Shown piece by piece: positions 1-64,000 of a stretch of DNA of 64,000 bases. A model generated the notes under the pieces. It worked only from the letters and a program-made list of their open reading frames with translations, made no database searches and was not told the origin of the DNA. How positions within the stretch are numbered: position 1 is the first letter of the stretch; each line of letters starts with the position of its first letter. Source of the DNA: Sporosarcina sp. FSL K6-2383 (GTDB taxonomy: Bacteria > Bacillota > Bacilli > Bacillales_A > Planococcaceae); the NCBI RefSeq assembly GCF_038618305.1, contig NZ_CP152017.1, positions 372,001 to 436,000 on the forward strand. The letters are read 5' to 3'. Both the position numbers and the translations under genes were made by a program.

Positions 1-1013
1 TACGCACGGTCTACCGCACCAAGGAACTCAACGTTTGCCATATCTGCATTATCCGGATATTGGTTTACTGGGAAGCTACTTACTGTATCGACTTCACCTT
101 TTTCCAATGCTTGCACAACAACGTTTGGATTGATAACTTTTAGAGTAACCGTATCAAGTCCAGGTTCTCCACGCCAGTAATCTTCGTTTTTCACATAAGT
201 AACAGACTCACCAGGAACGATTGTGTCCACTTTAAACGGACCAAAACCGATTGGGTTCTGACGTACTTCTGGAGAAGATGAAATATCTGCTACTGCCATA
301 TCACCAAAGATATGCTTCGCAAGCGGGTACGTCCAAATTCCACCTGTGATCAATGATGGTGTTGCTTCCAAATAAGTAATTTTCAATTCTTTATCGCTGA
401 CAACTTCAATACCAGAAATCGTATCTGCTGTACCAGCGATATATTCTGCCATACCCTCAATGTTCAAGACATCTCCAGCACGTGGTCCATCATAATCAGG
501 ATGCGCTAGCACTTGGTGGGCAAATAACCAGTCTTCTGCAGTTACCGGCTGACCATCATGCCAGTTTACATTGTCTTTAATCTTGAATGTAAATGTACGA
601 CCATCTTCTGATGATTCATATGTTGCTGCACCATCATTTGTGTACACGAAGTTTGCATCCCATGTTAGGAGTCCTTCGTCAAACCACTGAAGAACTTGTG
701 CATCCGGGTCTCCTGAATAGAAGTTAAAGTTCAAAGTTCCTTCAAATGCAGTATCCGAAACAAGACCGAATGTGAACGAACCTCCTTCGATTGCTTCACC
801 TTCATTTGTTTTGATGTTGCTAAAATCATCGATAGAATAGAGTTTTTCGCCACTCTCTTCCTCTTTTTCCTCTTCTACTTTTGGTTTCTCTTCATCTTTC
901 GCACCAGAATCATCTGGAGTTGCTTCTTCCGCTTTATTACAAGCAGCTAACGCGAGTAGTAAAACAAGGAGCATCGCGAACAAAACTTTACTTGCACTTT
1001 TCTTTCCAACCAT
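1..1013 (-). CDS. oppA: Oligopeptide ABC transporter substrate-binding lipoprotein, 3' part cut by window edge
   Basis: This is the extracellular solute-binding protein of an Opp/Dpp-type importer. It catches peptides outside the membrane and passes them to the OppBC channel encoded just downstream. The first 25 residues form a lipoprotein signal peptide: a Lys-rich start, a Leu-rich core and the lipobox LAAC with Cys25. An acidic Glu/Lys-rich linker follows, and then the SBP_bac_5 fold begins, with typical stretches such as WHDGQPVTAEDW and NPIGFGPF. About 337 residues are visible; the C-terminal part lies left of the window. The ATG at 1013 has a GGGGAGA ribosome site. It is the last visible gene of oppDFBCA. 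The family is clear; the exact substrate (peptide, nickel or other) is not. Confidence 0.9.
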   Translation of the reverse strand, partial: MVGKKSASKVLFAMLLVLLLALAACNKAEEATPDDSGAKDEEKPKVEEEKEEESGEKLYSIDDFSNIKTNEGEAIEGGSFTFGLVSDTAFEGTLNFNFYSGDPDAQVLQWFDEGLLTWDANFVYTNDGAATYESSEDGRTFTFKIKDNVNWHDGQPVTAEDWLFAHQVLAHPDYDGPRAGDVLNIEGMAEYIAGTADTISGIEVVSDKELKITYLEATPSLITGGIWTYPLAKHIFGDMAVADISSSPEVRQNPIGFGPFKVDTIVPGESVTYVKNEDYWRGEPGLDTVTLKVINPNVVVQALEKGEVDTVSSFPVNQYPDNADMANVEFLGAVDRA

Positions 1014-1031
1014 ATCAATCTCTCCCCTTTC

Positions 1032-1934
1032 TTATCCTCTTCTTTGCCTTGCGTCAGTCGCACGTTTAAGCGCTTGACCAACATTATTTATACTCAACAT
1101 CAGTACTAAAATTAGTACTGATGCGGGCAACCAAATCCACCATCTAAACTCCAACGTTTGTGGGTTTCTTGCATAACTCACAAGTGTCCCAAGACTCGGT
1201 GTACTTTCCGGAAAACCAAATCCTAAAAAGGACAGGCCTGATTCCAATCCAATATTTGCCGCCAAGTTCAAGGTCATTGACACGATAATAATTGAACTTA
1301 GGTTCGGCAATACTTGTGAAAACATAATTTTAAAATTCGAGGAACCAAGCGTCTTGGAAGCCTGAACATAGTCCAGTTCCCTTTCCTGCAAAGCCTTCGA
1401 ACGTATTAACCTTGCTTTTCCCATCCATAAAAAAGCGGTCATAATCAATGAAAACGTCCAGATTGAATATTTCGGCGTAATTGAACTGAATACAATAATA
1501 ATCATTAGGAATGGTAGAATCATGAAAAAGTCTACCGTTCTCATTAAAATATTATCAATTGCTCCGCCAAAATAACCGGAGACTAATCCAACGAAAATTC
1601 CAAGAACGCCCGTCATAACTGTTACAAGAATCCCAATCGACAGTGAATTTCGCGTCCCAATAATCAGTTGTCCAAAAACATCACGTCCACCCTGATCCGT
1701 CCCTAACCAAAACTGCTCAGATGGAGCCTTGTGAATAGAGAACAAGTCAACTCTAACAATTTCACTTTGATCTAAAAATAGGGATATACCATAGACAAAC
1801 ATCATAATCAGTATAAGAAAAATTAATGACACAAGGGCCAATTTATCGCGGACAATTTCACGCCAGATAATCTGCCAACCAGATGGACTTCTATCATCAC
1901 TCTGGGCATTATCAGGTAATTGAGCTATTTTCAT
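1032..1934 (-). CDS. oppC: Oligopeptide ABC transporter permease, OppC type
   Basis: This is one of the two membrane channel subunits of the peptide importer, 300 residues. It has an N-terminal cytoplasmic stretch, a first membrane helix near residues 30-50 and an extracellular insert containing LGTDQGGRDVFGQLIIG, a sequence typical of OppC/DppC. The BPD_transp_1 domain follows, with the EAA-type loop near ASKTLGSSNFKIMF that contacts the ATPases. The ATG at 1934 follows an AAGG ribosome site by six bases; a TTG six bases further upstream (1940) is the alternative start. It lies between oppB and oppA with short gaps, so it is surely part of one operon. Confidence 0.92.
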   Translation of the reverse strand: MKIAQLPDNAQSDDRSPSGWQIIWREIVRDKLALVSLIFLILIMMFVYGISLFLDQSEIVRVDLFSIHKAPSEQFWLGTDQGGRDVFGQLIIGTRNSLSIGILVTVMTGVLGIFVGLVSGYFGGAIDNILMRTVDFFMILPFLMIIIVFSSITPKYSIWTFSLIMTAFLWMGKARLIRSKALQERELDYVQASKTLGSSNFKIMFSQVLPNLSSIIIVSMTLNLAANIGLESGLSFLGFGFPESTPSLGTLVSYARNPQTLEFRWWIWLPASVLILVLMLSINNVGQALKRATDARQRRG

Positions 1935-1969
1935 TTCCAACCTTAATCACCTCAAAGTCTATCGAGTTA

Positions 1970-2935
1970 TTATTTTATGCGAATGCGTGGGTCCACAATA
2001 CTTAATATAATATCCGAGAGCAATGCACCTAAAATCGCAGCAACCCCAAATATGATAACTACAGCTGTCACTACGCTAAAATCACGTAATGTAATAGATT
2101 CTAAAAATAGTCGGCCCATCCCTGGATACCCAAAGATACTTTCAATAAAGACCGTCCCGCCAATTAGTCCCGTAATTTCATAGCCAAAGAAAGCAGCAAT
2201 CGGCAACAACGAATTCCGTAAAATATGACGGTTATAGACGCGTGATTCAGACGCACCCTTTGCCCTCGCCGTCACAACAAATTCCTTCTGTTTTGTATCA
2301 ATGATCTCACTGCGTAAATACTGAACAGTCGAAACCGTTGCAATCAGTGCCATCGACAAGGAAGGCAGCAACAAGTGTTGAATCTTACTGACTACATACT
2401 CGAATGTTCCCGGTGAAAGACCCGGCTTTACACTCCCTCCAGTAGGGAACCAACCAAGGTTAAAACCAAATATCCAAAGCATAACTAATGCAAATATAAA
2501 TAACGGTGCAGCAAACCCTAGGTACGTATAACCCGTTATCAAGCGGTCACCCCATGTGTCATTAAAACGACCACTTGTAATCCCCAGAGGAATTGCAATC
2601 AGATACGTTAAGAATAATGTCATAAGAGACAACCAAAATGTATTGGCCATTCGCTGAGCGATTAACTCAGTCACTGGCATTTTAAAACGAAACGATTGTC
2701 CAAAACTTCCATCTATCACGATTCCTTTAACCCAATCCATATACTGGGTATACCAAGGATTGTCCAAACCCAGTTTGACACGCATAACTTCCATCGCTTC
2801 CGGCTTAATGCTTGGATCGATTAAACCACTTAACGCATCCCCAGGCATCATTTTTGCCAGTATAAATACTAAAATACTCAGTAACGCAAGCTGCGGAATC
2901 ATAATTCCAATTCGACGTACAGTGAATTTCCACAT
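1970..2935 (-). CDS. oppB: Oligopeptide ABC transporter permease, OppB type
   Basis: This is the second channel subunit, 321 residues, of normal length for OppB/DppB. It starts with the conserved N-terminal helix (RRIGIMIPQLALLSILVF) followed by the MMPGD motif. Five further membrane segments follow, with the coupling loop around TARAKGASESRVYNRHILRN and the C-terminal GLIGGTVFIESIFGYPGMG signature. The start is an ATG at 2935 with a GAGAGGGTG ribosome site, seven bases after the oppF stop. Gene order oppD-oppF-oppB-oppC-oppA is unusual compared with the common A-B-C-D-F order but occurs in Bacillales peptide transporters. Confidence 0.92.
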   Translation of the reverse strand: MWKFTVRRIGIMIPQLALLSILVFILAKMMPGDALSGLIDPSIKPEAMEVMRVKLGLDNPWYTQYMDWVKGIVIDGSFGQSFRFKMPVTELIAQRMANTFWLSLMTLFLTYLIAIPLGITSGRFNDTWGDRLITGYTYLGFAAPLFIFALVMLWIFGFNLGWFPTGGSVKPGLSPGTFEYVVSKIQHLLLPSLSMALIATVSTVQYLRSEIIDTKQKEFVVTARAKGASESRVYNRHILRNSLLPIAAFFGYEITGLIGGTVFIESIFGYPGMGRLFLESITLRDFSVVTAVVIIFGVAAILGALLSDIILSIVDPRIRIK

Positions 2936-2941
2936 AATTAT

Positions 2942-3874
2942 TCACCCTCTCCCAGGCAGAGCCACTAAATGTGTGTCCGATACTGGCTGTAGGTTATAGG
3001 CCAAGCCCAAGTCATCGAAATAATCGTTATAGGACTGCTCATACTCTTGTTTTACTTGTTGGCGGAATTGTGATTGTTGCTCACGTTTTCGAGGGTCAAT
3101 ATCAGGAATCGCCGCAACCAATCGTTTTGAGTAGATATGCTGTGGGTTGTTAAAAATATCATCTGGTGTTCCTTCCTCAACATACCGTCCCTTATACATA
3201 ATGCCAATGCGATCGCACATATGCCTAATAATTCCAAGATCATGACTAATGAAAAGATACGTTAACCCCAACTCTTTCTGAATCTCCTGCATAAAATTCA
3301 AGACTTGCGCCTGAACAGACACGTCAAGAGCTGACACAGGCTCATCCGCAATAATTAGTTTTGGTTTTAAAGCAATTGCCCGAGCAATGCCAATTCGTTG
3401 ACGCTGCCCACCTGAGAATTCATGTGGGTATTTATGTATACTTTCAGGGCTTAATCCAACAAGTTCTAATAATTCCTGAACGCGTTTTCTTTCTTCAACT
3501 CTTGAAAGACTTTCATAGTTACGAAGCGGCTCAGACACAATATCGAGCACTCGCTTTTTAGGATTCAATGTAGAATAAGGATCTTGAAAAATCATCTGGA
3601 TATCACGACGTGCATCCATTTTTGAACGGCGTAAATCTGTAATGTCTTGCCCCTCAAAAAGAACCTGACCCGAAGTAATTTTATTCAACCCGATGATTGC
3701 CCGTCCAGTCGTTGTTTTCCCAGATCCCGATTCACCAACAAGTCCGTATGTCTTTCCTTTTTCAATCGACAACGACACACCATCAACTGCTCGAACGTGA
3801 TCGACAGTTCTGCCCAGTATGCCACCGTGAATAGGGAAGTGGACTTTTAAATCTTTGACTTCAAGAAACGACAT
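2942..3874 (-). CDS. oppF: Oligopeptide ABC transporter ATP-binding protein, OppF type
   Basis: This is an ATPase subunit that powers the importer, 310 residues. It has Walker A (GESGSGKTT), the Q-loop (MIFQDPYSTLNPKKR), the ABC signature (FSGGQRQRIGIARA), Walker B (LIIADEPVSALD) and the H-loop (FISHD). The Opp-type C-terminal extension follows, with its PHIYSKRL-like segment (residues PQHIYSKRL). The reading frame is open to 3979, but the ATG at 3874 is preceded at good distance by AAGGAGGATC, so the upstream 35 codons are rejected. It overlaps the end of oppD by 14 bases. The Cys cluster used by some OppD proteins is absent here and present in the partner. Confidence 0.93.
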   Translation of the reverse strand: MSFLEVKDLKVHFPIHGGILGRTVDHVRAVDGVSLSIEKGKTYGLVGESGSGKTTTGRAIIGLNKITSGQVLFEGQDITDLRRSKMDARRDIQMIFQDPYSTLNPKKRVLDIVSEPLRNYESLSRVEERKRVQELLELVGLSPESIHKYPHEFSGGQRQRIGIARAIALKPKLIIADEPVSALDVSVQAQVLNFMQEIQKELGLTYLFISHDLGIIRHMCDRIGIMYKGRYVEEGTPDDIFNNPQHIYSKRLVAAIPDIDPRKREQQSQFRQQVKQEYEQSYNDYFDDLGLAYNLQPVSDTHLVALPGRG

Positions 3875-4877
3875 GGCGCTGATCCTCCTTGCTTTTTTCA
3901 GGGAAGGTAAAATGCTGATAACAAGTACAGCGTACAAAATGACCCGGACTGACTTCATGTAGGGCTGGATTCTTTTCATGTACCGAGCTGTCTATCCATG
4001 GAATTCTTGGACTAAAACGACAACCTTCACGCTCTAACTTTTGCAGAGATGGAACAATTCCCTCAATGACATGGAGTTCAGATTGGATTTCACTCGCATG
4101 TGGCACGGAATTCAATAATGATCTAGTGTAAGGGTGCAACGGATTTTCGAACAGCGTATAGACATCTGCAATTTCAACAATTTGTCCTGCATACATCACA
4201 GCCACCCGGTCTGCCATCTCAGCAACAACCGCTAAATCATGTGTAATAAGAATAATCCCTGCTTGGCTATCCTCTTTTAACTCTTTCAATAAATCGAGGA
4301 TTTGCGATTGAATTGTAACATCGAGTGCAGTCGTTGGTTCATCCGCAATAAGTAACTCCGGCTCGTTAGCAATCGCCATCGCAATAACGACCCGTTGCCT
4401 CATCCCACCCGATAATTCATGTGGAAATTGGTCATACGTAAATTCCGGACGGACAATTCCGACCTTATTCAGTAAGTCGATGACTCTCTTTTTTCGATCA
4501 TTTTTTGAAAGCTTTGGATTGTGGATGTAAATAATTTCACCAATTTGGTCACCAATAATCATTAACGGATTCAACGCAGAAAGTGAGTCTTGAAAAATCA
4601 TGCCCATTTCCTTCCCGCGTAATTCATTCAATTTTGCAGGTGAAATGTTGGCAATATTATGATTTTTAAAACGAATATTACCTTCTACTTTTGCCTTGTT
4701 ATGAAGACCCATTATCGAAAATGCTAATGCACTTTTCCCGCAGCCCGATTCTCCAACAATTGCCAACAACTCGTTTTTTCCAACCGTCAATGATACACCG
4801 TCAACCGCCGCATAGTAGTCATCTTTAATCCGAAATGATGTGCGTAGATTTTCAATTTCCAATACTGGGTTTCCCAT
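3861..4877 (-). CDS. oppD: Oligopeptide ABC transporter ATP-binding protein, OppD type
   Basis: This is the first gene of the opp operon, 338 residues, and the second ATPase. Walker A is GESGCGKSA, the signature is [15 protein letters not shown], Walker B is [12 protein letters not shown] and the switch His is in LITHDLAVV. The C-terminal oligopeptide domain has [13 protein letters not shown] and a cysteine-bearing tail ([11 protein letters not shown], then FVRCTCYQH). In relatives such a tail can bind an iron-sulfur cluster; that is a family fact, not shown here. The ATG at 4877 has an AAGGAGG ribosome site. A promoter with an inverted repeat in its spacer lies upstream (4949-4977). Confidence 0.93.
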
Positions 4878-4948
4878 GATGACTTCCTCCTTGCATTATG
4901 CCAACTGCAAACTATTAATATAAAATTTTCTGATTAATCACTCGCCCC

Positions 4949-4977
4949 AATATACTATACAATTTATTGTATGACAA
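4949..4977 (-). promoter_or_regulatory. Promoter of the opp operon with inverted repeat in the spacer
   Basis: Reading the minus strand, TTGTCA (4972-4977) and TATATT (4949-4954) are 17 bases apart, a good sigma-A match. The spacer contains the perfect inverted repeat ATACAAT-AA-ATTGTAT, a likely operator. The rest of the 4878-5178 gap is AT-rich and holds only this promoter and the terminator of the gene to the right. Confidence 0.55.
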
Positions 4978-5117
4978 TACTGTTTTTTTAGAATATCAAA
5001 TTTATTGAATATTTCACGTATTACAATTTGATTACAAACCTTGCTATGAAAGCGTTTCGCAAACCGTAACATTCTAAATAATATTTCGGAAAATTAATTA
5101 ATTTTTCTTTTGAAATA

Positions 5118-5152
5118 CAAAAAAGACCCCTTCTCAATTCGAAAAGGAATCT
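5118..5152 (-). terminator. Rho-independent terminator of the DUF4003 gene
   Basis: On the minus strand a nine-pair stem (AGATTCCTT with AAGGGGTCT, two G-U pairs) closes a loop and is followed by six T residues. It lies about 30 bases after the stop at 5179. Confidence 0.75.
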
Positions 5153-5178
5153 GTTCTTCTGTTTTCCGTCTAGATTAC

Positions 5179-6153
5179 CTAACTATTTGTCGAGTTTGTT
5201 GCAGATGATGCTGCCATAGCCGCCATTGTCGCAGCCATCACAGCTTGTTGCGCCTGCAAAATCAATTCCACAGATGTCACAAGGCTAACCGTTGCTTCTT
5301 CAACATTCTCCGTTAATTCATGCATACTATAACCAATGCCTATTGACAAGGCCATCTCACGATTCCATCTAAAAAGCTTAGATTCTTCTAACGCGTGCGT
5401 CAATTCGACAATCTTTTTTAGTTCAGCATCTGCAACTCCAAATACAGTCAGAAAACCAATCATCGGATAATGAACGGGACGTACTTTAGTATCCCGCTTG
5501 AAATGAGCAAGTACTTCTACCGCGCGAGATACAAGAATTGGATTGAACTCATTGTGTACATACGTCATAACTTGCGACAACCATTGAAGTTCATTGCCTG
5601 AACGGAATCCTTCTGTACGCAGTGCATCGTAATAAGTACGCATCGACTTGGCATGTTCAATCGGATTAGCGCCCCTTTTGCCGAGCAATACCGCGTAAGC
5701 ATAATCATCGTCAGACGTAAGAAAGAAATGTTGTTTTTTCATAGCATCGTATAGTTTTTTGGCTTGCCACGCTTCAGTTTCATAATGTGCTTGGTTGCTC
5801 GTCATTAGGAGTGCAGCTAAATACGAATGGATGGTATTGCGAAAACCGACACCCTTTAAAACTTGCTGCTTTTCAAATAAACGATCTACTTCTTCGTCAA
5901 TGACCATTCCCGGCTGATTAAGAAATGCCGCCATCATAGGCAAAAGATTGCCACGCAACGGAGAAAGCCAGCCTGTCCTACTTTTCAAAGCGTCCATTGC
6001 CCGGTTTAGGCTAACCGCATCGAATTCGCGCTCGGACGTGACATAATACGAAGTAATTGTCAGCACAACGGCCTTGTCCACCGCCCAACCTGCCAATGAT
6101 TTCACTTTGTCATATGTCGTTTCGACATCTTGCCTAATCGCATACGCATCCAA
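5179..6153 (-). CDS. DUF4003 family protein
   Basis: This is a 324-residue soluble, mostly helical protein that I recognise as DUF4003, a family found in Bacillales with no known function. No signal peptide, membrane segment or catalytic motif is visible. The C-terminus is a low-complexity Ala/Met-rich helix (AAMAAMAASSATNSTNS). Two TTG codons are possible starts; the one at 6153 is nine bases from AAAGGAG and is preferred, while 6162 touches the ribosome site. It has its own terminator and is divergent from the acetyltransferase gene, so it is probably transcribed alone. Confidence 0.7.
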   Translation of the reverse strand: MDAYAIRQDVETTYDKVKSLAGWAVDKAVVLTITSYYVTSEREFDAVSLNRAMDALKSRTGWLSPLRGNLLPMMAAFLNQPGMVIDEEVDRLFEKQQVLKGVGFRNTIHSYLAALLMTSNQAHYETEAWQAKKLYDAMKKQHFFLTSDDDYAYAVLLGKRGANPIEHAKSMRTYYDALRTEGFRSGNELQWLSQVMTYVHNEFNPILVSRAVEVLAHFKRDTKVRPVHYPMIGFLTVFGVADAELKKIVELTHALEESKLFRWNREMALSIGIGYSMHELTENVEEATVSLVTSVELILQAQQAVMAATMAAMAASSATNSTNS

Positions 6154-6293
6154 TCCGACCAACTCCTTTTATATATGTACGACCCACGAAAGAAAAAGTT
6201 TCACTTGAATCCATGGAGATCCAAATTCCTCTTGGCGAACTCAGTGATAATTGCTATGCTAACAATACTTTAAATGAATAGGATGATGCTAGA

Positions 6294-7127
6294 ATGAGCG
6301 AGCTAAAAACAATTCAACGTACACATTCTTTCCAATCGAAAAAGACGTTACAACAACAACTTCACACACTTGGAATTCAGGCAGGTGACAATATCATCGT
6401 TCATGCTTCGCTCCAGTCGATGGGTTGGATTGCGGGAGGCGCGCAGGCTGTCGTTGAGGCACTGATGGAAACAATCACTTCTAACGGAACAATCATTATG
6501 CCCGCGCAATCTGCTGATAATTCGGAGCCCTCTAACTGGAGAAACCCACCTGTTCCAGAAGAATGGTATGAGTATATCCGACAATCACTTCCAGCCTATA
6601 ATCCGCATCTTTCCAATTTACGCGGCATGGGAAAAATTGCAGAGTGTTTCCACCGTCATCCCGCGACCATTCGAAGTGCTCACCCTGTCCACTCCTTCAT
6701 GGCATGGGGCCGACATGCGGAGGACTGGATGGCCGAGCATTTCTTGCACGACTCATTTGGCATGACTTCACCACTTGGAAAGATGTTTAACGCCGATGTA
6801 AAAATTGTGATGATTGGTGTCGATTACGATACATGCACCGCCCTTCATCTGGCTGAATACCGTGCACCTGGGCTAACGACTGCCCCAGACGGTACGGCTA
6901 TGCTGCAAAATGGCGAACGGGTTTGGGCTACCTACGACATGGCACATTTGGACTCTGATATTTTCCCAGATCTTGTCGAGACATTTGCGAAGGCGAATCC
7001 TAATGTAGGCATCGACGGTTTATTGGGACAAGCTACTTGTAAAATTATGCCGATGAAACCACTGATTGAATTCGGAACGGACTGGATAGCGAAGAAAAGA
7101 ATAGCAAAGGCTAGTACTGAAGATTAA
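6294..7127 (+). CDS. AAC(3)-family aminoglycoside N-acetyltransferase-like protein
   Basis: This 277-residue protein belongs to the antibiotic N-acetyltransferase fold (Pfam Antibiotic_NAT, as in AAC(3) enzymes and B. subtilis YokD). Family hallmarks are LGIQAGDNIIVHASLQSMGW near the N-terminus, the TIIMPAQS segment, the AHPVHSFMAWG strand and the LHLAEYRAP segment with the conserved His and Glu. Such enzymes move an acetyl group from acetyl-CoA to the 3-amino group of 2-deoxystreptamine drugs, but many chromosomal relatives have no proven drug substrate, so resistance is not implied. It is a single gene facing the trp operon across a shared terminator hairpin. Confidence 0.85.
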   Translation: MSELKTIQRTHSFQSKKTLQQQLHTLGIQAGDNIIVHASLQSMGWIAGGAQAVVEALMETITSNGTIIMPAQSADNSEPSNWRNPPVPEEWYEYIRQSLPAYNPHLSNLRGMGKIAECFHRHPATIRSAHPVHSFMAWGRHAEDWMAEHFLHDSFGMTSPLGKMFNADVKIVMIGVDYDTCTALHLAEYRAPGLTTAPDGTAMLQNGERVWATYDMAHLDSDIFPDLVETFAKANPNVGIDGLLGQATCKIMPMKPLIEFGTDWIAKKRIAKASTED

Positions 7128-7174
7128 AGTCTGGTGGAAACTTGGCTACCTTTTTCACAAGCTGAACTACGCAT

Positions 7175-7211
7175 AAGAAGCGCCTCCCCACATGTGGAGA
7201 GGCGCTTCTTC
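7175..7211. terminator. Bidirectional terminator between the acetyltransferase gene and trpA
   Basis: A long nearly perfect hairpin (AGAAGCGCCTC arm and its complement) sits between two convergent genes and overlaps the last base of trpA. The GC-rich stem would work in both directions, though the T-runs are weak. Confidence 0.75.
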
Positions 7212-7998
7212 AGCTATAGACCTCTTTTTCTGCCGCCTTTACCAATGCTGCCACCTTCGATAAATCTCGGCGATGAAAAGCATCTACAATGGCACTTCCT
7301 ACAATAACGCCATCGGCAAAAGCACCAATTGTTCGAACCTGTTCTGGTGTCGAAATACCGAATCCCGCCAATACCGGGACTGGACTCACTGCTTTTAATC
7401 CTTCCAAATGTACTTGAAGATCATCGCCGAAACCATCGCGAACACCAGTAATGCCATTGACCGTCACTGCGTAAATGAAACCTTCACCCTCGGCTGTAAT
7501 TTTCTTTATCCGCTCCGGTGGACTCGTCAGCGATACAAGTTGAATAAGAGCAATGTCAGAATCCGCTAGTGCATCCCGTAACAAATCACTTTCCTCCAGC
7601 GGCAAATCCGGAACGATAAGTCCACGAACACCACTGTTGCCGCAATCCTTGACGAATTCAGAGATGCCGTAACTTAAAATAGGATTCAAATAGCTCATGA
7701 TCACCAGTGGAACCGTCACCTCATCGATAAACAAAGTAAGTTCTTTCAATACTTTACGAAGCGTTATCCCATGAGCAAGTGCCCGTTCCCCAGCCTCTTG
7801 AATGACCGGACCATCCGCCACTGGATCAGAAAATGGAATGCCAAGCTCAATCGCTGTCACCCCTGCTTCCTGAAGGAATAAAATCTGCTCCTTCAAAGCC
7901 GTTACTCCGCCGTCCCCCGCCATAATATACGGGACAAACGCTTTATTCCCACGCTCAGTACAAGCATTGATGGCATTTACTAGAATCGTTTTCGTCAT
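7210..7998 (-). CDS. trpA: Tryptophan synthase alpha chain
   Basis: TrpA cleaves indole-3-glycerol phosphate to indole and glyceraldehyde 3-phosphate and channels indole to TrpB. The protein has 262 residues, normal for the family. The catalytic Glu and Asp lie in [14 protein letters not shown], and phosphate-binding loops appear at GFGISTPEQ and [10 protein letters not shown]. The usual AGDP near residue 28 reads AGDGG, a small variation. It is the last gene of trpEDCFBA; its ATG overlaps the trpB stop by four bases, suggesting translational coupling. Confidence 0.96.
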
Positions 7999-9188
7999 TT
8001 CACTCCACCTCCCAAAGCATCGCGCACCGTTTGAACGTCTTTATCGCCACGTCCTGATAGACAAATGACAAGTATTTCTTCCTCGCTCATTCGACCTGCT
8101 AACTCGACTGCATACTGTATAGCATGCGCACTTTCCAAAGCCGGAATAATTCCCTCCAATTTCGCCAACAGCTGTAAGCCTTCTAATGCACCTGTATCCG
8201 TCACCGCGGTATACCTCACACGTCCGATATCGTGCAAATGACAATGCTCCGGACCCACGGCAGGATAATCAAGCCCGGCAGAAATCGAATGCGCTTCCTG
8301 TATAAATCCATCCTCATCCTGTAAAATATACATATATGCTCCGTGCAAAACACCCTCTTTGCCATCCGCAATTGCAGCAGCATGAAGTCCCGTTGCCAAG
8401 CCACTGCCGGCTGCTTCCACTCCGTACAATGCTACTTCTTCATCATCCAAAAACGGATGGAACATACCAATCGCGTTGCTCCCTCCACCAATGCACGCCA
8501 CAATTGCATCTGGCAGACGGCCTGTCTTTTCCACGACTTGCCTTCTCGTTTCCACACCAATGACACGTTGGAAATCGCGAACAATTTTTGGGAAAGGATG
8601 TGGTCCTAGAGCTGAACCCAAAATATAATGGGTATCCTCCACATTGGCCACCCAGTAACGCAACGCCTCATTAACCGCATCCTTGAGCGTTCCGCCACCT
8701 TTATCAACCGAAACGACCTTCGCACCAAGCAATTCCATACGGAAAACATTCAATTCCTGCCTACGAATATCTTCGGCCCCCATGAAAATAACACATTCCA
8801 GGTCAAACAATGCACAAACTGTTGCCGTTGCCACGCCGTGCTGCCCCGCGCCGGTTTCCGCCACAATCTTCTTTTTACCCATGCGTACGGCAAGCAACGC
8901 CTGCCCGATGGTATTATTAATTTTATGGGCACCTGTATGATTCAGGTCTTCCCGTTTCAAGTAGATCTTCGCGCCACCTGCCAGCCTCGTAAGTCTCTCC
9001 GCGAAATAAAGTGGCGTTTCACGCCCAACAAAATCCTTTAAATAATGATTCACTTCATCCATGAAAGCTGGATCTGCGATTGCCTCCTCATACGCCTTCT
9101 CCAATTCCAGCAACGCCGTCATTAATGTTTCCGGCACAAATTGCCCACCAAACTTCCCGTAGCGACCTACCTTCAATTCCTTTACCAT
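7995..9188 (-). CDS. trpB: Tryptophan synthase beta chain
   Basis: TrpB uses pyridoxal phosphate to join indole and serine into tryptophan. The 397-residue protein carries the PLP-lysine motif HTGAHKINN, the [10 protein letters not shown] loop, the [11 protein letters not shown] stretch with the catalytic Glu, and the glycine loop [10 protein letters not shown] that holds the cofactor phosphate. Length is normal. GTG (9191) and ATG (9188) are adjacent possible starts; the ATG shares its A with the trpF stop codon, a tight coupling typical of trp operons. Confidence 0.97.
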
Positions 9189-9805
9189 CACAATCGCCCC
9201 TCATCCTTAACCGCTTGAATAAATGCACGAATCAAGTGGCTATCTTTTCGCTTCATACTTTCGACGCCACTCGACACATCCACCATATATGGCTGCACAC
9301 GCCGAATCGCATCCCCCACATTTTCCACATTTAAACCACCTGCAAGAATAACCCGATCTGCTTGTATACCAACATTGTTCATCAGCGCCCAATCGAAGGT
9401 CATACCACTACCACCTTTAAAATCCGTTCCTGGTGTATCAAACAAATAATAATCCGCCTCATACTGTGTAGCACGCTTCACATCTTCATCACTGTGAACT
9501 GATACTACTTTAATAGAAGGAAGTCCGACTTTTTTGATAAATTCTGCACTTTCATCTCCGTGAAATTGGATAATATCGAGCGGCACTTGTCGATACGTCT
9601 CCTCTACTTCTTCGGTCGAAGCATTGACGAATACCCCGATTTTTAGAACCCCAGATGGAATATCACGTGCTAACACTTGCGCTTCATCTATCGTCACTCG
9701 TCGCCGGCTAGGAGCAAAAACGAATCCAATGGCATCTGCTCCGGCATCAACTGCCACTTTGACATGCTCTTGCTCCATCAATCCACAAATTTTCACTTTC
9801 GTCAT
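9188..9805 (-). CDS. trpF: Phosphoribosylanthranilate isomerase
   Basis: TrpF turns phosphoribosylanthranilate into the CdRP intermediate of tryptophan synthesis. The 205-residue single-domain TIM barrel has the start motif [31 protein letters not shown] with catalytic Cys (residue 7). Further motifs are IQFHGDE, the catalytic Asp in DYYLFDTPG, and the phosphate site [10 protein letters not shown]...VDVSSGVES. It overlaps trpC by four bases (9802-9805) and trpB by one. Confidence 0.96.
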
Positions 9806-10590
9806 CGAGCAACCCCCTGCGTAGCAACTTGTAGTGACTGAATAGCCGCCGCAACCGAGTCACTGCGCATCAATGATTCACCAACAAGCACTGCGCTAGC
9901 TCCAACTTTCGATACACGCAACGCGTCTTCTGCTTGCCAAATACCACTTTCACTAATCAAAACGCGCTCTTCATGGAACGGAAATAGCGCCGCAATTTCT
10001 TCAGTCCTCTGCAAATCCACCTCAAATGTTCGGAGATCCCGATTATTGACACCGATCAGCTTGGCATCTAGCGCAAGCGCACGTTTTAATTCCGCCTCGT
10101 CATGTACTTCTATAAGCACTTCGAGACCGGCTGCCAATGCATACGCATAAAGCGTGGACAATTCTTCATCGGTAAGTGCTGCTACAATGAGCAAAATCAC
10201 CGAGGCACCTGCATTTTTTGCACGGTCGATTTGTACGCTGTGAATCATGAAATCCTTGCATAGTAGCGGAATTGAAACAGCATCTGCAACCGCCGCTAGG
10301 TCTTCAAATGAACCTTTGAAAAAGTGAGCATCCGTTAGAACCGAAATGCATGCCGCATTAGATTTTTCATAAATAATCGCCTGTGCAACGGGATCAGCGC
10401 CTTCCGCTATTAACCCCTTTGAAGGTGAAGCACGCTTCATTTCCGCAATGACCTGCAAATGCTCCGACTGATATAATTTGTCGAATAAAGACGGGCGCGA
10501 TGGTTGATTTTCTTGTTGAATAGTTTGTTGTGTTAACAGCTGCTGCACTTCATGATGCTTCTGTTGTAGAATTTTATCTAAAATAGTCAT
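9802..10590 (-). CDS. trpC: Indole-3-glycerol phosphate synthase
   Basis: TrpC closes the indole ring, giving indole-3-glycerol phosphate. The 262-residue TIM barrel has VIAEMKRASPSKG with the catalytic Lys, ISVLTDAHFFKGS, LLCKDFMI with the second catalytic Lys, the GVNNRDLRTFEVD strand and the phosphate loop LISESGIW. TrpC and TrpF are separate genes here, as in Bacillus, and not fused as in enterobacteria. The ATG overlaps the trpD stop by four bases. Confidence 0.96.
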   Translation of the reverse strand: MTILDKILQQKHHEVQQLLTQQTIQQENQPSRPSLFDKLYQSEHLQVIAEMKRASPSKGLIAEGADPVAQAIIYEKSNAACISVLTDAHFFKGSFEDLAAVADAVSIPLLCKDFMIHSVQIDRAKNAGASVILLIVAALTDEELSTLYAYALAAGLEVLIEVHDEAELKRALALDAKLIGVNNRDLRTFEVDLQRTEEIAALFPFHEERVLISESGIWQAEDALRVSKVGASAVLVGESLMRSDSVAAAIQSLQVATQGVAR

Positions 10591-11618
10591 TTCGCCACCG
10601 ACCTTTGCCCGATTTGTTCGCTAAATGCCACGACTGCTTGTAATTTTTCTAACGCCCTTCCCGATAAAATACTATCCGTCGCCAGCTTAACTCCTTCTTG
10701 TATCGTCCCTGCTTGCCCATTAGCAAACAATCCGATTCCGGCATTGAAGACAATCGTATCGAAATGCGGACCGCGTTGCCCTTGAAAAACAGTACGGATA
10801 ATGGCCGCATTCTCTTTAGCATTTCCCCCACGGATAGCTGACGCCGGAGCGGTTGTCAATCCAACATCCTCTGCTGTCAATGAAAACGGAATCAAGTCGC
10901 CTTTATCCAACAAAACAAAAATATTTTGCCCCGCGAGCGACGCCTCATCCATACCACCTGCACCCGATACGACAATCGCACGTTCCCTACCAAGCATTCG
11001 TAAAACCGTTGCATAATCCATTGTGAAATCAGGGCGATTAATGCCTGTAAACTGTGTTTTTAATGGAATCGGATTGGTCAAAGGACCCACTAAGTTGAAG
11101 ATGGTAGGCTTACCAATTTGCTGCCGAATGGCGCCAATCCGTTTCATTTTCGGATGAACCTGTGGTGCATGAAGGAAGGTGATACCCTCTTGACGAAGTA
11201 ATTCAGCCGTTTCCTCCTTACTGAAATCAGAACGAATTCCGAGTTCTTCTAGCACGTCAGAACTGCCTGCAGCACTGGAAATTTTCCGATTGCCGTGCTT
11301 GGCAACCAATGCACCTGCACCCGCTAGTACAAAGGCTGACGCTGTACTAATATTAAAGCTGTTCAAACCGTCCCCGCCTGTTCCACAGTTATCCATGTAG
11401 ACACCTTCAGGAACGGGCAATTGAACAGCATGTGATTTCATAACAAATGCAAGAGCCGCCACCTCATGGGCCGTCTCTCCTTTACGTGACAATGCTACGA
11501 GGAAGTCAACAATATCCTTTGAATCTGTCCGTTCATCAAAAATGAGGTTGGCCGCCTCCAGCATTTCTTCATACATTAGATGCTTACCCTGCTCTACTTT
11601 ACTCACAATCCCTCTCAT
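10587..11618 (-). CDS. trpD: Anthranilate phosphoribosyltransferase
   Basis: TrpD transfers phosphoribose from PRPP to anthranilate. The 343-residue protein shows the PRPP-binding signature DNCGTGGDGLNSFNIST, the AKHGNRKISSAAGSSDVLEELG loop of the glycosyltransferase family (split here: KHGNRKISSAAGSSD then VLEELG), and FLHAPQVHPKMK. A GGAG ribosome site precedes the ATG at 11618, about 30 bases after the trpE stop, the widest gap in the operon. Confidence 0.96.
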   Translation of the reverse strand: MRGIVSKVEQGKHLMYEEMLEAANLIFDERTDSKDIVDFLVALSRKGETAHEVAALAFVMKSHAVQLPVPEGVYMDNCGTGGDGLNSFNISTASAFVLAGAGALVAKHGNRKISSAAGSSDVLEELGIRSDFSKEETAELLRQEGITFLHAPQVHPKMKRIGAIRQQIGKPTIFNLVGPLTNPIPLKTQFTGINRPDFTMDYATVLRMLGRERAIVVSGAGGMDEASLAGQNIFVLLDKGDLIPFSLTAEDVGLTTAPASAIRGGNAKENAAIIRTVFQGQRGPHFDTIVFNAGIGLFANGQAGTIQEGVKLATDSILSGRALEKLQAVVAFSEQIGQRSVAK

Positions 11619-11649
11619 CTCAATCTCTCCTCTGCTCAGCTCTTTTTTC

Positions 11650-13023
11650 TTAATTCACAACCTCTAACAACGAACGTGCCTTATTAACTGTTTCCATGTA
11701 TTCTGCTGTCGGGTTCGATGCCGCCACAATCCCTGCACCCGCCTGTACGTATGCTTTTCCATCCCGCACAATCATCGTACGAATCGTTAACGCAAAATCC
11801 ATGTTGCCATTAAAACCGATATAACCGATGGCTCCGCCATAAATGCCGCGATCCATTTGCTCTAATTCATCAATCAATTCCATCGCTCGTGTTTTCGGTG
11901 TTCCCGTTACTGTACCCGCCGGCAAACACGCACTCAAAGCATCCAATGAGTGAAGCACTGGCGATAACGTCCCTTCCACTTCAGACACCAAATGCATGAC
12001 GTGCTCATAACGAACAACCTCCATATAGCTCGTAACGTCGACGGAGTCTGCTACACAAATTCTCGCTAGATCATGGCGTCCAAGTTCAACAAGCATATCG
12101 TGCTCCGACACCTCTTTCGGATCTGCACGCAACTCTTTTTCGAGCGCCACATCCTCTGCCTTGTCTTGCCCACGTCGACGTGTGCCCGCAATCGGATTCG
12201 TCATTACCTTGCCATTCGACACACTGACCAAACTTTCCGGCGACGTCCCCACCACAACATGATCGTCGAATTCCATATAGTACATATACGGCGAAGGATT
12301 ACGTTTTCTCAGCTTACGGTACAATGAAAACGGGTCACCTTTGAAATCAGCTACCAATCTTCTCGACAGCACAACTTGCTCCACTTCTCCTTCACCTATA
12401 TAACCTTTCGCCTGGCGCACCAAATCCTCAAACTGCTGTTGCGTTACAGAACTTGTATAGTCGGAGATTTCAAAGGTAGAGTCTTCATTTTCCGGTCCTG
12501 CCAACATACTTTCTGCTAACGCATCCAGGTCGGGCACACTTTGTACTTCATTAATTTCTGTATGCAGCAACGTCACTTCATTCAACACATGGTCGAAAAT
12601 AACGATGGTTTCATAGATATTAAAATTGACGTCCGGGAATCCTAAATTTTCCTCTGTACGGTGGCCATCTTCTCGTGCCGCCCCGTACCCGACATAGCCG
12701 ACCGCACCGCCTGTAAATGGAAAGTCGATATCATCCGTAATCCGCGGCATCAAACGTTTCAACAGCACAAACAAATCGCCCTCATGGCTGTATTTCTTCC
12801 CCGTTGCGTAGACATGCTCCTCAATTTTGCCTTCCCGTCCGCTATAACACTTCACCGGATCCATCCCAAGGAACGAATAACGCCCAGATCCTTCATGCTT
12901 CGAAGAACTTTCGAGTAAAAACTTTCGCTCGCCTTGCATTCTTCTAAAAATCAAAATTGGCGTAAGCGAATCACCATTAACCTTCTTCATCGTCGTCCTT
13001 AAACTCTTCTGCCCTGTGCTCAT
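11650..13023 (-). CDS. trpE: Anthranilate synthase component I
   Basis: TrpE makes anthranilate from chorismate using ammonia supplied by a glutamine amidotransferase subunit. The 457-residue protein has the N-terminal tryptophan-binding region including the LLESSSKHEGSGRYSFLG segment (feedback site LLES). Its chorismate-binding domain carries PSPYMYY, GTSPESLV, TNPIAGTRRRG, the ELVELGRHDLAR-type helix, SEVEGTLS, PAGTVTGTPK and GAGIVAASNP. The ATG at 13023 has GGAG seven bases upstream; the in-frame ATG at 13038 has a weaker site. No trpG is in this operon, so the amidotransferase must come from elsewhere, as with PabA in B. subtilis. Confidence 0.96.
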   Translation of the reverse strand: MSTGQKSLRTTMKKVNGDSLTPILIFRRMQGERKFLLESSSKHEGSGRYSFLGMDPVKCYSGREGKIEEHVYATGKKYSHEGDLFVLLKRLMPRITDDIDFPFTGGAVGYVGYGAAREDGHRTEENLGFPDVNFNIYETIVIFDHVLNEVTLLHTEINEVQSVPDLDALAESMLAGPENEDSTFEISDYTSSVTQQQFEDLVRQAKGYIGEGEVEQVVLSRRLVADFKGDPFSLYRKLRKRNPSPYMYYMEFDDHVVVGTSPESLVSVSNGKVMTNPIAGTRRRGQDKAEDVALEKELRADPKEVSEHDMLVELGRHDLARICVADSVDVTSYMEVVRYEHVMHLVSEVEGTLSPVLHSLDALSACLPAGTVTGTPKTRAMELIDELEQMDRGIYGGAIGYIGFNGNMDFALTIRTMIVRDGKAYVQAGAGIVAASNPTAEYMETVNKARSLLEVVN

Positions 13024-13115
13024 CTCATCTCTCCTCATCTCTTTTTGAGTTCATTTATAAATTGAAATCAAATACGCCTTGGCGTATTTGCGTCCAGATT
13101 TTGAATTGAGCTTGA

Positions 13116-13178
13116 GGCCTACAGGATGTAGGTCATGCAGTCGTTGCGACATGACGTCGCGAGTTTAGACTGCCTTCC
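13116..13178. repeat. 63-base double-hairpin module, copy 1
   Basis: It folds as CCTAC-AGGAT-GTAGG followed by GCAGTC...GACTGC enclosing GCGAC-ATGAC-GTCGC. It differs from copy 2 at 14 of 63 positions; eight of these form four compensated base pairs and the other six are in loops. Confidence 0.85.
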
Positions 13179-13210
13179 TTTAACTCCCCTCAAAATCTGT
13201 GACATCCGCG

Positions 13211-13273
13211 GGCCGACAGGATGTCGGTCATGCAACCTTTGCCACAGGACGTGGCGTTCTTTGGTTGCCTTCC
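13211..13273. repeat. 63-base double-hairpin module, copy 2
   Basis: It folds as CCGAC-AGGAT-GTCGG followed by GCAACC...GGTTGC enclosing GCCAC-AGGAC-GTGGC. It keeps exactly the same pairing pattern as copy 1 despite sequence change. Confidence 0.85.
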
Positions 13274-13315
13274 TTTTATTTTTATTCAGCAGGCATTTGA
13301 ACTTCTGCTGAATAA

Positions 13316-13365
13316 AAATAAAAAAAGCCCTCTGCAAAAGGACATAAAAGTCCGATTGCAGAGGA
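13316..13365 (-). terminator. Attenuator hairpin of the trp T-box leader
   Basis: On the minus strand CCTCTGCAA (13356-13364) pairs with TTGCAGAGG (13329-13337), with an inner GGAC/GTCC stem, followed by a run of T (13321-13326). The left arm also pairs with the T-box sequence in the competing antiterminator. Confidence 0.88.
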
Positions 13366-13780
13366 CGGAATAAACCGCGTTGCCACCTCTAATTGAAGCA
13401 TAACTGCTTCCACTTAGTGCGCCTAAATCAATTACGCCTCGGTGTAATTGTGTCCAGATTTTGAATTGAGCAGAGCTCAATTAACTCCTTTCAAAATCTG
13501 TGACATCCACCGGAGGCTTTAACTTGCTTCAGCAAGTTAATAAGGCACATCCCCTAACGCGGGATATACGTCTCCCTTGAACATATTCAAGGGAACTCTC
13601 ATAAGTCCATTCACATCGGCTGCGAATCAGTTTCCACCACCCACTGACTCTCTTAAATCGCGCACCCATGCTACTCTTCTTATTCAACAATTTCTCAGCT
13701 ATGCTCTTCTCATCTCGACTCATCTATCCGTGGGCGGCACCGCTCTCGGTACCTCCTGCCCGTCTTTGAACAAAAAAGTT
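13321..13780 (-). ncRNA. T-box riboswitch (tRNA-Trp sensing) of the trp operon
   Basis: The leader RNA starts near 13780 and precedes trpE. The T-box core AGGTGGCAACGCGG is at 13375-13388. The stem I apical part contains AGAGAGTCAGTGGG and GGTGGAAACTGA. The specifier position reads GAA-TGG-ACT, so the specifier codon is UGG (Trp) at 13607-13609. Antiterminator pairing of AGAGG/CGG with CCG/CCTCT competes with the attenuator. Uncharged tRNA-Trp should therefore switch on trpEDCFBA. Stem III is formed by GTGCCTTA (13541-13548) and TTAGGCGCAC (13417-13426), and a 114-base repeat fills its loop. Confidence 0.92.
13427..13540. repeat. Modular hairpin repeat, copy inside T-box stem III loop
   Basis: This copy has the framework palindrome (ACGCCTCGGTGT), the CAGATTTTGA/TCAAAATCTG stem with an inner GAGC/GCTC tip, the ATCCACCGGAGGC spacer and a terminal hairpin TTAACTTGCT-TC-AGCAAGTTAA. 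It matches 38864-38981 along its whole length. Its ends fall exactly at the two arms of T-box stem III, flanked by TAA on both sides. Confidence 0.88.
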
Positions 13781-13786
13781 ATTCTT

Positions 13787-13815
13787 ATCTTAGTACGTGG
13801 AAAGTTAATTGTCAA
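13787..13815 (-). promoter_or_regulatory. Promoter of the trp T-box leader and operon
   Basis: On the minus strand TTGACA (13810-13815) and TAAGAT (13787-13792) are separated by 17 bases. This places the start of transcription near 13780, at the 5' end of the T-box. Confidence 0.8.
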
Positions 13816-13846
13816 CCTTTTCAGTCAACAATTAAACCTATCATTT

Positions 13847-13875
13847 TTGAACATTCCGCGCCAACGCGCTACAAT
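13847..13875 (+). promoter_or_regulatory. Promoter of the pseudouridine synthase gene
   Basis: TTGAAC (13847-13852), a 17-base spacer and TACAAT (13870-13875) lie 34 bases before the ATG. It is divergent from the trp promoter with only 31 bases between the two -35 boxes. Confidence 0.75.
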
Positions 13876-13909
13876 AGAGGTAAGAAATTTCCTGGATTGG
13901 GTGACAGCG

Positions 13910-14614
13910 ATGAGAATTAATAAATATTTAAGCGAAGCGGGAATCGTTTCCCGTCGCGGTGCAGATAAATGGATTGAAGATGGACGTATAACCATCAACG
14001 GGCAACTAGCGGAACTTGGTAGCAAAGTACAAGAAGGCGATGACGTTCATGCGGATGGAAAACCAGTCAAAACAGAACAACAACTCGTCTATATCGCACT
14101 CAACAAACCTGTTGGTATTACAAGCACAACAGAACGCCATATCGAGGGAAACGTTGTCGACTTCATCAACCATCCCCTACGCATTTTCCATATCGGACGG
14201 CTCGATAAAGACTCAGATGGACTGCTTCTCATGACAAACGACGGCGACATCGTCAATGAAATTTTGCGTGAAGAACACGGTCATGAAAAAGAATACATCG
14301 TCACTGTTGATCATCCGATTACGCAAGCATTTATCGACAAAATGGAATCGGGCGTCCCTATTTTAGACACCGTGACAAAACCATGCAAAGTAAAACAACT
14401 CGGGCCACGCAAATTCAACATCACATTAACCCAAGGGCTCAATCGCCAAATCCGTCGCATGTGCTCCGCACTCGGTTACAACGTCCAGAACTTACGACGC
14501 ACGCGTATCCTCAATATCCACTTGGGCAATTTACAGAATGGACAATGGCGTGATTTGACGAAAGAAGAGCTGAACGAGATGTTTAGCATGATGAATTATA
14601 AGCCGAAACGATAA
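13910..14614 (+). CDS. rluF: 23S rRNA pseudouridine synthase, RluF/RluB type
   Basis: This enzyme isomerises a uridine of 23S rRNA to pseudouridine. The 234-residue protein begins with an S4 RNA-binding domain (MRINKYLSEAGIVSRRGADKWIEDGRITING). The RsuA-type catalytic domain follows, with the catalytic Asp in GRLDKDSDGLLLMTNDGD and the ending motif LTQGLNRQIRRMCSALGY typical of RluF. The frame is open from 13577, but that part lies over the trp leader; the ATG at 13910 starts the S4 domain and fits the promoter. The exact target uridine (2604 in the RluF class) is inferred from similarity. Confidence 0.9.
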   Translation: MRINKYLSEAGIVSRRGADKWIEDGRITINGQLAELGSKVQEGDDVHADGKPVKTEQQLVYIALNKPVGITSTTERHIEGNVVDFINHPLRIFHIGRLDKDSDGLLLMTNDGDIVNEILREEHGHEKEYIVTVDHPITQAFIDKMESGVPILDTVTKPCKVKQLGPRKFNITLTQGLNRQIRRMCSALGYNVQNLRRTRILNIHLGNLQNGQWRDLTKEELNEMFSMMNYKPKR

Positions 14615-14657
14615 AAACTGTTATACACTTAGATTTCCCCAAGTATATAACAGTTTT
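14611..14657 (+). terminator. Terminator of the pseudouridine synthase gene
   Basis: AAAAACTGTTATACACTT pairs with its near complement AAGTATATAACAGTTTTT, ending in T-run. It directly follows the stop. Confidence 0.75.
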
Positions 14658-14791
14658 TCCACTCTAAATAATCTGTGTCTTAGTAATCTAAAAAAGAATA
14701 TCAAAACTATAGAACTGCAAGCGTGAATCAATAATACCCCAGCATAGTTAATCTATGAAAGTACTTTTATTAGTCGACATATCGAAATAGC

Positions 14792-14821
14792 TTGTCTACT
14801 CTTCAATTCTTCTACTATAAT
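14792..14821 (+). promoter_or_regulatory. Promoter of the CBS-domain gene
   Basis: TTGTCT (14792-14797) and TATAAT (14816-14821) are 18 bases apart, 51 bases before the ATG at 14872. Confidence 0.5.
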
Positions 14822-14871
14822 ACTATATAATACCATCCAAAAAATTTCGTCAATTTAAAGGAGGAAGTCAC

Positions 14872-15504
14872 ATGCTCGTCAGAGATTTATATTTACCCAA
14901 ACAAGATGTAGTCATTGCGCATACTGAACAAACTGTTATGGAAGTATTAACAAAAATCAAAGAAAGTGGCTACCGATGCATTCCTGTTGTGGACAGTAAT
15001 GATAATTACAAAGGGATGATTTACAGAGTCCACTTAATTGAATACATTTACGAGGATAACGGGGATAAAAATACGACCGTCGAACATTTATTAAAGCACC
15101 AGGATGCATTTATATCTGAACGTTCTTCTTTCTTAAACGCATTGATTGATATTAAGTCATTGCCATTTCTAAGCGTTGTTGAAAACGGCAAGCTAATTGG
15201 GATCCTAACGCATAACAAGGTCGAAAGCGTATTGGAGGATGCATTTGGTCTGAAAACAGGTGGTATCAATATTACGATTTCGTCAACCGAAGCAAAAGGC
15301 ATGATTGAGAAATTAACAAAAACGCTACGGGGCGAAAATATCGAAGGCATGTTCACGCTGGATAATGGTTCCGTGTTGGCACGAAGAGTTGTTATCACGC
15401 TTGAGGATGGAAAGACAGAAGAGGATATTGAGAAGCTAAGCGACAAGCTCGAAAAGAATGGTTTTAGAATTTTACATGTCGATCATATTGGACAAAGTAA
15501 ATAA
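14872..15504 (+). CDS. CBS-pair protein with C-terminal ACT-like domain, CbpA-like
   Basis: This 210-residue cytosolic protein has two CBS motifs (about residues 8-60 and 70-125; RCIPVVDSNDNYKGMIYR and PFLSVVENGKLIGILTHNKV). A region follows that looks like an ACT domain (GGINITISSTEAKGMIEKLTKTL to the end). The same layout and length are known in Listeria CbpA, a cyclic-di-AMP-binding protein. By analogy it may sense an adenine nucleotide, but no binding residue is proven from sequence alone. An AAAGGAGG ribosome site precedes the ATG. It stands alone between its own promoter and terminator. Confidence 0.75.
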   Translation: MLVRDLYLPKQDVVIAHTEQTVMEVLTKIKESGYRCIPVVDSNDNYKGMIYRVHLIEYIYEDNGDKNTTVEHLLKHQDAFISERSSFLNALIDIKSLPFLSVVENGKLIGILTHNKVESVLEDAFGLKTGGINITISSTEAKGMIEKLTKTLRGENIEGMFTLDNGSVLARRVVITLEDGKTEEDIEKLSDKLEKNGFRILHVDHIGQSK

Positions 15505-15553
15505 AATAAAGGCTAGATTACAGCGAATGATTTCGCTTGATCTAGCCTTTTTA
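15505..15553. terminator. Terminator after the CBS-domain gene
   Basis: AAGGCTAGAT...ATCTAGCCTT with an inner AGCGAA/TTCGCT stem, followed by TTTTT. It lies between convergent genes. Confidence 0.8.
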
Positions 15554-15599
15554 TATTCAAACTACCGTATATTCTTCACCAAATAATACACCCGTGCAA

Positions 15600-16055
15600 T
15601 CATTTCCTTTTCTTTTCAAATGAAGTAATCGACAAGCCTTCCATTACTGTCATTTCTCCTATTTTCACAAACCCACTTTTTTCATAGAAATGAACAGCAG
15701 GTGCATTTTTAGAACCCGTTGATACAATTAGCGTTTCATCGCCTTCACCATAGCTTTCAACGAAGTCCAATAGTCTCCCCGCAATCCCTTTTCTAAAGTG
15801 TTTAGGATACACCATTAACCGATGAATATCAATTAACTCCTCTTCTACTTTGATTGAAATAACTCCGCCCAACTCTCCATCTACATAACAGCCATAGAAA
15901 GTTTCTCCACATCGTTGCAAAGTAATCACCGTGTCCCTTAATGGTGGGATATCATAGAAATCAATTAATTCTGCTTCCACCTTATACGATGGAATTTGAA
16001 CATCTAACACTTCTTCAGCAAATTTGGGATCTGTAATATCTATTTCTTTAATCAA
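15600..16055 (-). CDS. GNAT family N-acetyltransferase
   Basis: This is a 151-residue acetyl-CoA-dependent acetyltransferase of the GNAT fold. The acetyl-CoA site is visible as RLMVYPKHFRKGIAGRLLDFVE, followed by the strand ETLIVSTGSKNAPAVHFYEKSGFVKIGE. The substrate is unknown. The frame is open to 16112, but the TTG at 16055 lies six bases after GAGGAGG and begins the fold (MIKEIDIT), so I choose it. Confidence 0.82.
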   Translation of the reverse strand: MIKEIDITDPKFAEEVLDVQIPSYKVEAELIDFYDIPPLRDTVITLQRCGETFYGCYVDGELGGVISIKVEEELIDIHRLMVYPKHFRKGIAGRLLDFVESYGEGDETLIVSTGSKNAPAVHFYEKSGFVKIGEMTVMEGLSITSFEKKRK

Positions 16056-16203
16056 TGTTATCCTCCTCAAATTTAACTTTAGGACCGAAATAGTATGATG
16101 TATCTTTTTCAAGTTTCAAGTATATATTATTTCATTTGTTTTGTTTTGTTTCTTTCTTTCCCCAACGATATGAGTTATAGCGAAGGTGAAAGAGGTGGAT
16201 AAT

Positions 16204-16650
16204 ATGCCAACAATTCTTGATGATTATAAACCACAAATAACAGAAGAACAAGTGGTGCTGAGCCGCAAATCAATGGATTTTGTCAAAGTCATGATGCTTC
16301 AAGGAAGAACTTGAAAGAGAACGAGAAAGACTTTATCAAGGACTTAGTGAAATAGAGAAGAAAAAAGCTTTTGAAGTTTTGAGTAAGCAATTCAATATTC
16401 CGGATTTCATTACTGTTCGTGATGTTTCTGAAATTCTAGGAATCACACCTCAAATGGTTCGAAGGCACCGTTCTGACGGGAAACTTAAATCCTACCAAAC
16501 GCTAGAAGGCAGTGGTAAGTGGCGAATTGACGCTGAACAATTTATGGATAAACCAAGTTGGGATAAGTTCATTGAAAAACGAGCAAAGCTAAAAAACAAT
16601 CGATAAACATCGCAGAAAAAGTCCTCGAATACCTAGACGATGTAGAATAG
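16204..16650 (+). pseudogene. Broken antitoxin-like gene with HTH domain (partner of PIN toxin)
   Basis: The frame starts at ATG 16204 with an AAAGAGGTGG site. It reads MPTILDDYKPQITEEQVVLS and hits a stop at 16312-16314. A one-base shift continues it as a helical linker (EELERERERLYQGLSEIEKKKAFEVL), interrupted only by frame, into a MerR/excisionase-like HTH (VRDVSEILGITPQMVRRHRSDGK, ending SGKWRIDAEQF). That frame stops at 16606, while another frame gives a natural-looking tail (NIAEKVLEYLDDVE, stop 16650). Two frameshifts are therefore needed. An HTH protein directly before a PIN gene is the usual layout of a toxin-antitoxin pair. Confidence 0.7.
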
Positions 16651-16665
16651 ATTGTCAGGGAGGCA

Positions 16666-17123
16666 ATGAGAAAGTTAAAACCATATCTATTAGATACAAA
16701 TGTATTTAGATATACGGTGAACCCAACCTGTGGTGAAGATTTACGAAGGGCAGCCAGACTTTTCGGAAAAACGCTTTACACGATTTCAAAAATGGGAAAG
16801 CCATTCTTCTTGTATCAAGGAAGGTTATTCGTGAAATAGAAGTTCAATCATTAACCTACCCGATAAAGAAAAACGTAAAATTGTGGGTCAATTAGAACTT
16901 TGTCAAGAAGTCTCACCCAGTCGTTTTATCCCCAGAAATTGAACACAAAATCAGACAAGTAACTCCCCACGTTCTCTCTAATTTTAAAGACGATATGGGT
17001 AGAGACAAAATGGAATACGGTGGTATGTCCGACGCACAAATACTCTATACCGCCTACATTGAAGATGCTATTTTAATTACAGCGAATGTTAAAAACTTCT
17101 TTGAATTAGACCAAGAATCATAG
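16666..17123 (+). pseudogene. Broken PIN-domain toxin gene (DUF4411-like)
   Basis: The ATG at 16666 begins MRKLKPYLLDTNVFRYTV, with the first acidic residue of a PIN nuclease. The frame ends early, and three frames must be joined to recover the rest: KNALHDFKNGKAILLVSRKV, then DKEKRKIVGQLELCQEV, then LSPEIEHKIRQVTPHVLSNF and GMSDAQILYTAYIEDAILIT with the C-terminal acidic residues (ANVKNFFELDQES, stop 17121-17123). At least three shifts are present, so an active RNase is unlikely. The order antitoxin then toxin is kept. Confidence 0.7.
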
Positions 17124-17130
17124 GGAAACA

Positions 17131-17175
17131 CCAAAAAGCGAGGACACCTCTTACAAGGTACCTCGCCTTTTTAAT
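17131..17175. terminator. Terminator of the PTS/lactonase operon, left copy of a duplicated hairpin
   Basis: AAAAAGCGAGG pairs with CCTCGCCTTTTT around a loop starting ACACCTCT. Nearly the same 36 bases occur at 22598-22638 in the same orientation. It can act in both directions. Confidence 0.78.
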
Positions 17176-17221
17176 CAAACAATCTTTATTTTATAGACAG
17201 GAGTTCCTGGCACATTCATGA

Positions 17222-17965
17222 CTATTTTTTTGGGGGTTCATTAACAGCAAGATTGACTAAATCAACCATCTTGCCTACGAAACTTTCTAGAAGCTTTTCC
17301 CCTTTTTCCACACTAGCAAGCGTCGCATCTCCAAATACTCCACTTTTACTTAAATCCCCTAGAGATATTGTAGAACTTCCATATAGTGCAGGTCTATCAG
17401 GGTACTCCTTTACAGCCTTGGACATATCAACTAATTCAGGCTTTACCGCAAGCATCAAGGAGGTTTCAAATTCACAAGCATGGATCATACCGGACCAAGT
17501 CTGAGAATCACAATGTTCTGCCATGACTTTATGAATATCGGGATAAAATAAGTAGATGACATTCATATCTAGCTCATCCATCAGCTCACGAGTCGCATAT
17601 TTCATAGCTGCATTATTAGCATCATGCCCGTTCACTAGAATAAGTGTTTTTACGCCATACCGGTTAACACTGTGAGCTACATCTTTAATAACTGCTTCAA
17701 CATGATGTTGCTGAAGTGAAACTGTCCCCGGAATATCACGCCATACCCATGAGTAACCGAATGGTACAGCTGGTAATAATAGAGCTCCAGTCTCCTCACA
17801 AATTCTTCGTGAAATGCCTTCAGCTAAATAGATGTCAACGCCTAATGGAAGATGGTGGCCATGCTGTTCTGTAGCACCTAAAGGTAAAATGGCAACTGGG
17901 TATTCCTCTATCGCAATTTTAACTTGGTCTCTAGTCATGTTAATCAATTCTTTAGCCTTTGCCAT
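17222..17965 (-). CDS. Creatininase-family amidohydrolase
   Basis: This 247-residue metal-dependent hydrolase is of the creatininase fold. Metal and catalytic residues are visible in LPLGATEQHGHHLPLGVD (Glu, His, Asp), LVNGHDANNAAM (replacing the usual NGHGGN) and HACEFETSLML (Glu). Family members open cyclic amides or lactones (creatinine, formamidopyrimidines). It is the last gene of the PTS operon, so I infer that it acts on the imported compound or a breakdown product, not on creatinine. A GGAGCTG site precedes the ATG. The substrate is unknown. Confidence 0.82.
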   Translation of the reverse strand: MAKAKELINMTRDQVKIAIEEYPVAILPLGATEQHGHHLPLGVDIYLAEGISRRICEETGALLLPAVPFGYSWVWRDIPGTVSLQQHHVEAVIKDVAHSVNRYGVKTLILVNGHDANNAAMKYATRELMDELDMNVIYLFYPDIHKVMAEHCDSQTWSGMIHACEFETSLMLAVKPELVDMSKAVKEYPDRPALYGSSTISLGDLSKSGVFGDATLASVEKGEKLLESFVGKMVDLVNLAVNEPPKK

Positions 17966-17970
17966 CTCGT

Positions 17971-18594
17971 TCAGCTCCTTAGTCCCTGCATCAGCTCTAC
18001 ATAACGTTTTGCTTTTTCTTCGATATTCTTCAAATCTTTTGTAGTTGCACCCCTTGGTACAAGGTCATTTCCAATAGCAAATGAAGAGCAGCCTGCTTCA
18101 TAATAATCTTTTAAATTATTTAGATCAACGCCACCTACTCCCATAATATGTACATTCGGAAATGGTCCTTGAAGACTTTTCACATAGGATACCCCAAGCA
18201 CATTTGCTGGGAATAATTTCACTACTTCCACTTCTTCTTGTACCGCTTGCATAATCTCTCCTGGAGTGAATACGCCGGGAATTACGCTCACACGTTTTGA
18301 TTGTACATAGCGGGTTAAGTCTCGATCCCAACCAGGTGTAATGATATACTTGCCTCCAGCGTCCAATACACGATCTACTTGGTGTGTGTGAACGACAGTA
18401 CCTGCCCCAAGATAAACCGAAGCTTGGAATGCCGAACTAATTTTCCGAATGGAACCAAGTGCTTTCTCTTCTTCGCTCAATGATACCTCAAGCATTGTAA
18501 TACCATTTTCAACCAACTTCTCTGTGATGGCAACTGCATATTCCGGATCTATCCCTCTTAGAATCGCTACAATACTTCCATTTTCTACTATCAT
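17971..18594 (-). CDS. KDPG/KHG-type aldolase (2-keto-3-deoxy acid phosphate aldolase family)
   Basis: This 207-residue class I aldolase of the Eda family forms a Schiff base with a Lys and cuts a 2-keto-3-deoxy sugar acid into pyruvate and an aldehyde. Catalytic features are the Glu in MLEVSLSEEEKALGSI, the GAGTVVHTHQV loop, the ITPGWD segment and the Schiff-base Lys in VEVVKLFPAN, followed by the phosphate-binding GVGGVDLNN and SFAIGNDLV. Length is normal. Next to PTS transport and a lactonase it most likely splits a phosphorylated keto-deoxy acid; which one is not visible. Confidence 0.85.
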   Translation of the reverse strand: MIVENGSIVAILRGIDPEYAVAITEKLVENGITMLEVSLSEEEKALGSIRKISSAFQASVYLGAGTVVHTHQVDRVLDAGGKYIITPGWDRDLTRYVQSKRVSVIPGVFTPGEIMQAVQEEVEVVKLFPANVLGVSYVKSLQGPFPNVHIMGVGGVDLNNLKDYYEAGCSSFAIGNDLVPRGATTKDLKNIEEKAKRYVELMQGLRS

Positions 18595-18604
18595 AATTTA
18601 ATTA

Positions 18605-19525
18605 TCACCCTTCAAATTGCCCTAACCAACGGGCAGGATTGTCTACAAATATTGTATTAATATCGTTTTGACTTACGCCTTCTTCCAATAAGCGCGGTAT
18701 GAATTTTTTCAAAATATATTCAAAACCAGGACCTCCACCATAAGCGTGTAAATAAGCTTGGCGACCCATATCGGCAGAAATGAGAAGTTGTTTTACATAG
18801 CCATTTTCAATCATATTTTTGATAAGCCCCACCCTAGTACTGTCAGGGTAATATTTTATCTTACTTACACCGTCAAATTGCACATATGCTCCTCTTTTGG
18901 CAAGTTGTAAATGATAATATGGATCTGCGTTTCGATCGCTATGACCTACTGCCACTTTTGTAAGATCAACTTGTTCCTCTTCTAAAATATCAAGCAGCTC
19001 TTCACCCATTGTTCCTGCTTCTGTGTGCAGCCACACGGGTGCACCTGTTTCTTTTTGTGCTCGACCAACAGCTCTCGTAACTTTTTCTTCAAGAGGATGA
19101 ATTAATTGATCCCAAGATCCGGCTTTTAAAAAGCCGGCTTTGGCGTCAGTTCCATCCATTCCTATCGTAACGTCTCTTACTAACTTTTCTTGGATTTCCT
19201 CAATCGTTAATGCCTCTACCCATGCTGGGAAATAAATATGTTTGTTAAATCCCGTAGTCGCAATCACATTAACACCCGCTTCTACCGCCATCCGCTTTAG
19301 TTTAGAAGCGTCTCTTCCGTAATCTAAAGTAGTCGCATCTACTAGCGCATTTCCACCTGCTTTTTTAAACCTTAAAAGTTCACTGACTGATGCTTCATAG
19401 TCTGTCAGCTCTAAATCACGATCCTTTTGATTTGAAGGTGGATTTGTCCACAAATGTTCGTGACTATAAGTAAATCCAAGATCCTTTACGCCTATATCCC
19501 CTAAAACCGTTCTTATTTTTCCCAT
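18605..19525 (-). CDS. Phosphotriesterase-family hydrolase (probable phospho-sugar lactonase)
   Basis: This 306-residue amidohydrolase-superfamily enzyme belongs to the phosphotriesterase group (COG1735). Metal ligands are visible: His22 and His24 in SHEHLW, the likely bridging Lys in AGFLKAGSW, His in VWLHTEAG, His in VGHSDRN, and the catalytic Asp in LISADMGRQ. Characterised Gram-positive members of this group hydrolyse lactones of phosphorylated pentonic acids, so a lactone made from the PTS product is a reasonable substrate. The ATG at 19525 follows AGGAGG; the TTG just before it is rejected. Confidence 0.83.
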   Translation of the reverse strand: MGKIRTVLGDIGVKDLGFTYSHEHLWTNPPSNQKDRDLELTDYEASVSELLRFKKAGGNALVDATTLDYGRDASKLKRMAVEAGVNVIATTGFNKHIYFPAWVEALTIEEIQEKLVRDVTIGMDGTDAKAGFLKAGSWDQLIHPLEEKVTRAVGRAQKETGAPVWLHTEAGTMGEELLDILEEEQVDLTKVAVGHSDRNADPYYHLQLAKRGAYVQFDGVSKIKYYPDSTRVGLIKNMIENGYVKQLLISADMGRQAYLHAYGGGPGFEYILKKFIPRLLEEGVSQNDINTIFVDNPARWLGQFEG

Positions 19526-19557
19526 CAAGAATTCCTCCTACACACTATATTCTTCAC

Positions 19558-20826
19558 TTATAAGCCAATTCCAAATAACATTCCCACTAGTCTAATGATG
19601 ACAACAACGATAATAGCATCCGGTGAAGCAAACCAAAGGCCCTCGATGCCATAAGCTGTTACATCAACTAGTGGATAGGCAAGTGCTACGAGTAGTGACC
19701 ATGAAATACCTAAGAACAAACCTGCAATCATTGCACCTCTTCTTCCACCTGTAGCGTTACCAAAAACACCTGCAGCACCACCCATGAAGAATAATCCGAT
19801 AACGGAAGGTAATACAACTACAGGGAGTATACTCGATATTAATGTCACTAAAAGACCCCCTACTAACGCTGACAAGAAACCAAGCGTTACAGCGATTGGA
19901 GCGAATGAAAAGAAGATAGGAACGTCTAAAGCAGGTTTTGCGCCAGGTACTATTTTTTCCGCTACCCCTTTAAATGCAGGAACAATCTCCCCTAGGAACA
20001 TCCGCACACCTTGTAGAAGAATAAGAATACCTGCGACAAACGTTAAAGCATTCATTAAGGAAAACTGAAATACGTCTGTTCCACCTGTGATCTCATGCAT
20101 TGTTGCTCCATCTACAAAGATCGCAGTCACTAAATAAAGAGCAATCATTATGATTCCCATCAGAACACTCATATCTTTTAAGAAATCAAGTGACTTGGGT
20201 ACTTTAACATCCTCTGTTGATTTCTCTTTATTGCCCAACTTACCGCCAATCCACCCGGACATACTAATCCACGTGCTCCCCCAGAAACCAAATGCAATGT
20301 TGTCATTGCCTGTGATCTTCCTCACAAACGGTTGTGAAATTGCAGGGAAAAGTACCATTGAAATACCTTGAATGATAGAACCAAGAATAATGGTAGTGGT
20401 ACTAGATAGCCCCATCTGATTAAAGACAATTGCCATTGTACCAGCAAATGAGAACATCATATGTCCAGTCAAAAAGATATACTTCCACTTTGTTACTCTG
20501 GCAATCAATAAGTTAATTAAAAAGGAGAAAACTAATATTAAAGCTGTTTCCGTCCCTAATACAGTTTGCACCGAAGCGACTAAAGCATTGTCCTCCGCAA
20601 CAATACCTGTTAATCCGAAAGCTTTATTAAACATATTACTAAATGGAACCAAGGCACCAACGATAACATTAGCTCCTTGTTGTAAAATAATGAATCCAAA
20701 AATGGTTTTTAATGTACCTTTAATCACATCGGAAGTAGATTTCCGAAGAGCCACTAATCCGACGAGCGCAATAATCCCCAGAATAATTGCTGGATTACTT
20801 AAGACTGATACAACTGCATCTAACAT
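19558..20826 (-). CDS. PTS EIIC membrane component, ascorbate (SgaT/UlaA) family
   Basis: This 422-residue membrane protein of the ascorbate-type PTS family (no Glc-type EIIC motif) has about ten or more hydrophobic segments. The first is VVSVLSNPAIILGIIALVGL, and the family stretches LRKSTSDVIKGTLKTIFGF and GVRMFLGEIVPAF are present. It moves the substrate across the membrane while EIIB phosphorylates it. It sits directly after EIIB and EIIA genes. UlaA imports ascorbate in E. coli, but the neighbours here (aldolase, creatininase) do not match the ula pathway, so the sugar or lactone is open. Confidence 0.88.
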   Translation of the reverse strand: MLDAVVSVLSNPAIILGIIALVGLVALRKSTSDVIKGTLKTIFGFIILQQGANVIVGALVPFSNMFNKAFGLTGIVAEDNALVASVQTVLGTETALILVFSFLINLLIARVTKWKYIFLTGHMMFSFAGTMAIVFNQMGLSSTTTIILGSIIQGISMVLFPAISQPFVRKITGNDNIAFGFWGSTWISMSGWIGGKLGNKEKSTEDVKVPKSLDFLKDMSVLMGIIMIALYLVTAIFVDGATMHEITGGTDVFQFSLMNALTFVAGILILLQGVRMFLGEIVPAFKGVAEKIVPGAKPALDVPIFFSFAPIAVTLGFLSALVGGLLVTLISSILPVVVLPSVIGLFFMGGAAGVFGNATGGRRGAMIAGLFLGISWSLLVALAYPLVDVTAYGIEGLWFASPDAIIVVVIIRLVGMLFGIGL

Positions 20827-20832
20827 ATTTCA

Positions 20833-21117
20833 TCACCCCTTTTCAGCTAATCTTTTAATGATAGGCATTACTTTACTTTCAATCTCATCTTTGTCCAATA
20901 AGTTATTGATAGAAATAACTTCCATAGGCTCATCCTGTAACTCAGTTGAAATTTCACTTGATGCCACCATAAAATCACATGACATTCCCTTGGCAGATCC
21001 TAAATCAACCGCTTCCCCATTCACTTCATACCCATGACCTTTTGCTATAGACTGAATATCCATTAGAAGCATTAAACTAGTTCCAAATCCCATTCCACAT
21101 ACCGTTACTATTTTCAT
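20833..21117 (-). CDS. PTS EIIB component, ascorbate/galactitol type
   Basis: This is a 94-residue cytosolic phosphocarrier. The phosphorylated Cys is Cys7 in VTVCGMGFGTS, the family P-loop. The rest has the small alpha/beta layout with a VASSEIS strand. It takes phosphate from EIIA and passes it to the sugar bound in EIIC. The AAGGGGTG site lies before the ATG, and the EIIC gene starts six bases after its stop. Confidence 0.88.
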   Translation of the reverse strand: MKIVTVCGMGFGTSLMLLMDIQSIAKGHGYEVNGEAVDLGSAKGMSCDFMVASSEISTELQDEPMEVISINNLLDKDEIESKVMPIIKRLAEKG

Positions 21118-21133
21118 TAATAAACACCCCTTT

Positions 21134-21565
21134 TTAGATTATCGAAAGAATATCTTCTTTCGTTGTCGCTGTATTCATAATCATATTTAACTTCTCTTCA
21201 TCCCTTAATAAATTCGCCAGCGCTTGAAGCATTTCAATGTGGCTAGTGCTATCTGTTCCGCAAAGTGCACAAACTAGTGTTATAGGATCATTAGATGGAT
21301 GTCCAAATACGACCGGCTCACTCAATCTAACGATAGATACGCCTTTTCCTAATGCACCCGATTCAGGTCTAGCATGCGGAAATGCAATATGGGGGGCAAT
21401 TACAATATACGGTCCCACATCTTGAAATCCTTTTACCATTGCGTCTACATATCGGTCTTCTGCTAGTCCTGCGTTTACTAATAATTGCCCCGCCTTTCTA
21501 ATGGCGTCTTCAGCATTTTCTGCTTTAATATCCAGTTCAATCAGTTCTTCTGTAAGCACTAACAT
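21134..21565 (-). CDS. PTS EIIA component, fructose/mannitol (UlaC-like) type
   Basis: This is a 143-residue EIIA domain. The phosphorylated His is His64 in IAFPHARPE, with partner His59 in IAPHIA. The frame stays open to 21610, but ATG 21565 has AAGGGA upstream; that site lies inside the last codons of the gntR gene, coupling translation. Phosphate flows from HPr to this protein, then EIIB. Its presence as a separate gene with separate EIIB and EIIC matches the ascorbate-type PTS. Confidence 0.86.
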   Translation of the reverse strand: MLVLTEELIELDIKAENAEDAIRKAGQLLVNAGLAEDRYVDAMVKGFQDVGPYIVIAPHIAFPHARPESGALGKGVSIVRLSEPVVFGHPSNDPITLVCALCGTDSTSHIEMLQALANLLRDEEKLNMIMNTATTKEDILSII

Positions 21566-21569
21566 TCTT

Positions 21570-22337
21570 TCATCCCTTTCCTTCATTTGTTTTCGTTTTG
21601 TTTCTTCCATCTAAATCAATGTAATACTCATAACGATCTCCTCTATTCGACATTTCAACTAATTCAAATGGAGTCCCGTCTTCCAAATAAGAAACTCTAG
21701 TTAAATGTAACAAGGCTGATTGAGGCGGTATTCGTAACTCTATAGCTTCAAGATCACTGGCATTTCTAGCCTGAATTCGTTCGTTAGCTTTACTAAGCCG
21801 TATATCATATTCATCCTCTAAGGTTTCATATAATGATTCCCCTTGCAGGCCTTTTTCTAGTAAACCCGGCACATATTTAGCACGCATATAGTTAATCATT
21901 ATGGCAATAGGCTCTCCATTAGCTAAACGTATCCTTTTTAGACAAAGGATTTTTTCACTGGAAGATAGTTGTAATTTCTTTTTAAGTTTCTGAGTTGGCT
22001 CCATTTCCATCAGCACTGTATTTTCAGTTTGTATTTCTTTTCCCTGCCGTTGCATCTCTTCTGTCCAACTCGTAATTGTCCCTGCAGTTTGCACTATGCT
22101 TTTTGACTCTACAAAGGTGCCTTTACCTTGTATCTTCCTCACTACTCCATCAACGACTAATTCATCAATCGTCCTGCGTACAGTTATCCGGCTAACACCG
22201 TACATCTTTTCAATTTCCGGCTCGATTGGCAGGACATCTCCCTCCACAAGGTTCTCTTCAATATACTTTGTTAAGGACACTTTCAACTGCTTATACAGGG
22301 GTGTCTTCGATTTACTACTCAACGGTTCTTGTTGCAC
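21570..22337 (-). CDS. GntR/HutC-type transcriptional regulator of the PTS operon
   Basis: This regulator has 255 residues: an N-terminal winged HTH (PLYKQLKVSLTKYI, then LPIEPEIEKMYGVSRITV, RRTIDELVVDG, KGTFV) and a C-terminal UTRA ligand domain (KILCLKRIRLANGEPIAIM, SLYETLEDEY, RVSYLEDGTPFELVE). UTRA domains bind small sugar-like ligands. The GTG at 22337 follows GGAG by four bases; an ATG at 22355 has no ribosome site. It is the first gene of its operon and has three copies of a palindrome in front, so it likely represses itself and the PTS genes until the inducer arrives. Confidence 0.85.
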   Translation of the reverse strand: MQQEPLSSKSKTPLYKQLKVSLTKYIEENLVEGDVLPIEPEIEKMYGVSRITVRRTIDELVVDGVVRKIQGKGTFVESKSIVQTAGTITSWTEEMQRQGKEIQTENTVLMEMEPTQKLKKKLQLSSSEKILCLKRIRLANGEPIAIMINYMRAKYVPGLLEKGLQGESLYETLEDEYDIRLSKANERIQARNASDLEAIELRIPPQSALLHLTRVSYLEDGTPFELVEMSNRGDRYEYYIDLDGRNKTKTNEGKG

Positions 22338-22363
22338 ACCTCTCCGCCCTTTCATTTCATATT

Positions 22364-22457
22364 CATTATGATGTATTTCAAATAATCAACTTAATTGAAT
22401 CATAACATTATAATGTATTATGTCAATAATTTTATTTAAAGCGTTTTCATTATAATG
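22364..22457 (-). promoter_or_regulatory. Control region of the PTS operon: three palindromes at 42-bp spacing, promoter, cre-like site
   Basis: CATTATGATG (22364-22373), CATTATAATG (22406-22415) and CATTATAATG (22448-22457) have centres exactly 42 bp apart, about four helix turns. The middle one, extended to ACATTATAATGT, lies between the minus-strand -35 TTGACA (22421-22426) and -10 TATGAT (22399-22404; 16-base spacer). A cre-like sequence TTAAAGCGTTTTCA (22436-22449) lies just upstream. This predicts repression by the GntR protein and carbon catabolite control by CcpA. Confidence 0.7.
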
Positions 22458-22597
22458 ATTATCATTTTAATGGTTTGATTAAAAACGTCCCCTAACCGGT
22501 AGCCCGGCTAAGAGACATTTGTCTGACCTCATATTTGCGAAGTATTCATAGAGGATTAACTACATAAGGTTTCACCACAACATTTCGTTCAGTAAAT

Positions 22598-22638
22598 ACA
22601 AAAAAGCGAGGACACCTCTCACAGTGTACCTCGCTTGT
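22598..22638 (-). terminator. Terminator of the UMF1-type transporter gene, right copy of a duplicated hairpin
   Basis: AAGCGAGG pairs with CCTCGCTT. The loop matches the hairpin at 17131-17175 at most positions. It lies just after the stop of the MFS gene. Confidence 0.75.
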
Positions 22639-22642
22639 CTAG

Positions 22643-23905
22643 TTAAGCAGTTTTCACTTTATCATCCGGTTCTGGCACCTTCGCGAGTAGAACAAGCCCG
22701 ATAACGAACAACACTACGAGACTGAATACACCGTTTGCGGAGCTCCCTGTCAGCTGTGTCGTCAACGCTACCAATAAAGGACCCATGACGGATGCGAACT
22801 TGCCGAAAATATTATAGAATCCGAAAAACTCATTTGCTTTTTCTTTCGGGACAATTCTAGCAAAATAGGAACGACTAAGCGCCTGGATGCCTCCCTGTGA
22901 CGTTGCAACAAGCATCGCCAAGATCCAGAAATCCATCGTTGTTTTCATGAAATACGCATAAATACAAACGATAATATAAACACAAATACCAACATACAAC
23001 ATCTTTTTCCCTGTAAACTTCTGCGCCAGCTTACCGTAAATAATCGAAAATGGTGCAGCTACCACTTGTGTGACAAACAAAATAATTAGAAGATTAGTAG
23101 CGCTAATCCCTAAATCAGTTCCGTAGGCTGTTGACATATTAATAATCGTCCCGACGCCATCAATGTAGAAAAAGTAAGCCAGTAAGAATAAAAACACTGT
23201 CCGATATTTACGAATTTCTTTAAATGTCCCACCAAGCCGTCTGAAACTACCTCCGAGTATATTCGACTCACGTTTCACGCCATGAAGCTGACGCACATTT
23301 TTCAGCATCGGAATCGTAAACACAAACCACCAAATTGCCGTAATGACGAAGGCGATCCTACTCGCCATAGACACTGCAAGTGGAATCACTTCATTCTGGG
23401 CCAATAAAATAATAGCAATACTAATAATAAACGGAATTGTACTTCCAATATACCCAAAACCAAAGCCGCGTGCAGATATGTGATTCATTTGCTTTTGCGG
23501 TGTTACATCAACGAGAAATGCATCATAAAATATATTCGCACCATGGAAGCCAACGGCCGTTACCGTGTAGATAATCAATAACCACAACCAATTATCCCCC
23601 GGTACAAATGCCAACGAAACTGTCGAGACTGTCCCCACGAGGAAAAAGAACAGGAAAAATTTCTTCTTTAATCCTTCGTAATCCGCAATCGCCCCTAAAA
23701 CCGGCCCAATCATTGCCAAAATGAACGTCGCAATGGCAACTGAATAACCCAAATACGCAGTTGAATTCGACAAACTAACGCCAGCATCAGTTGCAACCGC
23801 CTTATAATATAGTGGAAAAACCGCGGTCGTAATAATAATGGAATATGCCGAGTTTGCCCAATCATAGAAAATCCAACTATTCTCTTGTTTCGTATACTTC
23901 TTCAT
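22643..23905 (-). CDS. MFS transporter, UMF1/Atg22 family
   Basis: This 420-residue integral membrane protein has about twelve hydrophobic segments. The start KYTKQENSWIFYDWANSAYS is the hallmark of the UMF1 family, which includes the yeast vacuolar amino acid effluxer Atg22. Other family pieces are GAIADYEGLKKKFF and ATSQGGIQALSRSYFARIVP. The bacterial substrate is not known. ATG 23905 follows AGGGG by seven bases; GTG 23911 is rejected. It is a single gene. Confidence 0.87.
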   Translation of the reverse strand: MKKYTKQENSWIFYDWANSAYSIIITTAVFPLYYKAVATDAGVSLSNSTAYLGYSVAIATFILAMIGPVLGAIADYEGLKKKFFLFFFLVGTVSTVSLAFVPGDNWLWLLIIYTVTAVGFHGANIFYDAFLVDVTPQKQMNHISARGFGFGYIGSTIPFIISIAIILLAQNEVIPLAVSMASRIAFVITAIWWFVFTIPMLKNVRQLHGVKRESNILGGSFRRLGGTFKEIRKYRTVFLFLLAYFFYIDGVGTIINMSTAYGTDLGISATNLLIILFVTQVVAAPFSIIYGKLAQKFTGKKMLYVGICVYIIVCIYAYFMKTTMDFWILAMLVATSQGGIQALSRSYFARIVPKEKANEFFGFYNIFGKFASVMGPLLVALTTQLTGSSANGVFSLVVLFVIGLVLLAKVPEPDDKVKTA

Positions 23906-23969
23906 CCCCACACCCCTTTCATCCCCTATAGACAGTTTACACGAAGTTGAATGTAAACATTGTAAAACT

Positions 23970-25271
23970 TCAATCTATTCTCAACAGTTCCTTTATCACT
24001 TTTCCATCCGTATTTCCCAAATCTACCCCTAGTAATCTTGCAAACGTTGGTCCCTCATCAACCAACCGCATATGTTCAATTTTCACATTCGGCTGAATCC
24101 CTTTCCCTGTCGCAATAAAAACCGTCGAGTAATCCTCTTTTCCTGGTGAGTAACCATGAGAAGCATGTGTATACTTGCCCGCCGCCACATCCCCCGCCGT
24201 AATGACATCTATGGACTCTCCATCAAGATGCTCTGTGAAATAAAAACCACGACGTGCCTCTATCATAAAAGCAGCATGCTCGTCCGCCCCGCGTAATCCA
24301 GCTTCTGCACCCTCTAGTACGAATTCAATACCATTAGCTTCATTAACCGCAAGGGAGTGCAGCAGCGCACGCACTTTATCCTTCGCCGGCTCATCTTTCA
24401 CATAAATATAAGCCGAACCATCATTACTCTTACAATATGCCTGCCAATCTTTCACCATGCCCCGCCCATTCAGTTGAATCAAACCACTATCCTTCAGTAA
24501 CACATTCAACTTAACAGCCCTCAAATGATCTAGCGAACTATGATCCCCCAGCACCACAATAGTCGTCCGTTCGTACATGCCACTATCCTTCAAAGCCGCC
24601 AAAATCTCTCCTAACCGTCTATCATGACGGTGAATAGCTGCATGTGCTTCCGCTGATGAAAACCCGTGATGGTGACGCTGTGTATCAAGATCTACCAAAT
24701 GAACCAGCATCAAGTTCGGTTTTTTCGTTTGAATTGTATGTACAGTCGACGCCGTCACGAAATCATCCAATTCTGGCTGAGCAATCCCCTTTCGCAGATG
24801 ACCAAACTTATTATTCATTTCAAGCTGATAACGCTTGCTACCATTCATAAAAGACACAGCAATTTGATGATGCCACGGACGATTCGCAAAAATTTCAGGC
24901 ATATGATAATCAATCTTCGCCTTTGCTGTCACTGGCCATAGCAATGCCGCCGTTGACAATCCTGCTTTCTTCGCCTCATCATACAACGTTGTCCCTTTAA
25001 TATAACGACGATGCCAATACCAATCCGGTGACAGTCGATTCGGCTGTAGCAACGTATTCGTCACAACGCCATGCCGATTTGGATAATTCCCCGTCACAAT
25101 ACTTGCATGACAAGGATACGTCACCGAAGGATAAATCGTCTCGACCTTTCTACAAATCGCTGCCTTATTCAATAATTCCTGAAAATGCGGCAGCGTCTCT
25201 AGCATCGGAAGATCAAGCGACGATAAACAATCAAAAGAAATAACAAGTAAATGATCTGTTAAACGTTCCAT
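23970..25271 (-). CDS. Alkaline-phosphatase-like nucleotide pyrophosphatase/phosphodiesterase
   Basis: This 433-residue protein of the Phosphodiest (ENPP-like) family binds two metal ions and cleaves phosphodiesters or phosphate esters. It starts with LLVISFDCLSSLDLPML (first metal Asp) and has the nucleophile region YPSVTYPCHASIVTGNYPNRHG (Thr in the SVTYPCH stretch). HLVDLDTQRHHHGF and VVLGDHSSLD supply metal ligands, and ASHGYSPG is near the end. There is no signal peptide, so it is probably cytosolic. ATG 25271 is preceded by GGAGG; the upstream 15 codons are rejected. The substrate is unknown. Confidence 0.83.
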   Translation of the reverse strand: MERLTDHLLVISFDCLSSLDLPMLETLPHFQELLNKAAICRKVETIYPSVTYPCHASIVTGNYPNRHGVVTNTLLQPNRLSPDWYWHRRYIKGTTLYDEAKKAGLSTAALLWPVTAKAKIDYHMPEIFANRPWHHQIAVSFMNGSKRYQLEMNNKFGHLRKGIAQPELDDFVTASTVHTIQTKKPNLMLVHLVDLDTQRHHHGFSSAEAHAAIHRHDRRLGEILAALKDSGMYERTTIVVLGDHSSLDHLRAVKLNVLLKDSGLIQLNGRGMVKDWQAYCKSNDGSAYIYVKDEPAKDKVRALLHSLAVNEANGIEFVLEGAEAGLRGADEHAAFMIEARRGFYFTEHLDGESIDVITAGDVAAGKYTHASHGYSPGKEDYSTVFIATGKGIQPNVKIEHMRLVDEGPTFARLLGVDLGNTDGKVIKELLRID

Positions 25272-25352
25272 TGTGAGCCTCCTTCTCAGACGATATATAC
25301 GCAACGATGGTTTCAATCATAAGCACACCCGAAATTCCCTATCATTAACTTA

Positions 25353-25652
25353 CTATAAATTATATTCGATTAAACCAAGTACTTTTCCTCTATTAGCTAG
25401 TCGCAGCTTCACGCGATATTTTGTTGCATGCCCACACCCCATGTGTTCAATTAAATTAGATGCAACGAGTTCAGTTATCAACTGACGAACTGATGATTTG
25501 CTTCTATCAAGATAGTTTTCTAATTCTTTACTCGTAAAAGTCTCGTGTTGCTTAATCCACCCCATCAATTTTAACGAAACACCTTGATCCTTTTTCGGCA
25601 ATGTAACAACGAAAGTATTTGGTACTATCCCCCAAAATGGTTCTTGCTCTAT
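25353..25652 (-). pseudogene. Remnant of an ATP-binding HTH regulator (AlbA_2/AAA_4-like C-terminus)
   Basis: An open stretch of about 100 codons runs from a stop at 25653-25655 to 25353. It reads EQEPFWGIVPNTFVVTLPKK, then a winged-helix part (FTSKELENYLDRSKSSVRQL, ITELVASNLIEHMG). The first part resembles the tail of DNA-binding ATPase-like regulators that end with a VTL(P)KK strand and an HTH. The N-terminal domains are missing and no ATG or ribosome site is present; a TTG at 25601 has none either. I judge it a truncated remnant. Confidence 0.5.
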
Positions 25653-25781
25653 TTAATCGATTATTTTTCACGTTATTTAGTTTTCAGTTTGCTCTTTCCG
25701 TGATAATGTTTATTCAAAACCCTTTATTGGATTGCATCACAACAATCTAATGGCGTTATTTAAAGTAAAGAGGCGATAACT

Positions 25782-26690
25782 ATTCAACAGTCACCACTAC
25801 TGCAACAAGTCATCGATTATATTGAGGAACATATTAAAGAGGACATCGAACCCAAGGAACTAGCTAAACTAGTTGGCTATTCCCCTTATCATTTTTATCG
25901 CATTTTTGATAAACATATCGGGTACACCATTATGGACTATGTCTTAAAGAGAAAGTTGCAATATGCATTATATGATTTAGCGCAGGGTGAAAAAATTATT
26001 CAAATTGCTTTGGACTATGGCTTTGAAACGCATTCTGGCTTTACAAAGGCTTTTAAAAAATATTTTGGTAGTCCACCCAGTCTATATCGACTTCATTGTC
26101 CATTATCATTACCCCCAAAACTCAATCTACTAAGTCTCCGTGAAAAAAGGGTAGGTGGCATTGTCATGCAACCGAAAATTGTGCAGAAGTCTGCTTTTAA
26201 TATTGCTGGTAAAACATTTGGGAGCACCATCGAAAATATTTCCTATACAAGAGATGCGCCCGCCTTTTGGGATCAAGGAATTTCTCCCGATGAAGAAATC
26301 GAACGCACATTGTATGCAGCCTTATCTCCTAAAAAACATGGGGAATATTGTATCAACCTAAGCAGCGAAGACCAGGGGGACAGGTTTACGTATTTATTTG
26401 CAGTAAATTACGATCAAAACGTTCAGTTACCCACTGGACTGACAAAACTACAAATTCCAGATACAACTTATGCAGTTTTTAGAACCCCACTTGTTACAGT
26501 CGAACAATTTGTCTCCTCCATCAAAGGTACTTGGCAATACATTTTAGAAGATTGGCTCCCGGAATCCCTTTACGAAGTCGATGAGACAAGTTATGACTTC
26601 GAATATTACGACGAACACTGCCATCACTGGGAATACGTAAAAATCTACATGGAAATCTTCCTGCCCATTAAAGAAAAATCCAAGGAATGA
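25782..26690 (+). CDS. AraC-family regulator with GyrI-like effector domain, non-AUG start
   Basis: This is a 302-residue regulator with a full two-helix-turn-helix AraC DNA-binding domain at the N-terminus (DIEPKELAKLVGYSPYHFYR, then IIQIALDYGFETHSGFTKAF). A C-terminal GyrI-like small-molecule domain follows (MQPKIVQKSAFNIAGKTFG to the end). The first ATG in frame (25932) would delete the first HTH. Upstream there is no ATG, GTG or TTG in frame. An ATT at 25782 lies eight bases after AGAGG, and an ATA at 25776 is the other choice (possibly a mutated ATG). The gene is thus either started at a rare codon or recently damaged. Confidence 0.72.
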   Translation: MQQSPLLQQVIDYIEEHIKEDIEPKELAKLVGYSPYHFYRIFDKHIGYTIMDYVLKRKLQYALYDLAQGEKIIQIALDYGFETHSGFTKAFKKYFGSPPSLYRLHCPLSLPPKLNLLSLREKRVGGIVMQPKIVQKSAFNIAGKTFGSTIENISYTRDAPAFWDQGISPDEEIERTLYAALSPKKHGEYCINLSSEDQGDRFTYLFAVNYDQNVQLPTGLTKLQIPDTTYAVFRTPLVTVEQFVSSIKGTWQYILEDWLPESLYEVDETSYDFEYYDEHCHHWEYVKIYMEIFLPIKEKSKE

Positions 26691-26708
26691 CTCACTCCTT
26701 GGATTGTT
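26676..26708. terminator. Bidirectional terminator overlapping two stop codons
   Basis: AATCCAAGGA...TCCTTGGATT is a ten-pair hairpin spanning the stop of the AraC gene and the stop of the MFS gene, two bases apart. Confidence 0.75.
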
Positions 26709-27924
26709 TCAAGATCATCTTATATAAAAATAATACAGGTGCTAATAACACCGCACTCACGATGATTGCTATTTTTATTGTAAAACCTGACGCTACAACA
26801 CCAATAACCGGACCTCCTCCTATTTGACCAATGGCATCTACTTGCCCTTTTACCGAAAAGAAGGTTGCGCGTGTAGAGGAATCTGGAATGATTTTATTGA
26901 GCCAAATATCCTCCAACGGATACATGACTTGCCTTGTAACCTGGATAATTATATAGAAAGTGAGTAAACCCACGACATAAGATGACAACGCAAAGCCTAT
27001 CAATGAGATGATAATAAGTACACTTCCGACAAAAAGAAAGACATAGATATGTCTGAGATTCCCATGGATAGCACTCCGATTCATCCAATGAAGTGCTACA
27101 AAGGAAACAAGCACGACGATAAACTGAAGTCCCCCCATTACCACAACTAATTGTTCGTCCGCCAAATTCGATATGTTGGATACCTCCAAAAAGTGGGACA
27201 TCCATAAACGATCGAAACCTTCACTATAAAATCCTACAAACAAGGCAATAAGAAACACCATTCTTATAATGAAGCTCGCTTTGGAATGGGAAATAACTTT
27301 GCCCATATTCCCCTTCATACTTCCCCATGTTGAGGTTATTTCATCTTTATCTAACGGTTTAAAGTTTTCTTCTTTCATGAAAATGATTAAATAGACAGCT
27401 AATCCAACCATGCATAGTCCACCAATAATGATTGGCAAGTTAATCATGAAATAACCTGTTAAAATACTTAATGGGATTGCAATAACTTGCCCAAGATTCC
27501 CTGCCTTTGCACCTCTTATAAAGGCTAGCGAAGCACGTTCTTCCCCTATTTCATCTGCAATCCAAGCTTGCCGGGAACCACTTGTAAACGTATAACCTAT
27601 CCCCCACGCCACCTGGGCCAGTAATACAGTGATGAAGTAGGGAAATAACCCCTCAATTAAAAAACCGAATCCTATTAAAAAGTAACCAATTATGATTGAA
27701 AGTTTCCGACTTTTCAAATCCGAGACTAGTCCAGTTGGAATTTCAAAAAGGAAAACGGATAGTTCTAATACAGTTCCCACAAACACAAGCTGGAGTGGAC
27801 TAAGCCCTACAATTTTCACATGATATAACAAGTTTACTGTGAAGATAAACGTGAAAAATAATTGTGATGAAAAACAAGTATAAATATAAACTCGATATGG
27901 ATCTTTTGTCAGTAATCTATTCAT
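26692..27924 (-). CDS. MFS transporter
   Basis: This 410-residue major facilitator protein has about twelve membrane segments. The motif-A-like loop is EIPTGLVSDLKSRKLSIIIG, and the second half shows TRQVMYPLEDIWLNKIIPDS, as in drug-efflux-like MFS proteins of Bacillales. The substrate is unknown. The frame is open to 28110, but ATG 27924 with a GAGGGGG ribosome site begins a normal N-terminus (MNRLLTKDPYRVYIYTCF). Confidence 0.83.
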   Translation of the reverse strand: MNRLLTKDPYRVYIYTCFSSQLFFTFIFTVNLLYHVKIVGLSPLQLVFVGTVLELSVFLFEIPTGLVSDLKSRKLSIIIGYFLIGFGFLIEGLFPYFITVLLAQVAWGIGYTFTSGSRQAWIADEIGEERASLAFIRGAKAGNLGQVIAIPLSILTGYFMINLPIIIGGLCMVGLAVYLIIFMKEENFKPLDKDEITSTWGSMKGNMGKVISHSKASFIIRMVFLIALFVGFYSEGFDRLWMSHFLEVSNISNLADEQLVVVMGGLQFIVVLVSFVALHWMNRSAIHGNLRHIYVFLFVGSVLIIISLIGFALSSYVVGLLTFYIIIQVTRQVMYPLEDIWLNKIIPDSSTRATFFSVKGQVDAIGQIGGGPVIGVVASGFTIKIAIIVSAVLLAPVLFLYKMILKQSKE

Positions 27925-28062
27925 CTTATTCCCCCTCATCTTGATTATAAGGAGAAGGACACTCGGTTTCTTGTCCATATTTGCGATAATGAAATACCTG
28001 TATATTTCACCTACAAATAACAAGACTTCACATGAAACCTTGCACAAATTTTCGTTTATTAA

Positions 28063-28108
28063 AAAAAGGTCTGCAAGCGATATGTATTCAACATCGCTTG
28101 CAGGCCTC
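28063..28108 (-). terminator. Terminator of the pirin gene
   Basis: On the minus strand AGGCCTGCAAGCGAT pairs with ATCGCTTGCAGACCT and is followed by TTTTTTT. It lies ten bases after the pirin stop. Confidence 0.85.
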
Positions 28109-28117
28109 ACTTATTCC

Positions 28118-28867
28118 TTACCTTCGTTTACCCATTCCACTAATTGTTCCGCTGTTAGAGGTAATGGCATCCATATCAACAATGAACAAGACGACGGTTG
28201 TATCTTCGATTGCTGTAAATGGCGGCAGATCATTTTCTAGATCGGTCACTGCTTCTTGTTTATGGATCGTGTCATCGCCAATTTGAATCGAACCGTCCAA
28301 AACGTACAGAAAAGGTTTCATCCCCTTGTATTGCGGAACTTGAAGGACGTCACCCATTTTGGGATGCGCGTCCAACACATAGCCGCTTTGTCTAATGACT
28401 AACGGTGCTCCGCTTCCTTCAGGGCCGACCATCTCATACCAATCACGATTGTCCGAAGGTTTGTCATGAAATTGAATGCTTGGAGGTAAATTTGCCTCAT
28501 AAGGGCGGAAAAAGATTTGTAGCATTTCAACATATTCCTCTTTTACCTTTTCCTCGTGCCAAAAGCTATTTCCAGCATTCATCATCATTAACTTGCCCGG
28601 TGCGATTGACGCCTCAAAGCCTGCCGAATCCTTGTGATAAGAAGTACCTTTCCAGACATAGCTGAAAATTTCATCGTTCACATGCTCATGCATTTTAATC
28701 GTCAAACCTTTTCTCATAATAGCGTGGTCGATTGTACTAAGAGGCCCAAAAGCCGGATCATTCATCTCCACATCCAAAATATCACTTGGCTGGATCCTCG
28801 TAATGGTGAATGGTCCTCTAAAAGGTTGATAATGATTTCCTGCACGGAGTATTTGAATCAACCCCAT
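28118..28867 (-). CDS. Pirin family protein
   Basis: This 249-residue bicupin of the pirin family, which binds one iron, has the N-terminal cupin with HEHVNDEIFSYVWKGTSYHKDS and the usual metal His/Glu set (MHEHVNDE, MMNAGNSFWHEE). The second half carries SGYVLDAHPKMGDVLQVPQ and DGSIQIGDDTIHKQE. Some pirins have quercetinase activity; the role here is unknown. The start is uncertain: ATG 28867 touches GGGAGGG, and a TTG at 28861 has better spacing. The frame upstream to 28918 is rejected. Confidence 0.83.
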   Translation of the reverse strand: MGLIQILRAGNHYQPFRGPFTITRIQPSDILDVEMNDPAFGPLSTIDHAIMRKGLTIKMHEHVNDEIFSYVWKGTSYHKDSAGFEASIAPGKLMMMNAGNSFWHEEKVKEEYVEMLQIFFRPYEANLPPSIQFHDKPSDNRDWYEMVGPEGSGAPLVIRQSGYVLDAHPKMGDVLQVPQYKGMKPFLYVLDGSIQIGDDTIHKQEAVTDLENDLPPFTAIEDTTVVLFIVDMDAITSNSGTISGMGKRR

Positions 28868-28931
28868 CCCTCCCTCATAGATTGAAGAAAGCGCGAAAAT
28901 TCCTCTCGGACTCTCCACGCTTCACAGCTGT

Positions 28932-29108
28932 TTAAAGCTCCTGATAATCCCTTTGATATCTTCCGCCGTCTTTGACCACAGAATGATACAACGCTTTTAA
29001 CGCAAAGCTTTTTTCCAAGTCATGCTCTTTCATAATTTGGTTCAGTTGTTTTTTCAGCTCCGTATCATTCTTCACAAGCTGCTCCATCTTTGGTTTTGAA
29101 TACTGCAT
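28932..29108 (-). CDS. Small conserved-looking protein of unknown function
   Basis: This is a 58-residue soluble, charged protein (starts MQYSKPKMEQLVKND, ends GGRYQRDYQEL). It is predicted helical, with no membrane segment and no cysteines. ATG 29108 has an excellent site (GAAGGAGG). I do not recognise the family. It lies upstream of the pirin gene on the same strand with a 64-base gap and could share its transcript. Confidence 0.6.
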   Translation of the reverse strand: MQYSKPKMEQLVKNDTELKKQLNQIMKEHDLEKSFALKALYHSVVKDGGRYQRDYQEL

Positions 29109-29228
29109 AATCCGAACCTCCTTCTTTAAACTTTTTCTCTCTTTAGTATACCATTGCTTAACATACATCCATCCGATTCAGATTTGCTATACTACTTTTA
29201 TCAGCAGGAAATAGAACGGAGTGACATG

Positions 29229-31169
29229 ATGTATAAAACAATCGGTATCCTAGCACACGTCGATGCGGGAAAAACAACATTTTCAGAACAACTTCTTTAT
29301 CACACCAATAGCATTAAACAACGGGGGCGCGTCGATCATAAGGATGCCTTCTTGGATAGCCATGCCATCGAAAAAGAGCGTGGCATCAGCGTTTTTGCAG
29401 ATCAAGCAATCATCTCATATAACAATTCGACCTATACGATTATCGATACGCCCGGGCATGTCGACTTTTCTCCGGAAATGGAACGCGCCATTCAAGTGAT
29501 GGACTACGCCATCATCATTATTAGTGCAAGCGATGGTGTCGAAGGTCATACCGAAACCGTCTGGCAGCTACTTCGTAAACACCAAGTACCCACATTTTTC
29601 TTCATCAATAAAATCGATCGTGAAGGAACGGATGTAGAAAATATTTTACAAGAGATTCGCATTAATTTGTCAGAAGATGTTTGCGACCTTACAACCGCCT
29701 TCCACGAAGGTATCATGCAAGAGGAGCTCATCGAATTTATCGCAGAGCGTGACGAAGCACTGCTGGAAACCTATATGGAAACTGGTTATGACGAGACGCT
29801 ATGGCTCCAAGCATTCAAGAATATGATCCGGGACAATAAAGTGTTCGCCAGCGCCAGCGGTTCTGCACTAAAAGACATCGGCATTGCAGAATTTTTCACG
29901 AAACTCGATGTCCTGACAGGGACCTCCTACGATGATTCCGGTGAGTTTGCGGCACAAGTGTACAAAGTTCGGCATGATGATAACGGCAACAAAGTGACAT
30001 TCCTCAAATCAGTAGGCGGTACACTTCACGTTCGTGAAGAGGTTCATTACGGGGAGCTGGCTGAAAAAATTACTCAAATCCGTATTTATAGCGGCAATAA
30101 ATTCAAGGCAGTCGACCAAATTCATGCAGGTGAATTATTCGCGGTGACTGGCCTAACAAATGCATCCATAGGTGATGGCGTAGGGGCTTTGAAAGAAAAA
30201 GTGACATTTGACCTCATACCCACCTTGAAATCGAAAGTTGTTTTTGATGCATCCATCCATGTCAAAGAGATGTTGCGTTGCTTCAACCTATTGGATGCCG
30301 AGGATCCCTCTCTACGCGTCTTTTGGGACGAGCACTTTCAGGAAATTCACGTACATGTCATGGGCATCATCCAACTTGAAGTGTTGAAGGTAATCGTCAA
30401 AGAACGATTTCAATTCACTGTCACTTTCGATGAACCCAAAATTCTTTATAAGGAAACCATTGCTACAACCGTAAACGGCTACGGCCATTTCGAACCACTA
30501 CGACATTACGCAGAAGTCCATTTGAAAATCGAACCCGCCGATAGAAATAGCGGTATTTCCTTCGATAACGTCTGTCACGCTAATGATCTGTCGATTGGCA
30601 ATCAAAATCTAGTCCGCCATCATGTATTTGAACGCGACCATCACGGGCTATTAACCGGCTCCGCCCTCACCGACGTCAAAATCACATTACTGACAGGACG
30701 AGGACATAATGAGCATACCTCTGGCGGTGACTTTAGAGAAGCTACACGTCGAGCCTTACGCCAAGGGTTAGAGCAAGCCCACAATCTATTACTTGAACCC
30801 TACTATGACTATACAATCAAAGTCGAGTTGGATCTGATTGGGCGTGTGCTATCAGACATTCAACAAGCACATGGCAGCTTTGAGCCTCCCGAAACACTCG
30901 GAGATAAAGTGCTCGTCAAAGGACGTGTTCCTGTTGCAACCTTCATGAACTACAGCACTGCCTTTGCTTCCTTCACGCATGGCAAAGGAACGCTACGCTT
31001 GCAATTTAGTGGCTATGATCGTTGTCATAACGAAGAGCAAGTGATTGAACTGCTTGGCTACAACAAAAACGCAGACCCGGAATACACATCCACCTCCATC
31101 TTCTGCGCAAAAGGGAAAGGCTATCCAGTCCCTTGGGATGAAGCAGAGGCAGCTATGCATTGTGTATAG
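29229..31169 (+). CDS. EF-G-like translation GTPase, Tet(M)/ribosomal-protection family
   Basis: This is a 646-residue GTPase of the size of Tet(M) rather than EF-G. The G1 loop is AHVDAGKTT, G2 lies in EKERGISVF, G3 is DTPGHVDF and G4 is NKIDR. EF-G-like domains II to V follow, including a domain IV stretch (GSALTDVKITLLTGRGHNEH) and a C-terminal domain with GTLRLQFSGYD. Ribosomal-protection proteins bind the ribosome and release tetracycline, but many chromosomal relatives have no such proven activity. Two adjacent ATGs (29226, 29229) follow CGGAGTGAC; the second has better spacing. Confidence 0.85.
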   Translation: MYKTIGILAHVDAGKTTFSEQLLYHTNSIKQRGRVDHKDAFLDSHAIEKERGISVFADQAIISYNNSTYTIIDTPGHVDFSPEMERAIQVMDYAIIIISASDGVEGHTETVWQLLRKHQVPTFFFINKIDREGTDVENILQEIRINLSEDVCDLTTAFHEGIMQEELIEFIAERDEALLETYMETGYDETLWLQAFKNMIRDNKVFASASGSALKDIGIAEFFTKLDVLTGTSYDDSGEFAAQVYKVRHDDNGNKVTFLKSVGGTLHVREEVHYGELAEKITQIRIYSGNKFKAVDQIHAGELFAVTGLTNASIGDGVGALKEKVTFDLIPTLKSKVVFDASIHVKEMLRCFNLLDAEDPSLRVFWDEHFQEIHVHVMGIIQLEVLKVIVKERFQFTVTFDEPKILYKETIATTVNGYGHFEPLRHYAEVHLKIEPADRNSGISFDNVCHANDLSIGNQNLVRHHVFERDHHGLLTGSALTDVKITLLTGRGHNEHTSGGDFREATRRALRQGLEQAHNLLLEPYYDYTIKVELDLIGRVLSDIQQAHGSFEPPETLGDKVLVKGRVPVATFMNYSTAFASFTHGKGTLRLQFSGYDRCHNEEQVIELLGYNKNADPEYTSTSIFCAKGKGYPVPWDEAEAAMHCV

Positions 31170-31224
31170 AACTTTAAATAGTGCCTAAATCTATTACACT
31201 CGTTGAGCTATATCCTCGACATGA

Positions 31225-31340
31225 TTGAAGCGGAAGTATTTTTTCGGAAAATGATAATAACTTTATAAAAGAAGGATCTCCTTATTGGGTGTCAGCCACA
31301 AGGGGCAAACACATTGAATTGTCCAAACAATTATTACCTT
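31225..31340 (+). other. Possible decayed gene tail in intergenic DNA
   Basis: In one plus frame the stretch reads ENDNNFIKEGSPYWVSATRG and then KHIELSKQLLP before a stop, which looks like a protein C-terminus but has no start or ribosome site. Other frames close quickly. It may be the tail of a lost gene; the family is not recognised. Confidence 0.25.
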
Positions 31341-31349
31341 AGCAAAAAG

Positions 31350-31406
31350 TTTAGATAACTAGTAACAGGCATAGTCCTATAGACTGTGCCTGTTACTAGT
31401 TATCTG
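31350..31406 (-). terminator. Long hairpin terminator of the methyltransferase gene
   Basis: GATAACTAGTAACAGGCA pairs perfectly with its complement 18 bases long around a 13-base loop. It overlaps the stop codon at 31396-31398; a short T-run follows on the minus strand. Confidence 0.78.
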
Positions 31407-32010
31407 CATCTAAGCGAAAAACTAAAAAACGTTCATTATTATTTTGTTCATATAATCCAGGGACCTTTATTTCCTGTAACCATACAAAAGGTGTTGCTGT
31501 TTCAAGGAATTGGCTATAATCGGTTGTCGGGTAGTACAGGATAATATCAACTGACCGCTTGTGTTGCTCAACTGAACGTAAAATACGGGCAATGACTCTC
31601 ATAAAAATTTGAATGGAGAACGGGTTGAAAAAATAAAAATGATTGTCCGTTATCGCCACTTCATAGTCCTCTGCCAAACAGCGTTCAAACCAAATAGCAC
31701 CCCCCAGTTGCTTAAGCTTCCCACAGTAACTGGCCTGATTTTCAAGTGCCTCCTGATATAACTGTGCACTCATTTCAATCCCCGTCACCGATACTTGGAA
31801 GTGATGATGCAGGTAAAATGCCAGCCGTCCCTTACCGCAGCCAAAATCGACGACCCCATCCGTTCTCTTCAGTGTATACTCACGAAATAATTCATCCAAC
31901 GCCACATAAGGCGTCGCTTCGTAACGATTGTAATGTGACGACTGAGTTTGCCACTCCCGCGTGCCACCGGTTTTAATACGTAGCAAGCGATCATAGTCTT
32001 TATCGTCCAT
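31396..32010 (-). CDS. Class I SAM-dependent methyltransferase
   Basis: This 204-residue protein has the SAM-binding motif I VVDFGCGKGRLAFYL, an acidic strand end VTGIEMS, and motif region ITDNHFYFFNPFSIQIFMRV, where NPF replaces the NPPY/DPPY seen in nucleic acid methylases. The substrate is unknown. Start ATG 32010 follows GGAGG; eight upstream codons in frame are rejected. It is preceded by the HAD gene on the same strand, but a terminator lies between them. Confidence 0.8.
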   Translation of the reverse strand: MDDKDYDRLLRIKTGGTREWQTQSSHYNRYEATPYVALDELFREYTLKRTDGVVDFGCGKGRLAFYLHHHFQVSVTGIEMSAQLYQEALENQASYCGKLKQLGGAIWFERCLAEDYEVAITDNHFYFFNPFSIQIFMRVIARILRSVEQHKRSVDIILYYPTTDYSQFLETATPFVWLQEIKVPGLYEQNNNERFLVFRLDADN

Positions 32011-32035
32011 AAATACCCTCCTTCCCAATTGCAAC

Positions 32036-32075
32036 TAAAATCCCCTCCAAAATAAAACTCGGAGGGGATCCTTCT
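32036..32075 (-). terminator. Terminator of the HAD phosphatase gene
   Basis: On the minus strand ATCCCCTCCGAG pairs with the TTGGAGGGGAT arm and is followed by TTTT. It lies between the HAD stop and the methyltransferase start. Confidence 0.8.
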
Positions 32076-32086
32076 ATCCATCTAGC

Positions 32087-32947
32087 TTACTTCTGTAAAA
32101 TATATGTCCGTAAAGCATGAGCAACTCCATCTTCATTATGGTGCTTCGTTACATACGTACTCATTTCCTTCAACGGCTCTTCCGCATTGCCCATTGCGAT
32201 GCTCATTCCAGCAATTTCAAACATCGATACATCATTATAATTATCTCCAATGGCGACCGTGTTTTCCAATGGAATCTCCAAGTGCCCCGCCATGAATCGC
32301 AAGGCATTCCCTTTCCCCGCATCAGGATGACCCAGTTCTAAATTGAAAACGCCTGATGAAGTAAGGAACAAATCAGCCCTTCCTGATAACACCTTGCTCA
32401 GCTCTGCTAGCTTAGCCTCGTTCAGTGATAGCACCAACAGTTTATATACGTTTAAATGTGACACATTTGGAATCCCAATGGTAGCTGTTGATAACGTTTC
32501 ATTCAAATCATATTGGTTGTCCAAATAATGATGAAGCATTTCCCCAGCCCAACCCGTCACCTGTTGTTTCGTTGCATGGAGAATTTCTTCCTGTAGAACT
32601 TCCTTACCACCTTGTCCGTTATAGATGCCTTGTGCAGTGTAAATCTCATAGTGAACTCCACTTTTCCCAAGTATTTCAATGACTTCCTCAACAACTTTAG
32701 TTGGAATTGAAAAACGTTGAATCTCTTGTCCTTTATAATAAGAAACTGCACCATTTCCCGTCATAATCGGACAAACAATTCCCGCTGGTTGTAGAATTTT
32801 CTCCACGTCTGGCAAGGCACGTCCAGAGGAAATCGCCACGATATCCCCCTGTTTTTGCACCTCCAAAACTGCTTCTCTATTGGCCTCGCTAATTATGCCA
32901 TTCTCCGATAATAATGTACCATCAAGATCAATCGCGATTAATCTCAA
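32087..32947 (-). CDS. HAD superfamily Cof-type phosphatase
   Basis: This is a 286-residue cytosolic phosphatase of the Cof/YkrA type. The nucleophile Asp is in LIAIDLDGTLLSENG, motif II is VAISSGRALPDV, and motif III/IV is GKGNALRFMAGHL...VAIGDNYNDVSMFEIAG. The alpha/beta cap sits between motifs II and III. Such enzymes dephosphorylate sugar phosphates or flavin precursors; the specific substrate cannot be told. Two TTG starts are possible; 32947 has about ten bases to AAGGGG, and 32956 is too near. Confidence 0.85.
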   Translation of the reverse strand: MRLIAIDLDGTLLSENGIISEANREAVLEVQKQGDIVAISSGRALPDVEKILQPAGIVCPIMTGNGAVSYYKGQEIQRFSIPTKVVEEVIEILGKSGVHYEIYTAQGIYNGQGGKEVLQEEILHATKQQVTGWAGEMLHHYLDNQYDLNETLSTATIGIPNVSHLNVYKLLVLSLNEAKLAELSKVLSGRADLFLTSSGVFNLELGHPDAGKGNALRFMAGHLEIPLENTVAIGDNYNDVSMFEIAGMSIAMGNAEEPLKEMSTYVTKHHNEDGVAHALRTYILQK

Positions 32948-33110
32948 AACAATCAATCCCCTTTCTAATCCGTTACGTCCTATTCATTATACCTTAAATA
33001 GCCCCATATACGTTTTAAGTTCCTTGATTCTTCGGTTAATACGTCAAGTAATTAGAGGAATATCCCACCTCTACCTTTTCACCTTTGTTCGACAACAAAC
33101 TAGTAATCTG

Positions 33111-33138
33111 TTGACATTATTCTACATCATCATACAAT
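33111..33138 (+). promoter_or_regulatory. Promoter of the coiled-coil/deacetylase pair
   Basis: TTGACA (33111-33116) and TACAAT (33133-33138) have a 16-base spacer, 136 bases before the ATG at 33274. Nothing else is recognisable in 32948-33273, which is AT-rich. Confidence 0.6.
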
Positions 33139-33273
33139 AGGATTAAGGTATTATAATATTTTTCATTGTTTTTCTCTACATAAAAGAAAAACGAATCTTC
33201 ATCATAGGCATATATAGCCTTTTATCATTTGAATAAAATTAAAATCCCATCATATTATTTAGGAGATGAAGTT

Positions 33274-34002
33274 ATGTCCAAAGATACCAAAAACAAATCA
33301 AAAGGGTGGTTTAAAGGTGTGCTATCTACTCAAAATCAATTCGAGCAAAATAGTTCCGAGGAAGATGTCATTGAAATTGTCGAAGACGACTTCATAATGC
33401 AAGAAGAGACCAATGACTTAGACTCATCTAGCAATAAAGACTTATTTTCTAAAGATAATCAGGACAAAATCGCCTTGGATATGATCGTTTCTCTAGAAAA
33501 TATGCTTAATGACCGACAGTTAATTTTGTATAAAAAAGAAGGTCTCGAAAACCAATTACATACGGCCAATGAAACAATTAGCCGCCTCAAGCATGACCTT
33601 ATGAAGAAAGATCAACTAACACATGACAAAGATAAGGAAATTCGTGTATTAGAAAGTAATCTAACAAATAAACAAATGGGTTATGATCAGCTTCTCGAAG
33701 ATTATAAAGATTATCAGAGCACTTCAAATAATGACTTCCAAAAAATTTCAAACCAGCTTGAAAAAGAAATGAACAAATACAATATGCTCAATGAAGAATC
33801 CACAAATAGTCAATATCAGAACATGTTAGCAATAAGAGAACTCGAGGAAAAAGTTAGAACTTTAGAAGTAGAAAATCAAAAATACGCAGAACAATGTGCT
33901 CAAATTCTGGGCGAGAAAAATGAATTAATGCAAACAATCAATGACTTTACAGAAAGAATGTCATTTTCTTTTTCTTCAAAGGCAACCCCATCGGAAGAAT
34001 AA
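33274..34002 (+). CDS. Coiled-coil protein of unknown function
   Basis: This is a 242-residue acidic, soluble protein. The N-terminal 75 residues are low-complexity and rich in Asp/Glu/Ser/Asn. From about residue 85 to 225 it is a long coiled coil with regular Leu/Ile heptads (VRTLEVENQKYAEQ, LENQLHTANETISRL). It has no signal peptide, membrane segment or cysteine cluster apart from one Cys. ATG 33274 follows TAGGAGATG; the frame upstream to 33229 is rejected. It precedes the deacetylase by 44 bases on the same strand, which suggests a joint role, perhaps a scaffold. The family is not recognised. Confidence 0.65.
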   Translation: MSKDTKNKSKGWFKGVLSTQNQFEQNSSEEDVIEIVEDDFIMQEETNDLDSSSNKDLFSKDNQDKIALDMIVSLENMLNDRQLILYKKEGLENQLHTANETISRLKHDLMKKDQLTHDKDKEIRVLESNLTNKQMGYDQLLEDYKDYQSTSNNDFQKISNQLEKEMNKYNMLNEESTNSQYQNMLAIRELEEKVRTLEVENQKYAEQCAQILGEKNELMQTINDFTERMSFSFSSKATPSEE

Positions 34003-34046
34003 ACAGTAAGTAGCATACGCATTGCTGCTTTGGAAAGGAGGCGCTC

Positions 34047-35300
34047 ATGCAAGCCTACCATGGAAAATTGCTTGAATTAGTAGCGATTGATACCGAAGCA
34101 AATCAACCATTTCTACAAATTAGGCTATCATTTGAACAGGATATTGAATTACTTTGGAAAATTGATGCTGATACGGCTAATCATTTGAAAACCGTGACGA
34201 CACTCGGCCAATCTCACAAATATAGATTATCCTTTTCTAGTTTTTGGGATGCAGACCAACATCAATATATGAGCTTTTTAACAAGAACGCATCGAAACCA
34301 AAGCGAAAAGATTTATTTTCCATGTTCAGAAGCCTATGTCAACGGACTGAATGCTATTAAATATAGTGAGCAAATTAACCAAATTCAAGCTCTCCACTTT
34401 TTAACTAACCATTCACAGCATATTCATCCTGTCCAGCAACAAAAAGCTACACCGCACAGATTCTCTCGTAAATTTTCTTGGATAGTAGCCGCAACGCTTG
34501 CGATTACAGCCATTATTTCGTTTGGTAACTATCCTATGAATAACTTAGAGGTTATCCAAAATATAACTGTAAAAGCTAACGGTGCAGATAACGAAACTCC
34601 CTTAGATTTAACAGTTATAGAAGAAAGCCCATTAGTGGAACAGCAGCAAACGGCAAATCACTTCCCTAAAGAACCTGGAACTGAGCCTACTATTCCTACA
34701 AGTGAACCGGTTTTCCCTACAAGTGTACTCAATGAAGTAATTTCCTATAGTATTCTAGAAGGTACCGTCGCCCTTACTTTCGATGACGGACCCTCAAAAT
34801 ATACAAAAGAAATTACGGACATATTAAAGAGCTATCAAGTGGGCGGAACGTTTTTCTTTGTGGGCAGTAATGTACTTAAATATCCCAATCACGTTCAATA
34901 CGTTCACGCTAATGGCCATACAATCGGCAGTCATTCTATGAAACATACTGATTTAATAAAGCTTTCTTACGAAAAACAGGAACTCGATCTTTTGCATACA
35001 AACCAGTTAATTGAAGAAGTTATTCAAGAAAAGGTTATACTTTTTAGACCTCCTTATGGATCTAATAACGAAGAGACCTTAAAGGTCATGGAAAATAACC
35101 AGACAAAAATGGTTCTTTGGAATACAGATACACTAGATTGGAAAAGCCATAATGCCGATAAAATTGTGAATGCTGTACAGACATCTAAAGTTTCTGGTTC
35201 CATCATTCTTCTCCATGAATCCCAAGCTGTCATCGACGCTTTGCCACAAATCATCGACTACCTACAATCCCAGGATTTACAAATCGTCAATTTGCAGTAA
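34047..35300 (+). CDS. Membrane-anchored polysaccharide deacetylase with novel N-terminal domain
   Basis: This is a 417-residue protein. Residues 1-145 form an unrecognised, probably cytoplasmic domain. A membrane helix lies near 148-166 (WIVAATLAITAIISF), then an extracellular Pro/Thr-rich linker. A NodB-homology domain runs from about 235 to the end: motif 1 TFDDG, motif 2 HSMKHTD (HxxxH-type metal site), motif 3 RPPYG, motif 4 DTLDW and motif 5 LLHES. It should remove acetyl groups from N-acetylated cell wall or surface glycans. An AAAGGAGG site precedes the ATG. Confidence 0.85.
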   Translation: MQAYHGKLLELVAIDTEANQPFLQIRLSFEQDIELLWKIDADTANHLKTVTTLGQSHKYRLSFSSFWDADQHQYMSFLTRTHRNQSEKIYFPCSEAYVNGLNAIKYSEQINQIQALHFLTNHSQHIHPVQQQKATPHRFSRKFSWIVAATLAITAIISFGNYPMNNLEVIQNITVKANGADNETPLDLTVIEESPLVEQQQTANHFPKEPGTEPTIPTSEPVFPTSVLNEVISYSILEGTVALTFDDGPSKYTKEITDILKSYQVGGTFFFVGSNVLKYPNHVQYVHANGHTIGSHSMKHTDLIKLSYEKQELDLLHTNQLIEEVIQEKVILFRPPYGSNNEETLKVMENNQTKMVLWNTDTLDWKSHNADKIVNAVQTSKVSGSIILLHESQAVIDALPQIIDYLQSQDLQIVNLQ

Positions 35301-35342
35301 AAAAAACATTTGTTGCTACATGAACAAATGTTTTTTTTATTT
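35299..35342 (+). terminator. Terminator of the deacetylase gene
   Basis: AAAACATTTGTT pairs with AACAAATGTTTT, followed by a run of eight T. Confidence 0.88.
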
Positions 35343-35356
35343 TCTTTAATGATAAA

Positions 35357-36997
35357 TTACTGCTTCGATTTGAAAACACGACTCTTTGGAAAAAGCCTTT
35401 TCCAACTAAAGTAAATAACTACGCAAAGGACTATGACATAGACGTAAATACCGTAATCAAAAATGTTAGCGATAAGATGACCGACAACAAAGATACCGAC
35501 CAGTAAACCGAGTAGCAGCATTTTAGCCGCCCCTGCATCTTGGGCAAATTCAAAGGACTCGGAAAAAGGATACTCTCCGGCCTTCAAAATCGTGTATGTT
35601 ATAAGCATTTGCACAATTCCAACCAAGAAAATTGCGAATAGATCTGGCAATATTCTCACTGTGAAAATCCAAGTAAATACAAAGCTGAGTACTAAAAAAA
35701 CAGGCAAATACAATTTCACTAAAAAGGCTTTCAATGCCCCACTATAGGCGGCAGACGGCTGTTGAATGGGTGCAGCCTTAAACAACCAATTCCCTTTATA
35801 ACTTACCGAGAACTTTAGCATATGAACGATATTGGGAATCATCAGGTTACAAAAATACATAAATAAAAACATATTCCCCATCGCAATGTCTGACAACGTT
35901 CGCCCGCGCAATTCATTGAAAATAAAAATGAACGGAAAAACAAGCGACATTCCAAGTACCGGGTACACCTTCAGCTTAAATTCTCGCTCTTTCTTCATCA
36001 TCAGCACAGCAAAACGGAAGAATACTCTTTCTTCCGTATTCCAGCACACCATTTTTGCCCACGCCTCATCCCACCAATTGTTTTTCCGCTTCCTTTTTTT
36101 CGTATCATTCATTAACTTCTCTAAATTTCGTTCAAAAGAAGGCATTAAACGAGCGTAACTATACATGGCGAGCAACGGGACACAGATGGCAAGAATCGCA
36201 AAGACAATCATATAATAGGTTACATGATGGGCTAACAGCAGCTCGAACAGCGCACCATACCAAATAGGCGGTATGAAAAAATGCCACCAGCTAAATAGAT
36301 ACGTAAAATCTACGTCAACAAACTGAAATGATCGCATAAGTAGTTGATAGCCAACAACGACACCAATCGTTAACATAATTTGCACGTAGTTAATAATATC
36401 CTTAAGTTTTTCACCATCGAAAAACCGCAGAATAAACAAATATAATAATGAAGTAAAGACGACGACAAGCAAGATTGTTAACAATAACCCAACTAGAAAA
36501 ACAAGTGCAAAACCTATACCGTGTGTGAACAGACCCACGATGAGTGGAATCGTCACAAGCGAGCCCGTAATGAACACCATATAGATCATAATATGTACAA
36601 TTTTCGCCGCACTAATTGTTCTTCCGCTTATCGGCTTTGTTTGTAAAATATTTTTATCCCTCACATCGAGCAAGACAGACGAAAAATCCGAAATCATCGA
36701 CGTTGTTAAAAAAAACATAATGATGCCGAAAGCAACGCTCATTTGAAAAATATAATTTTCACCAAACACCATAAATGGGATGAGCATAAGTCCATACAAG
36801 CCATAGATCCACAGTGATTTCAAAAACTGATTGCCGTCCTTCTTTTTCCTAGCATCATTAAAAATCGTTGGCACCCTTCGCTCATCCATCGTCAGTTTGA
36901 TACGCAAAATTTTGTCCATAGCTTCGTAATCCACGCCTAGTCTTTTACATACAGGTTTGAATAACGCTAAAAATTTCAATGATCGAAAATCACGCAT
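35357..36997 (-). CDS. ABC-2-type exporter permease
   Basis: This 546-residue membrane protein has ten or more hydrophobic segments in two groups, separated by a basic loop with NDTKKRKRKNNWWDE. It is the channel half of an ABC exporter whose ATPase gene directly precedes and overlaps it by eight bases (36990-36997). The frame is open to 37027, but ATG 36997 has AGAGGGGC in front. The substrate is unknown; the two-gene design is like many bacterial lipid, peptide or drug exporters. Confidence 0.78.
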   Translation of the reverse strand: MRDFRSLKFLALFKPVCKRLGVDYEAMDKILRIKLTMDERRVPTIFNDARKKKDGNQFLKSLWIYGLYGLMLIPFMVFGENYIFQMSVAFGIIMFFLTTSMISDFSSVLLDVRDKNILQTKPISGRTISAAKIVHIMIYMVFITGSLVTIPLIVGLFTHGIGFALVFLVGLLLTILLVVVFTSLLYLFILRFFDGEKLKDIINYVQIMLTIGVVVGYQLLMRSFQFVDVDFTYLFSWWHFFIPPIWYGALFELLLAHHVTYYMIVFAILAICVPLLAMYSYARLMPSFERNLEKLMNDTKKRKRKNNWWDEAWAKMVCWNTEERVFFRFAVLMMKKEREFKLKVYPVLGMSLVFPFIFIFNELRGRTLSDIAMGNMFLFMYFCNLMIPNIVHMLKFSVSYKGNWLFKAAPIQQPSAAYSGALKAFLVKLYLPVFLVLSFVFTWIFTVRILPDLFAIFLVGIVQMLITYTILKAGEYPFSESFEFAQDAGAAKMLLLGLLVGIFVVGHLIANIFDYGIYVYVIVLCVVIYFSWKRLFPKSRVFKSKQ

Positions 36998-37790
36998 ACG
37001 TCTGCCCCTCTTGTACAATCGACACAAATTTCTCTGCTCTATTTTTATGGTCAGTAAAGCCCGTCAATTGATTGAAGATCTCAGCAAGAGTCCCTTCTTC
37101 GCTCATTTCCTGCAATTCCTCAAAACTACCATCTGCAATCACTTCGCCTTTCACAAGCAAGACGATGCGATTACTAATTTTCTCGACGAGGTCCATAATA
37201 TGTGACGAATAAAAAATGGTTTTTCCTTGCGCAGCAAGCTGTGCTAAAATCTCCTGAATTACCATCATACTATTTGCGTCTAGCCCACTTAACGGCTCAT
37301 CTAAAAATAATAAGTCTGGATCATGCAATAAGCTCGAAATGATTAAAACCTTTTGCTTCATCCCTTTTGAAAACGAAGATAGACGTGTGTTCCTAACATC
37401 ACCTAAGTCGAATTCATTCATAAGCTTTGTCGCTTTTTCTTCCGCATATTCCCGACTCATTCCATACAGCTCAGCAACAAAGACCAAATACTCGCTTGCT
37501 GTCAAATTATCGTATGCTTCCGCATTTTCTGGGACATAGCCAATTTTGCGTTTATACGAAGGGTCACCCGAGGCAATATCCTGTCCAAAAATCTTTACTT
37601 TTCCCTGGTAAGTATCAATGAGTCCTAGCATGATTTTAACCGTTGTACTCTTTCCAGCACCGTTTGGCCCAATGTAACCAATTATTTGCCCTCTAGACAC
37701 TTCTAAATTGACGCCATTTAATACACGTTTTCCACCATAATCCATCGTCACATTTTTAAGAGATAATACCTTTTCAGCAGCAGTCTCCAT
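36990..37790 (-). CDS. ABC transporter ATP-binding protein
   Basis: This is a 266-residue ATPase of the exporter. Walker A is GPNGAGKST, the Q-loop region IGYVPENAEAYDNLTA, the signature is LSSFSKGMKQKVLIIS, Walker B is LLFLDEPLSGLD and the H-loop YSSHIMD. SKGMKQ replaces the strict LSGGQ, as is common in ABC-2 exporters (CcmA group). The ATG at 37790 has AAGGGGTGAG in front. No regulator gene is attached. Confidence 0.88.
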   Translation of the reverse strand: METAAEKVLSLKNVTMDYGGKRVLNGVNLEVSRGQIIGYIGPNGAGKSTTVKIMLGLIDTYQGKVKIFGQDIASGDPSYKRKIGYVPENAEAYDNLTASEYLVFVAELYGMSREYAEEKATKLMNEFDLGDVRNTRLSSFSKGMKQKVLIISSLLHDPDLLFLDEPLSGLDANSMMVIQEILAQLAAQGKTIFYSSHIMDLVEKISNRIVLLVKGEVIADGSFEELQEMSEEGTLAEIFNQLTGFTDHKNRAEKFVSIVQEGQTYA

Positions 37791-37878
37791 ACACTCACCC
37801 CTTACCTATAATTATGTTATTATTCTAACATTTACTTGTGAAAATTGTGATGATTTCCCTTTTCTTTAGAATCCGGAT

Positions 37879-38769
37879 TCAAAACCGCTTGCTCTCCAAA
37901 ATCTCAACAAATCTCGTGGAAGCTGGTGATAGTGGCACGGTTTTTAAAAAGCAGACACCAATACTCCTCTTCGGAATATCTTCAAGTAATTGGGCTTCAG
38001 ATAACGATCCATTCTCTAAATACTCTTTGGAAAACTCTCTCGTTACACATGCAATGCCCAAATTGATTTTGGCAAACTCCAATAATAAGTCATGAGAACC
38101 TAATTCAAATTCTGGTGAAAACTGTATGCCGCGCGCTATCATAAAGTCCTCTACATACTTTCTTGAATTAGATTTTGGTTCAAGAAATATTAAAGGTAAT
38201 TTCACTAACTCATTAAGACCTAACGGCTTTGCTAATATCTTTTTAAATTTCTCTCCGTAAACAAATATATCTTGGACATCAAAACAAGGTCTCACTTCCA
38301 ATGTAGGATCGTCAATGGGTAGGTTACAAATCGCAATATCTACCTCACCTGATTTTAGCGTCGCACAGAGCTCCACAGTTGTTCCATTAACAATTTTGAA
38401 CTTTATATTTGGGTAACCATTATGAAAAAACTCTAAAAAGGGCAATAAAAAATACCTCGAAATGGTATCACCTACACCAATCTTTAATTCACCTGTCGTT
38501 AAATTCTTAAATTCTAAAATCTTTTCTTCTCCAACACGCAGAAGGTTAATAGCTGAATTTGCATATTCAAATAATAGATTACCTTCATTTGTTAACGACA
38601 CGCCTTTAGGTGTTCGGTTAAAAAGGCGTGTATCCAATTCTTTTTCTAACTGCATGATGGACTGACTGACGGCTGGTTGTGTCATATATAACTCTCTTGC
38701 TGCCTTGGAAAAGCTTTTATTAACAGCTACCTGACAAAAAACTTTATATAAATCTAGTTTACTTACCAT
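37879..38769 (-). CDS. LysR-family transcriptional regulator
   Basis: This 296-residue regulator has an N-terminal winged HTH (FCQVAVNKSFSKAARELYMT, QPAVSQSIMQLEKELDTRLF, NRTPKGVSLTNEG) and a C-terminal periplasmic-binding-like effector domain (GELKIGVGDTISRYFLLPF). ATG 38769 follows AGGGGTG. It is divergent from the CofE-like gene, and a LysR protein often controls its divergent neighbour; here, however, a hairpin repeat (38864-38981) lies between the two genes. The ligand is unknown. Confidence 0.87.
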   Translation of the reverse strand: MVSKLDLYKVFCQVAVNKSFSKAARELYMTQPAVSQSIMQLEKELDTRLFNRTPKGVSLTNEGNLLFEYANSAINLLRVGEEKILEFKNLTTGELKIGVGDTISRYFLLPFLEFFHNGYPNIKFKIVNGTTVELCATLKSGEVDIAICNLPIDDPTLEVRPCFDVQDIFVYGEKFKKILAKPLGLNELVKLPLIFLEPKSNSRKYVEDFMIARGIQFSPEFELGSHDLLLEFAKINLGIACVTREFSKEYLENGSLSEAQLLEDIPKRSIGVCFLKTVPLSPASTRFVEILESKRF

Positions 38770-38863
38770 ATAAGCACCCCTTATACCTATCATTCGATAT
38801 ATTAATTTTACTTATACCATTACACTGATGTATATTACAAGTAGATAGTTAGATAATGATAAT

Positions 38864-38981
38864 ATCAATTACGCCTCGGCGTGATTGCGTCCAAATTTTG
38901 AATTGCATTTGTGCAATTCATTCCTTTAAAAATTTGTGACATCCGCCGGAGGCTTACCTTGCTTCGGCAGAAGCAAGGTAA
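38864..38981. repeat. Modular hairpin repeat, copy between lysR-type and CofE-like genes
   Basis: It shows the same order as 13427-13540: palindrome around ACGCCTCGGCGT, the CAAATTTTGAATTG stem with AAAATTTG and a TGCA tip, the ATCCGCCGGAGGC spacer, then the hairpin TTACCTTGCTTC-GGCA-GAAGCAAGGTAA. Relative to the T-box copy a G-C pair of the long stem is replaced by A-T on both arms. Confidence 0.85.
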
Positions 38982-39012
38982 ATAGACTTTATAATTCTGA
39001 GGAGCGATTCAA

Positions 39013-40203
39013 TTGGGAAGAGTAGTTGGAACAGTTGCGAGAGGTCTACGTTGCCCTATTATCAATCAAGGGGACAATATCGAAGACATCGTTGTAGATA
39101 GCGTATTACAAGCCGCAGAAATTGAAGGCTTTCACATTAATGATAAAGATATCGTCTCCATTACAGAATCTATCGTTGCCCGTGCACAAGGGAACTATGC
39201 AACCATCGATCAAATTGCCAAAGATGTTCACGCTAAATTTGGAGACGACACAATCGGTGTCATTTTTCCGATTTTAAGCCGCAACCGCTTTGCAAACTGT
39301 CTTCGTGGTATTGCAAAAGGGGCTAAGAAAATTGTCATTATGCTGAGTTACCCGTCTGATGAAGTTGGAAATCACCTAATCAGCCTTGATCAATTGGATG
39401 AAAAAGGAATTAACCCATGGACGGATGTGCTTACTGAGCAAGAATTCCGCCAGCATTTTGGCTACCAAAAGCATACGTTCACGGGAGTCGACTATATTGA
39501 TTACTACAAATCGTTAGCTGCAGAATTTGGGGTTGAATGTGAGATTATCTTCTCTCAAAAACCGAAAACCATTTTACATTATACGAAGAGTGTTTTAACA
39601 TGTGACATTCACACGCGTTTCCGTACAAAGCGTATTTTAGAAGAAAACGGTGCTGAAAAAGTATTTACACTGGATGATATTTTATCAGAATCGGTGGATG
39701 GTAGCGGCTATAACGAAGAATACGGCTTACTTGGTTCAAACAAATCAACAGATGATGGGGTTAAACTTTTCCCACGCAACTGCCAACCAGTCGTCGACAA
39801 TATTCAACGTATGTTACTCGAAAAAACAGGTAAAGTAGTGGAAGTAATGGTTTACGGAGACGGAGCGTTTAAGGACCCTGTCGGTAAGATTTGGGAGCTA
39901 GCTGATCCAGTCGTATCTCCTGCATACACGCCTGGACTTGCAGGTAAGCCAAACGAAGTAAAACTGAAATACTTGGCAGACAACAACTTTGCAGACCTAC
40001 GTGGCGAAGAGTTAAACAAAGCGATCTCCGAATTCATCGACAACAAAGATGAGGACCTCACTGGTTCAATGGAAGCGCAAGGTACGACTCCACGGAAACT
40101 AACAGACCTCATTGGTTCTCTCTCTGACTTAACGTCAGGTAGTGGAGATAAAGGTACACCTATTGTCTTTATCCAAGGGTACTTTGATAACTTTACGAAA
40201 TAA
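39013..40203 (+). CDS. CofE-like ligase (coenzyme F420-0:L-glutamate ligase family)
   Basis: This 396-residue protein belongs to the F420-0:gamma-glutamyl ligase family seen in Firmicutes. Recognisable pieces are GRVVGTVARGLRCPIINQGD at the start, DKDIVSITESIVARAQGNY, FPILSRNRFANCLRGIAKG and VMVYGDGAFKDPVGKIWELADPVV. True CofE adds glutamate to F420-0 using GTP. No other F420 gene is in this window, and Bacillales generally lack F420, so a different gamma-glutamyl ligation is likely. The start is TTG 39013 with GAGGAG. A strong terminator follows. Confidence 0.78.
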   Translation: MGRVVGTVARGLRCPIINQGDNIEDIVVDSVLQAAEIEGFHINDKDIVSITESIVARAQGNYATIDQIAKDVHAKFGDDTIGVIFPILSRNRFANCLRGIAKGAKKIVIMLSYPSDEVGNHLISLDQLDEKGINPWTDVLTEQEFRQHFGYQKHTFTGVDYIDYYKSLAAEFGVECEIIFSQKPKTILHYTKSVLTCDIHTRFRTKRILEENGAEKVFTLDDILSESVDGSGYNEEYGLLGSNKSTDDGVKLFPRNCQPVVDNIQRMLLEKTGKVVEVMVYGDGAFKDPVGKIWELADPVVSPAYTPGLAGKPNEVKLKYLADNNFADLRGEELNKAISEFIDNKDEDLTGSMEAQGTTPRKLTDLIGSLSDLTSGSGDKGTPIVFIQGYFDNFTK

Positions 40204-40212
40204 AATAAACGA

Positions 40213-40266
40213 ACACAATGCCAGGCAATCGAAATCTCCATAATTCGATTGCCTGGTATTTTTTAT
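40213..40266 (+). terminator. Terminator of the CofE-like gene
   Basis: CCAGGCAATCGAA pairs with TTCGATTGCCTGG and is followed by a T-rich run. The stem base resembles other hairpins of this window (TGCCAGG). Confidence 0.85.
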
Positions 40267-40279
40267 TTTAAATTGAGCA

Positions 40280-40329
40280 TTGACATTTTACAACCATCGT
40301 TATATGGTTAGTTACATAAGTAACTAACC
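40280..40329 (+). promoter_or_regulatory. Promoter and palindromic operator of the YtrA-like exporter operon
   Basis: TTGACA (40280-40285) and TATGGT (40303-40308) are 17 bases apart. A perfect palindrome GGTTAGTTAC-ATAA-GTAACTAACC (40306-40329) overlaps the -10 box and the start of transcription, where a YtrA-type GntR repressor would block it. Confidence 0.75.
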
Positions 40330-40346
40330 AACATGGTGGTGAAGAA

Positions 40347-40718
40347 GTGAAAAACTTAATTGATGATGGTCGGCCAATTTTCATTCAAATTGCCGAGCGA
40401 GTTGAAGATGACATTATTGAAGGCGTCCTGCCAGAAGAATCGCAAGTCCCCTCAACCAATCAGTTCGCCGCATTTTACAAAATCAATCCTGCTACTGCTG
40501 CGAAAGGTGTAAATCTGTTGGTAGACGAAGAAATTTTATATAAAAAGCGAGGGATTGGAATGTTTGTGGCAGAAGGAGCGCGAGCAAAAGTAAAGGAAAA
40601 GCGTAAAGAACAATTTTTTGAACAGTATATAGTCACGATGATTCAGGAGGCGGAGAAGCTTGGAATTACAGCGGACCAGTTAACGGATATGATTCGGAGA
40701 GGAGATAATAAACGATGA
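40347..40718 (+). CDS. GntR-family regulator, YtrA subfamily
   Basis: This is a 123-residue short GntR protein: winged HTH (RPIFIQIAERVEDDIIEG, QVPSTNQFAAFYKINPAT, AAKGVNLLVDEEILYKKRG) followed by a short basic helical tail (ARAKVKEKRKEQFFEQYI), the YtrA layout. YtrA proteins repress ABC exporter operons that respond to cell-wall or membrane stress. The start is GTG 40347 after GGTGAAGAA. Its stop overlaps the ATPase start by four bases, so the three genes form one operon, and the palindrome upstream is its likely target. Confidence 0.86.
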   Translation: MKNLIDDGRPIFIQIAERVEDDIIEGVLPEESQVPSTNQFAAFYKINPATAAKGVNLLVDEEILYKKRGIGMFVAEGARAKVKEKRKEQFFEQYIVTMIQEAEKLGITADQLTDMIRRGDNKR

Positions 40719-41599
40719 ACAAAGTGATTGAAGTTAAACAGCTTACAAAATCATATGGGCAGTTTGCAGCTTTACAGGACGTCAGTTTCTCCATCTATGC
40801 AAATAAAATATACGGACTTCTCGGTAGAAACGGCGCAGGAAAAACAACGATGATGAAAATGATTACAGCTCAACTTTTTCCGACTAGTGGTGATTTAAAT
40901 GTATTTGGAGTAGACCCCTATGAAAATGCCAACGCTCTTAGCCAAATATGTTTTATTAAAGAAAGCCAACAGTACCCTGACTATTACAGCGTTCTTGATG
41001 TTTTGGAAGTCTCCAAATCTATTTTTCCAAATTGGGACGCCGACTTGTCTAGCTCACTAGTCGATGATTTCAATTTACCTTTGAAACGGAGAATTAAAAA
41101 GCTGTCGCGCGGAATGCTTTCAGCAGTCGGAATTGTCGTAGGTCTCGCAAGTCGGGCACCACTAACTATTTTTGATGAACCGTATTTGGGGCTCGATGCG
41201 GTTTCAAGAGGGGTATTTTACGATCGATTAATGGAGGATTATTCAGAACATCCTCGTACCGTCATCTTATCTACCCACTTAATTGACGAGGTAAGTAACT
41301 TGCTTGAGCATGTGTTAGTTATTGACAACGGCAAGCTAATCATTGACAAAGATGCGGAGGAACTGCGTGGGAAAGCATTTACAGTCACAGGGCAAGCTTC
41401 GAAGGTGGAAGCATTCCTCGTAGGGAAAGAAACTGTACATCGTGAGCCATTCGGCGGTTTGCTTTCAGCTACTGTCATTCGTAGCAAGGATGGTTCAGAT
41501 CAACAACAGGGGGAAGCAAGTGGACTTGAAGTTTCACCTGTCTCTTTGCAACAACTCGTCGTTCATTTGACAAATGACAAAAAAGGAGTGTTTGCATAA
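40715..41599 (+). CDS. ABC transporter ATP-binding protein, YtrB type
   Basis: This is a 294-residue ATPase. Walker A is GRNGAGKTT, the Q-loop region ICFIKESQQYPDYYSV, the signature is LSRGMLSAVGIVVGLA, Walker B is LTIFDEPYLGLDAVSR and the H-loop ILSTHLIDEV. The C-terminal 70 residues are a variable tail. The RGM-type signature is degenerate relative to LSGGQ, as in other YtrB-like proteins. It is coupled to the GntR gene by a four-base overlap and to the permease by one base. Confidence 0.88.
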   Translation: MNKVIEVKQLTKSYGQFAALQDVSFSIYANKIYGLLGRNGAGKTTMMKMITAQLFPTSGDLNVFGVDPYENANALSQICFIKESQQYPDYYSVLDVLEVSKSIFPNWDADLSSSLVDDFNLPLKRRIKKLSRGMLSAVGIVVGLASRAPLTIFDEPYLGLDAVSRGVFYDRLMEDYSEHPRTVILSTHLIDEVSNLLEHVLVIDNGKLIIDKDAEELRGKAFTVTGQASKVEAFLVGKETVHREPFGGLLSATVIRSKDGSDQQQGEASGLEVSPVSLQQLVVHLTNDKKGVFA

Positions 41600-42285
41600 T
41601 GAATCGAATTTCCGGTGTCTTAACCCTTCATTTTCGAGATAAATGGTCATGGATTTATATTCCAGCCATAATTCTATTCTCTAGTTTCGCTGTAAATCTC
41701 ATTATTGGTTTCTTGGTACCAAGTCAAGTAGCCATTTATACAGGCGGAGTCTCATCCATTTTTATTTATCTTTTTGTAGCAGGGATTATCGTAGTCGCAA
41801 AAACGTTTCCTTTTGCAGTCGGAATGTCGATTAGAAGAGTCGATTATTTTATCGGGACTGTAGTGATTGGAGCAATTTCCAGCTTCGTATTCTCCTTACT
41901 GATTTTTTTAATGGGACAGTTAGAAAACCAGTCGAATGGCTGGGGAAATAGGCTCCACTTTTTCTATTTCCCTTATGTAAACGATGGTACGTTAGTGGAA
42001 CAGTTTGGTATGTACATGATCCTATTTCTTCATTTATTCTTCCTTGGCTTTTTAATCGCAAGCTTTGCGAAACGCTTTGGGCGCAAGGGGATGTTCATTT
42101 CATCAATGGCCTTCCTGCTAATCGGAAGTATCGCAGTTTACCTCATACATTTTTTTGAACTTTGGGGTAATATTTTCAGTTGGTTTGTAGACAAAACAGC
42201 TGTACAAATTTCCTTCTGGCTTTTGCCTTTGGTACTGTTCTATTTACTCGCTTCGTTCCTACTTTTGCGGAGAACAAGCGTATAA
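41599..42285 (+). CDS. ABC exporter membrane subunit
   Basis: This 228-residue membrane protein has six hydrophobic segments (for example IPAIILFSSFAVNLIIGFLV near the start and SFWLLPLVLFYLLASFLLL at the end). It has no conserved motif I can name and is recognised as the permease only by position after the ATPase. The ATG overlaps the ATPase stop (TAATG). It probably forms an exporter whose expression is held off by the GntR protein until a stress signal. Confidence 0.75.
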   Translation: MNRISGVLTLHFRDKWSWIYIPAIILFSSFAVNLIIGFLVPSQVAIYTGGVSSIFIYLFVAGIIVVAKTFPFAVGMSIRRVDYFIGTVVIGAISSFVFSLLIFLMGQLENQSNGWGNRLHFFYFPYVNDGTLVEQFGMYMILFLHLFFLGFLIASFAKRFGRKGMFISSMAFLLIGSIAVYLIHFFELWGNIFSWFVDKTAVQISFWLLPLVLFYLLASFLLLRRTSV

Positions 42286-42287
42286 AT

Positions 42288-42342
42288 TAAAAAATGCCAG
42301 GTACCCGAATGATTCAACATTCGATGAGTACTTGGCTTTTGA
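42288..42342. terminator. Terminator hairpin of the TACTCGA...GAGTA family, copy 1
   Basis: GCCAGGTACCC...GAGTACTTGGC with loop GATTCAACATTCGAT lies between convergent genes. Very similar hairpins, loops included, occur at 53110-53168 and 53884-53945. Confidence 0.78.
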
Positions 42343-42344
42343 AT

Positions 42345-44705
42345 TTATTGTTTTTGTAAAAAATCCAATAGTTTTTCTTCATCCAAAGGTCTGCTATAGT
42401 AATAGCCTTGAACCGTATCGACATTCATATCACACAAAATCTGGAGCTGCGCCTCTTCCTCTACACCTTCTGCGACAATTTGAAATCCTAAACTATGTCC
42501 CAGCGTAATAATTGTTTGCAAGATGGCTTGTACAATCGGATCTTCTTCAATTTGATGGATGAAGGAACGATCTACTTTGACGCAGTCAATAGGCATCAGA
42601 CGCAAATAATTCAAGGAAGAATAGCCTGTCCCAAAATCATCCAAGGCAATGTGGACACCCAACTGCTTTAATTCTTTCAACTTTTGGATTGTTTCTTCTT
42701 GATAATTAATGATGACGGACTCTGTTATTTCAATTTCAAGGAAGGATGGTTCAACATCATAATAGGCGAGCTTCTTTTGCACTTTATCAACAAAATCCGC
42801 TTCACGTAATTGAAGTGCACTAACATTTACCGCCACACGCTGTATCGTTATATCCTCCTTGGCAACCCGTTTGATCATCTGCAAACTAGCATCTAACACC
42901 CAATCGCCAATCGCAATAATTTGACCTGTACTTTCTGCTAAAGGAATGAATTCCGCAGGTGAAACCATCCCTAATTCTGGATGCTTCCATCGAAGGAGCG
43001 CTTCAACCCCGACCGTCTCCCCACTGCTAATATCGAGCTGCGGCTGATAGTGAAGGAAAAACTCCTCGTTCAACAGCGCTTGTCTCAAACCATCTTTTAG
43101 CTTGAGCTCCTTTTCAATTTGGCCCTTCATATCGTTATCAAAGAAAGAAATACAGTTACGACCTTGGTCTTTTGCATGATAGAGGGCCGTATCGGCATTT
43201 ATAAGCAATTTCCCTATCGTTTCTGCATCAGCAGGGTACAGGGAGATACCCATAGAAGCTGTAATATAGACGTGCTGCCCGAATAATAGGAACGGATTCA
43301 TGAATGATTCATGGATTCGTTGTAAGGAAATATCAATAAAGTCTACGTCATCTTTTTTAGCCCGTATGATTAATACAAATTCGTCGCCTCCGAAGCGTCC
43401 AAAAAAACTAGTCGTCGGCAACATTTCACCTATTCTTTTTCCTACTTCAATTAGCAACTCATCTCCGTACACATGCCCTTTTGAATCATTAACATGTTTG
43501 AATTGGTCCAAGTCAAGAAAAGTGACAGCCATCATTTCCTCATCAGTATCCATCTCGTCGATCCATTGTTGAAGTACTTTTTCAATTGAATTCCGATTAG
43601 CTAAACTCGTTAGGGAATCATAACTTGCTTGATAATCCAATTCATCCACATGGGTTTTAATCTGTAGCGCCATTTGTTCAACAGCCCTCGCAATTTCACC
43701 AACTTCATCTTTCCTTTTCATGCCCATTTTAACGCTAAGATCCCCATGTTTTATTTTATTAATTTGGCGAACAATAAAGGGAATGTCTTTCAGTAAATAA
43801 TGCAAAACAAGTGATAGTGTTGTTAACAAAACAAGGATAGCAATAGCCCAAGAAACAAATATCGACCTTTCGTATATTGTAAGGGGGGCTAACACTACTT
43901 CTTCAGGCATATACACAACTATTTTCCATCCCAGTTCTTCCAGTTGACGAACCGAAGCAAATTGGGTCTCCTCATCTGTTTGAAGTTGCAATATCCCTTC
44001 ATTTTTTAGGGGTATATCCCGAATGGTTGTCCATATTTCCCCTGGGTCGTATAAAATATCTCCTTGATCAGAAACTAAAGCTATTTTTTGTCCGTCCGTC
44101 TCGAATGGTTGTAATAAATCAGCTAGACCATCCAGATGAATATCCACGCCTAGATAACCTAATTGCTCATTTTCTACTGTGACCGGATGCGTTATGCTGA
44201 TTGTTAATTGATTTGTTGTGTAGTCAATGTAAGTTGAAGAAAACGTAAGCCCTTCGTTTTCGAAAGCTTTTTTAAACCAAGGACGCTCTTCGATACGATA
44301 TAATGCATCCGTAACATAATCATCATTTGCAACATAGTAGCTATTCTTCGTATGAGCAAGCCAAACCATATTAACATCTTCATTGTTTTCTTTTGCTTGT
44401 ACTAATGCTTTTTGAATCCAGTCATAGTCTTTATTGGAACGAATATTTTCTCTTTTTTCATTAGCACCCATAAAGCTTTCGATGACCGGAATAGATGCAA
44501 GTTGGTGAACAATTTCACCTTTTTGTTCAAATACAGAAGAAACTGCATCTTTTACATTATCACTTTTTATAGCCAGCTCCCGTTCAACTTGGTCGATCAA
44601 AATATCTTTCGTCATAGAGTGAGAATAGAAAGCAATCATCAACATCGTTGACAACACAACGACAAGCATTGCAAGAACAACTTTACCGTTTATCCCCAAT
44701 TTCAT
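42345..44705 (-). CDS. Cyclic-di-GMP enzyme with dCache sensor, HAMP, GGDEF and EAL domains
   Basis: This 786-residue membrane protein has a first helix at about residues 9-28, an extracellular dCache sensor to about 280, a second helix near 285-308, HAMP, GGDEF (about 375-535) and EAL (about 545-786). The cyclase motif GGDEF is intact in GRFGGDEFVLI. The esterase side has VEALLRW, DDFGTGYSSLNYL and VAEGVEEEAQ, so both activities look possible. The sensor contains WLAHTKNSYYVANDDYV and RPWFKKAF, typical of dCache. ATG 44705 has GGAGGAGAG in front. It is a single gene, probably adjusting c-di-GMP to an outside signal. Confidence 0.92.
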   Translation of the reverse strand: MKLGINGKVVLAMLVVVLSTMLMIAFYSHSMTKDILIDQVERELAIKSDNVKDAVSSVFEQKGEIVHQLASIPVIESFMGANEKRENIRSNKDYDWIQKALVQAKENNEDVNMVWLAHTKNSYYVANDDYVTDALYRIEERPWFKKAFENEGLTFSSTYIDYTTNQLTISITHPVTVENEQLGYLGVDIHLDGLADLLQPFETDGQKIALVSDQGDILYDPGEIWTTIRDIPLKNEGILQLQTDEETQFASVRQLEELGWKIVVYMPEEVVLAPLTIYERSIFVSWAIAILVLLTTLSLVLHYLLKDIPFIVRQINKIKHGDLSVKMGMKRKDEVGEIARAVEQMALQIKTHVDELDYQASYDSLTSLANRNSIEKVLQQWIDEMDTDEEMMAVTFLDLDQFKHVNDSKGHVYGDELLIEVGKRIGEMLPTTSFFGRFGGDEFVLIIRAKKDDVDFIDISLQRIHESFMNPFLLFGQHVYITASMGISLYPADAETIGKLLINADTALYHAKDQGRNCISFFDNDMKGQIEKELKLKDGLRQALLNEEFFLHYQPQLDISSGETVGVEALLRWKHPELGMVSPAEFIPLAESTGQIIAIGDWVLDASLQMIKRVAKEDITIQRVAVNVSALQLREADFVDKVQKKLAYYDVEPSFLEIEITESVIINYQEETIQKLKELKQLGVHIALDDFGTGYSSLNYLRLMPIDCVKVDRSFIHQIEEDPIVQAILQTIITLGHSLGFQIVAEGVEEEAQLQILCDMNVDTVQGYYYSRPLDEEKLLDFLQKQ

Positions 44706-44961
44706 AGACTCTCCTCCACCTATTTCCAATATCTCTTTTGACCTATCTCTATCTATTATATATTCTCATTGTATCTACTTTTTTCCTGCTTATTCGGTAA
44801 ATTTATCAGAAATATGTCGAAATAGATAAAAAATTGGCTGAAACATATCCAGGGTTTCGTTTATAGATAATCTCCCCAACAGAAAGCCCGACTAAGAACA
44901 AGGGCAAGACACTTAAATGATTCAAATTTTGATAAGTCGTTTGCATCTTTTTTATTTTCCA

Positions 44962-44988
44962 TGTAACACTATGACACCTCAAGACGTT
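44962..44988 (+). promoter_or_regulatory. ECF-type promoter before the sigma factor gene
   Basis: TGTAAC (44962-44967) and CGTT (44985-44988) are 17 bases apart, resembling ECF promoters (AAC motif at -35, CGT at -10), 43 bases before the ATG. This predicts autoregulation. The rest of 44706-45031 shows no gene. Confidence 0.5.
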
Positions 44989-45031
44989 TTTATTAGTATA
45001 AGCGACTGGTTGAGAGAGAAGGTGAAAGCGA

Positions 45032-45553
45032 ATGCCCCAAATAAATAGGGAAGATATACCCGCAAGCTCTGTGGAGGAAATATGTCACGCAACATGGAAG
45101 CCTTTATACCGTTTCATCTATTACAAAGTACAAAACCGTGAGGAAGCAGAAGAAATCACACAGGAAACTTTCGTGAAAGCTATTCCTTATTTACGTAAGG
45201 GCAAGATTCACCCTGACAAATATAGTGGTTTTTTAAAAACAGTCGCGCTAAATGTTCTTCGTGATAGATGGCGGAAGAAAAAACGTCGAGGAATAAACGT
45301 CGATATCGAGACCATACATCCCGAGGTAAGTGCTGTGGGCGATGCTACAGAAATGAGCGTTGAACGCATTATCATCGAAAAAGCACTCTCACAGCTTCAA
45401 AAAGAACAACAGACAGTCATTGAGCTAAGAATAATCAAGGGATATTCAGTAGCAGAAACCGCTGAAATCATGGATAAAACAGAAGTAAATATTCGTGTGA
45501 TGCAGCACCGGGCATTGCAATCGCTTGCCAAGATTCTTAAAACAGTCAACTAG
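45032..45553 (+). CDS. ECF-type RNA polymerase sigma factor
   Basis: This is a 173-residue sigma-70 family protein with region 2 (PLYRFIYYKVQNREEAEEIT then QETFVKAIPYL) and region 4 (LQKEQQTVIELRIIKGYSVA, ETAEIMDKTEVNIRVM), and without region 3. It directs RNA polymerase to stress promoters. The ATG at 45032 follows GAGAAGGTG. The next gene, 17 bases downstream, encodes a membrane protein that may hold it inactive. An ECF-like promoter precedes it. Confidence 0.9.
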   Translation: MPQINREDIPASSVEEICHATWKPLYRFIYYKVQNREEAEEITQETFVKAIPYLRKGKIHPDKYSGFLKTVALNVLRDRWRKKKRRGINVDIETIHPEVSAVGDATEMSVERIIIEKALSQLQKEQQTVIELRIIKGYSVAETAEIMDKTEVNIRVMQHRALQSLAKILKTVN

Positions 45554-45570
45554 AGAAGGAGGTACGAGTT

Positions 45571-47226
45571 ATGTCCAAGCATGAACAACAACTATCCGAG
45601 TATATTGATCGTTTGAATGCAGAACAAAAACCGATAGAACATGACACCATTTCAGAATCTGTTGAGATCGAGGAACTGTACTCCACAGTCAAACGCATCC
45701 GAAGTCTAAAAGAGCCCGCGGAACCTAATTCTGATTATGAAAAAATGCTTGTTCAACAAGTAGAGAACGAATTATCACGCCAGAAACGGTTACCCCGGAA
45801 AAAAGGAATGCTCTTTACTGGTATTGCCAGTATTGCTGCCATTTTAGCTATACTATTTAACATGTTTTCTCCCTTTACTAACAGTGATATTGTGAATGCC
45901 ATGGAAGTAGCTTTCGATGACGTAAAAGCTTACCACGGATTTCTTGAAATTATCGCAACGAATGCGAACGAGGAGTCTACAACGCAAGCGAGGTTGGAGG
46001 TATGGGCGAATAGAGATGGACATTACGTTGTCAAAGGTCTAGAAGGGATCAATCAAGACATCGTTACCGGTAACAACGGAAAAACAAAGTGGCAGGTCAA
46101 TCCAAATGAAAAACAGATTCATCGATTCCCAGCGTTCCCGGACACTTATCATTTTGCATTTGAACTTGGTCATGAAATCAAAGAAGTAACGAATGCTTTA
46201 TCTACAAAAGTGATTGGAGATGATACCGTCATAGGTAGAAAAGCTTCGATTGTAGAAGTAACGCCCCGGGGCGGGCAACCTTATCGAATTTGGATTGACA
46301 AGGAAACAAAGCTTCCGTTACAAAAACAAACAGCCATGCACAACGCATTACAGTACACAATTACTTTCACAGACATTGATTTCAATGAGACGATTCCTGA
46401 AGAACTCTTGTCCTATCAAGTTCCGAAAGGCTACCAAGAGGTGGAATCATCACCTGAACAAATCGTCAATAGCCTAAATGAAATCCCATCAGCTATTGGA
46501 TACATTCCAGAAATGCCAAAAACGATTCCCGAAGGATACGACCAAAATTATATGACGATTATCCCCAATCAAGGTCTTGTTAAGATTTACTACACCTCAC
46601 AACACAACGACAACAAGCTTGTCTTCATACAAGGCCATGCTATCAGTCCAATTACACCTGTTCGAACCGCTACTCTTGGCAAGGTAAATGGCAATGTAGC
46701 CGAAATACAGTCTCCTGTTTATGAGGATGTTGGGATTTTAGGCGGCGGAGGGCTGTATGCAGGAATGACAGATGTTAGCTCGATTCGATGGCAGCAGGAC
46801 GGCTTTGAATACGTTGTTATTGGCAATGGTGCTTTGAAAGAACTCGCGGCATTTGTAAATAGTCTAACGAATGATGCATTTGAAATGCAATCGACTGCAA
46901 AAAACTCAGGAACAACACCACAATTTGATGTTCCATATGATATGACCGTAGAGGAAAATACGCAAAAAAGTGTCGATGCTGGAAGTTCACCTTGGAGATT
47001 AGATCCTGTTGCCGTAGCGCAAGTTTTTGTCAGTCTTCAAATTTCTCCTGACGGGATTATAGGCGACTCCCCCATTGACCTACAGGATTTTAACATCCTT
47101 GCACAAAGCGATGCAGAGGCAATTTTAGAAGTAAGCAGCAATCAAACACCGATTACAACCATCTATCTAAAAAGACTTATCCGTCCCGATTCTACCGGAA
47201 TATGGACTGTTGTTGGATATGATTGA
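45571..47226 (+). CDS. Large membrane-bound partner of the ECF sigma factor (probable anti-sigma/sensor)
   Basis: This is a 551-residue protein. The N-terminal 85 residues are cytosolic and charged. A single membrane helix lies near 88-108 (GMLFTGIASIAAILAILFNMF). Outside, a LolA/RseB-like beta domain spans about 115-290 (VAFDDVKAYHGFLEIIATNA, IWIDKETKLPLQKQT). A DUF4367-like segment follows at about 310-430 (GYIPEMPKTIPEGY, WQQDGFEYVVIGNGALKELA), then a C-terminal part of unknown fold. Position and topology fit an anti-sigma factor that senses envelope stress, but no zinc anti-sigma HxxxCxxC motif is present. Confidence 0.72.
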   Translation: MSKHEQQLSEYIDRLNAEQKPIEHDTISESVEIEELYSTVKRIRSLKEPAEPNSDYEKMLVQQVENELSRQKRLPRKKGMLFTGIASIAAILAILFNMFSPFTNSDIVNAMEVAFDDVKAYHGFLEIIATNANEESTTQARLEVWANRDGHYVVKGLEGINQDIVTGNNGKTKWQVNPNEKQIHRFPAFPDTYHFAFELGHEIKEVTNALSTKVIGDDTVIGRKASIVEVTPRGGQPYRIWIDKETKLPLQKQTAMHNALQYTITFTDIDFNETIPEELLSYQVPKGYQEVESSPEQIVNSLNEIPSAIGYIPEMPKTIPEGYDQNYMTIIPNQGLVKIYYTSQHNDNKLVFIQGHAISPITPVRTATLGKVNGNVAEIQSPVYEDVGILGGGGLYAGMTDVSSIRWQQDGFEYVVIGNGALKELAAFVNSLTNDAFEMQSTAKNSGTTPQFDVPYDMTVEENTQKSVDAGSSPWRLDPVAVAQVFVSLQISPDGIIGDSPIDLQDFNILAQSDAEAILEVSSNQTPITTIYLKRLIRPDSTGIWTVVGYD

Positions 47227-47228
47227 AA

Positions 47229-47272
47229 TAGTGATGCCAGGCACTCGAGGAGTTCCTGGCATCATTCATTTT
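47229..47272. terminator. Terminator between the sigma-partner gene and DUF4183 gene
   Basis: GATGCCAGGCA...TCCTGGCATC hairpin, T-rich afterwards, between convergent genes. Confidence 0.75.
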
Positions 47273-47305
47273 CACCAATCTTGTCCTATATTGCTAGACC
47301 TTTAG

Positions 47306-47626
47306 TTACACTAGCGTCACTAATTCAACAGCTTCTATTACCAAAGGAGTCCCGGCAGAAAGGTTGCCAATAACCGTATTAAAGGTCAATTCAGTTGCAG
47401 AAATTGTATACGAATCGCCCTCTTGTAGCACACCGTTAATATAGAAATTATAGTAACCATTCGTAACGACTGGAAAAGCAGTTGCAGCAGTACCGCTGTC
47501 ATCCAAAAAGGTTGTTGCAGCAACAGTAGTAGCATCGGCAACAACTAAAGGTGCTGCCAACACATTAAAAAACCTTGTCGAAGTACCTGAAACATTCACG
47601 TGAATATTAATTAAGGAAAGCGCCAT
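47306..47626 (-). CDS. DUF4183 family protein
   Basis: This is a 106-residue protein of the DUF4183 family, which is common in spore-forming Bacillales and often next to exosporium or surface genes. It is nearly free of charged side chains, rich in Thr, Ala and Val, and predicted all-beta (TTVAATTFLDDSGTAATAFP, GYYNFYINGVLQEGDSY). There is no signal peptide. ATG 47626 follows AAAGGAGG. A spore surface role is inferred from the family only. A longer paralogue lies 88 bases upstream on the same strand. Confidence 0.8.
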   Translation of the reverse strand: MALSLINIHVNVSGTSTRFFNVLAAPLVVADATTVAATTFLDDSGTAATAFPVVTNGYYNFYINGVLQEGDSYTISATELTFNTVIGNLSAGTPLVIEAVELVTLV

Positions 47627-47714
47627 TTGATTCACCTCCTTTCATTTACACTATAGTAAATGAAAAGTTGCGCTGAAGTGACAGGGCTGTCCATATAAAA
47701 AAACTCAACCAACT

Positions 47715-48164
47715 TTATAAACTCCGTTCAGCTGAGAACGTCAACAACTCAAGAATAATAGGAGTACCTCTATAAATGGTTGCATTTGCTGGGCTAATCG
47801 TTAAGGAGTTCGTGTCCACGCTATACATTCCTCCTTCTTGGATAACTGCGTTGATGAATAGATCAGCGTACCCATTTGGACTGAAGCTCATAAATTCTAT
47901 TGTTGAACTTCCATCATCGTTATAAAATAGAGTTGCAGGAAGCGTGGCTCCATTCGCCAAATTAATGTTAGCCATTGCAACATAAAAATATCTTTTTACA
48001 GTGGGTATGATACTAATCTCAGAGGTATTTATGGGTCGGGTTATCGGGGGAACTCCAATGCAAGTAGAGCTAACTTTTATTGTTGGCCAGCATGCAGTTC
48101 TATTTCCACAGCTTTTAATCACATTCATTTTCACTACATCTCTTTGCTTTTTACAGTTCTCCAT
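47715..48164 (-). CDS. DUF4183 family protein, longer paralogue
   Basis: This is a 149-residue protein. A basic, Cys-containing N-terminus (MENCKKQRDVVKMNVIKSCG, Cys at several positions) is followed by a DUF4183 domain with ATLFYNDDGSSTIEFMSFSP and GYADLFINAVIQEGGMYSVD. Compared with the neighbour it has 40 extra N-terminal residues that could crosslink through cysteines. ATG 48164 follows GGGGGTGAT; the open frame to 48311 overlaps the divergent GNAT gene and is rejected. Confidence 0.78.
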   Translation of the reverse strand: MENCKKQRDVVKMNVIKSCGNRTACWPTIKVSSTCIGVPPITRPINTSEISIIPTVKRYFYVAMANINLANGATLPATLFYNDDGSSTIEFMSFSPNGYADLFINAVIQEGGMYSVDTNSLTISPANATIYRGTPIILELLTFSAERSL

Positions 48165-48296
48165 AGTATTATCACCCCCTAACCATACTATATGATAATA
48201 ATTGGTTAGTTGATTAGCCGTTTTCCCTGCTTGACATATGTTTATGCGCAAACACGGTACCTTACCAAATATAAAGAAACAAAGGAGTGAATTATC

Positions 48297-48884
48297 ATGG
48301 AAACTATTCAATTAATCGGAGAGGCTATACTGTTACGACCCATGACAAAGGATGATGTTGAGGGCATATACGCAAGCTGCCAGGACGAACGCATTTGGAC
48401 GCATATGTCGCAGACGTTGCAAACGAAAGAGGACGTGCGAGCCTATGTTGACCAGGCATTAGTGAATCAAGAGGCAGGAACGGAATATCCTTTTGTTATC
48501 ATCCTTCTTGCAACTAATCAAATTGTCGGCTCAACCCGTTTTTTTGATATTGCCACTGCCCATAAACGCCTGGAACTCGGCCATACCTGGCTACATCCAT
48601 CTGTTTGGCGTACAAACGTCAATACAGAATGCAAATATTTACTGCTAACTTACTGCTTTGAGCAGCTACAATTGCAACGTGTACAAATTAAAACAGGCCA
48701 TGAAAATACCCAATCACAAAAAGCCATAGAACGTATTGGGGCTACAAAAGAAGGAGTTTTGCGCAATCATATGATTCGGCCGAATGGAGAGGTGCGACAT
48801 ACGGTTATGTATAGTGTTGTGCAAGAGGAATGGTTGGAAGTGAAGCAGCATATTGAGAGATTGATGGAGGTGTATAAGAAATAA
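48297..48884 (+). CDS. GNAT family acetyltransferase, RimJ/RimL-like
   Basis: This is a 195-residue GNAT protein of the Acetyltransf_3 type. The start IQLIGEAILLRPMTKDDVEG is typical, followed by LELGHTWLHPSVWRTNVNTE, where acetyl-CoA would bind, and GHENTQSQKAIERIGATKEG, the RimJ-type motif. RimJ and RimL acetylate ribosomal protein N-termini; many relatives have other targets, so the substrate is open. A GGAGTGA site precedes the ATG. Confidence 0.85.
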   Translation: METIQLIGEAILLRPMTKDDVEGIYASCQDERIWTHMSQTLQTKEDVRAYVDQALVNQEAGTEYPFVIILLATNQIVGSTRFFDIATAHKRLELGHTWLHPSVWRTNVNTECKYLLLTYCFEQLQLQRVQIKTGHENTQSQKAIERIGATKEGVLRNHMIRPNGEVRHTVMYSVVQEEWLEVKQHIERLMEVYKK

Positions 48885-48908
48885 ATTTGTACGCGTTAGA
48901 TTGTCGAC

Positions 48909-48940
48909 AAAGGTGAGCACCTTCTATCTGTGTCTCACCT
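48909..48940 (+). terminator. Hairpin after the GNAT gene
   Basis: AAGGTGAG pairs with CTCACCTT around a 16-base loop. The T-run is poor, so termination is likely but not strong. Confidence 0.5.
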
Positions 48941-48944
48941 TCTG

Positions 48945-48969
48945 ATCAATTACGCCTAGGCGTAATTTA
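48945..48969. repeat. Relic of the modular hairpin repeat (palindrome only)
   Basis: A perfect 20-base palindrome centred on GCCTAGGC (48948-48967) is followed by TATTCCTTTA, which matches the repeat's internal ATTCCTTTA. The central stem is missing, as if deleted between two AATT repeats. It abuts the stop codon of the response regulator gene. Confidence 0.65.
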
Positions 48970-48974
48970 TTCCT

Positions 48975-49622
48975 TTAGTCATCACTCGATTCGGTTAAAC
49001 CATGTTTTACTGCGTAGAGCGCAGCTTGTGTTCGATCTTGAACGAGTAATTTTGAGAACATATTAGAAATATGCGTTTTTACGGTTTTTTCCGTAACAAG
49101 TAATGACGATGCAATTTCACGATTACTTTTTCCTTTTGTCAACTCTACTAAAACTTCCTTTTCGCGCCGTGTCAATGGGTTGTAGATATGCGGTAGCGTT
49201 TCCTTTGGTTCTCTCATCTTCATTAGATGTGTTGTTGCATGCGGATGAAGTGTATTTTCTCCCCGCATGATTTTTCGTATACATGAAACGAGCTCGTCTG
49301 GCTCAATATCCTTTAACTGATACCCAGCCGCTCCCGCTTCAATAGCTGGAATGACGTGATCTCGATCAGAAAAACTGGTTAACATGAGCACCTCAACTTG
49401 CGGGTAATCCTTTTTGATGTGCCTAGTTGCTTGAATACCGTCCATGACAGGCATCATCAAATCCATGAGCACAATATCAGGTTGCAGTTCGCCCGTTAAT
49501 TCAATCGCTTCTTTCCCATTTTCGGCTTCACCAATCACCTGGATGTCTTTCTGCGTTTTCAAGAAAAAAAGTAAGCCTCTTCGAACGACATGATGATCAT
49601 CTACAATGAGTACTTTTATCAT
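48975..49622 (-). CDS. NarL/LuxR-type response regulator
   Basis: This is a 215-residue two-component regulator. The receiver has the acidic pair in VLIVDDHHVVRRGLL, the phosphorylated Asp in DIVLMDLMMPVMDG, Thr/Ser in LMLTSFSD and Lys in YQLKDIEPDE. The C-terminal LuxR HTH is LTRREKEVLVELTKGKSNRE, IASSLLVTEKTVKTHISN. ATG 49622 is six bases after GAGGTG; GTG 49631 is the other option. It follows the kinase gene by 12 bases and surely pairs with it. Confidence 0.9.
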   Translation of the reverse strand: MIKVLIVDDHHVVRRGLLFFLKTQKDIQVIGEAENGKEAIELTGELQPDIVLMDLMMPVMDGIQATRHIKKDYPQVEVLMLTSFSDRDHVIPAIEAGAAGYQLKDIEPDELVSCIRKIMRGENTLHPHATTHLMKMREPKETLPHIYNPLTRREKEVLVELTKGKSNREIASSLLVTEKTVKTHISNMFSKLLVQDRTQAALYAVKHGLTESSDD

Positions 49623-49634
49623 TCCGTTCACCTC

Positions 49635-50750
49635 TTAATAGGGTATACGGACTAATATCTCCGTCCCTCTTCCAATTTCACTATCCCATTCAACTGAACC
49701 GCCTGCAGTCTTTGCACGATCTTTCATGCTTTGTAAGCCTATTGAGGGAAGCCGAATTCCATGATCTATTAAAAATCCTTGACCATCGTCCTTAATGACA
49801 AGTAAAACATCGGTTTTCGTTACATTCAAAAACATTTCCACGACATTGACCCCTGCATGCTTTCGAATATTATTTAATGCCTCTTGTGAGATGCGAAATA
49901 AAGTTTCTTCAACACCTGAAGGTACATTAAGGACTCCAGATACGCGCGAATTCACGGACAGTCCTAACATTTCCGCATAGCCTTTTATCGCTTCAAGCAA
50001 CCCACTTTCTAGACCACTTGGACGAAGCTGCCATATTAATGCCCTCATCTCATTTAATGCTTCCTGCGACAAGTACTGTATTTCCTTAAATGTCTCTTTT
50101 ATATCAATTTGATTTGTCATCTCTGACCCGCCCCTTGCAGTCAAAGTTACTGAAAATAACAGTTGGTTCACAGAATCGTGCAGATCTCTTGCCAAGCGAT
50201 TCCGCTCCTGTAAAAGCGCGAGCTTCTGCTCCTGTTTCGTCAACATGATCCGTTTAATCGATGAGCCTATCTGGAAGGCAAGTGACTCGAGTAAAGCGAG
50301 TTCCCCCTCAGAATAAGTGACTGTGCTCGGGGAAGCGACATTCAATAACCCAAACCGTTCCTGCCCCGATTGCAGTGGTACCGTTGCATGATGTGTAATT
50401 CCACCATTATCGCCTAGCTTTGTAGCAATCGCATTCTCAATCCGCTGACATTCAATAATATTCGATGCCTTTTCTAATTCCCCATTTTGGTATCTCGACA
50501 CACACCAACAGCCACCCTTTTTCAAATGGTTGCATCCGTTTTGCGCTAGCGCTTCAGGGAGATTTTCACTAACAATCAGCTGCTGTTTACCTTTGTCATC
50601 AATAAAAAATATCCAACCCGTTCGAAAGTTAGTGCCTTTTAAAAACTTACTTAGGGCACCGGACAGCATCGCCTCTATTTCAGTTTCTTCATTTATAAAC
50701 TCTGCAATTTCCTTTAATAGTCTGACGTTCAAAAGTTCTGTTGGGTGCAT
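49635..50750 (-). CDS. GAF-domain sensor histidine kinase, NarX/LiaS-type (HisKA_3)
   Basis: This is a 371-residue soluble kinase with no membrane segment. The GAF domain (about 20-165) carries Cys73, Cys81, Cys83 and Cys101 (NGCNHLKKGGCWCVS, IIECQRIE) plus His120-His121. The HisKA_3 dimerisation domain has the phospho-His191 in RLARDLHDSVNQLLFS. An HATPase_c domain follows (LFRISQEALNNIRKHAG, KDDGQGF, GLQSMKDRAKTAGGSVEWDS). The Cys set suggests a metal, iron-sulfur or redox sensor; that is inference. Its response regulator is 12 bases downstream. Confidence 0.88.
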   Translation of the reverse strand: MHPTELLNVRLLKEIAEFINEETEIEAMLSGALSKFLKGTNFRTGWIFFIDDKGKQQLIVSENLPEALAQNGCNHLKKGGCWCVSRYQNGELEKASNIIECQRIENAIATKLGDNGGITHHATVPLQSGQERFGLLNVASPSTVTYSEGELALLESLAFQIGSSIKRIMLTKQEQKLALLQERNRLARDLHDSVNQLLFSVTLTARGGSEMTNQIDIKETFKEIQYLSQEALNEMRALIWQLRPSGLESGLLEAIKGYAEMLGLSVNSRVSGVLNVPSGVEETLFRISQEALNNIRKHAGVNVVEMFLNVTKTDVLLVIKDDGQGFLIDHGIRLPSIGLQSMKDRAKTAGGSVEWDSEIGRGTEILVRIPY

Positions 50751-50865
50751 ATAAACACCTCCATCCTATTTGTCATTGTATAGTATCTACTATGATACCA
50801 TTCAGTGAGAATCCACACGTTCCCCTACTTTCAGCACAAGTACATCGATCGAATCTTAATGTGCA

Positions 50866-50910
50866 TACAAAAACGGAGTACCTTGTCTTGTGGGCACCCC
50901 ATTTTTCTAT
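50866..50910 (-). terminator. Terminator of the ada operon
   Basis: On the minus strand GGGGTGCC pairs with GGTACTCC (two G-U pairs), followed by TTTTT. It lies about 20 bases after the ogt stop. Confidence 0.7.
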
Positions 50911-50929
50911 GTTGTTCATTATTGAACAT

Positions 50930-51421
50930 TTATAACTGCTTCTTCTGCAAGTTCTTTTTAAAAGTCTTCTCATGCTCGAGGAGCCATTCCTTCCTCCACA
51001 AGCCGCCCGCATAACCCGTTAACTTTCCGTCTGCACCGATAATTCGATGACAAGGAATGACGATACTTAATTTATTTTTACCATTGGCAGTTCCTACTGC
51101 TCTGACGGCTTTTTCATTGTTAATGGAAACAGCAATATCCTTATAAGACCCTGTATTAGCATAAGAAATTGTTGTCAAAGCATTCCACACCGTTTTTTGA
51201 AATTCAGTACCCTCGAAGTGATAGGGGAATGTAAATACATGACGCTTCCCTTTAAAATATTCATCCAGTTGATTAAAGCATTCTACTACAGCGTCGGTGG
51301 TCTCATCACTTATTACATTGATAATTTCGTCTCGTTCAACGAATAAGATTGAACTAACTGCTTCCTTTGACCCCACTATTTCTATTATGCCGATTGGCGA
51401 TTTGTAATCTAATTTATGCAT
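50930..51421 (-). CDS. ogt: Methylated-DNA--protein-cysteine methyltransferase
   Basis: This is a 163-residue suicide enzyme that moves the methyl group of O6-methylguanine (or O4-methylthymine) in DNA to its own cysteine. The active site is IVIPCHRIIGADGKLTGYAG with the PCHR Cys. An HTH-like DNA reader (VRAVGTANGKNKLS) precedes it, and the C-terminus is a basic tail. ATG 51421 follows GGAGG; the frame to 51481 overlaps alkA further and is rejected. The ribosome site lies within the alkA end, with an eight-base overlap. It is the third gene of adaA-alkA-ogt (AdaB in Bacillus naming). Confidence 0.92.
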   Translation of the reverse strand: MHKLDYKSPIGIIEIVGSKEAVSSILFVERDEIINVISDETTDAVVECFNQLDEYFKGKRHVFTFPYHFEGTEFQKTVWNALTTISYANTGSYKDIAVSINNEKAVRAVGTANGKNKLSIVIPCHRIIGADGKLTGYAGGLWRKEWLLEHEKTFKKNLQKKQL

Positions 51422-52322
51422 ATAAAGACCTCCAGAGATAAAAGGTAGCATACGCCTGCCAACCTTTCCAATTAATCGCAACTTCTTTCATTTCTTCAAT
51501 TGTTGGTTTTCGCTCAAGTCCTAATTGTAGCTTTAACGCATTTTGAAGACCGACATCTGCTATTGGAAAGGCAGACGGATTGTGTAAGCATTTCATCATC
51601 ACATAATCTGCCGTCCATGCGCCTACTCCTCGTACTGCCATTAGAGATTTTTGCACTTGCTGATTCGTTTGCTCCTGTAGCAACATTTCTTTTGTTAATT
51701 GACCAGCCTCCATCATTTTAGCTACTCCAATCACATATTCAGCCTTTCTAACAGTAAATTGTAATATTCTTAGTTCCTCTACCTCTAGTATGGCTATTCT
51801 TTCATACGTTGGGTATAGCCAAAAAGTATCACCTTCAAAAGTAAGACATTCTCCGAAGCTTTCGACAAAGCGTTTTTTTAATTTGTAGGCAAATGTTAAA
51901 TTGATTTGTTGCCCCATGATTGCCCATGTCAATGCTTCGAATAAATCTGGGATACCCATCATCCGTAACCCATAATATTTCTTGTAAACCTGCTGCAATA
52001 CCTTATCTTGGTTGGCTACTTTATAAAAACAGCTCAAGTCTTGATCCAAATCAAACCATTCCCATATATATGCCGCTACTTGTTCATGGACGTCTTTAGA
52101 CGATGAAACAATTGGGAATTCAACATGAATGACTTGTTGAACGAATCCTATTTTACAAAGAATTAGTTCTTGATTGACTTTAATTAATTTATACAATAAA
52201 CCATCTTTAATTTGATGGAGCACTTCTTCGTTGGACCTGCCCAAGAATACTAAGCATTCTTCAAAATTGAACTCCTTTGGTGGGTGTATCTCAATATACG
52301 ACCCATGATTGCCCCATCTCAT
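51414..52322 (-). CDS. alkA: DNA-3-methyladenine glycosylase II, AlkA type
   Basis: This is a 302-residue DNA glycosylase of the HhH-GPD superfamily that cuts out alkylated bases. The HhH hairpin and catalytic Asp are in KSLMAVRGVGAWTADYVMMK, with HNPSAFPIADVGLQNAL after it. The N-terminal AlkA_N-like part has the FNFEECLVFLGRS stretch. ATG 52322 overlaps the adaA stop by four bases. It works in base excision repair as part of the adaptive response to alkylating agents. Confidence 0.9.
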   Translation of the reverse strand: MRWGNHGSYIEIHPPKEFNFEECLVFLGRSNEEVLHQIKDGLLYKLIKVNQELILCKIGFVQQVIHVEFPIVSSSKDVHEQVAAYIWEWFDLDQDLSCFYKVANQDKVLQQVYKKYYGLRMMGIPDLFEALTWAIMGQQINLTFAYKLKKRFVESFGECLTFEGDTFWLYPTYERIAILEVEELRILQFTVRKAEYVIGVAKMMEAGQLTKEMLLQEQTNQQVQKSLMAVRGVGAWTADYVMMKCLHNPSAFPIADVGLQNALKLQLGLERKPTIEEMKEVAINWKGWQAYATFYLWRSLYA

Positions 52323-52894
52323 ACTCGTGACTCCTTTGCGGCAAAAATACGATATTCACTAGGTGAACAATTTTTCAAACGGCGAAATACCTTATAAAAG
52401 TTTGAAGGACTCTGGAACCCTACTTCATAGCAGATCTCTAAATTCGATCGATTCGTGCTAGAAAGGAGATACGCTGCTTTATCGATTCTTATTTTTTCTA
52501 AATATGCACGTGGCGTTTCCAATGTTTCCTGTTTAAACAATCTTTCAAGGTAAAAAGGGCTTACCCCGACATGATCCGCAATATCCTGTAATACCAACTT
52601 TTGTTTATAGTGATTGATTAAAAAGGAGATGACGGTTCTAGCTAGTTCCGTATGCGGTGAATGCTCAACTTCCGGTTGACACCTTTTACAAGCACGAAAA
52701 CCTGCTTGTTCAACTTTGTGGATGTCATAGTAGAAATCCACATTTATTTTTTTAGGCTTTCTAGATCTACAGGATGGTCGACAGTATATTTTTGTTGTTT
52801 TCACTGCCGTAAAAAATAGCCCATCATACTTTTGATCGCAAGCCATAATTTTATCCCACATTTCATCAAAAGAAAGATTGAGTCTATCCTTCAT
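52319..52894 (-). CDS. adaA: Ada regulator/methylphosphotriester-DNA methyltransferase
   Basis: This is a 191-residue protein. The N-terminal Ada zinc domain has the four cysteines IYCRPSCRSRKP and FRACKRCQPE; the first accepts the methyl group from DNA phosphotriesters. A C-terminal AraC HTH pair (LVLQDIADHVGVSPFYLERL, NLEICYEVGFQSPSNFYKVF) switches on the operon once methylated. In Bacillus AdaA lacks the O6-methylguanine domain, and that activity is the separate ogt/adaB gene, exactly as here. A GGGCGGAG site precedes the ATG. Confidence 0.93.
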   Translation of the reverse strand: MKDRLNLSFDEMWDKIMACDQKYDGLFFTAVKTTKIYCRPSCRSRKPKKINVDFYYDIHKVEQAGFRACKRCQPEVEHSPHTELARTVISFLINHYKQKLVLQDIADHVGVSPFYLERLFKQETLETPRAYLEKIRIDKAAYLLSSTNRSNLEICYEVGFQSPSNFYKVFRRLKNCSPSEYRIFAAKESRV

Positions 52895-53109
52895 TGAATT
52901 CTCCGCCCTTTCTAAGTCAACCCTTATACAGCAATGAGGTATCTTTTGATTCTATTAATTGTGAAGCATTGCTTTCCAAAAAGGAAATCATTTTATCCGA
53001 AAATGCATTTCCTTCCAAGGTTTAGAACTGCTACCGAAGCTTGTTACATCTATTTTAACAAGAATCCTGTATCGATTTCGTCCTCATTCTTGCGCTTATG
53101 GTCTACAAA

Positions 53110-53168
53110 GAAAAAGTGCCAGATACTCAACGATTAACAGTCCAATGAGTATCTAGCACTTTTATTTG
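53110..53168 (-). terminator. Terminator hairpin of the TACTCAA...GAGTA family, copy 2
   Basis: AGTGCCAGATACTCA pairs with TGAGTATCTAGCACT and ends in T/A-rich runs. It matches 53884-53945 and 42288-42342, partly even in the loop. Confidence 0.8.
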
Positions 53169-53175
53169 ATTACAT

Positions 53176-53556
53176 TCATTTTTTCTCCAAAACCGCAAAG
53201 TAATTTCCTTCATTATCCGCAAAGTTAAATACTCTTCCAGAAGGCATCGTGACTAGCTCTCCGACCGTAACCTGCTTGTCCGAAAGATCCTTGTATAGCT
53301 CATCCAAATTATCCGAGAATAGGAGTAAAGAAGGCGTTTGAAGATTTAACTCAGGCTGCATTTTAGCAATAAGCTCTTTATTGTGAAGAATAATCGTTGT
53401 TTCTGCGTCCTTCGTTGGCGCAATTTCAATCCATCTCATGCCTTGACCATTATCCTCTTCTGAAATGACGCTAAATCCTACTGTCTCTGTCCAAAACTTT
53501 ACTGTTTCGTCCTGGTTATTAACATATAGCATAATTTGACCAACTTTTGAAATCAT
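53176..53556 (-). CDS. VOC/glyoxalase-like protein
   Basis: This is a 126-residue vicinal-oxygen-chelate fold protein with two beta-alpha-beta-beta-beta modules (VGQIMLYVNNQDETVKFWTE, TVGFSVISEEDNGQGMRWIE and TPSLLLFSDNLDELYKDLSD, RVFNFADNEGNYFAVLEKK). A Glu near the end (NEGNYFAV) matches the usual metal ligand. The function (glyoxalase, dioxygenase or drug binding) cannot be told. ATG 53556 follows GGGAG; the upstream frame is rejected. Confidence 0.83.
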   Translation of the reverse strand: MISKVGQIMLYVNNQDETVKFWTETVGFSVISEEDNGQGMRWIEIAPTKDAETTIILHNKELIAKMQPELNLQTPSLLLFSDNLDELYKDLSDKQVTVGELVTMPSGRVFNFADNEGNYFAVLEKK

Positions 53557-53947
53557 CTTATTCTCTCCCTGTCTGTTGTTTATTGTGATTTCTCCTTGCA
53601 ATTTCAAAAAGCATTCACCGATATACTGTTACAAGTAACGATTCATACTGAAGATGTAAATTCCCTTTTTGACTAAAACATCTATTCTATTTTAACAGGT
53701 TTCCTTCCAAAGTACCCTATATCCTTCTTCATTTTACAACTTTCTTGCAATCTGACCGCTATGATTTATAACAAAAAATCATCCCCATCCTCGGAAACAT
53801 TGTTCAACACTTCGTCGGGATCTACACAGCCATTCCGGCTTGTATCGTATAAAAAAGTTTTGTGTTTTTAAATAATTATCTGTACTAAAAAAGTTCCAGA
53901 TACTCAAACGGTTCAACATCCGATGAGTATCTGGAACTTTTATTTAC
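53557..53947. other. Intergenic stretch without a recognisable gene
   Basis: About 390 bases of AT-rich DNA. I see only a terminator hairpin at its right end (53884-53945) and no ORF with a ribosome site, no RNA motif and no repeat of the modular family. Confidence 0.6.
53884..53945 (-). terminator. Terminator of mqo, hairpin family copy 3
   Basis: AAAAGTTCCAGATACTCA pairs with TGAGTATCTGGAACTTTT, loop GGTTCAACATCCG. It is almost the same as copies 1 and 2. Confidence 0.85.
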
Positions 53948-55492
53948 TTAAACTTCCTCATTCAACTCTTCTGTTTCTAGCTCCAATGAACTACTAGACT
54001 CCGGTAAGCTGTCACTTAACCCAAGTACCTGCGCTGTTGAAGTATGAACTTCATGCAGAAGCTCTGGGTTGTCCTCTAATGACAGTCCATAGGAAGGAAC
54101 CATTTCTTTCAATTTCGGCTCCCACTCTTCCATATGTTGCGGGAAGCATTTCTTAATGACTTCAAACATTACGTGAACAGCAGTAGATGCTCCTGGGGAA
54201 GCACCTAGCAGCGCTGCGATTGAACCATCCTCCGCAGTAATCACTTCCGTACCAAATTGTAGCGTTCCTTTACCACCAGCTTCCGTGTCCTTAATCACTT
54301 GCACACGTTGACCTGCGACTACAAAATCCCACTCATCTATTTTGGCATTCGGAATAAAATCTCGTAACTCTTTCATACGCTGTTCTTTCGATAACAGTAC
54401 TTGCTGGATAAGATACTTTGTCAAAGACATTTCTTTTGCGCCAGCGGATAACATCGTCAGCACATTATCCGGTTTAACAGAAGTGATTAAATCGAGCATA
54501 GAGCCCGTTTTTAAAAACTTCGGTGAGAAGCCTGCAAATGGACCAAATAGCAATGATTTCTTATTATTGATAAATCGTGTATCTAGATGCGGAACAGACA
54601 TTGGTGGAGCGCCTACAGCAGCTTTTCCATACACTTTTGCATGATGCTGCTCGACCACTTCCGGGTTATTACACACCATGAATATGCCACTTACTGGGAA
54701 ACCACCGATATGCTTCCCTTCAGGAATACCGGATTTTTGCAATAGATGCAGACTTCCACCACCGCCGCCGATAAAGACAAATTTTGCCGTATGGCGCTCA
54801 ATCGCACCGCTATCGACATTCTTCACTTTTACTTCCCATAGGCCATCTTCCGTTCGTTTCATACCGGCAACACTATGTTTGTAATGAATATCAACATTTT
54901 TAGCTTTTAGGTGATCAAATAACATGCGCGTTAAAGCACCAAAATTGACATCTGTTCCAGAGTCGATTTTGGTTGCTGCAATCGCATCATTCGATGGACG
55001 ACCTTGCATAATAAGTGGAATCCATTCCTTCAGTTTTTCTACGTTATCGGAAAACTCCATCCCCTCGAACAGAGGATTTTTAGACATCGCTTCAAAACGT
55101 TTCTTTAAAAACGCTATATTTTGTTCTCCTTGCACCATACTCATATGTGGTAACGCCGTAATAAATTCTTGGGGATTGCTAATTAGCTTTTGGTTTACAA
55201 GGTAAGACCAAAACTGCATGGAAACCTGAAACTGTTCATTAATATTTATAGCTTTGCTAATATCTACAGATCCGTCTGGTTTTTCACTTGTATAGTTAAG
55301 CTCACATAATGCTGCATGTCCTGTTCCCGCGTTATTCCACTCGTTAGAGCTTTCTTCTCCCGCACTCGAGAGCTTTTCAAATACTTTAATGTTCCATTCA
55401 GGCACTAATTCCTTCAGCATTGTCCCTAAAGTAGCGCTCATGATTCCGGCACCAATTAAGATAACATCTGTTTTCTTTTCGCTGTTGCTCAT
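53948..55492 (-). CDS. mqo: Malate:quinone oxidoreductase
   Basis: This is a 514-residue FAD-dependent membrane-associated enzyme that oxidises malate to oxaloacetate and gives the electrons to quinone, bypassing malate dehydrogenase. The FAD site is [20 protein letters not shown], followed by [20 protein letters not shown], the strongest Mqo signature. [42 protein letters not shown] and [14 protein letters not shown] complete the fold. The Asp/Glu-rich tail is variable. ATG 55492 is eight bases after AAGGA; ATG 55501 is also in frame. Confidence 0.94.
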
Positions 55493-55710
55493 TTTTATCA
55501 TCCTTATACTCTAAGATTTGCAGAAAGAATATAGAAGCGCCTGATCGGGCATCACATATCTTCTGTCTCAATTATAACAGTCACAAAACGTAATACAATT
55601 TTCTTTAGATAATACCTATTATATAGTAGTTTTCATCTATTTGAAAGATGGTTAAAAAAAGCAAACCCACCCACAAGACTTCACAGATACACAATCTCCT
55701 AAAATTTTCA

Positions 55711-55760
55711 TTGACAAGCAAGAATGAAATAGATATCATTGACAATGATAATCATTATCA
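55711..55760 (+). promoter_or_regulatory. Fur-controlled promoter of the siderophore importer operon
   Basis: TTGACA (55711-55716) and TATCAT (55734-55739) are 17 bases apart. The perfect 7-1-7 Fur box TGATAAT-C-ATTATCA (55746-55760) covers the transcription start, so iron-loaded Fur should block it. Confidence 0.88.
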
Positions 55761-55781
55761 GTTAAAAGGAGAGCTTAATTA

Positions 55782-56828
55782 ATGAAAACCAAACGAAAAA
55801 TCTCACTCAGCATTTTATTTATTTCAGCTATGTTACTGCTATTTGCTTGTTCAGCTGATAAATCTACTTCCACTTCTACTGGAGTAGCAGATACAAAAAA
55901 AGAAGAGACAACTTCCAAATACCCGTTAGTCATCAAGCACGCTTTAGGTGAAACTGTAATTGAAAAGAAACCTGAACGCGTTGCTACGATTTCATGGGCA
56001 AACCATGATGTTGCTCTTGCTCTCGGGGTTGCACCTGTAGGCTTTTCAGCAGCGAATTACGGTATTCAGGATGACGGCGGACTATTACCTTGGACAGCAG
56101 ACAAGCTTAAGGAACTTGGTGTGGATAACCCTACTATTTTCCAGGATACAGACGGACTTGATTTTGAGGCCATTTCAGATGTAAACCCAGATGTAATTCT
56201 TGCAGCATACTCAGGTATTACGCAAGAAGAATATGACACATTAAGTGAAATCGCTCCAGTTGTTGCCTACCAAACGAGCCCTTGGTTAGCTTCATGGCGT
56301 GAACAAATTACATTCAATTCAATGGGTATGGGAATGGAAGTGGAAGGTAAACAACTGATTGCCGATACGGAGAAATTAATTCAAGATAAAGCGAATGAAT
56401 ACCCTGCTATAAAAGGGAAAAAAGCTGCGTTTGTTAGCGTAACAGCGACAGATTTATCGAAATTTTATATTTACACACCAACAGATCCACGTGGTGAGTT
56501 CCTTACTGAGTTAGGAATGGAATATCCTGAAAGTATAACGAGTCAAATTACTGATCCAAATAGTTTCTATTTAGAATTAAGTGCTGAAAATGCAGATATA
56601 CTGAACGAAGTCGATCTTTTCATATCATACGGAGATGACAATACATTAAATGCACTACAAGCTGATCCAATTCTCGGAAAAATTCCAGCAGTTCAAAGAG
56701 GATCTGTTGTAATTATTGGAGATAACACGCCACTTGCAGCGGCTGGGACTCCAAATCCACTTGCAATTGAATATTCAATTGATGAATACTTAAATTTACT
56801 TTCAGAAGCTGCTAACAAGGTAAAATAA
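55782..56828 (+). CDS. Iron-siderophore ABC transporter substrate-binding lipoprotein
   Basis: This is a 348-residue extracellular binding protein. The lipoprotein signal has LLLFACS with the lipid Cys near residue 23, then a Ser/Thr linker. The FhuD/BtuF-like fold (Peripla_BP_2) starts at about 50 with KKPERVATISWANHDVALAL. DVILAAYSGITQEEYDTLS and DTLSEIAPVVAYQT mark the first lobe, and RGSVVIIGDNTPLAAAG the end. It hands a ferric siderophore to the two FecCD permeases. An AAAGGAGAG site precedes the ATG. Confidence 0.92.
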   Translation: MKTKRKISLSILFISAMLLLFACSADKSTSTSTGVADTKKEETTSKYPLVIKHALGETVIEKKPERVATISWANHDVALALGVAPVGFSAANYGIQDDGGLLPWTADKLKELGVDNPTIFQDTDGLDFEAISDVNPDVILAAYSGITQEEYDTLSEIAPVVAYQTSPWLASWREQITFNSMGMGMEVEGKQLIADTEKLIQDKANEYPAIKGKKAAFVSVTATDLSKFYIYTPTDPRGEFLTELGMEYPESITSQITDPNSFYLELSAENADILNEVDLFISYGDDNTLNALQADPILGKIPAVQRGSVVIIGDNTPLAAAGTPNPLAIEYSIDEYLNLLSEAANKVK

Positions 56829-56829
56829 A

Positions 56830-57864
56830 ATGATCCATACATCCGTTTCAGTAAATAAGCAGTTGCTTATTCCGAAAAATTTTATAAGAGTCCTTGTACT
56901 CTCCATTATTTTACTCGGTATATGTGTACTGGCTTCCCTTGCCTTTGGCTCACGTACAGTTGGGTGGGATGAACTAATGGCTGGTTTATTTCATCCTGAT
57001 GTACAGTCCCATGGAGCAAATGTTGTACGCCAAAGAATTGCTAGAACTGTATTTTGTTTAATGTGTGGTGCCGCATTAGGAGTTTCCGGGGCACTTATGC
57101 AATCGGTCACGCGTAATCCCATTGCAGATCCCAGCATATTAGGTGTAAACACAGGGGCTTCTCTCTTTGTCATTTGTGGAATTTCCTTTTTAAATATCAG
57201 TACTGCTAGTCAATATATTTGGCTTGCACTAGCGGGAGCAACCATAACTGCCATTTTTGTATTCGGAATTGGTTCTATGGGGGGTGGCGGTGCCACACCC
57301 CTTAAACTTGTTTTAGCGGGTGCTGCTACAAGTGCAGCATTATCATCTCTCGTAATTGCAATTATGATTCCCCGCTCAAACGTTATGGATCAATTTAGAT
57401 TTTGGCAGGTAGGAAGTGTTGGGTCAGGAAACTGGAGTACTATCTCTACTTTGCTTCCTTTTCTTCTTGTTGGAATACTAATAGCACTATTCTCGGCTTC
57501 AGCACTGAATGCATTAGCATTAGGCGATGAAGTTGCTAAAGGTTTAGGTGTACGAACTGGCACACTTAGACTCATTGCCGCTTTTGGTGGTGTTCTATTA
57601 TGTGGTGCAGCAACAGCGCTGGCGGGCCCTATTGGCTTTATTGGTTTATTGGCCACCCACGTAATACGACTCGTCATTGGGCCTGATTTACGATATGTTA
57701 TCCCGATGGCAGCCCTTTCAGGTGCCATTATTTTAACGATATCAGATGTATGCGGTAGGCTTATCGGCAGTCCAGGTGAGCTTGAAGTTGGTGTAGTGAC
57801 GGCATTTATTGGGGCTCCTATTTTAATCTTACTAACTATGAAAACGAAGATGCGTGCATTATGA
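56830..57864 (+). CDS. Iron-siderophore ABC transporter permease, FecCD family (first)
   Basis: This is a 344-residue protein with about nine or ten membrane helices, FecCD family. Motifs are RIARTVFCLMCGAALGVSGA (cytoplasmic loop of the permease), RNPIADPSILGVNTGASLFV, LALGDEVAKGLGVRTGTLR and GPIGFIGLLATHVIRLVIGP. It forms half of the channel. The ATG lies one base after the binding protein stop, and its own stop overlaps the second permease by four bases. Confidence 0.93.
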   Translation: MIHTSVSVNKQLLIPKNFIRVLVLSIILLGICVLASLAFGSRTVGWDELMAGLFHPDVQSHGANVVRQRIARTVFCLMCGAALGVSGALMQSVTRNPIADPSILGVNTGASLFVICGISFLNISTASQYIWLALAGATITAIFVFGIGSMGGGGATPLKLVLAGAATSAALSSLVIAIMIPRSNVMDQFRFWQVGSVGSGNWSTISTLLPFLLVGILIALFSASALNALALGDEVAKGLGVRTGTLRLIAAFGGVLLCGAATALAGPIGFIGLLATHVIRLVIGPDLRYVIPMAALSGAIILTISDVCGRLIGSPGELEVGVVTAFIGAPILILLTMKTKMRAL

Positions 57865-58892
57865 TAAATGACTCTATGAATCTTATACTAGTTGGCAGAA
57901 CAAAGAGACGTCGGCGTTTTATACTCGTGACTTCCTTACTTGCAATCATTGCTTTCGCACTTTGCTGCGCTATGCTCATGCTAGGGAATACGATTTATCC
58001 CGTTCAGGATGTCGTACATGTCCTGCTGGGTGAACAAGTAAAAGGCGCATCGTTTGCAGTGGGGACAATCCGTTTTCCACGAATGATTGCAGGTGTTTTT
58101 GCCGGATTCGCTTTCGGAGTTGCCGGTACAGTATTCCAGACAATGTTACGAAACCCTTTGGCAAACCCCAATGTCATCGGAATTACCGCTGGTTCAAGTG
58201 CAGCCGCTGTTTTTTGCATCATTGTTCTACATGCCAGCAATATGGTTGTTTCCATTGCTTCTGTTGTTGGTGGACTTGCTACAGTAATTGTTATTTTTTT
58301 ACTATCAAAAGGGACTTCTTTTTCAATAGGTAGATTAATACTAATTGGAATTGGAATCCAAGCAATATTGAACGCCGTCATTTCCTATTTATTGCTTATT
58401 GGTCAGACGAATGATATTCCCTCTGCAATAAGATGGCTAAGTGGTAGTCTAAATGGAGCTAAAATGGAGAATCTTTTCCCTTTGATTGTAACAGTTCTAA
58501 TCTTTACACCTGTTATTATCTTACTCGGGAAACAATTAGATATGTTGGAGCTCGGAGAGCAGGCTGCCACTTCACTTGGAATTAATACGGATAAGACAAG
58601 ACTTGTACTTATTATTAGTTCTGTACTTATCATTGCGTTAGCTACCGCTACAACAGGACCCATTGCATTTGTCGCATTCCTTGCTGGACCTATCGCAAAA
58701 AGATTAGTGGGCGTGGGCTTTTCAACTATTATTCCATCAGGTCTTGTTGGCATCGTTTTAGTCTTAGCATCAGATCTTATTGGACAATTTGCATTCGTCG
58801 CTAGATACCCGGTAGGCGTAATCACAGGCATTCTAGGGGCTCCCTACTTGATCTACTTGTTAATCCGAATGAATCGAAAGGGAGATTTATAA
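57861..58892 (+). CDS. Iron-siderophore ABC transporter permease, FecCD family (second)
   Basis: This is a 343-residue paralogue of the previous gene, forming the other half of the channel. RFPRMIAGVFAGFAFGVAGT, RNPLANPNVIGITAGSSAAA, LELGEQAATSLGINTDKTRL and TGPIAFVAFLAGPIAKRLVG match the FecCD family. ATG 57861 overlaps the previous stop, and its stop overlaps the ATPase start by one base, a tightly coupled operon. Confidence 0.93.
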   Translation: MINDSMNLILVGRTKRRRRFILVTSLLAIIAFALCCAMLMLGNTIYPVQDVVHVLLGEQVKGASFAVGTIRFPRMIAGVFAGFAFGVAGTVFQTMLRNPLANPNVIGITAGSSAAAVFCIIVLHASNMVVSIASVVGGLATVIVIFLLSKGTSFSIGRLILIGIGIQAILNAVISYLLLIGQTNDIPSAIRWLSGSLNGAKMENLFPLIVTVLIFTPVIILLGKQLDMLELGEQAATSLGINTDKTRLVLIISSVLIIALATATTGPIAFVAFLAGPIAKRLVGVGFSTIIPSGLVGIVLVLASDLIGQFAFVARYPVGVITGILGAPYLIYLLIRMNRKGDL

Positions 58893-59707
58893 TGAAACCG
58901 GCACATACTTTTCAAGCTGAACAAGTCATTTCGGGCTATGATAATAAAACCATTGTCCACGGCGTAAACCTTTTAATCCCAAGCAATAAAATCAGTGTCA
59001 TTATTGGCGCAAACGGCTGCGGAAAGTCTACACTTCTTAAAACATTGGCAAGACTTATCAAACCGACATCTGGAAAAATTACACTGGATGGAAAACCGCT
59101 CAGTAAAATCCCGCCGAAACAATTGGCGCAGGTTTTAGGGCTTCTGCCGCAATCCCCCATTGTTCCAGAAGGAATATCGGTTTCGGATTTGGTTGGACGA
59201 GGCAGGTACCCTCACCAATCCCTGTTCTCCGGTTGGACAAAAAAGGATTATGAAGCTGTTGCCGAAGCAATGGACATTATGAACATTACCGAATTTGCAA
59301 ACCAGAACATTGACGAGCTATCCGGCGGACAAAGACAGCGCGTCTGGATTGCAATGGCGTTGGCGCAGCAAACCGATATTTTATTTCTTGATGAACCGAC
59401 AACTTTTTTAGATATTACGTATCAAATTGAAATTCTTGACCTGCTAACTGACCTTAACCGAAAACGCGGAACAACAATCGTAATGGTCCTCCATGATATC
59501 AACTTGGCCGCACGTTACGCAGACCATATTTTTGCCCTTCGTCAAGGAAAGCTGGTTGCAGAAGGCGAACCTTCAAAGGTCATTACAAGTGAATTGATTA
59601 AAGATGTTTTCGGGCTTCGTTGCTCTGTGATAAAAGATCACATTTCGGGCTCTCCTTCTGTGGTACCAATAGGAAGATATCATGTTAATAGTGAACATAT
59701 TCTTTAA
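58892..59707 (+). CDS. Iron-siderophore ABC transporter ATP-binding protein, FecE type
   Basis: This is a 271-residue ATPase. Walker A is GANGCGKST, the Q-loop region VLGLLPQSPIVPEGISVSDL, the signature is ELSGGQRQRVWIAMALAQQ, Walker B is ILFLDEPTTFLD and the H-loop VLHDINLAARYAD. All are canonical FecE/FhuC features. It is the last gene of the Fur-regulated operon and is followed by a strong terminator. Confidence 0.94.
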   Translation: MKPAHTFQAEQVISGYDNKTIVHGVNLLIPSNKISVIIGANGCGKSTLLKTLARLIKPTSGKITLDGKPLSKIPPKQLAQVLGLLPQSPIVPEGISVSDLVGRGRYPHQSLFSGWTKKDYEAVAEAMDIMNITEFANQNIDELSGGQRQRVWIAMALAQQTDILFLDEPTTFLDITYQIEILDLLTDLNRKRGTTIVMVLHDINLAARYADHIFALRQGKLVAEGEPSKVITSELIKDVFGLRCSVIKDHISGSPSVVPIGRYHVNSEHIL

Positions 59708-59742
59708 TTAACAGAGACTAACACTCCCGCTCAGTAATTTTC

Positions 59743-59784
59743 TACAGAAAGCCCTTCTCCTTGTAGGAGAAGGGCTTTCTGCAA
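59743..59784 (+). terminator. Terminator of the siderophore importer operon
   Basis: CAGAAAGCCCTTCTCC pairs with GGAGAAGGGCTTTCTG around a short loop. The T-run is short, but the stem is very stable. Confidence 0.82.
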
Positions 59785-59795
59785 CTATGCGCAGT

Positions 59796-59921
59796 TTAAT
59801 GACAAAATTCCTTGAGTTCCGCCGGCATGTGTACCTCAACACGATAAAACTTTCCTAATTGGGTGCCTATTAAGATCGCTTCTTTATCACCATAATCGAA
59901 AGCGATAGTTGGCAGACCACT
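59796..59921 (-). pseudogene. Remnant of an unidentified protein C-terminus
   Basis: On the minus strand an open stretch of 41 codons between two stops (TAA at 59922-59924 and 59796-59798) reads LPTIAFDYGDKEAILIGTQL, then GKFYRVEVHMPAELKEFCH. It looks protein-like but has no start or ribosome site. I do not recognise it. Together with the 59708-59964 gap it suggests a deleted gene. Confidence 0.4.
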
Positions 59922-59964
59922 TTATTGGGGAACTCGTTTCAAATAGATGTATTTCATCTCATTC

Positions 59965-60552
59965 TCAGCCGTCAAATATCCCAGAGGAACCCCTAATTCG
60001 GCTTAGTGATACAGGGCTGATCCCCAGATACGAAGCAATGTGATATTGAGGTATTCTCTTGTCCAATCCGGGATATTCCTGAAGAAAAATCTGATAACGT
60101 TCTTCTGCCGAGTGAACCATTAGCTGGCGCTCTTTGAGTTCTTTCTTGACATACAGTCCTTCGGCAAGCTTCCTCCCCAACGTTTCCCAACATCGATTTC
60201 GTTCATACAAATTCTCAAAAGTCTGCTTGGTAAAGCTCGCAATCTTGGAGTTTTTCAGGGCTTGAATGGAATAAAAAGAAGGAATGTCCAGAACAATCGA
60301 GCTGTATGAAGTGAAAAACACATTCTTTGTAAAAAAGTTCTTATTAAACTCCGCTCCATCCTGGGATGTATGATACATTCGAAAAACGCCGTCGACGCAG
60401 TAATATAGATGATTACAAACGTCCCCTTCCCGAAGCACATGCTGTCCTTTTTCTATGTCTTTCCACTTCAACTGCTGTTCAAAATAAATATACTCCTCCA
60501 CCGGAATATCAGTGATTTGCTTTAAAGAATCATACAACGAACTGCGATACAT
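59965..60552 (-). CDS. Crp/Fnr-type transcriptional regulator
   Basis: This is a 195-residue regulator with an N-terminal cyclic-nucleotide-binding-like beta barrel (LKWKDIEKGQHVLREGDVCN, YYCVDGVFRMYHTSQDGAEF) and a C-terminal HTH (IPQYHIASYLGISPVSLSRIR). There is no Fnr-like Cys cluster. This subtype is common next to a gene whose expression it controls. ATG 60552 is eight bases after GAGGTG; TTG 60558 is the alternative. It is divergent from the SDR gene, with a palindrome between them. Confidence 0.85.
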   Translation of the reverse strand: MYRSSLYDSLKQITDIPVEEYIYFEQQLKWKDIEKGQHVLREGDVCNHLYYCVDGVFRMYHTSQDGAEFNKNFFTKNVFFTSYSSIVLDIPSFYSIQALKNSKIASFTKQTFENLYERNRCWETLGRKLAEGLYVKKELKERQLMVHSAEERYQIFLQEYPGLDKRIPQYHIASYLGISPVSLSRIRGSSGIFDG

Positions 60553-60576
60553 GCTCAATGCACCTCTTTTAAATCT

Positions 60577-60592
60577 ATTAACATAGGTTAAT
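60577..60592. promoter_or_regulatory. Palindrome in the divergent regulator/SDR region
   Basis: ATTAAC-ATAG-GTTAAT is a perfect inverted repeat, 25 bases upstream of the regulator start and 61 bases before the SDR start. It is a candidate operator. Confidence 0.45.
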
Positions 60593-60652
60593 GATTTGGA
60601 TTAGTTCTTTTATTATGATTAGTTTATCACAAAGTAAAGAAGGCGGTTATAA

Positions 60653-61390
60653 ATGGATCTTAGAGGTGTTAAAGTACTGATAACAGGAGGAACTTCTGGC
60701 ATAGGTCTGGCCACTGTTGAAGCCCTATTACGAGAGGAAGCAAGCGTTATTGTCGTCGCCAGGGATAAGAATAAGTTAGCTGCGTTGAACAATAAACACG
60801 ATCTTGCGGGGATCTATTCTTGCGATCTTGCCAATTCGAAGGCTTTAATAACACTTGGCGAACAGCTTGTAAATGATCATCCAGACCTGCAAGTATTGAT
60901 CAATAACGCAGGTATTCAGAATAATATACAGTTTGATTCAGACGAGTCTACTACCCATAAGATTGAATATGAAATGCAAGCAAACTTTTTAGCGCCGCTA
61001 CTTCTCATTCGCACCTTATTACCGGTACTTAAAAAGCAGCAAGAGGCTGCAATCTTGAATGTGACTACAGGACTTGCTCTTGTTCCAAAGACAAATTCCG
61101 CCGTTTATTGTGGGACAAAAGGTGGATTGAGGATTTTTACACAAGCGCTAAGAAATCAATTAGCCGAATCAAATGTCCGTATCATTGAGATTCTTCCGCC
61201 AGTTGTGGAAACCCCGATGACCGTGGGAAGAGGTAGTAATAAACTGCACCCTGACAAGGTAGCAGCCGCAATATTAAGCTCCATTAAAGGTCGGGCAAAT
61301 GAAGTTTACGTATCCAAGACCAAACTGCTCTATTGGCTTGCTCGAGTATCACCCGCAATAGCCCGGAATATGATGAGGAGACTCGGATGA
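60653..61390 (+). CDS. Short-chain dehydrogenase/reductase (DltE-like)
   Basis: This is a 245-residue SDR enzyme. The dinucleotide site is LITGGTSGIGLATVEALL, then NNAG in LQVLINNAGIQNN. The catalytic set is Ser in LNVTTGLALVPKT region and YxxxK in AVYCGTKGGLRIF (Tyr then Lys). It resembles the DltE/YvaG group of unknown substrate. An AGAAGGCGG site precedes the ATG. It is divergent from the Crp-type gene, which probably controls it. Confidence 0.87.
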   Translation: MDLRGVKVLITGGTSGIGLATVEALLREEASVIVVARDKNKLAALNNKHDLAGIYSCDLANSKALITLGEQLVNDHPDLQVLINNAGIQNNIQFDSDESTTHKIEYEMQANFLAPLLLIRTLLPVLKKQQEAAILNVTTGLALVPKTNSAVYCGTKGGLRIFTQALRNQLAESNVRIIEILPPVVETPMTVGRGSNKLHPDKVAAAILSSIKGRANEVYVSKTKLLYWLARVSPAIARNMMRRLG

Positions 61391-61436
61391 CTGTATAATT
61401 GAAGGAAACCCTACTTGATAAGACCATATTTGAACG

Positions 61437-61469
61437 TCCACCACTTTCACGATGTTTAGAAGTGGTGGA
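61437..61469 (+). terminator. Hairpin after the SDR gene
   Basis: TCCACCACTT pairs with AAGTGGTGGA around a 13-base loop. A terminator role is likely, though the T-run is weak. Confidence 0.5.
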
Positions 61470-61494
61470 TTCCTGAGAACAAGAAAATTCGCCG

Positions 61495-61974
61495 TTACTT
61501 ATGGTACGGTGCACCCTTCATAATCCTAAAAGCCCGATACACCTGCTCCAGCAAAATCAGTTTCATCATCTGGTGTGGAAAAGTCATTTTTGAGAATGAC
61601 AACAGTTCATCTGCTCGTTTCAGCACACTATCATGCAAGCCAAGCGATCCGCCAATGATAAACACCAACTTACTGCGACCATAAGTCATTAACGACTCAA
61701 TGCCCGCTGCTAGCTCCTCTGAAGTTTTCATTTTTCCTTCAATCGCCAGTGCAATAACATAAGCATCCGCCCCGACTTTCGCTAGAATCCGATCGGCTTC
61801 CTTTTTCTTCACGATTTCCATATCCGCATCACTTAATGATTCCGGCGCTTTTTCATCTGCTACTTCGACCAACTCGATTTTTGCATAAGCCCCAAGTCGT
61901 TTTGAAAACTCTTCAATGCCCATTTTCAAATACTTTTCTTTTAGTTTTCCTACAGTCACAATTGTAATATTCAC
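61495..61974 (-). CDS. rlmH: 23S rRNA (pseudouridine-1915 N3) methyltransferase
   Basis: This is a 159-residue SPOUT methyltransferase acting on helix 69 of 23S rRNA. The fold starts [20 protein letters not shown]. The knot has [17 protein letters not shown], then [20 protein letters not shown], and ends [21 protein letters not shown] with the conserved YH. The start is GTG 61974 after AAAGGTGG. It is the last gene of walJ-htrC-rlmH, and the DNA just upstream holds the DnaA-box cluster. Confidence 0.95.
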
Positions 61975-62064
61975 AGGTTATCCACCTTTACATTCTATTT
62001 ACAAACAAACTACCCACAATACTTATGCACATACCCACAGCAGTTATCTACATCTTGTGTCCGA

Positions 62065-62229
62065 TTATTTGTTCGCCACAACATATAATGCAGCCTCTTC
62101 ACAGTAAGCACAGCTTGTGGATAACTTTATTTCATCCGATAGTAATTCCATAATCGGAAATTTTCCTTCCCCAGCTACAAAAACATCAAGTGCGTGATTT
62201 ATATGGGTTTCACAGCTATAAATCGTCAT
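62065..62229 (-). CDS. CxxH/CxxC miniprotein
   Basis: This is a 54-residue protein too short for most gene finders. It reads MTIYSCETHINHALDVFVAG near the start, with C6-E-T-H9 (CxxH), and SCAYCEEAALYVVANK at the end with C40-A-Y-C43 (CxxC). The four ligands make a likely zinc site. A protein of this exact kind lies beside rlmH in many Bacillales, which supports the call. ATG 62229 has AGGGA upstream; ATG 62235 is a second choice. One DnaA box lies inside the gene. Confidence 0.82.
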   Translation of the reverse strand: MTIYSCETHINHALDVFVAGEGKFPIMELLSDEIKLSTSCAYCEEAALYVVANK

Positions 62230-62317
62230 ATTCATCCCTGCTTTCTTCTTTTTTATTGTTCACAAAGTTATTCACAAATATTTAGATTTATCCACAAAGA
62301 GCAAATATATTAAAAAG

Positions 62318-62352
62318 AAGGTAGAATAGCCATCAGCTAGCTACTCTACCCA
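62318..62352 (-). terminator. Terminator of htrC
   Basis: On the minus strand GGTAGAGTAGC pairs with GCTATTCTACC, loop TAGCTGATG, then TTCTTTTT. It separates htrC from the miniprotein and rlmH. Confidence 0.75.
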
Positions 62353-62422
62353 CTGTGGATAAGGTTTCTTTGTAAATTGTGTGTAAATGTCCTCCGAGAT
62401 CTAACCCGAATTGTACTAATGC

Positions 62423-63658
62423 TTAGAACGAGTTACCATCCTTTAAAACCATTTCAAGCTCAAGTAACTTGCCTTCTCTGTAGACTTTCATTTTCATCGT
62501 ATCGCCTACTTCCTTCGCATTATACAGATGTTTACGCAAGCTGACCATATCTTCAATTTTTTCGCCATCCATTTCAACGATGACATCATATTTCTGAACT
62601 CCCGCATATTGTGCTGGTGAATTAGCAATGACGTCCGTAATGACAACCCCATCTGTCACGTCCCCTGGTACTGCCAGCAGCCCGCGCTGCTGCTGTTCCG
62701 GAATACTTCTAAGGTCGATGAGTGAAACCCCCATTGTGGGTCTATTCACAGTCCCAGTCGTTTCAAGATGATCAATAATCGGAATCGCAAGGTTAATCGG
62801 AATCGCTAAGCCAATTCCCTCAACTGTTGCTTCTGATATTTTCATTGAATTAATACCGATCAGCTGGCCAGTCATATTGATAAGTGCCCCACCAGAGTTC
62901 CCAGGATTAATAGCCGCATCGGTTTGAAGTACATCTGCGTACCAATCAATCGCACCGTTTTCATCAAAATCAATTGGGATTGAACGGTCTTTACCAGATA
63001 CTACACCCACAGTTACTGATCCCGAGAAGCCAAGTCCTAGTGGGTTACCAATAGCAATCACCGTTTCACCACGCTTTAGCACGTCCGAATCCCCAAACGT
63101 AGCCACTGTCTTCACATTTACAGCATCAATTTCAATAACAGCTAAATCAGTCCACATATCACTACCAACAAGCTTCCCCGCCGTCTTCGTGCCATCATCA
63201 AATGTAATTTCAAGCTCTTGTGCGCCTTCTACAACATGATGATTTGTAATAATATACGCTTTACCATCTTGTTTCTTATAAATAACACCTGAGCCTGTAC
63301 CCGCTTCCCTTGACGTTTCCGTTGTTGACCAAAAGTCACGGACAGTTTGTAAATTCGTCACACCAACAACCGAATCAATGACTTCATCAATAATTTCAGT
63401 TAAGTCATTTGTCACTTCAACTGAAATTTGTTCCGTCTGTTTTACGTCTGTAGTCGGTTCAACTTGAGCTTCCTTCGGTTCATCCGTTAAATTTGTCATA
63501 AGCAACCAAACACCAAGACCACCAATGACAGCACCAAACAAACTTGGGAAAAAGCCAGCCTTTCGCTTCGGTGGTGGAGCGGGTGGCTTATATTCTGACC
63601 TCATTTCATATTCCGATTTAGACTCTTCCTGATTAGAAGGCCGATTATATTCATCCAT
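62423..63658 (-). CDS. htrC: Membrane-anchored HtrA-type serine protease
   Basis: This is a 411-residue serine protease of the HtrA/DegP family (YyxA/HtrC by position after walJ). A Pro/Lys-rich cytosolic end is followed by a membrane helix near 35-56. A trypsin-like domain follows with the triad His141 (ITNHHVVEG), Asp171 (TDLAVIEI) and Ser255 (GNSGGALIN). A PDZ domain runs from about 310 to the end (GVVITDVIANSPAQYAGVQK, YDVIVEMDGEKIEDMVSLRK). It cleaves damaged envelope proteins. ATG 63658 follows GGGAGAGG; the upstream nine codons are rejected. Confidence 0.92.
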   Translation of the reverse strand: MDEYNRPSNQEESKSEYEMRSEYKPPAPPPKRKAGFFPSLFGAVIGGLGVWLLMTNLTDEPKEAQVEPTTDVKQTEQISVEVTNDLTEIIDEVIDSVVGVTNLQTVRDFWSTTETSREAGTGSGVIYKKQDGKAYIITNHHVVEGAQELEITFDDGTKTAGKLVGSDMWTDLAVIEIDAVNVKTVATFGDSDVLKRGETVIAIGNPLGLGFSGSVTVGVVSGKDRSIPIDFDENGAIDWYADVLQTDAAINPGNSGGALINMTGQLIGINSMKISEATVEGIGLAIPINLAIPIIDHLETTGTVNRPTMGVSLIDLRSIPEQQQRGLLAVPGDVTDGVVITDVIANSPAQYAGVQKYDVIVEMDGEKIEDMVSLRKHLYNAKEVGDTMKMKVYREGKLLELEMVLKDGNSF

Positions 63659-63734
63659 ATGCCTCTCCCTTTCTAATGTCCTCAAGTTAACTTTACCCTA
63701 TTTTGCCGATTTCAAAAATAATGATCACACAAAA

Positions 63735-63766
63735 GAAAAAACCTCACCCGAAGGCAAGGTTTTATT
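63735..63766 (-). terminator. Terminator upstream of htrC
   Basis: On the minus strand AACCTTGCC pairs with GGTGAGGTT around TTCGG and is followed by a T-run. It would end walJ transcripts before htrC. Confidence 0.7.
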
Positions 63767-63774
63767 CCATACTG

Positions 63775-63888
63775 TCTAGCTCCAGGCACCAGCCGCTCGG
63801 GTCATAAGCAAGCCAGCTATGCGGCAAAGAGCGCCACGTCTCTGGCTTGACTTATGCCTGTCGCGTCTATCAGGCGCCTTCCGCTTTT
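63775..63888. repeat. Bacillaceae-type interspersed palindromic repeat
   Basis: It starts CTGTCTAGCTCCAGGC and ends AGGCGCCTTCCGCTTTTC. In the middle CATAAGCAAGCCAG faces CTGGCTTGACTTATG, forming a long imperfect hairpin. Sequences of this look (CTGTCTAGCTCCAG...) are scattered in Bacillus-type genomes. It abuts the stop codon of walJ. This is the only copy in the window. Confidence 0.65.
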
Positions 63889-63889
63889 C

Positions 63890-64000
63890 CTATACTGTTA
63901 CAAGCTCCGTTGGCTGATCAGCATCTGTGTCGTACAAATGGACATATTCACCTGTCCGAATCCCACATGTCTCCAGCGTCTGTGTCACACTCATTCTAGC
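63890..64000 (-). CDS. walJ: MBL-fold metallohydrolase WalJ (YycJ), C-terminal end only
   Basis: The last 36 codons of a gene enter from the right edge, stop TAG at 63890-63892. The tail reads ARMSVTQTLETCGIRTGEY, then VHLYDTDADQPTELVTV, like the end of WalJ/YycJ. Its position upstream of htrC and rlmH is the standard end of the walRKHIJ operon. WalJ is a metallo-beta-lactamase-fold protein linked to cell division control. The active-site residues lie outside the window. Confidence 0.72.
   Translation of the reverse strand, partial: ARMSVTQTLETCGIRTGEYVHLYDTDADQPTELVTV

Follow-up and report, generated by a model that had tools for sequence, protein, structure and literature searches.

Two hairpin modules lie upstream of a trpE-like gene in Sporosarcina sp. 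FSL K6-2383. Both are copies of Bacillaceae-1 RNA (RF01690), carried as cassettes by a larger hairpin repeat, here termed the framework, that recurs at about 100 places in the genome. We consider it slightly better than an even bet (probability about 0.55) that framework and cassettes form a non-autonomous modular intergenic repeat in which the folded DNA hairpin is what matters, one arm is corrected from the other, and cassettes are exchanged at the tips. Copy number, slot states, empty sites in relatives, differences between orthologous slots, and strand-neutral covariation of the Bacillaceae-1 stems are established by direct observation. The relevant features of the window (the whole 64,000-nucleotide stretch that was analysed) are these:

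11650..13038, minus strand: trpE-like ORF, 3′ of the T-box (ORF list)
13069..13090, plus strand: hairpin A of framework copy 1 (CAAATACGC-CTTG-GCGTATTTG; fold, and alignment with 100 framework copies)
13092..13203, plus strand: hairpin B of framework copy 1 (arms GTCCAGATTTTGAA... / ...CAAAATCTGTGAC), with module 1 in its tip slot (fold, alignment)
13118..13184, minus strand: module 1, Bacillaceae-1 RNA (RF01690), 73.3 bits, in the hairpin B slot
13213..13279, minus strand: module 2, Bacillaceae-1 RNA (RF01690), 69.7 bits, between hairpins B and D
13274..13323, plus strand: terminal hairpin D of framework copy 1, with 19-bp perfect arms, adjoining the T-box terminator
13358..13696, minus strand: T-box leader (RF00230), 108.3 bits, in whose alignment framework copy 2 forms an extra stretch
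13417..13424, minus strand: 3′ arm (leader sense) of a short hairpin in the T-box leader, host to framework copy 2 (by eye, relatives’ alignment)
13427..13541, plus strand: framework copy 2, slot empty, inside the trpE T-box leader (alignment)
13542..13548, minus strand: 5′ arm of that host hairpin, GTGCCTT in leader sense (by eye, relatives’ alignment)
38864..38988, plus strand: framework copy 3, slot empty (alignment with framework copies)

When modules 1 and 2 were compared over 64 nt (13116-13179 versus 13211-13274), they differed at 14 positions. Eight of these make up four swapped pairs (T-A to G-C, G-C to A-T, T-A to C-G, and G-C to C-G), and the other six fall outside the 16 pairs, none of which is broken; the count given in the earlier note was thus exact on recount. 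When 14 substitutions were placed at random, all 16 pairs survived in 140 of 200,000 trials. On each strand, the 281-nt region folded better than every one of 200 shuffles (plus, z −8.9; minus, z −9.1). An Rfam scan assigned both modules to Bacillaceae-1 RNA on the minus strand, well above the cutoff of 35 bits. The modules had been described as the two 63-bp arms of a hairpin repeat; the differences between them are as described, but each module is a two-hairpin cassette in its own right and not one arm of a shared hairpin. Bacillaceae-1 RNA consists of two hairpins with RUCCU terminal loops, and this description fits the modules of this genome as a family: among 60 distinct modules, the P1a loop reads GUCCU in 43 and AUCCU in 8, and the P2 loop reads AUCCU in 32. 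The AGGAY core that the earlier note ascribed to all of the hairpin loops is RUCCU read on the Rfam strand. It belongs to the module loops, except that one of the four in the window is ATGAC (the P1a loop of module 1, GUCAU, which departs from RUCCU), and it is not shared by the framework’s own hairpins.

The genome (3.67 Mb, one contig) holds 68 matches to RF01690, 67 of them above the cutoff, and the modules are therefore far from unique. Framework arms matched at 111 places with at most 3 mismatches, compared with 6 for the reversed pattern. From 123 genomic stretches around the RF01690 and framework-arm matches, a pattern script extracted 100 framework copies. The framework spans about 110-250 bp and is built of hairpins A, B, C, and D, of which D was located in 83 of the 100 copies. 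Alignment of these copies bore out the earlier suggestion that 13427-13540 and 38864-38981 share one framework. With slot classes set by length and by the pattern of a third hairpin repeat, E3, the hairpin B slot was empty in 57 copies, held a Bacillaceae-1-sized cassette in 30, held E3 in 5, and held Bacillaceae-1 with a nested E3 in 8. Two of the 30 Bacillaceae-1-sized slots are irregular: one fails the module pattern (L129), and one is an irregular E3-containing remnant (L124). The framework family thus combines constant outer parts with internal modules that may be present or absent, at sites scattered through the genome. An apparent mini-ORF in the framework (SD-like GAAAGGAG plus TTG on the minus strand, by eye) was rejected, as 26-nt slots disrupt its frame.

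E3 has 38 pattern matches in the genome and occurs in three unrelated tips: the framework slot, the P1a tip of Bacillaceae-1 (the first of its two hairpins), and a GC-rich repeat (L126). At one locus (L050, G000:C1:1368818-1369175), E3 forms a tandem array with 66-bp spacing and 6 pattern matches, and the upstream end of this array resembles a Bacillaceae-1 P1a tip. The GC-rich repeat is a fourth element, a long hairpin whose tip carries either Bacillaceae-1 (L058) or E3 (L126 and L341).

Framework and cassette both extend beyond this genome, in highly variable numbers. A framework arm (at most 2 mismatches) was found in 40 of 61 sampled genus genomes; counts ranged from 0 to 97, and the reversed control never gave more than 2. 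Using filters stricter than those of the own-genome scan, we found RF01690 in 30 of 37 genomes of the genus and 6 of 24 from other genera; it was also found in the Bacillus subtilis control. Copies per same-genus genome ranged from 0 to 69, with 7 of the 37 genomes at 0. Among the matches listed for an exact framework 20-mer were Sporosarcina, Lysinibacillus, Psychrobacillus, Filibacter, and others. The 20-mer also appeared in a contig labelled as a Saccharibacteria metagenome bin (L222), perhaps a contaminating contig. A search of the open-access literature for the exact framework and module strings found no paper.

At the trpE locus, framework copy 1 and both modules lie between the T-box terminator and ORF 11650..13038, which we take from its sequence and gene order to encode a trpE-like protein, anthranilate synthase component I. 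A close relative (G081) has neither framework copy 1 nor copy 2 here. Another relative (G014) has both, with the slot of copy 1 empty and module 1 missing. This orthologous difference, together with the slot states across the genome, bore out the proposal that the family is built from exchangeable parts. In an alignment of our T-box leader with those of 11 chosen relatives (L301, also a leader match, was left out), framework copy 2 was present in our own and the G014 leaders and missing from the other 10 of 12. By eye, and allowing G·U, a short hairpin can form at the copy 2 site in each of the 10 empty leaders, and its stem varies with pairing kept (GTGCC/GGCAC, GTGTCT/AGACAC, and GTGCTTT/AAAGCAC). 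Framework copy 2 sits in the loop of this hairpin, with about 5 nt of the relative’s loop gone (also by eye). In Sporosarcina sp. ACRSM (L231), the site orthologous to that of framework copy 3 lacks the copy and has a different hairpin.

We inspected 26 distinct gaps (27 rows, with L057 appearing twice) from 85 locus pairs. Many gaps were uninformative, the relative having other sequence there (e.g., L035, L036, L050, L083, and L017). Empty sites were found in G081 for L046, L045, L057, and L059, with 5-10 nt of the relative having no counterpart. The L046 and L045 sites resemble loops of short A+T-rich palindromes, and loop placement is less clear at L057, L059, and L055 (all by eye). No target-site duplication was seen at five sites (the T-box, L045, L046, L057, and L059), and a possible one of 10 nt was seen at L061. 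For the module at L014, no spanning empty site was found, and its flanks matched only separately. A general rule that all insertions fall in hairpin loops was not supported by permutation tests of flank complementarity: p was 0.15 for the 21 modules away from listed frameworks, 0.17-0.72 for the 14 of these judged truly standalone, and, for 83 framework sites, 0.03 with a 12-nt window and 0.07-0.73 with longer ones.

Slot contents also differ between orthologous framework copies of our genome and G081 or other records of its contigs (L053, L092, L063, L091, and one L049 slot), and the presence of E3 at the P1a tip of L064 differs between our genome and a relative. In G081, small extra hairpins with the tip TGYAGTTCAAT lie inside Bacillaceae-1 at L062 and L053 (L331:11269-11340 and L323:4120-4211); our own L062 module has no such hairpin. 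Bacillaceae-1 modules also sit in or beside other structured RNAs. One lies within a BsrG-like toxin-antitoxin RNA, where the model has a hairpin loop (L080:1466-1773), one lies in a tRNA cluster (L015), and one adjoins another T-box (L048). A further copy (L108:1501-1567) lies beside what by eye looks like a T-box antiterminator/terminator, with no above-cutoff Rfam T-box there. The family has been described as associated with rRNA operons, and a 2022 paper in Gene reportedly distinguished two classes of the motif. An Rfam scan of 20 of the 123 loci (∼3 kb each) gave tRNA, T-box, and BsrG matches and none to rRNA.

The framework is not oriented at random. GC skew, taken from the fetched stretches, divided the genome near 0.48 and 2.27 Mb, and 75 of the 100 framework copies run antiparallel to leading-strand genes (p = 6e-7). 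Sorted by neighbouring genes, defined as ORFs from a simple script, this orientation was found in 45 of 52 copies with both neighbours leading, 4 of 4 with both lagging, and 16 of 22 in divergent contexts; convergent contexts showed no bias (7 of 17). Orientation thus tracks replication or gene direction, two factors not fully separable at these numbers, and the four lagging-neighbour cases favour replication. Of the 68 Bacillaceae-1 copies themselves, 51 have their Rfam strand, and 17 their AGGAY strand, on the leading-gene strand. Among the 21 copies away from listed frameworks, the strand bias was not significant (13 versus 8).

The earlier note had taken kept pairing as a sign that the folded form is selected. 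The compensated pairs are real, and they recur across the family. In our alignment of the genome’s own modules (MAFFT; 61 of 68 matches, of length 60-70, 60 of them distinct, with 7 left out for inserts, duplications, or truncations), Watson-Crick pairs occupy 886 of 960 pair cells, G·T 17, and A·C 18, and the other copies thus keep their stems. Standard pairs make up 0.943 of cells, versus a shuffle mean of 0.79. Relatives contributed 75 matches from 146 of 208 foreign loci; the 71 distinct modules counted gave 1,077 Watson-Crick pairs of 1,119, plus 15 G·T and 9 A·C. Pooled, the two sets have 32 G·T and 27 A·C in the 2,077 cells where both positions carry a letter. This near equality weakens the selection argument: with G·T no commoner than A·C, the pairs may reflect templated correction of a DNA hairpin rather than selection on RNA. 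Changes to the stems were mostly two-sided. When 41 distinct modules of relatives were aligned by fitting to the model, 115 cells were two-sided, one-sided cells numbered 5, and unpaired cells 14, and the alignment exceeded all 500 shuffles on four of five measures, and the MAFFT alignment of the 60 own modules gave 163, 16, and 55, respectively.

As RNA yardsticks we used T-box stem I and terminator-like hairpins, tRNAs being too few (6 genes in 41 loci). In T-box stem I from 12 leaders of the same genus, G·T outnumbered A·C by 60 to 0 among 453 cells, in an RNAalifold structure that itself leans to G·U, and the contrast with Bacillaceae-1 was strong (p = 1e-10). The terminator-like hairpins of G081 had 47 G·T and 20 A·C in 720 cells; here, the G·T:A·C ratio differed from that of Bacillaceae-1 only at p = 0.10, with G·T rates of 6.5% in terminators versus 1.5% in Bacillaceae-1. 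The framework’s own hairpins gave G·T versus A·C counts of 32 versus 11 for A, 12 versus 6 for B, and 22 versus 16 for D (A and B in 95 of 100 copies; D only where 9 or more of the 14 pairs are Watson-Crick), and in the hairpin B stem, 1,104 of 1,140 pairs are Watson-Crick (95 copies of regular length). The pairing of Bacillaceae-1 is thus clearly strand-neutral, and that of the framework less so. Nearly exclusive Watson-Crick pairing, with G·T and A·C equally rare, favours upkeep of a DNA hairpin over selection on one RNA strand.

We suggest that the relevant fold is a DNA hairpin, formed either on the lagging-strand single strand or as a cruciform. As replication passes such a hairpin, template switching could correct one arm from the other and produce swapped pairs in one step; with one arm as template for the other, stem changes would be two-sided, intermediates would be few, and G·T would not be favoured. 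Hairpin tips may be broken and then repaired from another copy, swapping or adding cassettes at the tip, although plain gene conversion between copies, without tip breakage, could also explain the slot swaps. New framework sites would come from an event without a clean target duplication. The enlarged trpE T-box leader and other changes to transcripts would be incidental; the T-box insert may be tolerated because it is placed in a loop. Several observations limit this explanation: the contrast with terminators at p = 0.10, the lean to G·U in the T-box structure, the G·T excess in hairpin A, the 55 unpaired versus 16 one-sided cells among the own modules, the flank tests that gave no general rule of tip insertion, the confounding of orientation with gene direction, and the failure of the Y1_Tnp search to find a mobilising enzyme. 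As a more tentative proposal, Bacillaceae-1 and its partners could be DNA-hairpin parasites, rather than RNA genes, that grow by nesting into hairpin tips, their stems kept perfect by templated correction as the DNA is replicated. The tips that host cassettes would then include those of the framework, another cassette, a T-box, and the BsrG RNA.

The same data can be set against explanations in which RNA or an enzyme plays the leading part. Bacillaceae-1 could be a functional RNA, either a small RNA or a UTR hairpin for processing or stability, whose fold is selected and which is spread by the repeat. RF01690 is typed “Gene; sRNA” in Rfam, its loops are strongly conserved, its Rfam strand mostly coincides with the leading-gene strand, and it extends outside the genus to 6 of 24 sampled genomes and the B. 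subtilis control. However, Bacillaceae-1 stems show neither an excess of G·T over A·C nor more than a few one-sided intermediates, strand preference is not significant away from frameworks, same-genus genomes carry anything from 0 to 69 copies with several at 0, and one copy lies within another structured RNA; we regard this explanation as doubtful. Far less plausible still is that the opposite-strand loops (CAGGAYG) are CsrA sites and the copies a CsrB-like sponge. The genome does have one CsrA gene, and the loops ACAGGAUGU/ACAGGACGU are similar to the CsrA consensus in the literature, but the module loops differ from that consensus in length. With the AGGAY strand on the leading-gene strand in just 17 of 68 copies and no RNA strand preference in Bacillaceae-1 pairing, we judged a sponge to be highly improbable.

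We also searched for an enzyme that could mobilise the repeat. REP palindromes are linked to RAYT, and a REP/RAYT- or IS200/IS605-type single-strand DNA transposition, present or past, could in principle move framework and cassettes. Both ends of the framework are hairpins, a clean target duplication is missing at most inspected sites, and orientation is linked to replication, all as such a process would have it. The genome, however, yielded a single broken Y1_Tnp remnant (G000:C1:2327351-2327709) in place of the linked RAYT/TnpA-like gene that the earlier note had proposed to look for. Y1_Tnp was not found in five relatives with 5-21 framework-arm matches each (G016, G031, G065, G074, and G077), and it was present in three genomes with 0 framework-arm and 0 RF01690 matches (G012, G024, and G030). 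Y1 presence thus does not track the repeat across the genus sample, and the evidence so far does not support a Y1 transposase or RAYT as the mover. Nor did an autonomous parent element with matching ends emerge: none of 267 left arms, from loci covering part of the genomes, had a right arm 300-4,000 bp away that could bracket a transposase. The search for a mobilising enzyme, confined to Y1_Tnp, thus found none, and we consider single-strand transposition unlikely.

What these results add is a physical setting for an orphan Rfam family, as a cassette exchanged within a mobile hairpin repeat, with relatives supplying empty sites, one of them within a T-box hairpin loop. They also provide a simple test for separating RNA-level from DNA-level covariation, by counting G·U against A·C on each strand and two-sided against one-sided changes. 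If the DNA-hairpin reading is true, covariation by itself does not prove RNA function, and some covariation-supported Rfam families may record DNA mechanics instead. The module family was already known as Bacillaceae-1; less known is its cassette setting inside the framework repeat.

Bacillaceae-1 RNA has been known as a family since 2010 (Weinberg et al. 2010, PMC2864571). The modules resemble it in scoring above the RF01690 cutoff and in having two hairpins with RUCCU-type loops; what sets them apart is that they are cassettes of a dispersed modular repeat and that a single genome carries 67 copies above the cutoff. The closest analogue in organisation, compared here by description, is the pneumococcal BOX family. 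As described (PMC3049150), BOX elements are composite, strain-variable intergenic repeats with optional internal modules, they are inserted into each other, and one copy lies between two T-boxes upstream of trp. As described there, BOX modules are arranged in tandem, whereas framework cassettes nest in tips, and the BOX copy lies between T-boxes, whereas framework copy 2 lies within one, in a hairpin loop. REP elements (PMC3733652) are likewise high-copy, palindromic, intergenic repeats, and the framework differs from them in its larger modular layout and in that no linked RAYT was found. A looser analogue than BOX, organellar rather than bacterial, is provided by mitochondrial repetitive and double-hairpin elements, which are apparently mobile and hairpin-forming, some of them within rRNA genes (PMC2800124). 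In the sponge elements of that account, loops vary and stems are conserved, whereas in the Bacillaceae-1 copies here, loops are conserved and stems covary.
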